Assembly: GCA_027292925.1 (NCBI GenBank)
Contig: JAPUGI010000261.1
Coordinates: 1-34,499 of the forward strand
Direction of reading: 5' to 3'
From: Gammaproteobacteria bacterium
GTDB lineage: Bacteria > Pseudomonadota > Gammaproteobacteria > Pseudomonadales > Azotimanducaceae
DNA: 34,499 nucleotides
In this document: one piece after another, positions 1-34,499 of the stretch
Numbering within the stretch: position 1 is the stretch's first letter
How the letters are laid out: each line of letters opens with the position of its first letter
Notes under the pieces: model-generated
Database searches by the model: none
The model's input: the letters and a program-made list of their open reading frames with translations, nothing else
What the model was told of the DNA's origin: nothing
Translations under genes and position numbers: made by a program

Positions 1-1
1 C

Positions 2-484
2 ATCATGGGTGTTATCCCGTTCGGGATGATAGGAGCCCTGGTCGGTCACATCGTGATGGGTATCCCTTTTAGTTTCCTGTCAGTTTTTGGAATAGTCGCT
101 CTCGCGGGGGTAGTGGTTAATGACAGTCTCATTATGGTTGATTTCGTCAATCGTGGTGTCGAAGACGGTCTGGATCTTGAGTCTTCAGCCGTTCTTGCTG
201 GTACGAAGCGCATACGGGCTATATTGCTGACTTCACTAACGACTTTTTTTGGATTGTTACCGATGTTGTTAGAAACCAGTTTATCAGCACAGATGGTGCT
301 TCCCATGGCGGTTTCCCTGGGTTTTGGAATTCTATTCGCCACTGGCATTACACTATTCCTCATTCCGTGCCTGTACGTCATTCTGGTGGATGTGGATCGA
401 AGCCGTAACGTTTTTTCAACGCACACATACGAATCAGTGTTGGAGCACGAGCGGCAACTGCAACCAAAAACAGACGCTAGCTAG
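2..484 (+). CDS. RND family efflux transporter, C-terminal fragment (5' end outside window)
   Basis: Frame open to the window edge. GIVALAGVVVNDSLIMVDFVN and AVLAGTKRIRAILLTSLTTFFGLLPMLLE match the C-terminal transmembrane region of AcrB/MexB-type pumps. Confidence 0.93.
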   Translation: MMGVIPFGMIGALVGHIVMGIPFSFLSVFGIVALAGVVVNDSLIMVDFVNRGVEDGLDLESSAVLAGTKRIRAILLTSLTTFFGLLPMLLETSLSAQMVLPMAVSLGFGILFATGITLFLIPCLYVILVDVDRSRNVFSTHTYESVLEHERQLQPKTDAS

Positions 485-489
485 TTGGT

Positions 490-2133
490 ATGAATAAAAC
501 CAAGAGAGTCAGTTTCGTCTCGGCCGTTCCGGCAGTACTTGTAGCGATGCTGGCTGGTTGCAGTAGTGGTGGTGGTGGAGGTAATTCCGCGTCCCCACCT
601 ATAGCAGCCGCTGTGCCTGCGACTGACACAGGAAGCTCTGGCAGTAGTAGCGGCAATACATTTATGTCAGGCGTGTTCCAGCCTTTTTCGAATTTTGATG
701 CCTTGTGTGCGACACCAAGAACAGGAACCGATCCTAGTACTGGTGCGTCTTTTTCGGATTCACAAGGCACCTTTGTCGACGAGAACAACTGGCTGCGTTC
801 CTGGAGTAATGAACTTTATCTCTGGTATGACGAGATCGTCGATATAGATCCACAGGATGAGACGACGCCGGATTATTTTGACTTGATGAAGACATTCGCC
901 ACAACACCGTCGGGTGCCCCGGTGGACAAGTTTCACTTCACCATACCTACCGATGATTTTCAGGCGCTTTCCCAGTCCGGTATATCTGCTGGATATGGCG
1001 CTGTTTTCGCCATTCTGGCGTCGTCACCCCCACGTAGTGTCGTGGTTGCTTACACCGAACCCGATTCCCCTGCCGCCAGTGATCCTGCAAACCTCCTTCG
1101 AGGTGCCAGCATCCTTAACGTTGACGGCGCGGATCTGGTTAATGGGAACAGCAGCGCCGACATAGACACATTGAACGCCGGACTGTTTCCAGCGGACGTC
1201 GGGGAGACGCATCAATTCACGGTTCTCGACCTGGGTTCAGTTGAACCCAGGGAGGTAACATTAACATCCGCTTTAATTACGTCAGACCCGGTACAAAATG
1301 TTGGAACTATTACGACGAACACCGGGGAAGTAGCATACATGTCGTTCAATGATCATATTGCCACGGCCGAGCAGGAGTTGATCGACGCGATTGTCCAGTT
1401 GAATTCCAGCGGTATTACAGACCTCGTTCTCGACCTACGGTATAACGGTGGCGGATTCCTTGATATCGCCAATGAGCTTGCCTTTATGATCGCTGGTCCA
1501 GCAGCAGCCTCGGGTAGGACATTTGAAGAACTTCAGTTTAATGATAAACACCCGGTCTTTGACCCGGTTACCGGTGCGACGCTTTCGCCGATTGTTTTTC
1601 ACACAACATCTGTGGGCTTCTCGGCCACGGCTAATGAACCCCTGCCAAGCCTTGACTTATCACGAGTCTTTATACTGACAGGTCCAGGTACTTGTTCCGC
1701 CAGTGAATCGATCATAAATGGTTTGCGCGGAATCGATGTGGAGGTGATACAGGTTGGCTCAACTACATGCGGAAAACCTTATGGATTCTACGCATTCGAT
1801 AATTGTGGCACGACTTATTTCAGCATTCAGTTCAGGGGTGTCAACGCAAAGGATTTTGGTGATTACACCGATGGCTTTTCGCCGGATAATGTCGTGCAGG
1901 TCGAGGGAACGCAAGTGCCTGGTTGCTCCGTGGCCGATGACTTCACACATCAACTTGGAGATCGTGAAGAAGCGCGATTAGCCGCAGCATTGGCCTATCG
2001 TGTGGATGGAAGTTGTCCTGCAGCGAGCGGTTTTACGGCTAGCCGGGCGGCAGTGTCTTTGGCTCCACTGTCAGCGGTTGATGGCGTTGTACCCAAACCG
2101 ATCTGGCTGCAGAACCGAATCTTGCGCCGGTAA
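490..2133 (+). CDS. Secreted lipoprotein, S41 (C-terminal processing) peptidase family
   Basis: N-terminal signal with lipobox (AMLAGCSSGGGGG). S41-type core: DLVLDLRYNGGG, ILTGPGTCSASESIINGL (Ser) and TTCGKPYG (Lys). Confidence 0.88.
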   Translation: MNKTKRVSFVSAVPAVLVAMLAGCSSGGGGGNSASPPIAAAVPATDTGSSGSSSGNTFMSGVFQPFSNFDALCATPRTGTDPSTGASFSDSQGTFVDENNWLRSWSNELYLWYDEIVDIDPQDETTPDYFDLMKTFATTPSGAPVDKFHFTIPTDDFQALSQSGISAGYGAVFAILASSPPRSVVVAYTEPDSPAASDPANLLRGASILNVDGADLVNGNSSADIDTLNAGLFPADVGETHQFTVLDLGSVEPREVTLTSALITSDPVQNVGTITTNTGEVAYMSFNDHIATAEQELIDAIVQLNSSGITDLVLDLRYNGGGFLDIANELAFMIAGPAAASGRTFEELQFNDKHPVFDPVTGATLSPIVFHTTSVGFSATANEPLPSLDLSRVFILTGPGTCSASESIINGLRGIDVEVIQVGSTTCGKPYGFYAFDNCGTTYFSIQFRGVNAKDFGDYTDGFSPDNVVQVEGTQVPGCSVADDFTHQLGDREEARLAAALAYRVDGSCPAASGFTASRAAVSLAPLSAVDGVVPKPIWLQNRILRR

Positions 2134-2137
2134 ATTT

Positions 2138-2506
2138 ATGGTACGGATAGTCGCATTATTTTCGCTCATATTCTTTCACGCCTGCGGAGTTTACAAATTA
2201 GCGAGTGATCTTCCCGCCGTTCGCGAAAAATCCACCCCGGGCAGTCACGCTGAGTTGGTACGGGTAGTATCAAACGCGTTAAATGGTATTGAAGTGATAC
2301 TAGCTGAGGATGTGCTGACGAAATCGAGCAGGCTGGTTATTGAGAGAAAACAGCAGCGAACCCTCCAGGGAAGAATCGACGGTGGGCGAATTATGGAACC
2401 CCCGGAACGATTCAGGCTGGTCATCAACGGTTCTCGATGTGAGTTAGTTCACTTGGCGGACGATGCGCACTATGTCCTAAAGGAAACCAGTTGCAGGCAA
2501 CTGTGA
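2138..2506 (+). CDS. Small putative lipoprotein, hypothetical
   Basis: Internal ATG at 2138 of the longer ORF gives MVRIVALFSLIFFHACGVYKLAS, a short signal peptide with a Cys. Starts 5 nt after the S41 stop. Confidence 0.6.
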   Translation: MVRIVALFSLIFFHACGVYKLASDLPAVREKSTPGSHAELVRVVSNALNGIEVILAEDVLTKSSRLVIERKQQRTLQGRIDGGRIMEPPERFRLVINGSRCELVHLADDAHYVLKETSCRQL

Positions 2507-3885
2507 CCAGAACACCCTCATTCGTACATGCTTTGATCTGTTTTGGCGTTGTCGTCTCTATGATCTCGAGTGGTCTGTTTGTGCTTGGGATCAGTTTACA
2601 CAGCATTATTTTTCTGGGCCTCACCTGGGTTGCCATTAATGCAAGCCTGCTGGGACATTCATATTCTGCGATTCAGGCCATGATGAGTGATGCGATTACA
2701 CGAGCTTTGCCTGCAATTTACATTTTTATCCTGATCGGCATGGTTATCGCCAGTTTTATGCAAAGCGGAACTATCGCCACCCTGATTTATTTTGGACTGG
2801 ACCTGTTGAATCCGGCAACGTTCTTGGTGGTCGGTCTGCTTTTGTGTTGCTTAATGTCCGTCGTGACCGGAACAGCCTGGGGCACCGCTGGCACGTTAGG
2901 TGTGGTGTTCATGGGCATTGGTGCTGCTCTGCAGATACCACTACCGTTGGTTGCGGGGATGGTAATTTCAGGTGCCACCTTTGGCGATAAGCTTTCACCG
3001 ATCTCGGATACAACCAACCTTGCTGCCATGAGTGCCGAAACGGACCTGTACAGCCACATCAGGTCCATGCTTTACACGACGTTGCCCACGTTGATCCTGG
3101 TGGTTGTCATCATGGCCTACTTCGGTAACCGGTATTCAGGGCAACATTTTCCAGAAGCAGATATTGTCACTATCCAGCAAGCCCTTGAGTCTTCCTACTA
3201 TCTCAATCCGGCAGTGACGCTTATCCCCTTGCTGATCATGATAGTGCTGAGTGTGGCTAAATTTTCCCCCCAGGTCAGCATGACCCTGAGCATTCTCTCT
3301 GCGCTGGCGATCGCCGTCCTGTATCAGCAGACTGGTTTTGTGGAAGCGGCGAATTCCTTATGGCGTAACCAGAATGGAACGACGGGCATCGAAAATATCG
3401 ACAGTTTGTTGGGCCGTGGTGGAATTAGCAGCATGAGCTGGACGTTATTTTTGTCGATCATGGCGCTGGCGCTGGGTGGAATTTTATTTAAGGCTGGATT
3501 TCTGGAGGCGTTGCTTGCGGGGGTAGTCAGCCGTGTGAGGCGATCTGCGTCACTTGTCGCCATTACCATCGGGTCTGGCTTTGTCGGTAACCTCGCCATG
3601 GGCGAGGCTTACATTAGCATTATCCTGAATTGTCAGTTATTCAGGAAATCATACATCTCCCTCGGCTTGCGAGAGAGTATGCTGTCGCGTTCAGTGGAAG
3701 AAGGCGCGACCCTCACTACCGGATTGATTCCCTGGACGACTGCCGGTGCATTCTATGCCGTAACCCTGGACATACCTGTACTTGAATATGCACCGTATGC
3801 GTTTCTTAACTATCTGAACCCGGTTGTTTCAATAATAATGGTCTCTCTCGGCCTCGGTTTATTAAGGAAGCCGGCGACCATGTAG
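2491..3885 (+). CDS. nhaC: Na+/H+ antiporter, NhaC family
   Basis: 464 aa polytopic protein; TGTAWGTAGTLGVVFMGIG and ISGATFGDKLSPISDTTNLAA are NhaC hallmark motifs. TTG start overlaps the previous gene. Confidence 0.9.
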   Translation: MQATVTRTPSFVHALICFGVVVSMISSGLFVLGISLHSIIFLGLTWVAINASLLGHSYSAIQAMMSDAITRALPAIYIFILIGMVIASFMQSGTIATLIYFGLDLLNPATFLVVGLLLCCLMSVVTGTAWGTAGTLGVVFMGIGAALQIPLPLVAGMVISGATFGDKLSPISDTTNLAAMSAETDLYSHIRSMLYTTLPTLILVVVIMAYFGNRYSGQHFPEADIVTIQQALESSYYLNPAVTLIPLLIMIVLSVAKFSPQVSMTLSILSALAIAVLYQQTGFVEAANSLWRNQNGTTGIENIDSLLGRGGISSMSWTLFLSIMALALGGILFKAGFLEALLAGVVSRVRRSASLVAITIGSGFVGNLAMGEAYISIILNCQLFRKSYISLGLRESMLSRSVEEGATLTTGLIPWTTAGAFYAVTLDIPVLEYAPYAFLNYLNPVVSIIMVSLGLGLLRKPATM

Positions 3886-4440
3886 CTAGTCAGAGTCTGC
3901 CAGACCTTGTTTTTGCATCTTTTCCAGCATTGCTTTCATCTGTTCGTGCATGAGATTTACCGCCTGCAGGGGGCGTATCATGACCCTGAATTCGGTGATC
4001 TTGCCTTCTTCATTACATGAAATGATGTCCACACCATTCACATATTTGCCTTCCAGTTCAGTTTCGAACTCAAGAATGGCCTGGTTCCCGCTCAGCACCT
4101 CTTTCGTGTATTTGAATGTCGAGCCAGGTGAACCCGGCGCTTTTTCTTTCTCACCACCACTAAAAGTATTACCTGCCGCACCCAGGTAGAGCTTGGTGAT
4201 GTCCTTGCCTTTCTGCGGCGTAAATACGATAGGGGAAAAGAACTGCACATCATCCGCCAGCAGTTCATCCAGGCCACCAGGGAATTGCCCCTTCAGGTGT
4301 AAATGCCAGTTCTTAATAACCTTTTCTATCAACGCTGTTCTCCTAAGTTCATTCGAATTGCCTCGTTTTATCCGTTTCCGGCTTCGTTTTACCTCAAAAA
4401 GCCAACTTTGTTCCAACCTTTTCTTAAGATACATCGTCAT
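3886..4440 (-). CDS. NTF2-like/SnoaL-like domain protein
   Basis: Short alpha/beta ORF with NTF2-like pattern (IEKVIKNWHLHLKGQFPGGLDELLADDVQFFSPIVFTPQKGKD). The true start may be internal. Confidence 0.6.
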   Translation of the reverse strand: MTMYLKKRLEQSWLFEVKRSRKRIKRGNSNELRRTALIEKVIKNWHLHLKGQFPGGLDELLADDVQFFSPIVFTPQKGKDITKLYLGAAGNTFSGGEKEKAPGSPGSTFKYTKEVLSGNQAILEFETELEGKYVNGVDIISCNEEGKITEFRVMIRPLQAVNLMHEQMKAMLEKMQKQGLADSD

Positions 4441-4496
4441 ACCGGTTGAGTGCAGAATTTTTGTGTACTCATAACCAGCAAATGGAGATGAATGTC

Positions 4497-5009
4497 ATGA
4501 AAACGATACTACTAGCTGTATTCCTGGTGATCTCTGGATCAGCCTGGGCTACTGCTGTCGAAGAAAATACGGTTGCTGCTAACAGAACCATTACTAAAGC
4601 AATCAGGGCGCAGCTTGCGCCAAAGATGGCGGAGGCAATACTGTCTGCGACTTACGATGGTTTTTATCAGATTTCAGGCCGCCAGAAACGAAATAATGAA
4701 TTTAGGTTCAACAAGGTGCGAGGAAAGAAATCGTTCCCTGATGCTCGTTGGGAGCAATTGGCTGTGGATGTAACGAAACGGGTCGATTTCAGAGGTGCAT
4801 CCAACAACGTGGGAAGCAAAAGGAAAGCCAGTGCTACTGCTTATGTGGTTTTTTACAAGGGCGGAATTGAAGGAGTCCAAAATCCCGGTGTAGGCGAGAG
4901 TCTGGCTCTGGTGATGATTAACCAGCGAAACGCAATAAATAGAGATATGCCAACGGTTAAGGGCCTTTCCACATCAAAGTTGTATCTACTGGACGTTGGG
5001 CTGAACTAA
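4497..5009 (+). CDS. Secreted hypothetical protein
   Basis: ATG at 4497 gives a clean signal peptide, MKTILLAVFLVISGSAWA. No family recognised. Confidence 0.65.
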   Translation: MKTILLAVFLVISGSAWATAVEENTVAANRTITKAIRAQLAPKMAEAILSATYDGFYQISGRQKRNNEFRFNKVRGKKSFPDARWEQLAVDVTKRVDFRGASNNVGSKRKASATAYVVFYKGGIEGVQNPGVGESLALVMINQRNAINRDMPTVKGLSTSKLYLLDVGLN

Positions 5010-5060
5010 AATAGTGTTACCCCGGTTTTCATGATACTGGCACTCAAGCTCCAGAAAATT

Positions 5061-5084
5061 GGTAGGCCGATTCCCCGGCCTACC
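5061..5084 (+). terminator. Perfect 9-bp stem-loop after the secreted hypothetical gene (terminator-like)
   Basis: GGTAGGCCG-attccc-CGGCCTACC. No U-tract on the + strand; the minus-strand flank is AATTTT. Confidence 0.45.
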
Positions 5085-5138
5085 AGATACTAACCAAAAG
5101 AAGTTACCCTCCGGTAGAGCAACGCTGATTAAGTTACT

Positions 5139-5852
5139 ATGCTGCTCCCACAATCGGGAGCACTTGAGTTGAAAGAATATCGGCAACATCGATTCGAAAG
5201 ACCGCAAGGCGCCACTGAAATCCTGCTGGTCAGGCATGGCGAATCTCAGCCTGCAAATCCGGATAAACCCTTTCCCCTTGTAGATGGTCAGGGCGACCCT
5301 GCCCTGGGGGAAGTCGGTAAAGCACAGGCGATAAGAGTTGGGCAGAGACTGCAACACCTGCCAATCGATTCAGTCTATGTCACCAACTTGCGCCGCACCC
5401 AGGAAACAGCGGCTCCACTATGTGCTCATATCGGTCTCACTCCCACAGTTACAGCAGATCTAAGGGAAGTCCACCTGGGCGATTGGGAAGGTGGAATATT
5501 CCGCATCAAGGCACAGGAGCAGGATCCAGTATTTATGCGAATGCAGCAGGAACAGCGCTGGGATGTCATTCCCGGGGCTGAGTCCCTGCAGCTTTTACAA
5601 GAACGGGTGCAACGAGGTTTGGACCGGATCGCCGCCAGTCATCCTGACCAGTTGATCGTTGCCGTGGTACACGGCGGGGTCATCGGGCATATCATCGCCC
5701 GAGCGACCGGTGCCGCTCCCTTCGCATTTAACGGTGCAAACAATGGTTCCATCAGCCACATAGTGATGCATGCCGGTAACATAATAGTTAGAGGCTTTAA
5801 CGATTCTTGCCATCTAGAGCCCTCAGCGGTTTTTTCTAAAGAGGGTAGCTAA
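5139..5852 (+). CDS. Histidine phosphatase family protein (phosphoglycerate mutase-like)
   Basis: ILLVRHGES, VTNLRRTQETA and VAVVHGGVIGHII motifs. Confidence 0.9.
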   Translation: MLLPQSGALELKEYRQHRFERPQGATEILLVRHGESQPANPDKPFPLVDGQGDPALGEVGKAQAIRVGQRLQHLPIDSVYVTNLRRTQETAAPLCAHIGLTPTVTADLREVHLGDWEGGIFRIKAQEQDPVFMRMQQEQRWDVIPGAESLQLLQERVQRGLDRIAASHPDQLIVAVVHGGVIGHIIARATGAAPFAFNGANNGSISHIVMHAGNIIVRGFNDSCHLEPSAVFSKEGS

Positions 5853-7354
5853 TGCCTGCCTATCAGAATTTGTTCAGGCAATTCAAAAAAATCGCAGACC
5901 TGGAGCATGTGCAGTCCATCAGTTTTTGGGATGAGGCTTCGATGATGCCAACTGGCGGCGGGGAAGCTCGAGGTCAGGCAATGGCAACGTTAGGGGTCCT
6001 GATACACGAATTAAAAACAGATTCCAGGATAAAGGACTGGCTGGAGCAGGCTAACGGCGAAGACCTGGATGAGATGCAGACGGCGAATGTTCGGGAAATT
6101 GCGCGGGAACATCGCGAGGCAACCTGCCTGACAGCAGACCTTGTGCATAGATTGAGGCTCGTTTCTTCGGAATGTGAACAGGCCTGGCGGCAGTATCGTG
6201 GTGACAATAATTGGACAGAAATGCAGCCGCTACTGCAAGAAGTTATCGCCCTGGCTCGAGAAGAGGCCGCAATGAGGGCAGCCTCGACCGGAATGTCTTT
6301 GTACGACGCTATGCTGGATGTTCATGAACCGGGGATGACCGTTAAACAACTGGGTAGCCTGTTTACGGAACTCAAATCCTTTCTGCCCGGCTTTATTGAT
6401 GAAGTATTGGAGCATCAAAAACAGCAGCCCGTTATTTCCGTGGGCGACAATTTCCCGGTGGATAAACAAAGGGAATTGGGAATATCAATCATGGGAACGC
6501 TCTGATTCGATTTTGTCCATGGGCGCCTGGACGTGAGTCATCATCCTTTTTGCGGTGGAGTCCCGGATGATGTGCGAATTACCACCCGCTATTTTGATGA
6601 TAATTTTGTGCAGTCCCTGATGGGGGTTATTCATGAGACCGGTCATGCCATGTATGAGCAGGGTCTACCCAGGGAATGGCGTGGTCAACCGGTAGGTACG
6701 GCCCTCAGTGCGGGAACCCATGAAAGCCAGTCATTGTTGATGGAAATGCAGGCCTGTCGTTCCGTTGAATTTATCCAGTTTCTGACACCCATCGCACAGA
6801 AGATATTCCTTGGGCATGAAAGCGTTGATCCGGCCTGGAGTGTTGATAACCTGCACCGGCTGTATACAAAAGTAGAAAAGAGCTACATCCGTGTGGACGC
6901 AGATGAAGTGACTTATCCATTGCACGTGATATTAAGATTCGAAATCGAGAAAGACTTGATTGAGGGTAGTGCGGAAGTCCGGGATCTGCCGGAAATGTGG
7001 AATACAAAAATGCAGCAATACTTGTCGCTGTCAACAACAGGTAACTTCGCAGATGGATGTCTTCAGGATGTACATTGGCCGTCGGCACTGTTTGGTTACT
7101 TCCCCACTTATTCAATCGGTGCAATGACAGCCGCCCAGTTTTTTTCAGCAGCAAAAGCTCAAGTGCCGGAGATCCTGGAGGAAATCCGAAAAGGAAATTT
7201 CGTCCCCCTGTTAAGCTGGTTACGAAAAAATATACACAGCAAAGGAAAGTTTCTGTCTTTCGATGAGTTGTTAACGAGTGCTACCGGTGAGCCGCTGAAC
7301 GTAGAATATTTTAAGCGTCACTTACAGGAAAGATATTTAGGTCCGCTAGGCTAA
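5852..7354 (+). pseudogene. M32 carboxypeptidase (carboxypeptidase Taq family) interrupted by in-frame TGA at 6503-6505
   Basis: ORFs 5852-6505 and 6533-7354 are in the same frame. Across the stop the reading is GISIMGTL-*-FDFVHGRLDVSHHPFCGGVPDDVRITTRY, contiguous with M32; the HETGH zinc motif lies downstream. Confidence 0.85.
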
Positions 7355-8449
7355 TTACTTTTCATCGGTCGAAGAAAGGTCTTTTGATTCAAAAACGGCC
7401 TTGCCTGTCGGGCGCTCTGGAGGTTCTTCCTTGACGGGTTCCTTTTCTACCTTACGTGGCACTACCCGGGGAGTGGCATGCTCTATATCTTTGGCACTGA
7501 ATGACGCTTTTCCGGATGAACTGGAATCTCCTTGCCTGGCTTCGAGCTTCTTGCGTATTTCATCCGGTGTCTGAGCAAAATCTCGTTTCTCAGTTCTTGG
7601 TTTCTTCTCAGCAACGGGTCTGGCAGCTACTGAAGGCATAGGTGGGATGGTTGCGCTCAGCTCCCTTGATTCAAAAGTTGAAGCGCCACCAGTGCGCCGT
7701 ACTGTGCTCTCCAGCTTTTTCCTGATGGCATCCGGAGTTTGTGCGAGATCCTTTTTCTGATTCACCTCCTCGGGGTCGGAGGACTTCCTTTTCGATACCT
7801 TGGGCATACTGTCGGACAGATCCCTGGACTCAAACACCGCTTTGCCGCTGACCGCAGCGTTCATCATGTCCTTATCGTCACCGCGTGTCCGGAACCGTAA
7901 AGCAATTACAGCCAGATGTTGTGCGGCGTAAACACTATCCAGGTAGATCTCAACCTTCTCTTCCCCTGATTCCTCCACCTCGGTGATGTTAATTCCGCTG
8001 CGAGTGGCGCCGTCCGCTGCTGGCTTACCACGGAAAAACTGCATAATGGTTTCAAGAAACCCAATGGGTTCCTCAATCGTAACTTCCGTCTGTGCGACAT
8101 CTTCACTTGATGTTGTTTCTGCTTCACGTAGGGATTCTTCAAGCTCTTCTTGTGCGTCGGCAAGGTAGGCAGTAGGTATTTTTGCATCCAGCAATTTCTT
8201 GACCACGATCATCCTGAACGATATTTTTTCTTGTCGCTCAGTGCGGAGTGTGAGGTGGTTCCTGTCACCAATGTTTTCAAGTTCCTGCCAAAGACCCATC
8301 ACAATTTCATTTAAGGCATTTTGTACGTCGGAATCGAGTGAACTATAGGGTTCTCCGGACAGGGACTTACGGATACGTTCAAATTCTGCAAGAAGTTGCT
8401 CTTCAACTTCTTGCAGTGCGCTTTCCAGTTTGTCCAGTAGGTCACTCAT
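7355..8449 (-). CDS. Hypothetical protein: helical N-terminal region plus low-complexity tail with repeated short motifs
   Basis: 364 aa. The tail carries four copies of (G)xAxFxxxxL-like repeats (GKAVFESRDL, GASTFESREL, GKASFSAKDI, GKAVFESKDL) and two copies of D(L/F)AQTPDxIRKKLE. Confidence 0.85.
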   Translation of the reverse strand: MSDLLDKLESALQEVEEQLLAEFERIRKSLSGEPYSSLDSDVQNALNEIVMGLWQELENIGDRNHLTLRTERQEKISFRMIVVKKLLDAKIPTAYLADAQEELEESLREAETTSSEDVAQTEVTIEEPIGFLETIMQFFRGKPAADGATRSGINITEVEESGEEKVEIYLDSVYAAQHLAVIALRFRTRGDDKDMMNAAVSGKAVFESRDLSDSMPKVSKRKSSDPEEVNQKKDLAQTPDAIRKKLESTVRRTGGASTFESRELSATIPPMPSVAARPVAEKKPRTEKRDFAQTPDEIRKKLEARQGDSSSSGKASFSAKDIEHATPRVVPRKVEKEPVKEEPPERPTGKAVFESKDLSSTDEK

Positions 8450-8464
8450 AATCGTAAGGATACT

Positions 8465-8485
8465 GGGAAATCAGCTCGATTTCCC
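8465..8485 (-). terminator. Perfect 8-bp stem-loop between the CBS gene and the repeat-motif gene
   Basis: GGGAAATC-agctc-GATTTCCC in the 8450-8536 gap; no clear U-tract. Confidence 0.35.
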
Positions 8486-8536
8486 GAGATTGGTCGATGG
8501 AATGTAAACAATTTGTAAACCTTGTCGGTAAATAGT

Positions 8537-8965
8537 TCAGCTTTTCAGGTCACTTGCGTGATTTTCCTCTGCAAACTCGGTTACAGCTTTTAATATCTGG
8601 CGGCAGGTTAATTGACCTTGAAGCTCCCCATCTTTCACAACAGGTCTTCTGCGATGTTTGTGATCTAGCATGGAGGTAGCCACTGCAAGTATCTCATCTT
8701 CGGGGCTATTCACTTCAACGTTGGCAGTCATTATATCACTCACTAACGCTCCACCCGGGTCCGCACCGTTATAAACGCTGGTTACCATTGCTTGAAGACA
8801 ATCCAGCTCCGAAAGCATACCGACCAGCTTACCGTTCTCATCGGTCACCATCGCCCCTGACACCTGGTTAGCAAGAATTTCATGGGCCGCCTCATACACA
8901 TTCATATCCGGACGAACAGCAACTGGATTGTCCACCATATACTCGGAAATGCTGGTTTTAGTCAT
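8537..8965 (-). CDS. CBS-domain pair protein
   Basis: Two CBS-like units: ISEYMVDNPVAVRPDMNVYEAAHEIL..GAMVTDENGKLVGMLSELD and VSDIMTANVEVNSPEDEILAVATSML..RRRPVVKDGELQGQLT. Confidence 0.88.
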   Translation of the reverse strand: MTKTSISEYMVDNPVAVRPDMNVYEAAHEILANQVSGAMVTDENGKLVGMLSELDCLQAMVTSVYNGADPGGALVSDIMTANVEVNSPEDEILAVATSMLDHKHRRRPVVKDGELQGQLTCRQILKAVTEFAEENHASDLKS

Positions 8966-9034
8966 GTTCAGATCCTGCAGAGGCAGATTTTTATTGCGGG
9001 GCAGTTTGCGCTATCGCAGGTCAATCCGCAATGG

Positions 9035-9781
9035 TCACAGGCGCTGCCACAAAGTATCAAAAGAAATCTGCATAACGAGTGCGATCGCGTCAGAGTTCAG
9101 CAGGACCGCGGTTGGGTAGTCTCCCTGGACCAGGGAAATCATGACACATTTCGGGGGGTAGATCGCGACGTAGCTGGCTGCATGATCACTGGCTTCTGTC
9201 TCTATCCACTTGCGTTCTGCAAGCGGGGCATCTTCACCGCCATCGCCAATCGCAATAACATTGACAGAGATCCCTTTGCGTACCCGTTGTCGGGTGAAGT
9301 TAGGGAATGGCCGATATAAATATTTACGAATTTGTTTGGAAGAATAGACCCGGTACCGCTTTTGCGCTTGAGTCTCAACTGTCTTGAGAATGTCCTTTAG
9401 GACAAACTCAATGCCCTCGTCTCCCTCGTAGTGATGTACATTGATGGTGCTCGAGTCGGGTTTGATGTTATTGAGGTCTGGCAGGATGTCGTGGCGTAAT
9501 ACATCGGTTGCCCTCGCCAGGATATCTTGTTTCTCCTCGGCAATTTTCACAAGTTGATCCGGTGGTTCGGCGCAGAAAAACTTTCGTTTACCCTTTGGGA
9601 AGTAGCTCACCAGCGAACGGGTCCGCAGGGTCTTCAGTTCCTCGTAGGTTGTACCGCGATTAAGGCCCGCACCGGTAGCGATGTCTCGAATGGAACCCGG
9701 GCCTTGTTTTAGTAACGTCAGATAGATGTCAGTCTGCCGGTCAGAGAGTCCAATCTGTTTTAAGGTTTCGTGTATTATCAT
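9035..9781 (-). CDS. TrmB family transcriptional regulator
   Basis: N-terminal TrmB-type winged helix (LKQIGLSDRQTDIYLTLLKQGPGSIRDIATGAGLNRGTTYEELKTL) with C-terminal effector-like domain. Confidence 0.82.
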   Translation of the reverse strand: MIIHETLKQIGLSDRQTDIYLTLLKQGPGSIRDIATGAGLNRGTTYEELKTLRTRSLVSYFPKGKRKFFCAEPPDQLVKIAEEKQDILARATDVLRHDILPDLNNIKPDSSTINVHHYEGDEGIEFVLKDILKTVETQAQKRYRVYSSKQIRKYLYRPFPNFTRQRVRKGISVNVIAIGDGGEDAPLAERKWIETEASDHAASYVAIYPPKCVMISLVQGDYPTAVLLNSDAIALVMQISFDTLWQRL

Positions 9782-9798
9782 GCTTCGTCAATGAAAAA

Positions 9799-9817
9799 TG
9801 TCAAATAAATGATGACA
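9799..9817. promoter_or_regulatory. Candidate operator 1 (TGTCA-N9-TGACA)
   Basis: TGTCAAATAAATGATGACA, 18 nt upstream of the trmB-like start; same architecture as 9872-9890. Confidence 0.6.
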
Positions 9818-9871
9818 ATTAGTATTGATGTCAAAAAAGATATGTATATATTGCGATTTATTATGTATTAG

Positions 9872-9890
9872 TGTCAATTAGAGTATGACA
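9872..9890. promoter_or_regulatory. Candidate operator 2 (TGTCA-N9-TGACA)
   Basis: TGTCAATTAGAGTATGACA immediately before the glmS-like ATG at 9892. Confidence 0.6.
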
Positions 9891-9891
9891 T

Positions 9892-11643
9892 ATGTGTGGA
9901 ATTGTTGCTTGTGCGGGTGAGGATGTAGGTGATCTGGCGGTTGCTGGATTGCAACGGCTCCAATATCGGGGTTATGACAGCTATGGATTTGCCTGGGTCA
10001 ATGAAGAAAAAGGCGTAATACAGACAAGGAAGAGTGTCGACTCGCTGGATGACCTGCAGGATCAGCTGCCTCGTTGTAACGCGGTGTTGGGGCATACGCG
10101 CTGGGCAACCCATGGAGGAGTCAGTGTAGAAAACTGTCATCCACATTCTGCACGCAACCTGGAGTTTTCCCTGGTACACAACGGCATCGTGGAAAATTAC
10201 CAGACCTTGAAAGAAACAATCGTAACCCCGGCATACGTAAGTGATACCGATACAGAGGTCATTGTACGGCTATTGGAGATTGCCCTGAAAACGGCCTGTT
10301 CCCGTCCCGAGGCGTTGCGCGATGTGCTTAACAGGCTTGATGGCAGGAATACAATCGTAGTGCTGTTTTCAGATGGTGAGATGCTGGGCGTTCGTGAAGG
10401 TTCCCCGCTAATGCTCGGCAAGGCTAGCAACCAGTATTTCCTCGGTTCCGACGTCTTCAGTTTTGCCAGGACTACAACCGTTTGTTGTCCTGTTGCGCAG
10501 CGGCACATAGTTAGAATCAAGGATCAGCGAGTTGAAATGTTCGATGAAACCGGTGAGCCGTGTGAAATTGAATGGGTCCTGGCAGAGTTGCCTGAAACTG
10601 ATGTTGGCAGAGACGGTTATCCGCACTACATGCTGAAGGAAATTATGGAGCAGTGGCAAACCGTTTCGAGGCAAGGAATGTTGGCTGGAACCGATCTGGA
10701 TAACTTCGTCCAGGAATTAAAACATTGCGGGAATCTGCTGGTAACCGGGGCGGGTGGTGCCTATTTCGCCTGCGTGCAGATCGCCTGGCTGCTTCGCGAA
10801 CTGGCAGGATTCAGGGTTCTTGCAGTACCAGCTTACGAAATCGATTCCATGAAGCCGTTGTATAAGCCAGGCGACTTCCTGTTGGCTATCAGCCAAAGCG
10901 GTGAGACTGCCGATACGATTCAGGCCATCGAAACCGCGACGGCATGGGGTATGCGGGTGGCGTCCCTGGTCAATATGCCCATGTCGACGCTGGCTTTTTT
11001 ATCGGAATTCAGTTTCGCCAATCATAGTGGTCCGGAAATTTGCGTCCTTTCCACTAAATCGGCAACAGCACAGGTAACTTTTGGCTATCTGCTAGCAAAA
11101 TCGTTGGCTGGTCAGAACGATACAGGGGAACATATTGATAAGTTGAGCAGTGCCCTCAGCCGGTATCTAACAGATACGACGTCAAGAGAATTGCAAGAAT
11201 TGGCAGCCAGTCTTTTGCCAACTCACAATCTGTTTATTCTTGGCAGAGGGCTTTTTTACGGAAGCGCATTGATGGCAGCACTCAACATCAAGGAAGCAAG
11301 TTATTTTCATGCGGAAGCCTTCGCCGCGGGGGAATTGAAGCATGGTGTTATCGCGCTGATCGAAGAGGGTGTTCCGGTGATCTTGTTCGTCGACAAAGAC
11401 GATTCCTATATGCTAAATGTCGCGTCAGAAGTAAAGTCACGTGGCGCCCGGGTCATCGGCATCGCTTATGAAAACAACGAGCTTTTTGATGATTTTATCT
11501 GCATGCCGACGCTTTCGGACCCATTGCTTGCGACGGTTTGCGGGATGGTTCCCTGCCAGCTTATTGCCTATCACCTTGGCGTTCATGCTGGGATCAATCC
11601 GGACAAACCCCGAAATCTCGCGAAGAGTGTGACAGTGCAATAA
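9892..11643 (+). CDS. glmS: Glutamine-fructose-6-phosphate aminotransferase (isomerizing)-like protein
   Basis: N-terminal MCGIVACAG (Ntn Cys), LGHTRWATHG, HNGIVENY; SIS motif ISQSGETADT; C-terminal ELKHGVIALIEEG and NLAKSVTVQ. Confidence 0.88.
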   Translation: MCGIVACAGEDVGDLAVAGLQRLQYRGYDSYGFAWVNEEKGVIQTRKSVDSLDDLQDQLPRCNAVLGHTRWATHGGVSVENCHPHSARNLEFSLVHNGIVENYQTLKETIVTPAYVSDTDTEVIVRLLEIALKTACSRPEALRDVLNRLDGRNTIVVLFSDGEMLGVREGSPLMLGKASNQYFLGSDVFSFARTTTVCCPVAQRHIVRIKDQRVEMFDETGEPCEIEWVLAELPETDVGRDGYPHYMLKEIMEQWQTVSRQGMLAGTDLDNFVQELKHCGNLLVTGAGGAYFACVQIAWLLRELAGFRVLAVPAYEIDSMKPLYKPGDFLLAISQSGETADTIQAIETATAWGMRVASLVNMPMSTLAFLSEFSFANHSGPEICVLSTKSATAQVTFGYLLAKSLAGQNDTGEHIDKLSSALSRYLTDTTSRELQELAASLLPTHNLFILGRGLFYGSALMAALNIKEASYFHAEAFAAGELKHGVIALIEEGVPVILFVDKDDSYMLNVASEVKSRGARVIGIAYENNELFDDFICMPTLSDPLLATVCGMVPCQLIAYHLGVHAGINPDKPRNLAKSVTVQ

Positions 11644-11651
11644 TCGGTATA

Positions 11652-12227
11652 ATGTTCTACCCGAACGATAAGGCTTGCCTGGTAATTGCTGTGAGATACT
11701 CCGTCGTTACGATGCTGATAACTGCATTGACCGCCTCGAGTCATCAGGTCCACGCCAGTGATGATGTGGTGCTTGACCTGTTAAAAGGGTATGAGTGGCG
11801 TTTGCAGGAAGACAAGTTGCAGAGTATTGGCCCCGATGCTTACAAGTCGTTACTGAATATTGCTGATGACGCTGGCCAGGTCAATTTTATTCGTGCCAGG
11901 GCAGCACTTGCGTTGACGATGTTTCCCAACGATGAGGTTTGGGATTTTTATGAACGTGAGATCACGATGGGGCAGAACAGAATCAGGCGTAGACAATTGG
12001 TGCAGAATTTTTGTACATCTTTTTTACAGACGAGACCCAATAGAGTCGAATCAGCGTTGATGCCTTTGCTGAGCGCATCAGATGCTCACTTGCGCAGCAA
12101 CACTGCCAGGTGTTTGCAGAAAATCGACAGCGAGCAAGCGAGAGCCGCACTCGAATCCTATCGCAGAACTATATCTGAAGCCTGGGAATTGCGTGCCGCC
12201 GGGTTCGACATGAAGGAAAAAAGATGA
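11652..12227 (+). CDS. Secreted HEAT-repeat-like hypothetical protein
   Basis: ATG at 11652 gives a hydrophobic leader (VVTMLITALTASSHQVHA) followed by helical-repeat pattern. Stop overlaps the next ATG (ATGA). Confidence 0.6.
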   Translation: MFYPNDKACLVIAVRYSVVTMLITALTASSHQVHASDDVVLDLLKGYEWRLQEDKLQSIGPDAYKSLLNIADDAGQVNFIRARAALALTMFPNDEVWDFYEREITMGQNRIRRRQLVQNFCTSFLQTRPNRVESALMPLLSASDAHLRSNTARCLQKIDSEQARAALESYRRTISEAWELRAAGFDMKEKR

Positions 12228-12991
12228 ATGAGGTTCAACTTGATGATATTGAACTCGCGACATTCCGGCGAGACGGTTATGTCGTTTGCCGGGCGTTTGC
12301 AAGCCGAGACCAATGTGATGAGTTAGAGGCAGTCGCCGGGGAACATCTTGCTGCACAACTGGCGCCTATCGAATATGAGATCGATGTTCAGTATCCCGGC
12401 GCGCCTGCCAGTTCGGATGCAGAAGGTGCGGAAACTTCCAGACGTCTGTTGCAGGCCTGTAGCCGTCATGAGGTTTTTCGACACTGGGCAACTTCTGGCG
12501 AACTCGTGTCTGTCCTGCGTGAATTATTCGCCAATGACTCACTGGCACTTTCCCAATGCCACCACAATTGTATTATGACCAAGCAACCCGGTTACAGCAG
12601 TGCCACCTTGTGGCACCAGGACAACCGTTACTGGTCGTTTGATCAGCAAAATCTAATTAGCGTCTGGCTGGCTCTTGGTAATGAGACCCATGAAAATGGT
12701 TGCCTGCGGGTTATTCCAGGGACTCACTTGATGGAAATCGATACCGGCAGGTTTGATGCTGCACTGTTTTTGCGAGCCGACCTGCCGGAAAATCAACCGC
12801 TAATTATGCAATCTGAATTTGTGCCGCTGAACAAGGGGGATGTGCTCTTTTTCCATAGTCGCTTGTTCCATGCCGCAGGACACAATTCCACGGAAAAGAC
12901 CAAGTTCTCGCTGGTGTTTACCTATCACGAATCGACCAATCACCCGATTCAGAACACGAGATCCGCGAAATTCCCGTCTATTGCGGTTTAG
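12224..12991 (+). CDS. Phytanoyl-CoA dioxygenase (PhyH) family protein
   Basis: LWHQDNRYWSF (HxD), LALGNETHENGCLRVIPGTHL and LFFHSRLFHAAGHNST match the PhyH 2-OG/Fe(II) core. Confidence 0.87.
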   Translation: MNEVQLDDIELATFRRDGYVVCRAFASRDQCDELEAVAGEHLAAQLAPIEYEIDVQYPGAPASSDAEGAETSRRLLQACSRHEVFRHWATSGELVSVLRELFANDSLALSQCHHNCIMTKQPGYSSATLWHQDNRYWSFDQQNLISVWLALGNETHENGCLRVIPGTHLMEIDTGRFDAALFLRADLPENQPLIMQSEFVPLNKGDVLFFHSRLFHAAGHNSTEKTKFSLVFTYHESTNHPIQNTRSAKFPSIAV

Positions 12992-13125
12992 GTTCCCAAA
13001 TTCCCATGGGTACCGAATACCTGCTTGAATTTAACCGGGGGATCCATAGGCCAGGGTGATATACAGTAATCGTCGATATGGTATTCTGGAAACGGAATAC
13101 CTTCGGCTTGGTGTGAACGAAATCG

Positions 13126-14838
13126 GTGATCGCGCAAGTGATCTATTTGATCTTTCCAGGCCATTTATTGATTTCGTATCGCTTGAAGCAAGGGTTTGAG
13201 CTCATTGAGTTTTCAACGGTTTTGAGTATAGTAGATTTGAGATTTGAGGACTCGCCCTTGTTCGGATATCCCCTGAAATCCAGATACCTTTCCACCATTG
13301 TCAAACTGTTGGTGTGGATATCTTTTCTTTCGTTTTCGCTTTTTTCCTTAACCCTGAATTCTGCAGTGGCGGAGTTGCGTGAGTCATTGTTAAACAGGAG
13401 CATCATCACCGTAAACGCATACCGGGGGAAAAACATAAAAAATCACGGTACCGGATTTATAGTGCAGTCGGATCGATTTAACGGCTATGTGATAACAAAT
13501 TCACATTTTCTCGACGGAAGTGATACGACCACTGTAAATGTTCCCAATTCAGGGGCGGAATTAGTAGCCCAGATACTTCGAAATGAACCGTCTTATGATT
13601 TTGCACTTCTTAAGGTGAATGGCCTAAATCTGCCACCGCTTGAATTTAGTCGAAATCTACCGCAGGTGGGAGAGGTCGTCTGGTCGGCTGTTAAGTGGCA
13701 AGGTGACAACACCTCGGTTGGGCTTGCGCGAGGAATACTGCGTAGCAGTTACGAGATGGCGGCATCTGAAATTGTATTGTTCAGTCACTCGGCCATGCTG
13801 GGAGAAGGGAGTTTTGGGTCGGTCTTATTAAATGAGTGTGGCCATGTAATTGGTCTAAATATGGCCACGCCCGGTTTAGATGCCAGCGTTCGGGCCGTAA
13901 ATGTGGCATCACTGCGATCAGTACTGCTGTCGCAAAACATCAAAATCACGTTTGCCGATGGAGGGTGCATCTCCGAAGTAACCCTGGCGAAAAATATGGC
14001 GGACCTGGCAGCAGTCGAAGCCAGAAAAGCACGGGAGGAGGCAACCAAGGCACAGGTTCTGGCAACCTCACTTGAAAAGAAGTTACAAAAGTCCGACCGG
14101 CGTAGTGATTCACTGCTGAGACAGACTCGTGCAGCAAGAGAAAAAGCTGATGCAGCCTTGCTCGCTGCAGAAATTGCGCAGAAAAATGCAGATGTAAACA
14201 GGATCGAGCTGGCAAGGAAAACCGCCAGCCTGGAAGCAGAAGCACTGGCCATGAAGGAGAGCTATGAAAAAGGTCAGGTTGAATCAGAGCAGCGGTTTAA
14301 AGAGGGGCTGAAAGAACAGCAAAGAGAAGCAATTTTCAGGGAATACATACTGATAGGGACGTCGCTGGTGCTGCTCATCGGTATGGTGGTTGTCTTTTTG
14401 GTTATGCGCCGGCGCGGCAAGTCAACGCCGGACCTGGCCGAAGCATCACCCATTCCTTTGGGCCAGGAGCTGGAGGTAAAAAACGATACGGAACATCACC
14501 ACGAGGAGCTGACTGAGTTTGTGCTTGATGGCCGGGATGATGAGGGGATCCGCTATCTTCTGCGCATATCGGGTGATCAGCTACTTAACGAGGACGGCGT
14601 GATCATTGGCCGCAATCCCAAGGATTCTCCCTACATCATCAATCATGCCGATGTATCCAGAAAGCATGCCCGAATGCGAGTCATGAAGAACCGGGTCTTT
14701 ATCGAAGATCTCGGGTCAACTAATGGCACTTCGGTAAATGGTCAATCGATCGACGAAAAGGGGCCGGTTTCCATCGACAGTGGTGACCAGATAATCATAG
14801 GTTCAGTGGTGATGAATCTCCGCGTTTTGTCAGCCTAA
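13126..14838 (+). CDS. Trypsin-like serine protease-like domain, coiled coil, TM helix and C-terminal FHA domain
   Basis: GYVITNSHFLDG (His), SYDFALLKV (Asp), GEGSFGSVLLNECGHVIGLN; Ala/Glu/Lys coiled coil; YILIGTSLVLLIGMVVVFLVMRRR; FHA motifs IIGRNP, SRKHARM, DLGSTNGTSVNG. Start codon uncertain. Confidence 0.85.
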   Translation: MIAQVIYLIFPGHLLISYRLKQGFELIEFSTVLSIVDLRFEDSPLFGYPLKSRYLSTIVKLLVWISFLSFSLFSLTLNSAVAELRESLLNRSIITVNAYRGKNIKNHGTGFIVQSDRFNGYVITNSHFLDGSDTTTVNVPNSGAELVAQILRNEPSYDFALLKVNGLNLPPLEFSRNLPQVGEVVWSAVKWQGDNTSVGLARGILRSSYEMAASEIVLFSHSAMLGEGSFGSVLLNECGHVIGLNMATPGLDASVRAVNVASLRSVLLSQNIKITFADGGCISEVTLAKNMADLAAVEARKAREEATKAQVLATSLEKKLQKSDRRSDSLLRQTRAAREKADAALLAAEIAQKNADVNRIELARKTASLEAEALAMKESYEKGQVESEQRFKEGLKEQQREAIFREYILIGTSLVLLIGMVVVFLVMRRRGKSTPDLAEASPIPLGQELEVKNDTEHHHEELTEFVLDGRDDEGIRYLLRISGDQLLNEDGVIIGRNPKDSPYIINHADVSRKHARMRVMKNRVFIEDLGSTNGTSVNGQSIDEKGPVSIDSGDQIIIGSVVMNLRVLSA

Positions 14839-14897
14839 TAACCACTCTGGCTGTGTCCCGCAAATTGTTAAATAATTGATTTGTCTGCTAAAATCAG

Positions 14898-15043
14898 GGG
14901 TCAGGTTGGCATCCCGGTGATGTTTGATTGATAAGAACAATGGGGGAAACCGGGTCAGGTTGAGTTACGGGTGAGGCACTCTTAGTAATATAAGAGATAG
15001 AGGTGGGCGAAAATCCTACTACAACTATAAGTGCGTTAACGCA
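14898..15043 (+). promoter_or_regulatory. Structured/repetitive leader region upstream of korA
   Basis: Direct repeat GGGTCAGGTTG (14898-14908, 14952-14962), hairpin CTCTTA-gtaata-TAAGAG (14979-14996), palindrome TGCGTTAACGCA (15032-15043). Confidence 0.4.
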
Positions 15044-15174
15044 AGTTACGCAAAATTCTTTTGCCAAACGATCATATTAGGGACCGTGATGACATCGACC
15101 GCAAGGTTTGTGTAATTTTGCATGCGTGGATCATGAAGAAGTGTGATTAGGTTGAGAAGAGGGTAAATAATACG

Positions 15175-17049
15175 ATGTCCGTTGTTGAAGACATGTCCAA
15201 TGTGGAGTCGCAAGCCAATGTAGTTCAACACGTGGTCGTTCGTTTTGCAGGTGATTCCGGTGACGGTATGCAGCTCACGGGAAACAACTTTACCCAGGCC
15301 ACTGCTATTTACGGAAATGACCTGTCTACATACCCTGATTTCCCCGCAGAGATTCGCGCTCCGATAGGCTCAACTTTTGGAGTGTCCGCATTTCAGATCT
15401 GTTTCGGTTCTGAAGACGTAACCACTGCAGGCGACCAGGTAGATGTCCTGGTGGCGATGAACCCTGCGGCGTTGATTACCAATCTGAAAGACCTGGTTGT
15501 GGGCGGCTTAGTCATTGTCGATAGTGATACGTTTACCGACAGGAACCTGACACGAGCTGGATACAAATCAAATCCTCTTGAAGATGGCGCGCTAGACGCT
15601 TACCGGTTGTTGGCAATCGATATCACAAAACAAGTCGTTGAAGTAGTAAAGCCTCACGGTCTCTCCCATAAATTTGCGGTTCGTTGCAAAAATATGTGGA
15701 CGCTGGGGCTAACAATGTGGCTGTTTGATAGAAGCCGTGATGCAGCGATTCAAGGGTTAAGAACCAAGTTTGCTCACTTACCGGAGATTGCCGAGGCTAA
15801 TGTCGAGGCATTGAATGCGGGGCATACCTATGGCGAAACTGCGGAATTACCCACTGGAATAGAGGTGTACAAGGTACCACCTGCCGACGTTGCGCCGGGA
15901 CTTTACCGGAACACCACCGGTACTGAGGCAATGGCATACGGATTAATAGCGGGCGGCCAATTGGCTGAATTGCCGATAGTGTTCGCCTCCTATCCCATAA
16001 CCCCCGCTTCGGGATTGTTGCACACCTTGTCTACCCAGAAACAGTTTGATGTAGTCACATTCCAGGCGGAAGATGAAATAGCTGCTGTCTGCACTGCGCT
16101 AGGTGCGTCTTTCGCCGGTTCACTGGGAGTGACCTCGAGTTCAGGACCCGGAATTTCATTAAAAGGTGAGGCGATTTCCCTGGCCTGCGCCACGGAGTTA
16201 CCGTTGATCGTCATCAACACCCAGCGTGGAGGTCCGTCGACAGGATTACCGACCAAGACAGAACAATCGGATTTGAACCAGGCGCTGTTTGGTCGCCACG
16301 CCGACACCTCGTTACCAGTGATTTCCGCGTCGACCCCATCGGATTGTTTTGATGTTGCGATCGAGGCAGTCAGGATTGCGACTAAATTCAGGACCCCTGT
16401 GTTGATCTTGAGTGACGGATACATCGCCAATGCATCTCAACCGTGGCGGGTACCTGACTTCAACGACTATGAATCTTTTCCAGTTAAGTTTGAGGAAGAA
16501 CCGACAGGATTTTCGCCTGCCAACCGGGATCCGGAAACTCTGGCTCGTGTTTGGGCGAAACCTGGAACGAAGGGTCTTGAGCATCGAATCGGTGGCATCG
16601 AGAAAAGTTTTGAAACAGGTGATATATCTTATGATCCGGATAATCATCAGAAGATGACGGACGTTCGCAAGGCGAAGATAGATGGCATTGCAAAATACAT
16701 TCCTCAGCAGGATGTCGTTATAGGCAGAGGTAGTGGCAAACTCGCCGTTGTTGGGTGGGGTTCGACCTACGGCGCGATTTACCAGGGCGTAAAACGATGT
16801 CGTGAAGAAGGGCTGGATGTTTCCCATATCCAGGTGCGGCACCTGTGGCCGCTACCCTCAAATTTAGGGGATCTGCTGTCTAAATTTGATTCAATCCTGG
16901 TGCCGGAAATGAACACTGGTCAGTTTGTGGAAGTGATTCGTTCAAGGTTCCTCATCGATGCACAAAGAATAAACAAAGTATCGGGACAACCGTTCAAGAT
17001 CAAGGAAATTGAAGAGGCGATAAAAGCCCAACTGGAGTCACTCAAATGA
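15175..17049 (+). CDS. korA: 2-oxoacid:acceptor (ferredoxin) oxidoreductase, alpha subunit (fused gamma-alpha)
   Basis: N-terminal gamma-type domain (VVRFAGDSGDGMQLTGNNF, YPDFPAEIRAPIG) and alpha-type domain (ASYPITPASGLLHTLS, TSSSGPGISLKGEAI, RGGPSTGLPTKTEQSDL). Confidence 0.92.
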   Translation: MSVVEDMSNVESQANVVQHVVVRFAGDSGDGMQLTGNNFTQATAIYGNDLSTYPDFPAEIRAPIGSTFGVSAFQICFGSEDVTTAGDQVDVLVAMNPAALITNLKDLVVGGLVIVDSDTFTDRNLTRAGYKSNPLEDGALDAYRLLAIDITKQVVEVVKPHGLSHKFAVRCKNMWTLGLTMWLFDRSRDAAIQGLRTKFAHLPEIAEANVEALNAGHTYGETAELPTGIEVYKVPPADVAPGLYRNTTGTEAMAYGLIAGGQLAELPIVFASYPITPASGLLHTLSTQKQFDVVTFQAEDEIAAVCTALGASFAGSLGVTSSSGPGISLKGEAISLACATELPLIVINTQRGGPSTGLPTKTEQSDLNQALFGRHADTSLPVISASTPSDCFDVAIEAVRIATKFRTPVLILSDGYIANASQPWRVPDFNDYESFPVKFEEEPTGFSPANRDPETLARVWAKPGTKGLEHRIGGIEKSFETGDISYDPDNHQKMTDVRKAKIDGIAKYIPQQDVVIGRGSGKLAVVGWGSTYGAIYQGVKRCREEGLDVSHIQVRHLWPLPSNLGDLLSKFDSILVPEMNTGQFVEVIRSRFLIDAQRINKVSGQPFKIKEIEEAIKAQLESLK

Positions 17050-18065
17050 ATGCGCCTGAACAGAAATTAACTTTCAAGGATTTTGCGTCCGACCAGGAGG
17101 TCCGCTGGTGTCCAGGTTGCGGTGATTACGCGATATTAAAAACTATCCAGAAACTGATGCCGGAGTTTGATACTCCCAAAGAGAATACAGTTTTTATTTC
17201 TGGCATTGGTTGTTCTTCCCGCTTCCCGTATTACATGAACACCTATGGCTTCCATACAATCCATGGACGCGCGCCGTCAGTTGCAACCGGGGTCAAACTG
17301 GCCAATCCTGATTTGGATGTGTGGGTAGTTACCGGTGATGGCGATGGGCTCAGCATCGGCGGTAATCACATGTTGCATGTGCTTCGCCGGAATGTGGACT
17401 TGCAATTGTTACTGTTTAACAACGAAACTTATGGACTGACAAAAGGGCAGTATTCTCCAACGTCGAGAGTTGGCACAAGATCGCCATCAACTCCCGACGG
17501 TTCTCTAGATATGCCTCTTCGACCCTGTACTTTTGCAATCGGTGCTGGTGCCAGGTTTGTTGCCAGATCTATCGACACCGAGGCAAAACATTTAGCACCA
17601 GTGCTAAGGCGAGCACACGAGCATGTTGGTGCTTCCTTCGTTGAGATCTACCAGAATTGCCCCGTTTATAACGATGGTATTTTTGAATATATTAAGGACA
17701 AGAAAACCGCAACCGAAACAAGGTTGTTGCTGGAACATGGTAAACCACTGATTTTTGGTCAAGATAATGAAAAGGGTATTCGCCTGAATGCACAAGAGCT
17801 GAAACTCGAAGTCGTTCATATAGATCAAGATGGTGTGTCAGAAGCCGATCTTGTCGTGCATGACGAGACTAACAAGGTTCTTGCACAGATGTTGGCCGAA
17901 CTCAAGTCACCAGAATTTCCGGAACCCATTGGCGTTCTTTACTGTAATCCCGCCAGTGCTTATCACGCGGACGTCTATGAACAGCGAGATGCGATTCGTT
18001 TAAAGAAGGGTCCCGCTGATCTCAATGCATTATTAAGAAGCGGTCACAACTGGACTGTCAACTAG
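17046..18065 (+). CDS. korB: 2-oxoacid:acceptor (ferredoxin) oxidoreductase, beta subunit
   Basis: RWCPGCGDYAILKTIQ, ISGIGCSSRFPYYMNTYGFHTIHGRA, VVTGDGDGLSIGGNH, NNETYGLTKGQYSPTS (TPP-binding KorB). ATGA overlap with korA. Confidence 0.94.
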   Translation: MNAPEQKLTFKDFASDQEVRWCPGCGDYAILKTIQKLMPEFDTPKENTVFISGIGCSSRFPYYMNTYGFHTIHGRAPSVATGVKLANPDLDVWVVTGDGDGLSIGGNHMLHVLRRNVDLQLLLFNNETYGLTKGQYSPTSRVGTRSPSTPDGSLDMPLRPCTFAIGAGARFVARSIDTEAKHLAPVLRRAHEHVGASFVEIYQNCPVYNDGIFEYIKDKKTATETRLLLEHGKPLIFGQDNEKGIRLNAQELKLEVVHIDQDGVSEADLVVHDETNKVLAQMLAELKSPEFPEPIGVLYCNPASAYHADVYEQRDAIRLKKGPADLNALLRSGHNWTVN

Positions 18066-19669
18066 TTTATTGGCTCACCCAAAACCTTGGCTCGATCCAG
18101 CCTCGAGCTTTCATCTGCTTCAATATTCATTGCGCCCATTATCAGCATCGCTAGCGCAACCACGTATGCGGCAATGCCCCACAACATACCACTGGTCAGT
18201 GCATCCGCGCTGGTAGCCCCGCGTGCTACCATGGCATCACTAATTTGACCTATGGTGTAGGGTCCAAGCGCCAGTCCGATGAATGTAATCATCATGATGT
18301 AATAGGCAGAAGCAATGGCTCTCATTCGTGGCATCACCAGGTCGTTGATAGTTGAAGCTGCGGGTCCGATCCACATCGGTGATGTCAGGGCGAACAGGAA
18401 ATTGAATATGTAGGCGACGATCACGTTCTCTGCGAGGAGTAGCATGAAGGCCGAGGGAACCGACAATAAGACCGAAGCTATACCTACATATAGTTTTGCC
18501 TTGATGTTTTTTTCGCGCATTTTGTCTGCGATTACGCCACCAATCGTCACGCCTGCCCAGCCGCCGATTGCGGCGGACAATCCCAGCACCGTTCCGGTTT
18601 CTGACGCACTGACGCCGTGGATTCGTTGGAAAAAGGGCGGCCCCCAAAATCCCAGGCCGTAGGTAACAAACGCGATGCAGGGAAAGCCGATGGCGGTGTA
18701 CATGAGGGACTTGCATTTAAATATCATCGCGAAGGTAGCGGGGTCTCGTAATGAGAGCGACTGTGCCCAGGAAAATCCTGCAAAAAGGCCTATACCGAGC
18801 GCAATCCATTGGGCTGCTGTGCCTGTTTGCAAATACAGGAAATAAGATACCGCGGCTATCATCACACCTACCATGATGTTGATGCTAACGCCTTTTGCAC
18901 CTGCGCCGAGAGAGGCCAGTTTCACAAGATGAATAGGAGGAAGAATCGCGCTCAACTCGTTCCATGCCTCACGGAATGGATGTGGGTGAGGGGGTGTAAC
19001 CAGACCTTCACTTTGCCCGCGCACAGGCTCTTTCAGCGTCCATACCCAGGCTGCCATAAGCAACCCCGGAAGCCCAACCATAAAAAAGGCCACATGCCAG
19101 CCTTTTAATTGCATGGGAGCGAGACTGGTATCGGGATACATTGCAGACCATCCATCCAGGATAACTCCACCTAAAAATATCCCGATACCAGCGCCGATAT
19201 AGACTCCACTGGAATAAACAGCCAACGCTGTCGCCCTGTATTTGGGCGAGAAATAATCTGACAACATGGAAAATGCCGCCGGGGTGGCGCTGGCTTCACC
19301 AATGCCAACGCCGATACGATAAGTGGCAAGTAGTCCAAAGCTACGCGCCGTGCCCGAGAGAGCCGTCATAACACTCCAGAACATCAGACCTATTGAGATG
19401 AGACTTTTTCTTACCCAGGTATCGGCGAGCCTGCCTAGAGGAATCCCGAATACCGCGTAGAAAACAGCAAAAACGGTGCCGTACAAGAACCCGATCTCCG
19501 CATCTGAAATGCCAATATCGGCTTTAATTTCTTCGGCAAGGATGGAGAGGATCTGCCGGTCAATGAAGTTAAATATGTAAACAATGACGAGTACAAAAAG
19601 AACATACTTGGCGTATCTTCCTCCGACCTCGGGCGCAGGGTCATCCCCGTGTTCAGTCGAGTCGCTCAT
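18062..19669 (-). CDS. Major facilitator superfamily transporter (spinster-like)
   Basis: NFIDRQILSILAEEIKADIGISDAEIGFLYGTVFAVFYAVFGIPLGRLADTWVRK and GIGEASATPAAFSMLSDYF motifs; about 12 TM. Confidence 0.9.
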   Translation of the reverse strand: MSDSTEHGDDPAPEVGGRYAKYVLFVLVIVYIFNFIDRQILSILAEEIKADIGISDAEIGFLYGTVFAVFYAVFGIPLGRLADTWVRKSLISIGLMFWSVMTALSGTARSFGLLATYRIGVGIGEASATPAAFSMLSDYFSPKYRATALAVYSSGVYIGAGIGIFLGGVILDGWSAMYPDTSLAPMQLKGWHVAFFMVGLPGLLMAAWVWTLKEPVRGQSEGLVTPPHPHPFREAWNELSAILPPIHLVKLASLGAGAKGVSINIMVGVMIAAVSYFLYLQTGTAAQWIALGIGLFAGFSWAQSLSLRDPATFAMIFKCKSLMYTAIGFPCIAFVTYGLGFWGPPFFQRIHGVSASETGTVLGLSAAIGGWAGVTIGGVIADKMREKNIKAKLYVGIASVLLSVPSAFMLLLAENVIVAYIFNFLFALTSPMWIGPAASTINDLVMPRMRAIASAYYIMMITFIGLALGPYTIGQISDAMVARGATSADALTSGMLWGIAAYVVALAMLIMGAMNIEADESSRLDRAKVLGEPIN

Positions 19670-19754
19670 GATCCCCCTCAGTAGTAGTGTTATATCCCGC
19701 AGGCTTTGTTTTTGTTAGAACTTCGAGCGTCACTGTAATGGAAAACCAGATAGA

Positions 19755-19787
19755 GTGCCAGGGTGTCCCTGGTGTTGTGCCTGGCAC
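19755..19787 (+). promoter_or_regulatory. Mutually exclusive inverted repeats in the leader of the phosphotransferase gene
   Basis: GTGCCAGG (19755-19762) pairs with CCTGGCAC (19780-19787); CCAGGG (19758-19763) pairs with CCCTGG (19767-19772). The two pairings share bases. Confidence 0.4.
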
Positions 19788-19829
19788 ACCGCGGTTGAAG
19801 CTGGTACCTTTACTCTTTGCGGAGGATTA

Positions 19830-20891
19830 ATGACAGATTTTCAAGCCCATGAGAACACAGGGACTATTCCCGTGCAGGAGCGACATCAGTTTGATGTCGG
19901 GGCGTTGCGAAATTACATGCAAGAAAATGTCGAAAGGTTTTCGGGTGAACTTCAGGTTGAAGAATTTGCCGGAGGGCAATCCAATCCTACTTATCTGTTG
20001 TCTGCTGGCGATCAACGTTTAGTCCTGCGCCGCAAACCACCGGGAAAATTATTGAAATCTGCTCATGCGGTTGATCGTGAATATCGTGTACTGACTGCGT
20101 TACAGGATACAGATGTACCCACTGCAAAGACTTATGCTTTATGCACGGATGACTCGGTTATCGGTACCTGGTTTTACATCATGGAATATCTCGATGGTAG
20201 GGTGATCTGGGATAGTAGCGCCGGACCTTACACGCCACAGGAGAGAGGTGAGTTCTGGGATGCTGCGAATGATGCAATTGCCAAATTACACAACGTTAAT
20301 TTTGAAAAGGTAGGTCTCTCGGACTTTGGTAAACATTCGGATTACATCGCTCGCCAGATTACCCGTTGGGCAGGCCAGTATGAATACACGAAAACTAACG
20401 ATAATCCTTTCATGGATAATCTCATCGAATATCTCCCTGCCAATATTCCTGTGGACAATTCCTGTTCTATAGTCCATGGCGATCCTCAGATCGCCAACAT
20501 GATGATGCATGTGGAGCGAAATGAGGTCATTGGTATCCTTGACTGGGAACTGAGTACCCTGGGGAGTCCACTCTCAGACTTCGCCTATCTTTGTCGATCC
20601 TATCGCGATGCATTGCGTGACCAAGATTTGAAGGCACTGGGGATACCGAGTGAGGAAGAATTTGTGGAAGCCTACTGCAGGCGAACGGGCCGCAGCGGAA
20701 TAGATAACTGGGATTACTATCTGGCGTTCAACATGTTCAGGTTGGCTGCTATTCTGCAGGGGATCGCTAAGCGTGTAGTGGATGGTACGGCTGCCAGTGT
20801 TCATGCCCAGGCTGCTGGCGAGGGGGCGTTGTACATGTCAAAAGTGGCGTGGGCGCAGATAGACAAATCAGTCGTTCTTGATGAAGGATAA
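19830..20891 (+). CDS. Aminoglycoside phosphotransferase-like (APH/ACAD10-type) phosphotransferase
   Basis: FAGGQSNPTYLL, LVLRRKPPGKLLKSAHAVDREYRVLTAL, IVHGDPQIANMMMH, ILDWELSTLGSPLSDFAYL. GGAGG ribosome site 5 nt before ATG 19830. Confidence 0.9.
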   Translation: MTDFQAHENTGTIPVQERHQFDVGALRNYMQENVERFSGELQVEEFAGGQSNPTYLLSAGDQRLVLRRKPPGKLLKSAHAVDREYRVLTALQDTDVPTAKTYALCTDDSVIGTWFYIMEYLDGRVIWDSSAGPYTPQERGEFWDAANDAIAKLHNVNFEKVGLSDFGKHSDYIARQITRWAGQYEYTKTNDNPFMDNLIEYLPANIPVDNSCSIVHGDPQIANMMMHVERNEVIGILDWELSTLGSPLSDFAYLCRSYRDALRDQDLKALGIPSEEEFVEAYCRRTGRSGIDNWDYYLAFNMFRLAAILQGIAKRVVDGTAASVHAQAAGEGALYMSKVAWAQIDKSVVLDEG

Positions 20892-20895
20892 AACA

Positions 20896-21564
20896 ATGCT
20901 GGTACTCGCATCGACAGAAAGAGAATATCCCTGGGGAACCTTGCGTTCGACCAATGCCAGTAAAGTTAAAGTGATCCTGGAAGAAAAGGGGGTTGCCTAC
21001 AAAATGGATAGATTGCGACCAGGGGACTTGTGGAAAAAGCCGGAGTCCATTCTCGCTAAACATCCTCTCGGCAAAGTACCCTATCTTGAGACAGAGGATG
21101 ACGGTGTTGTTTTTGATTCCACAGTCATCAATGAATACCTGGATGACAAATATCCTGATCCTTCTCTGAAACCGGTCGATGTAAGCCTGCTGGCGCGGAT
21201 GAGGATGCTGGAAAATTTTGGTGATGAAGCTTTTCTTGTTGGTGATTTGCCAAAAATCTGGATGCCAATATGGTCCAAACCTGAAGATAGAAATGAAGAT
21301 GCCATGGAAGCGGGCAGAGAGGGGTTGAGAACTAGAGGGTTGCCCTATCTTGAACAGGAGATCGCTGACAGGGAATATCTATGCGATTCATTCACCCTCG
21401 CGGATGCACCTTTTATGGCAACGGCTATGGTGCTGGAAGTTGACGCGATGGATCTATCAGATTTTCCGAATTCCGCGGCTTATATGGATCGTTTGCGAGC
21501 AAGAGATTCATACAAGTCCATTAGTCCGAAAACCTCATTGGATGATTCCGCTGGAAGCAGCTAG
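20896..21564 (+). CDS. Glutathione S-transferase family protein
   Basis: Thioredoxin-like N-domain (STNASKVKVILEEKGVAYKM, HPLGKVPYLETEDDGVVFDSTVINEYLDDKYP) and GST C-domain (FTLADAPFMATAMVL). The ORF also allows ATG 20878. Confidence 0.88.
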   Translation: MLVLASTEREYPWGTLRSTNASKVKVILEEKGVAYKMDRLRPGDLWKKPESILAKHPLGKVPYLETEDDGVVFDSTVINEYLDDKYPDPSLKPVDVSLLARMRMLENFGDEAFLVGDLPKIWMPIWSKPEDRNEDAMEAGREGLRTRGLPYLEQEIADREYLCDSFTLADAPFMATAMVLEVDAMDLSDFPNSAAYMDRLRARDSYKSISPKTSLDDSAGSS

Positions 21565-21578
21565 CCGTTGAGACCCTG

Positions 21579-22127
21579 CTAAAATCCGGCGATATCCGGG
21601 TCCAGTTGAACGCCGAACGAATTGAGAGCCATAGAGACCAGGTGGTACTGTCCACAGGTGAAGACCAGGTCCATCATCTGCTGATCCGAATAGGTCTTTG
21701 TAAGACCGTTCCAGGTCTCATCGGTGACAAAGGCATCCTTGTGTAGCTCGTCAGCCGCCTTGATGAGTAAACTCTCGTGGCCGGTCCATGAAGAAGCAGT
21801 AGCACCTTCTTTAACGCTGGCGATATCTTCATCTGACAGTCCAGCGTTTTTCCCGATAATGACATGCTGTCCCCATTCGTATTCTGACTGGCAAAGCCAG
21901 CCGATTCTAAGGATCAGAATCTCCCGGTCCCTGGCGATAAGTGTTGATTTAAACAGCACATGGTTGGCGAATACCATCCAGCGTTTGGCTAACTTTTCGT
22001 GGTTGGCGAGCGTTCGAAAGATGTTTGCCACATTGCCCCGAATTTTCTGACGACCCAAAGCTTCATTTTTGGCATCGCTCCAATCGTTTTCATGGATGGG
22101 TTTGATTCGCGGTGTATCCAGTCGCAT
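21579..22127 (-). CDS. Carboxymuconolactone decarboxylase (CMD/AhpD-like) family protein
   Basis: NVANIFRTLANHEKLAKRWMVF, DREILILRIGWLCQSEYEWGQHVIIGKNAGLSDEDIASV. Confidence 0.87.
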   Translation of the reverse strand: MRLDTPRIKPIHENDWSDAKNEALGRQKIRGNVANIFRTLANHEKLAKRWMVFANHVLFKSTLIARDREILILRIGWLCQSEYEWGQHVIIGKNAGLSDEDIASVKEGATASSWTGHESLLIKAADELHKDAFVTDETWNGLTKTYSDQQMMDLVFTCGQYHLVSMALNSFGVQLDPDIAGF

Positions 22128-22183
22128 TGCAGTTTTCCTGACATTGATAAAGAATACTCACTATAACCCCCGAAGAGGAAATC

Positions 22184-23128
22184 ATGAGCAATATTATTCT
22201 GCACCATTATCCAGAGTCACCCTTCTCCGAAAAGATTCGTTTGCTGCTAGGGTATAAAAAGCAGTCTTACCAGGCAGTCACAATTCCGATTATCATGCCG
22301 AAACCAGATTTGATGCCCCTGACCGGGGGCTATCGAAAAACACCGGTGATGCAGATCGGTGCGGACATCTATTGCGATACGGCCATTATCTGCAGGGTCA
22401 TTGATCGGTTATGTCCCGATGACACTATTTATCCCACTGGCTCACAGGCGACGACTACCGCCGCTACTCACTGGACGGACACGTTTTTCTTCAGGGTATG
22501 CGTCGCGGTGGCATTCCAACCCCGTGCGCTTGCGAACAATACATTTTTTCAGGATCAGGAAGCTGCAGCGTCGTTTATGGCAGACCGGGCGAAATTCACT
22601 GAAGGCTCAACACAACTCACCATGGACTTCGAAACCGCCCACCCCTATTTCCTGGGTCATCTCAAACGGCTGGATAACCAGCTTGAATCCTCAGAATTTC
22701 TGAATGGTGATATGCCGACGATTATAGATTTCTCGACTTATCACTGCTGTTGGTTTGTTCACAATATTGAAGCCATTCGGGATTCCTTTTCACCTTTTGA
22801 GCGAGTGCTGGCATGGTTCGAGCGAATGAGTGCCTATGGGCAGGGTGACCTGACGGAATTAGAAGGGTCTGCCGCACTGGAAATCGCCAAGAACGCCAAC
22901 CCGTCATCGATAAGCAAATCCGGTGCGTCTGAGATCGACCAGATGCAAGTTGGCGATGAAGTTGAAGTGATGCCGATTGACTACGGTTTTCAACCAGTGC
23001 GAGGCAAATTGCAACTCTCATCGATGGAGGAGCTAGTCGTTGGCCGCGAAGAGGAACAGGTTGGTGAAGTTGCGGTGCACTTCCCGAGATTGGGTTTCCG
23101 GGTGACTCAGCTGGCCCAGCTACGCTGA
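22184..23128 (+). CDS. Glutathione S-transferase family protein with C-terminal extension
   Basis: SNIILHHYPESPFSEKIRLLLGYKKQSYQAV, GGYRKTPVMQIGADIYCDTAIICRVID; extra domain after about residue 235 (VGDEVEVMPIDYGFQPVRGKL). Confidence 0.85.
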   Translation: MSNIILHHYPESPFSEKIRLLLGYKKQSYQAVTIPIIMPKPDLMPLTGGYRKTPVMQIGADIYCDTAIICRVIDRLCPDDTIYPTGSQATTTAATHWTDTFFFRVCVAVAFQPRALANNTFFQDQEAAASFMADRAKFTEGSTQLTMDFETAHPYFLGHLKRLDNQLESSEFLNGDMPTIIDFSTYHCCWFVHNIEAIRDSFSPFERVLAWFERMSAYGQGDLTELEGSAALEIAKNANPSSISKSGASEIDQMQVGDEVEVMPIDYGFQPVRGKLQLSSMEELVVGREEEQVGEVAVHFPRLGFRVTQLAQLR

Positions 23129-23539
23129 GTCACCTTCACCACTGTCGACGGAACTCCCTTCACGCATGCTATCTATACTCCAAATCCCACTGCCGGTACA
23201 GGCGATATAGAGATAAACAAAGCAGAACATGATTGCCAGCTCCCCCCGGTTCAATATTGGAAACAGCGCAGAGGTGGCATGAGCCATGAAGTAAGCTGCA
23301 GCCATGAGACCGGCACTTAGAAACGCAGCTTCCCGCGTGAATAATCCAATCATAATAAGGATCCCCCCAACGAGTTCTATAGGTCCAGCGATATAGATGA
23401 TGAAATCAGGTATCCCTTCCGGTGCACCACCGGGGAAGCCGAATAATTTCTGCGCACCGTGAAATATGAAAAGAAAACCGGCTACAATCCGGAGTAGCGC
23501 ATAAGTATAGTCTGTATAGCGATCCAAAAAGCCAAGCAT
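23120..23539 (-). CDS. DoxX family membrane protein
   Basis: LRIVAGFLFIFHGAQKLFGFPGG, GPIELVGGILIMIGLFTREAAFLSAGLMAAAYFMAH. ATG 23539 preferred over the ORF start at 23557. Confidence 0.88.
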   Translation of the reverse strand: MLGFLDRYTDYTYALLRIVAGFLFIFHGAQKLFGFPGGAPEGIPDFIIYIAGPIELVGGILIMIGLFTREAAFLSAGLMAAAYFMAHATSALFPILNRGELAIMFCFVYLYIACTGSGIWSIDSMREGSSVDSGEGDSA

Positions 23540-23555
23540 AGTCTTACCCTCGGTC

Positions 23556-23575
23556 ATTCCTGCGGAAGCAGGAAT
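23556..23575. repeat. REP-like short palindrome (ATTCCTGC-GGAA-GCAGGAAT)
   Basis: TCATTCCTGCGGAAGCAGGAATCCAGT resembles the widespread proteobacterial 'TCATTCCCGCGAAAGCGGGAATCCA' intergenic palindromes. Confidence 0.6.
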
Positions 23576-23581
23576 CCAGTG

Positions 23582-24757
23582 TCAAAGTTTGATGGGAGGA
23601 AGGATATGTTCAACCATCCTCACCCAGTAGGTCGAGCCCAGAGATAAAATCTCATCGTTAAAATCATAGCCTGGATTATGCACCATGCAGGATCCCTCCC
23701 CATCGCCGTTACCAATCCAGATATAGCTTCCAGGTCTTTCCATTAGCATAAACGCGAAATCCTCTGATCCCATGGCAGGTTTCGGCTGTAGGTTAACATT
23801 TTCAGCACCGACTATGTTACTCGCAACTTGTCCAGCAATCTGGGCTTCGAGTTCGGAATTGAGAGTGGGTGGATATCGGCGCTCATAGAAAAATTCACAA
23901 GTGGCACCATAGGCGCTACAGATCTCTGTTGCCATGTGCTGCATCTGTTTTTCCAATCGATCCTGAACTTTGGGGGAAAAGCAGCGGGTGCAGCCGCTGA
24001 TTTCCATATCATTGGGAATCACATTGTAGGCATCACCCGCATGAAATTGGGTCACACTTAATACAGCAGGTTCCTGGGGGTCAGTGAAGCGGCTGATAAT
24101 AGATTGGTAAGCCTCTACAATTTTGGTGCCGATCACGATGGGATCAATGGTGAATTGAGGCATGGCGGCATGGCCGCCGCGTCCGATGATTTTGACCCTG
24201 AATATGTCGAAAGCCGCCATCATGGGTCCGGCCTTAATGGCGAATGTACCAACCGCCATGCCGGGAATATTGTGCATGCCGAAGACCGATTCAACCGGAT
24301 ACTTGTCAAACAGACCCGCTTCAACCATGGCTTTACCACCACCTTCATTTTCTTCTGCCGGTTGGAATATGAAGTGGACAACCCCCTCAAAGTCATCGTT
24401 TTCAGAGAGATACCTGGCAGCACCGAGGAGCATGCAGGTATGACCATCATGGCCACATGCATGCATGAGTCCATCGTATTGAGACTTATGCTCGAAATCG
24501 TTCGCCTCAAGGATAGGTAAAGCATCAAGGTCGGCACGCAGGCCGATTGCCCTGTTACCTCTGCCTTTTTTAAGTGTGCCGACTACCCCCGTCCCGGCAA
24601 TACCTGTTTCGACTTCGATACCAAAGCTTTCCAGTTTTTCTGCAACGATTTTTGCTGTTCTATGCTCGTCGAATGCGATTTCCGGATGGGAATGTATATC
24701 CCGACGCCAGCTGGTCATTTCATTTTGGTATTGTTCGATCGCGGCGATGATCTTCAT
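23582..24757 (-). CDS. M20 family amidohydrolase/peptidase (hippurate hydrolase-like)
   Basis: WRRDIHSHPEIAFDEHRTA, LRADLDALPI, MHACGHDGHTCMLLGAARYL, FQPAEENEGGGKAMV, AMGSEDFAFML. Confidence 0.93.
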   Translation of the reverse strand: MKIIAAIEQYQNEMTSWRRDIHSHPEIAFDEHRTAKIVAEKLESFGIEVETGIAGTGVVGTLKKGRGNRAIGLRADLDALPILEANDFEHKSQYDGLMHACGHDGHTCMLLGAARYLSENDDFEGVVHFIFQPAEENEGGGKAMVEAGLFDKYPVESVFGMHNIPGMAVGTFAIKAGPMMAAFDIFRVKIIGRGGHAAMPQFTIDPIVIGTKIVEAYQSIISRFTDPQEPAVLSVTQFHAGDAYNVIPNDMEISGCTRCFSPKVQDRLEKQMQHMATEICSAYGATCEFFYERRYPPTLNSELEAQIAGQVASNIVGAENVNLQPKPAMGSEDFAFMLMERPGSYIWIGNGDGEGSCMVHNPGYDFNDEILSLGSTYWVRMVEHILPPIKL

Positions 24758-24782
24758 GTTTTGCTTGTCCTGAAAATTTGAC

Positions 24783-25484
24783 TTAAAATTTGTAAACCAG
24801 CGTGACGGAAGACTCTGTATCGGTTTTTTTCTTCCCGGCTGGTACGTCAGTGTTGTTTTTGATATTAACGGTAAGTTTCATCGCAAGACTACCAGCAATG
24901 TTGGCGCTCAGTGATGATTCCGATCTTGTTATTGTTGATTCATTACCGATTTCCGTGCTGAGGGATTGTTCAAACGTGGCATTCTCACTCAGTTGCCAGA
25001 CGTATTTCGCTGCCAGGCGAACAATGCCTTCATCTACACTTTCTCCGTTTTCCAGTTCTGACCTCCGGTAACCCAGGCCAATATCCCCTGTTAATGACAT
25101 GGTTGATTTTTCCATCAAGAGACGTGAATAGCCGCCAGTGATATCCGTTTGATAATCGAAGCCGTTGAACTTGTCTTCCTCGTGAGCGATTCGGCCAAAA
25201 ACCGATCCTTTCTCCAGTTTGTAATCAACCTGGTAAAACAGATAGGTTTTCTGTGCTGTCTTGATCTTGTCCTTGGATGAATTAAGTACGTCAAGATGCA
25301 CAGTATGCTTGTAACGATCTCCGCTATACACAACTTCGCCGCGAAACTTTATATTCTTCTCATCGGTATTGCCCGATGTAAAAACTGCGCCTAACTCAAC
25401 TTCAGCATCCCAAAAATTATCTTCTGACCCGTGAGCCATCATCGAGAGCCCGAGTAAGACAAAAGCGCCACCTCGTTTCATCAT
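24783..25484 (-). CDS. DUF481 family outer-membrane protein (YdiY-like)
   Basis: Signal peptide; WDAEVELGAVFTSGNTDEKNIKFRGEVVY..RYKHTVHLDVLNSS; alternating beta pattern; terminal aromatic (LVYKF). Confidence 0.83.
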   Translation of the reverse strand: MMKRGGAFVLLGLSMMAHGSEDNFWDAEVELGAVFTSGNTDEKNIKFRGEVVYSGDRYKHTVHLDVLNSSKDKIKTAQKTYLFYQVDYKLEKGSVFGRIAHEEDKFNGFDYQTDITGGYSRLLMEKSTMSLTGDIGLGYRRSELENGESVDEGIVRLAAKYVWQLSENATFEQSLSTEIGNESTITRSESSLSANIAGSLAMKLTVNIKNNTDVPAGKKKTDTESSVTLVYKF

Positions 25485-25541
25485 TTTGCTCGTCCTTCGC
25501 TGGTCGACGAAGCTTAGCAGAAATGGAAAAGTCCGCGTTCC

Positions 25542-26078
25542 CTAGGTGTTTTCCTCGATCAGCCGAACTTCCTGCAAAACTGAATCTACATGGGCATCGG
25601 TAGCATTCATTTGTTGCAGCGATTCATACAATTTGTAAACGTACTCGGTATTTGACCCGCTCGGACCATGAGCGGAGGCGATCTGTTTGGCGATATCGGA
25701 GTAGGGTGCCTCACCAAGATAGTTGGGATTCCCGGATGTAGCATGGTAAGTAATACCGGGTGTGAAATTGGTTTCGTCAAAAAAGATGTCAATATTAAGT
25801 CTCTCATAACCGCCTTTTTCCCGATGATCCAAACTTGCAAGCACTTCGTCCCGGTGTTCCTGGCCCACTCGATAGGCACGTCCCCGGCATACTTCGCCAG
25901 GTTGACTGATCAGTGTTACCACCCGGCCAGGGCTCGAAGGTGTGCCTCGATGATCAATAGAACCCTGCCAGAAACGGCGAGACCAGTCTTTGATGTAGGC
26001 TGGTTGTTGTTCAACATAGGGGAAATCCACTCGCCAGATAATAGAACCGTAGCCGAAAACCCAGAGGTCATCGTTCAT
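25542..26078 (-). CDS. chaC: Gamma-glutamylcyclotransferase, ChaC family
   Basis: WVFGYGSIIWRVDFPY, FWQGSIDHRGTPSSPGRVVTL, CRGRAYRV, LDHREKGGYER. Confidence 0.92.
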   Translation of the reverse strand: MNDDLWVFGYGSIIWRVDFPYVEQQPAYIKDWSRRFWQGSIDHRGTPSSPGRVVTLISQPGEVCRGRAYRVGQEHRDEVLASLDHREKGGYERLNIDIFFDETNFTPGITYHATSGNPNYLGEAPYSDIAKQIASAHGPSGSNTEYVYKLYESLQQMNATDAHVDSVLQEVRLIEENT

Positions 26079-26938
26079 TGATCGATCTGGTCGTCAATTA
26101 GATCATTGTGCCTGTGAATATACTCAACCACGTCCAGGATGCCGTCTTCATCGTGATTGCCACACACAAATTTAGCGTGGATGTGCAGTGCTTCGTCACC
26201 GTCGCCCATGGCAACACCGTGGCCAACTTCCTTGAGCATGGGCAGATCATTGAGCTGGTCGCCGACGGCACAGATATTGTCCGGGCTGAGGCTAAACAGC
26301 GTGGCGAGCTTACTTAGTCCGTGCCACTTGGTAACGTCTGCAAGTGTGATTTCACAGTAGCAATGTTCGGAGCCAAGGTGAGGGACGACGATGGTGTGAT
26401 AGATTTCAGGAAAAGACTGGTGAATTTTTTTACAGAACGTTTTTAGCTGGTGTTCATCACCGAATGTACCGCAGACCAGGAACTCTGGTTCCTGGTGTAG
26501 CAGGTCACCCTTGCCACTCCAGAGCCTGTTGTCGTCAAAGTACTTTCGAACGACCCTGGACCAGGGAACAGCATCATCAACGACGAAATCCGGACCGCCA
26601 CGATCATGCGCATCCCTCTGCGCGAACAGGGCAAGTTCTGTATCTCGCACGATGTAAACGATGTCACTGAGTTGTGATGTGGAATAAGTAGTTTCGTAAT
26701 GGGTTTCAGCGCTCGGTGTTTTTACAAGTGCGCCGCCATTACAGACCGCATAAACATCGAAGCCAAGATTATCAATAACGAACCTCGTTGTGCGATAACG
26801 TCTCCCGGTTACAATGACCACTTCCACGCCGGTTTCGTGCAGGTTTTTGAGTTCTGTGCGGGTAGCAGGTAACACCTGGTGGTTACCAACGGCAAGTGTG
26901 CCGTCAAGATCAAGGGCAAGCATCTTGATGGGTGGCAT
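26075..26938 (-). CDS. Cof-type HAD-IIB family hydrolase
   Basis: MLALDLDGTLAVGNHQ, VVIVTGRRYRTTRF, ICAVGDQLNDLPMLKEVGHGVAMGDGDEALH. Confidence 0.92.
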   Translation of the reverse strand: MPPIKMLALDLDGTLAVGNHQVLPATRTELKNLHETGVEVVIVTGRRYRTTRFVIDNLGFDVYAVCNGGALVKTPSAETHYETTYSTSQLSDIVYIVRDTELALFAQRDAHDRGGPDFVVDDAVPWSRVVRKYFDDNRLWSGKGDLLHQEPEFLVCGTFGDEHQLKTFCKKIHQSFPEIYHTIVVPHLGSEHCYCEITLADVTKWHGLSKLATLFSLSPDNICAVGDQLNDLPMLKEVGHGVAMGDGDEALHIHAKFVCGNHDEDGILDVVEYIHRHNDLIDDQIDQ

Positions 26939-27043
26939 TGATTAACTCAAGTTTAAAACGTTAGGCTCACTATAGTTTAACAATATGCACGATTGAAATG
27001 CGCTTATTTGCACTGCTACAATCAACTAACTGAAGGAGCTACT

Positions 27044-27637
27044 ATGAAGACACTGAGGCATTACTTTATCAGTGATGATTTAGACGATCTGGAATTGCTT
27101 GAAGAACAACTGGAGTCTGCTGGAATTGAAAGTCCGCAAATCCATGTGCTGAGCGAGGACGGTGTCGGCGTTGCCAACCACATTCACCTGCATGCGGTGC
27201 AGTCTCTGTTTACGCGCGATGTCGTGCATTCCGCCGAGGTAGGCGCGTTGGTCGGACTGGCAGGAGTTATTTTAGTGCTCGGTGGTGCATTCGTGCTCGA
27301 CCTACCGGACGAAATAATCGGTTGGATGCCTTATATTTTCCTGTCTATTGTCATCTTTGGATTTTGTACATGGGAAGGTGGTTTGATTGGTATCCAACGG
27401 CCGAATTACCACTTTAAGAAATTTGAAGAAGCCTTAAATGAGGGTAAACACGTGTTTATCGTCGATCTGGATCCGGATCAGGAAGTTGAGTTAAGCGAGG
27501 TGGTTAAGCACCACCCGAATCTGAAAGATATGGGAACAGAAGTGGGCACACCACACTTCATTTTCGCAATGCTGCACTGGTTGTACGCGTTTATCGATCG
27601 CAATCTGTTTAGCCGGGATCAGCTCAAGCAAAAATAA
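27044..27637 (+). CDS. Conserved-looking hypothetical with two TM segments
   Basis: ATG 27044 after GGAG. Soluble N-terminal part, hydrophobic segments EVGALVGLAGVILVLGGAFVLDL and WMPYIFLSIVIFGFCTWEGGLIG, soluble C-terminal part. Confidence 0.7.
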   Translation: MKTLRHYFISDDLDDLELLEEQLESAGIESPQIHVLSEDGVGVANHIHLHAVQSLFTRDVVHSAEVGALVGLAGVILVLGGAFVLDLPDEIIGWMPYIFLSIVIFGFCTWEGGLIGIQRPNYHFKKFEEALNEGKHVFIVDLDPDQEVELSEVVKHHPNLKDMGTEVGTPHFIFAMLHWLYAFIDRNLFSRDQLKQK

Positions 27638-27652
27638 TAAGGATAGGTTTCG

Positions 27653-28261
27653 ATGAAAGTAGTAAAGATTTTTCTATGTTTTTTATCATCTATTGTATTT
27701 TTCACAACCGCTGCTGCCCAGGAAATGGGTTATGCGATATGTGTGACTTGTCATGGCGCGGATGGCGCGGGTAATATTGCTCTTAATTCTCCGGCGATTG
27801 CGGGACAGGAGTCGTGGTACGTGGAGACCCAGCTTAAGAATTTCAAAGCAGGTATACGCGGAGCACACAAAGCTGATATATACGGTATGCAGATGCGGCC
27901 CATGGCATTAACGCTCGCAGACGATGCAGCGGTCACTCGCGTATCGGGTTATGTCAGTTCCATGAAGCCCGCAAGAATAACTAACACCGTCGAGGGGAAC
28001 CTAGACACAGGAAAAGCACTCTATGCAGTGTGCGCAGCATGCCATGGTCAGGATGCGAAGGGTCTAAAGGCGATGAATTCGCCGAATCTCACGCTCCAAC
28101 AGGACTGGTATATGGTTCGTCAACTTCAGAACTTTAAGGCAGGGTTAAGGGGTTCTGATCCGAAAGATGTGTTTGGTCAGCAGATGCGACCCATGGCGAT
28201 GATACTTGCCAATGACCAGGCAATAAATGATGTTGTTGCGTATATTAATTCGTTACGCTAG
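27653..28261 (+). CDS. Diheme cytochrome c (c4-like)
   Basis: Signal peptide; two CxxCH motifs (CVTCHGADGAGN, CAACHGQDAKG), each followed by an LNSP/MNSP..W(Y)..QLKNFKAG..RG..QMRPMA block. Confidence 0.93.
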   Translation: MKVVKIFLCFLSSIVFFTTAAAQEMGYAICVTCHGADGAGNIALNSPAIAGQESWYVETQLKNFKAGIRGAHKADIYGMQMRPMALTLADDAAVTRVSGYVSSMKPARITNTVEGNLDTGKALYAVCAACHGQDAKGLKAMNSPNLTLQQDWYMVRQLQNFKAGLRGSDPKDVFGQQMRPMAMILANDQAINDVVAYINSLR

Positions 28262-28266
28262 CTTCC

Positions 28267-28584
28267 TCAGGACGCGAAAAAGAGCAAGCGTGTAGAAAAA
28301 ATGTATTCTGCTTCCAGGACCATCATGCCAATAAGCACAAGTAAAAGAGCGGGTGGTCCGAGTATTGCGCAGGCGAGCGCCAATCTTTCCCATGCCATAT
28401 GCATAAAAATCGCAATAATGAACCCGGCCTTGAGGAACATAAAAGTAAGGATCAGGCTCCATCGCAATAATCCCTGGAATCCAAGAACATCAACCAAATA
28501 GGACAAGGTGCTTAGTACGAAAAGCAGAAACCAAATCCATAGATAGATTTTGATCGGATGCTGCTGACCTTCTGTCGCTTCCAT
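28267..28584 (-). CDS. Cytochrome c oxidase subunit IV-like (prokaryotic COX4) small membrane protein
   Basis: IKIYLWIWFLLFVLSTLSYLVD..MFLKAGFIIAIFMHMAWE; position at the 3' end of the cox operon. Confidence 0.82.
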   Translation of the reverse strand: MEATEGQQHPIKIYLWIWFLLFVLSTLSYLVDVLGFQGLLRWSLILTFMFLKAGFIIAIFMHMAWERLALACAILGPPALLLVLIGMMVLEAEYIFSTRLLFFAS

Positions 28585-28593
28585 ACTAATTCC

Positions 28594-29280
28594 TCACCAA
28601 AGATAAAATAACGCGAAAATAAAGACCCACACCAGGTCTACAAAGTGCCAATACAGACCGGCAATTTCTACGGCGGCATAACCAGATTTTTCGAAATCTC
28701 CCCGATAGACCTTGAAGGCGACTGTGCACAGATAAATCACACCGATCGAAACATGCGCGCCGTGAAAGCCGGTGATCATGAAAAAACAAGATCCAAACTG
28801 CGCCGCTCCCATGGGGTTGCCCCAGGGCCTGACACCTTCCTCGATGAGTTTGGTCCACTCGAAGGCCTGCATACCGACGAAAGATGCCCCAAAAGCGGCA
28901 GTCGCCAGAATCAGCAGTGCGGTTGTTTTGCGGTCTTTGCGATAACCAAAATTCACCGCCATGGCCATTGTTCCTCTGCTGCTGATCCGGATAAACGTCA
29001 TGATCGCAATCAGGATGAGAGGCATGTGTTGTCCGAACAGCGTCAGCGCGAACACTTCACTGGGGTTGGGCCAGGGGACAGTGGTGGTAGCCCTCACGCT
29101 CATATAACTCGTGAGGAAACAACTAAAAATGAAAGTGTCACTCAGGAGAAAAATCCACATCATGGCTTTGCCCCAGTGCACCTGGAACGTTTGCTTATCA
29201 GCAGACCAGTCTTCGACTATGCCCGGCAGCCCTTCTGCAAGTAAGGTTCCCGCCGGATTAGCGATTACGGTTTCCGTCAT
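28594..29280 (-). CDS. coxC: Heme-copper oxidase subunit III (copy 1)
   Basis: WIFLLSDTFIFSCFLTSYMSVR, ITGFHGAHVSIGVIYL, GLYWHFVDLVWVFIFALFYLW. Confidence 0.93.
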   Translation of the reverse strand: MTETVIANPAGTLLAEGLPGIVEDWSADKQTFQVHWGKAMMWIFLLSDTFIFSCFLTSYMSVRATTTVPWPNPSEVFALTLFGQHMPLILIAIMTFIRISSRGTMAMAVNFGYRKDRKTTALLILATAAFGASFVGMQAFEWTKLIEEGVRPWGNPMGAAQFGSCFFMITGFHGAHVSIGVIYLCTVAFKVYRGDFEKSGYAAVEIAGLYWHFVDLVWVFIFALFYLW

Positions 29281-29307
29281 GATGATGAGTCCCGATCTAA
29301 TAGACAG

Positions 29308-29973
29308 TTAAGTAGACAACAGCAGAGCAAATATCACGATCCATACAACGAGCAGGAAGTGCCAATAATTTCTGCACAACTCAACACTCAGTTTGATTTG
29401 TTCGAGTTCCACACCGGCAAGGACACGGATAGAAGTCCTTGACCATACCCAAAGCCCACCAAGCAAATGCAGTCCGTGTATACCTGTAAACAGGTAAAAG
29501 AATGCATTGGCTGGATTCGAACGCAAGGCGTAGCCTGCTTCATTTAGCTGCTGCCACGCTATCAACTGTCCCGCCACAAATGCGCCAGTAAATATTCCGG
29601 TTGCCAACAACGTAACCTTGACGCCGTTAGCATCCTGGTTTGCCGCTGACCTTGCGCACTTATGAATTGATAAACTGCCCAGGATCAGCAGCAGCGTGTT
29701 GAACCAGAGCAGCCCTGGTTCATCAAGGGGACGCCAGTCGTTCAATTCCATGCGCATGAAGTAGGCACTGATAAACAGCGAAAACATACTGGTAACGACG
29801 GCGAGAAAAACAATCAGGCCGGTTTTAGCAGTAGGGGACTCGCTGGCTAAATCTTCTCGCCTATCGACGCCGGTTCCTTCCGTCAACCAGGGTTTCTCGA
29901 GCACCCGTTGACGCAATAGCCACCAGTACGAGATACCTACCGCAGCGAAAATAAAGATGATGATGGTGATCAT
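29308..29973 (-). CDS. Heme-copper oxidase subunit III-like (copy 2)
   Basis: KTGLIVFLAVVTSMFSLFISAYFMRM, FTGIHGLHLLGGLWVW, CRNYWHFLLVVWIVIFALLLST. Confidence 0.87.
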   Translation of the reverse strand: MITIIIFIFAAVGISYWWLLRQRVLEKPWLTEGTGVDRREDLASESPTAKTGLIVFLAVVTSMFSLFISAYFMRMELNDWRPLDEPGLLWFNTLLLILGSLSIHKCARSAANQDANGVKVTLLATGIFTGAFVAGQLIAWQQLNEAGYALRSNPANAFFYLFTGIHGLHLLGGLWVWSRTSIRVLAGVELEQIKLSVELCRNYWHFLLVVWIVIFALLLST

Positions 29974-29975
29974 GG

Positions 29976-31718
29976 CTAGCTTGCCGCTACTTCTACATCG
30001 GCAGGTGGCTCATTCTGCGGCGTAAAGTCCTTGTCTGCGCCTGGCACGCTATATTCATACGCCCATCTATACACCTGGGGCAATTCCGGACCCCAATTAC
30101 CGTGTATCGGAGGTGTTTGAGGTGTCTGCCACTCAAGTGTGGTGGCATTCCAGGGATTGGGACCTGCCGGTTTTCCTTTAAACAAACTCCAGATCATGTT
30201 GACGAAGAAGAGAATTTGCGTGGCCGCAACAAATATAGCGGCTACTGTTATACCGGTATTCATGGCAAGGGCCGATTCGGGAATGAAGTCGATCCCTTCG
30301 TAGGCGTAGTATCTGCGTGGTACGCCCAGGAAACCCAGGTAATGCATGGGTAAGTAGATAGAATATGTGCCTAAAAAGGTAAACCAGAAATGGAACTTGC
30401 CAAGCGTGCTGTTGAACATCTTGCCTGTAACCTTAGGAAACCAGTGATAGATGGCGCCAAACACGACCAGAATGGGTGACACGCCCATGACCATAAGGAA
30501 ATGAGCGACGACGAAATAGGTATCCGAAAGCGGCAAGTCAACGACAACATTCCCCAGGAAAATACCGGTCAACCCGCCATGAATAAAGGTAAAGATAAAA
30601 CCAATGGCAAATAACATGGGCACTGTCAGATGGATGTTTCCCTGCCAGAGCGTCAGTACCCAGTTGTAGACTTTTATCGCTGTGGGTACCGCAATGATCA
30701 GCGTTGTCGTTGCAAAAAAGAATCCGAAGTATGGGTTCATGCCACTGACATACATATGATGAGCCCAGACGATAAAACTGAGGCCGCCAATACCGACGAT
30801 AGCCCATACCATCATGCGATAACCAAAGATGTTTTTTCGGGCATGAACACTGAGCAGATCAGATACGATACCAAAGGCAGGCAAGGCAACAATGTAAACT
30901 TCCGGATGACCAAAAAACCAGAAGAGATGCTGAAACAACACCGGGCTTCCACCACCGTAGGCAGTTTGTTCACCCATGTGAACAATGGCAGGCATAAAAA
31001 AGCTGGTGCCGAGCAGACGATCCAACAACATCATAATGGCGCTAACTAGGAGGGCAGGGAAGGCGAGCAAGCCGAGAATTGTTGCAGTGAATATACCCCA
31101 GACTGACAAAGGCATTCGCATCATCGTCATGCCCCTGGTTCGCGCCTGGAGTACGGTTGTCACGTAATTCAAACCACCCATTGTAAAAGCAACAATAAAC
31201 ACCGCGAGGGAAACCAACATCAGGATGATTCCCCATTCGGCACCTGGTGTACCAAACAAAATTGCCTGCGGCGGATATAGCGTCCATCCTGCACCGGTGG
31301 GTCCACCGGTGACAAAAAAGCTCGCCATCAAAATAATCACCGACACCAGATACACCCAGACACTCAGCATATTCATATAGGGAAACACCATATCCCTGGC
31401 GCCGACCATCAAGGGAATGAGATAGTTGCCAAAACCGCCCAGGAGAAGCGCGGTGAGAAGATAAATCACCATGATCATCCCGTGCATGGTGACGAATTGC
31501 ATGTATTCACTGGGATCAATGATGGAAACGGACTCTGGGAACCCGAGCTGCACACGCATCGTCACAGAAAGCCCCAATGCGACTAGACCTACTGCTATGG
31601 CAATTAATCCGTACTGGATGGCAATGACCTTATGGTCCTGGCTCCAGATGTATTTTGTGATGAAGCTTTTGGGATGTGATAGTTCTTGTCCTCTGTCTGC
31701 GAGTGCGACGTATGTCAT
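29976..31718 (-). CDS. ctaD: Cytochrome c oxidase subunit I
   Basis: MTMHGMIMVIYLLTALLLGGFGNYLIPLMVGARDM, FWFFGHPEVYIVALPAFG, HHMYVSG, THGG-type helix (FIHGGLTGIFLGN), DTYFVVAHFLMVMG. Confidence 0.97.
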   Translation of the reverse strand: MTYVALADRGQELSHPKSFITKYIWSQDHKVIAIQYGLIAIAVGLVALGLSVTMRVQLGFPESVSIIDPSEYMQFVTMHGMIMVIYLLTALLLGGFGNYLIPLMVGARDMVFPYMNMLSVWVYLVSVIILMASFFVTGGPTGAGWTLYPPQAILFGTPGAEWGIILMLVSLAVFIVAFTMGGLNYVTTVLQARTRGMTMMRMPLSVWGIFTATILGLLAFPALLVSAIMMLLDRLLGTSFFMPAIVHMGEQTAYGGGSPVLFQHLFWFFGHPEVYIVALPAFGIVSDLLSVHARKNIFGYRMMVWAIVGIGGLSFIVWAHHMYVSGMNPYFGFFFATTTLIIAVPTAIKVYNWVLTLWQGNIHLTVPMLFAIGFIFTFIHGGLTGIFLGNVVVDLPLSDTYFVVAHFLMVMGVSPILVVFGAIYHWFPKVTGKMFNSTLGKFHFWFTFLGTYSIYLPMHYLGFLGVPRRYYAYEGIDFIPESALAMNTGITVAAIFVAATQILFFVNMIWSLFKGKPAGPNPWNATTLEWQTPQTPPIHGNWGPELPQVYRWAYEYSVPGADKDFTPQNEPPADVEVAAS

Positions 31719-33121
31719 CAGCGACCCCCTTGCATCGTTGCTTCTGCAACCTGGTTTGTTAATGGTGGTTCTATAGGTGGTAATGTGTTGATATAGGCAA
31801 GGACATCGTTGATGTCTGTGTCGTTTCGGAGCATCTGGGACATGCTAACCATCTGCTGCCCGAACAGATCAAAAGGATGCTTGCCCCTGATACCCTGCCT
31901 AAAGTTTTTCAATTGACGCTTCAGGTACCAGTCTTCCTGGCCATTCAATCGAGGTGCGTTGAGTGCATAATTGCCTTGACCATTTAATCCATGACAGGTC
32001 CCACAAGTGACGTAGAGATTCCTGCCACGATTGCTATCGCCTGTAATCGAGTAATCACCTCGGTGCTCAGGGAGCGTTTTGATATAGGCGCTGACGTTTC
32101 GTATTGCTGTCTCGTCAGCTAACACGGCGGCCATGGGCGCCATTTGCTTGCCATATACATCATCCTCGTGAGCACCACGGATGCCATGTTTGAAATAGCC
32201 TATTTGACGACGCAGGTACCAATCTGCCTGACCGCTAAGCTTCGGTGAATTGAGCGCGACATTACCTTCCCCTTCGGGGCCGTGGCATGCAGCGCATACC
32301 GCATAGAGTGATTGGCCGGCGATAGGATCTCCAGGACCGATCTGCATTGATTCTGCGAAGGTCATCTGACTATCCCGCCAAGCTTCAAAGTCTTCCTGGG
32401 TATCGACAACTACACGACCCCGCATGGTGAAATGTGCCAGACCGCAGAGTTCCTCACACAATATTTCGTAAGTGCCTAATTTGGTTGGCGTAAACCACAG
32501 ATAGGAGACCAGCCCTGGTACCAGATCCATTTTCACTCGAAATTGAGCCACCGCAAAATCATGCAACACATCTTTTGATCGAAGCAAAACCTTTACCGGT
32601 CTATCAATGGGAATATGAACTATATTACTCATGACAATCAGGTCATCCTGACCGTTAGCGTCATTTGGATTCAGGCCAAGAGGGTTATCGATATTAACGA
32701 AACTGGGATCCGAGGTACCGTGCTTGTTGTCTTTACCAGGAAGCCGGAAGGTCCAGCGCCACTGTTCCCCGACAGCCTCTAGTTCCCAGGCTTCCTCCGG
32801 TACATTGACGAATTCGTTCCAGACGTACAATCCTGGTGCAAGCATTGCCGCAACGCCAATCGCTGTGACAACTGTCAACCACACTTCGAGTTTCGTGTTT
32901 TCTGGCTCATACTTCGCCGGTTTACTATTTTCGCCACGGTTTCGAAACCGGAATACCGAATAAGCCATAAATAAGTTGATTGCAACGAACACGGCACCAG
33001 TCACCCAAAAAGTGATTGTGATGGTGTCGTCGATAGCTCCCCAGTTGGAAGCCAGAGGCGTAAACCACCAGGGACTGAGGAAGTGAAATGCTATTGAGCC
33101 GACTACCAATAGCATGAACAC
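31718..33121 (-). CDS. ctaC: Cytochrome c oxidase subunit II with C-terminal diheme cytochrome c domains (caa3-like)
   Basis: CuA site CEELCGLAHFTMRGRVVV; two CxxCH motifs (CAACHGPEGEGN, CGTCHGLNGQGN). GTG start as tracked; see the finding about an upstream start. Confidence 0.94.
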   Translation of the reverse strand: MFMLLVVGSIAFHFLSPWWFTPLASNWGAIDDTITITFWVTGAVFVAINLFMAYSVFRFRNRGENSKPAKYEPENTKLEVWLTVVTAIGVAAMLAPGLYVWNEFVNVPEEAWELEAVGEQWRWTFRLPGKDNKHGTSDPSFVNIDNPLGLNPNDANGQDDLIVMSNIVHIPIDRPVKVLLRSKDVLHDFAVAQFRVKMDLVPGLVSYLWFTPTKLGTYEILCEELCGLAHFTMRGRVVVDTQEDFEAWRDSQMTFAESMQIGPGDPIAGQSLYAVCAACHGPEGEGNVALNSPKLSGQADWYLRRQIGYFKHGIRGAHEDDVYGKQMAPMAAVLADETAIRNVSAYIKTLPEHRGDYSITGDSNRGRNLYVTCGTCHGLNGQGNYALNAPRLNGQEDWYLKRQLKNFRQGIRGKHPFDLFGQQMVSMSQMLRNDTDINDVLAYINTLPPIEPPLTNQVAEATMQGGR

Positions 33122-33233
33122 AACGGCAACGAGCTTACTTCATTCCTTCATTACGTTTTGAAAAAATTCATGTTGAAATGCGGCCCCAAAATAACGTCCA
33201 GGGTGGGGGCCAACCAACGGACGCTAAATTACC

Positions 33234-33251
33234 CTTTGACCCTGGTCAAAG
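33234..33251. promoter_or_regulatory. CRP/FNR-family-like dyad (TTGAC-N4-GTCAA)
   Basis: CTTTGACC-CT-GGTCAAAG, a perfect 8+2+8 dyad, about 120 bp upstream of the cox operon start codon. Confidence 0.5.
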
Positions 33252-33301
33252 TCAATATGAAAATACCGGAGCCTCAGCGGTTCTCATAAAGAATGTTGAC
33301 T

Positions 33302-34499
33302 CTATCCCTTCACACGTAATGACTTTGGGTCGTAAAAAGGTGATAACCGGAGTTCGATTGGATAGCGTTTTTTGGCGACTTCTACTGAAAATTCGTCCTG
33401 TTCAAGAAAACTACGATTAACGCCATCCGGATGGCTGATAAGTGCAATCGCCAATGAGCGATTGATTCTGTGACCCCACATGGCCGAGGTAGTGAGACCA
33501 ATCATCTCATTGTTGAGCCAAACGGGTTCATCGTGAATCATTAATGGTGCTTCATCATGCTTGATGGCTAAGTTAACCAGGCGTCGTTTTAGGGGTCGCT
33601 CGAGTGAAGATAGAGCAGATTTGCCGATAAAATTATCTTTGTCCATGTCGACCGCGAAACCCAACCCGGATACATATGGATTGATGTCGTCCGAGATATC
33701 GTGTCCCATGTGTTTGTAACTTTTTTCCAGGCGACAGGAGTTCATGGCGTGGAATCCGGCTAGCGTGAGTCCATGTTGTTGTCCTTCCTCCCACAGCAGC
33801 TCAAAGATTTCTTGGGCTAACCCGGAAGGAATGTAGAGTTCATAGCCAAGTTCACCAACATAGGTAAGTCGGTTGGCGCGAATCGTCGCAGATCCTATCT
33901 GTAGTTCCCGGGATGAAAAAAAAGGCATTGAATTGTTATCAATAGGCATGTCCGTCAGCCGTTGCAACAGTTCCCGTGAATGCGGACCCATCAAACCATA
34001 CATGGCGTAGTCATCGGATACATTGATGACAGATACCCTCAACTCAGACGGTATGTGGCGCCGGAGCCAGAGGAAATCCCGGTTTTCGGTGGCACAACTG
34101 CTGACGACCATAAACTCATCGCTGGCCAATCGCGTAATCGTCACATCTGCTTCTATGCCGCCGCGTTCATTCAACCATTGGGTATAGACAATCCTGTCCA
34201 CAGCGACATCAATATTGTTGGCGCAGATCATGTTTAACGCCATTGTGGCATCTGGACCCTTCACCTGAAAAACTGGATAGCTGGTCTGGTCAAATAACGC
34301 AACCCCATCTCTGACCGCAAGGCATTCCTTTCTACAATTGTCGAACCAGTTCTGTCTTCCATAGGAATACTGGTACTCGGCTGGCTGGTTATCACGGGCG
34401 AACCAATTGGGCCTTTCCCAGCCAGCCAGTTCACCCATGACCGCGCCCCTGTCAATTAGCGCCTGGTGTATCGGGCTGCAACGGATACCCCTGGCAGTT
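33302..34499 (-). CDS. Dimethylglycine/sarcosine dehydrogenase-like oxidoreductase, C-terminal GcvT-like part (5' end outside window)
   Basis: Frame remains open to the window edge (..PIHQALIDRGAVMGELAGWERPNWFA). GcvT-like motifs: ECLAVRDGVALFDQTSYPVFQVKGPDA, TYVGELGYELYIP, SCRLEKSYKHMGHDI. Confidence 0.88.
   Translation of the reverse strand, partial: TARGIRCSPIHQALIDRGAVMGELAGWERPNWFARDNQPAEYQYSYGRQNWFDNCRKECLAVRDGVALFDQTSYPVFQVKGPDATMALNMICANNIDVAVDRIVYTQWLNERGGIEADVTITRLASDEFMVVSSCATENRDFLWLRRHIPSELRVSVINVSDDYAMYGLMGPHSRELLQRLTDMPIDNNSMPFFSSRELQIGSATIRANRLTYVGELGYELYIPSGLAQEIFELLWEEGQQHGLTLAGFHAMNSCRLEKSYKHMGHDISDDINPYVSGLGFAVDMDKDNFIGKSALSSLERPLKRRLVNLAIKHDEAPLMIHDEPVWLNNEMIGLTTSAMWGHRINRSLAIALISHPDGVNRSFLEQDEFSVEVAKKRYPIELRLSPFYDPKSLRVKG

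Follow-up and report, generated by a model that had tools for sequence, protein, structure and literature searches.

A TGTCA-N9-TGACA palindrome as the putative operator of a TrmB-family regulator of glucosamine-6-phosphate synthesis genes in Pseudomonadales

The window analysed here, that is, the whole stretch of 34,499 nucleotides of contig JAPUGI010000261.1 (assembly GCA_027292925.1) from a gammaproteobacterium of the Azotimanducaceae, contains a TrmB-family gene (trmB) and a glmS paralog (glmS2) that diverge across a 110-bp gap, in which a pair of TGTCA-N9-TGACA palindromes is found. The features of the locus are as follows.

9035..9781, minus strand: TrmB-family regulator gene, 248 aa, with an N-terminal winged helix (PF01978) and a C-terminal PLD-like domain
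9799..9817, no strand: putative operator 1 (trmB-proximal), TGTCAAATAAATGATGACA, 7 bp upstream of the glm-ward TTG of the -35
9825..9830, plus strand: predicted -35 of the glmS2-ward promoter, TTGATG, its TTG kept across families and the remaining hexamer not
9847..9852, plus strand: predicted -10 of the glmS2-ward promoter, TATATT, after a spacer of 16
9872..9890, no strand: putative operator 2 (glmS2-proximal), TGTCAATTAGAGTATGACA, with 1 bp between its end and the glmS2 ATG
9892..11643, plus strand: glmS2, glutamine--fructose-6-phosphate transaminase paralog, 583 aa, TIGR01135 and NF001484 above cutoffs
11652..12227, plus strand: HEAT-repeat protein gene just 3' of glmS2, PF13646 at cutoff, ATG chosen by eye
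12224..12991, plus strand: PhyH-type dioxygenase gene (PF05721, E=2.7e-38), sharing 4 bases with the HEAT gene

The sequence-only reading had called the two divergent genes TrmB-like and GlmS-like, and both calls are right. The glmS2 product scores 466.8 bits against TIGR01135 (cutoff 418, residues 2-582), and its translation, by reading, contains the GlmS motifs (N-terminal Met-Cys, RLxYRGYDS and C-terminal NLAKSVTV). The same genome also has a second glmS of canonical type, which is 35% identical to glmS2 and lies on another contig in the order atpC-glmU-glmS. In a tree the glmS2 type forms its own clade apart from housekeeping GlmS (support 100/100), with members in the window's family (f1), Pseudomaricurvus, Exilibacterium, Zooshikella and Aliikangiella. 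The HEAT gene order after glmS2 is conserved in f1, and the HEAT and PhyH genes are possible members of a glmS2 operon. In f1 genomes without glmS2 (loci L056-L058, L098-L100 and L103), HEAT and PhyH, or PhyH alone, are directly divergent from trmB, the gap still contains one operator or both, and these genes may thus be regulon members. Upstream of trmB at L096, both operators and a glmS2-like start, ATGTGTGG, are present yet there is no glmS2 match, possibly reflecting a decayed glmS2. Elsewhere in the window, an M32 carboxypeptidase-like gene (5852-7354) is split into two frames (5852-6505 and 6533-7354) where relatives have one of about 498-501 aa; the split is a frameshift or an assembly error.

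The TrmB family is known mainly from archaeal sugar regulation. In the regulator, PF01978 (E=1.2e-10, 41.5 bits against a cutoff of 25.6, residues 7-74) is the only domain above cutoff; ROK and DeoR domains are absent, and NagC, of the ROK family, belongs to a protein family unrelated to TrmB. By sequence, the proposal of a bacterial TrmB regulator thus stands as regards the family, without a known TrmB sugar-binding domain being detected: PF11495 (the sugar-binding Gly/Glu effector domain) gave no match up to E=5, the TrmB/TrmBL1 equivalogs NF040851 and NF047390 reached about 20-22 bits against 600-650 through the shared HTH only, and a PDB sequence search returned HTH matches only. An AlphaFold2 model built from an alignment of 46 orthologs (pLDDT 89) has archaeal TrmBL2 and TrmB as its best Foldseek matches, and the C-terminal domain, searched by itself, finds TrmBL2, members of the PLD superfamily and 2f5t, the sugar-binding domain of TrmB (E=8e-5). 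This predicted PLD-like fold resembles 2f5t, and distant kinship with the TrmB sugar-binding domain is therefore likely. Strictly conserved C-terminal Arg and Lys residues among orthologs (e.g. R152, R166, R190 and K191) would suit a phosphorylated metabolite as ligand. A further trait of the TrmB family is seen in the DNA, namely palindromic sites near the regulator's own and target promoters.

The two palindromes lie where they were originally pointed out, at 9799-9817 and 9872-9890, with common arms (TGTCA/TGACA), a 9-nt spacer and a start-to-start distance of 73 bp. They are the only exact TGTCA-N9-TGACA matches in the window (expected 0.09), and two exact matches arose in 1 of 100 dinucleotide shuffles and once in 200,000 simulated gaps (order-1 Markov, 110 bp, 25% GC); a repeated 5-N9-5 palindrome with any shared arm appeared in 27 of 20,000 simulated gaps. 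The 3.5-Mb genome contains four exact matches, two of them the gap pair and the other two, with GC-rich spacers, inside open frames of 200-290 codons. The consensus of 63 distinct exact sites from across the genomes is tTGTCAt-N7-tTGACAa, AT-rich at its centre, the arms being fixed by the search. A lone TGTCA at 9829-9833, noted earlier as a half site, is present in the sequence; it is not conserved among orthologous loci and was dropped as a functional element.

Orthologs of the regulator (50-90% identity) occur in 69 of 392 genomes of the order, in several families, and the rest of the class yields weak partial matches only (5 of 369 genomes). Hosts in the GTDB scan are Endozoicomonas, Zooshikella, Marinomonas, Saccharospirillum, Reinekea, Balneatrix, Amphritea, Neptuniibacter and uncultured Pseudomonadales. 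At most sampled loci trmB is divergent from glmU-glmS (f8, f39, f40 and f41, often with ATP-synthase genes on the other flank) or from glmS2 (f1 and f36), and in these six families TGTCA-N9-TGACA lies between trmB and the divergent gene. Conservation in orthologous loci, on which the sequence-only reading had staked its proposal, was thus found, and the spacing recurs as well: among the 28 loci with two sites, each within 1 mismatch, it is 73 bp in 16 (from the five families f1, f8, f39, f40 and f41) and 71-75 bp in 24, the exceptions being 92, 92, 130 and 136, with genomes and loci related by descent and these counts hence made up of non-independent events. Many other orthologous loci have a single site, which lies upstream of the glm -35; three Endozoicomonas loci (L087, L152 and L164) have no site within 1 mismatch; and at L056, L098 and L103 a site is kept upstream of trmB without adjacent glm genes. 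Upstream of trmB at L008 and L054 (genome G004, same genus), about 110 bp of CAATTTCAGGACACCCA-like repeats separate operator and trmB start. It could be argued that the palindromes arose by chance or that the 73-bp spacing is mere inherited similarity, and the f1 loci are indeed close relatives; the simulated chance of about 1 in 200,000, however, and the persistence of arms and spacing across families whose gaps are hardly alignable and differ in length, already contradict this idea, to which we attach next to no probability.

What most informs the assignment of the sites is how they behave when the regulator and its target are separated. In Marinomonas and in f6 (Saccharospirillum, Reinekea and relatives), trmB lies apart from glmU-glmS and no site precedes it, so autoregulation is not universal. 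An exact site nevertheless precedes glmU in 3 of 3 Marinomonas genomes and, within f6, in G230, G347, G365, G309, G415, G381 and G077; the G431 site has one mismatch, and those of G120 and G181 have two. Among genomes of the order that lack trmB, 1 of 49 has a site (up to 1 mismatch) upstream of glmU, in a sample drawn from those glmU entries that matched best, with presence calls that depend on assembly completeness. The sole exception, G251 (f6, locus L250), has an exact site before glmU and no detected regulator, and is a case of recent trmB loss or an assembly gap. Furthermore, where trmB is beside glmS2, the canonical glmU has no site (0 of 5 genomes in f36 and 0 of 4 in f1, the window's own included; 0 of 9 in total), and in f1 genomes without glmS2 it has one, exact in G054, with one mismatch in G063 and shortened to TGTCA-N6-TGACA in G041. 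As far as sequence comparison can tell, the site goes with whichever glm genes the regulator targets, whether or not the two are linked, and it is mainly for this reason that we accept the operator inference.

The operator assignment first made from the window alone is thus strongly backed by comparative genomics, with the site conserved at trmB-glm loci, found with glmU when trmB is unlinked and nearly absent without trmB. These patterns make it highly probable that the TrmB-family protein owns the sites and controls glm. Neighbourhood by itself is no proof of binding, and a different glm-controlling regulator could own the sites with trmB a mere neighbour; we consider this improbable, since the site tracks the presence of trmB even when unlinked, is rare in trmB-less relatives and is kept upstream of trmB at the three loci without adjacent glm genes. 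Ownership by the TrmB-family protein also bears on the earlier proposal of TrmB control over amino-sugar synthesis, which is supported with one change: the ordinary target across the order is glmU-glmS, and the glmS of the window is a divergent paralog. The whole explanation, that TGTCA-N9-TGACA is the operator of an adjacent TrmB-family protein acting as a local control on the synthesis of glucosamine-6-phosphate and hence of UDP-GlcNAc, appears probable to us on these comparative grounds.

We do not claim a large regulon, because matches away from glm come close to the reversed-pattern control: most exact genomic matches beyond glm and trmB lie in genes or have GC-rich spacers, and their rate is often near that of the control. 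In G230 (Reinekea forsetii), exact sites occur before pckA-like and fbp-like genes (L204 and L209) as well as before glmU. An extension of the regulon to fbp and pckA was rejected: the fbp site is not conserved in eight other f6 genomes, two of which have 2-mismatch sites.

The position of the sites relative to the promoter is similarly constrained. The TTGATG-N16-TATATT promoter suggested earlier at 9825-9852 is present and comparatively conserved; all promoters and transcription starts are consensus predictions only, the start in the window being predicted from the -10 at 9847-9852. Counted from this predicted glmS2 start, operator 1 spans about -60 to -42 (centre about -51) and operator 2 about +13 to +31. 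Exactly 7 bp after the trmB-proximal site, 41 of 46 glm-linked loci have a TTG, and a TAnnnT -10 usually comes 16 bp further on; Marinomonas has 7 bp between operator and TTG, and f6 has 9. The predicted glm-promoter -35 is degenerate (TTGnnn) and weak, and the site is upstream of it in nearly every family. At the f1 loci where trmB faces non-glm genes (L056-L058, L098-L100 and L103), no TTG at 7 bp with a matching -10 was found. By eye, glmS2 and most trmB starts have no clear Shine-Dalgarno, and operators fill that space. A predicted minus-strand promoter (TTGACA at 9804, CATGAT at 9777) overlies the trmB start and is not believed. Taken together, comparison establishes the association of candidate operator, regulator and glm genes, their spacing and their position relative to the predicted promoter.

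From this arrangement we infer binding, the sign of regulation, contact between dimers and the nature of the ligand. The TrmB-family protein, presumably with one dimer per palindrome, would act on the divergent glm promoter, which belongs to glmS2 in the window and to glmU-glmS in most relatives; at linked loci it would also regulate trmB itself. First, operator 1 most likely assists the glm promoter, which we favour because it is upstream of a weak -35 and is kept even with trmB unlinked; on this positional evidence, an activating role seems somewhat the better bet. Second, operator 1 most likely represses trmB as well, autorepression being favoured because it adjoins the trmB start. Third, operator 2, in the families that have it, most likely represses or limits glm from just past the start, a role suggested by its location beyond the glm transcription start. 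Finally, the two bound dimers would be on the same DNA face and could possibly touch across 73 bp, and the signal read by the C-terminal PLD-like domain is probably some metabolite of the Fru6P/GlcN6P/UDP-GlcNAc branch.

The simplest competitor is a simple repressor, with both genes repressed from both operators through a block of RNA polymerase or a 73-bp loop, a sugar phosphate releasing the repression and no activation involved. Operator 2 ends 1 bp from the glmS2 ATG, operator 1 abuts the trmB start, and the spacing, about 7 turns, recurs in five families, all as such a repressor would have it. At many single-site loci, on the other hand, the site is upstream of the glm -35 and not over the promoter, it is retained there with trmB unlinked and thus serves glmU itself, and the -35 is degenerate, as in activated promoters; repression alone is therefore possible and rather doubtful. 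The regulator-proximal site keeps its standing as an operator, with the proviso that "operator" may not mean a repressor of glmS. Similarly, the earlier suggestion of same-face binding or looping survives in part, the recurrent spacing making looping possible and not needed: a constant 73 bp alone is no proof of looping, since each site has a fixed place relative to the promoter, and looping is not essential because single-site families exist. Contact between the two bound dimers is thus a tentative element of the model in which operator 1 assists and operator 2 limits glm.

Several known systems offer comparisons. At locus L316 of f21, a DeoR-type regulator, which we take to be GlmR as in Pseudomonas, sits between glmU and glmS; it is likewise a local regulator gene embedded at glmU-glmS, but belongs to the DeoR family and lies inside the operon, whereas the gene here is divergent. 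The f21 genomes sampled have no TrmB and no TGTCA-N9-TGACA site. Archaeal TrmB, TrmBL1/Tgr and Halobacterium VNG1451C share PF01978 and palindromic operators with the present system, and the position rule too, archaeal TrmB relatives activating where their site lies upstream and repressing where it lies downstream (PMC4158304); judged from the predicted fold, the PLD-like core of the effector domain would also be shared (2f5t, 3qph and 5bpi). The archaeal operators are TACT-N3-AGTA, TATCAC-N5-GTGATA or TACT-N7-8-GAGTA, in contrast to TGTCA-N9-TGACA, and unlike archaeal TrmB, of about 340 aa, the 248-aa protein here works at predicted sigma-70-type bacterial promoters, has no detected PF11495 and has amino-sugar synthesis as its candidate target.

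A closer parallel in function is E. coli NagC, which, in the part of PMC2806358 that cites Plumbridge 1995, is an activator of glmUS that acts at a box adjoining promoter P1; target operon, promoter-adjacent activating site and a second, separated site would all be alike. NagC also controls amino-sugar breakdown, whereas the regulator here is usually encoded beside its target, with sites 73 bp apart. NagQ and NagR control GlcNAc catabolism, in contrast to the glm synthesis genes here; comparative genomics has described amino-sugar regulons of Proteobacteria including Reinekea in a study that covers NagC, NagQ and NagR and leaves glm genes and a TrmB protein unmentioned (PMC5343134). A full-text search, with subscription papers and databases such as RegPrecise beyond its reach, found no description of a TrmB regulator of glmS or glmU, and an earlier in-silico prediction is possible. 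Acinetobacter "TrmB" papers concern an unrelated tRNA methyltransferase and were set aside, as was EnfR, which belongs to another family.

GlmS is the entry to peptidoglycan and LPS precursors, and its known control in bacteria is strikingly diverse, including the glmS ribozyme, the GlmYZ small RNAs, NagC and the DeoR-type GlmR. A TrmB-family glm regulator would add another independent solution. In its widest form, the proposal is of an order-wide TrmB-family UDP-GlcNAc switch that activates from about -51, represses from a second site 73 bp away and responds, by way of a PLD-like domain, to an amino-sugar or Fru6P-branch metabolite, and that in some lineages has moved wholly onto a fast-evolving glmS paralog, with loss of the housekeeping glmUS operator; this could well be so, and we stop a little short of calling it probable. 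The operator definition is ready for direct test, and its sites precede glucosamine-synthesis genes in many marine Pseudomonadales, where they would make it possible to trace how an operator has stayed with one copy of a duplicated gene.
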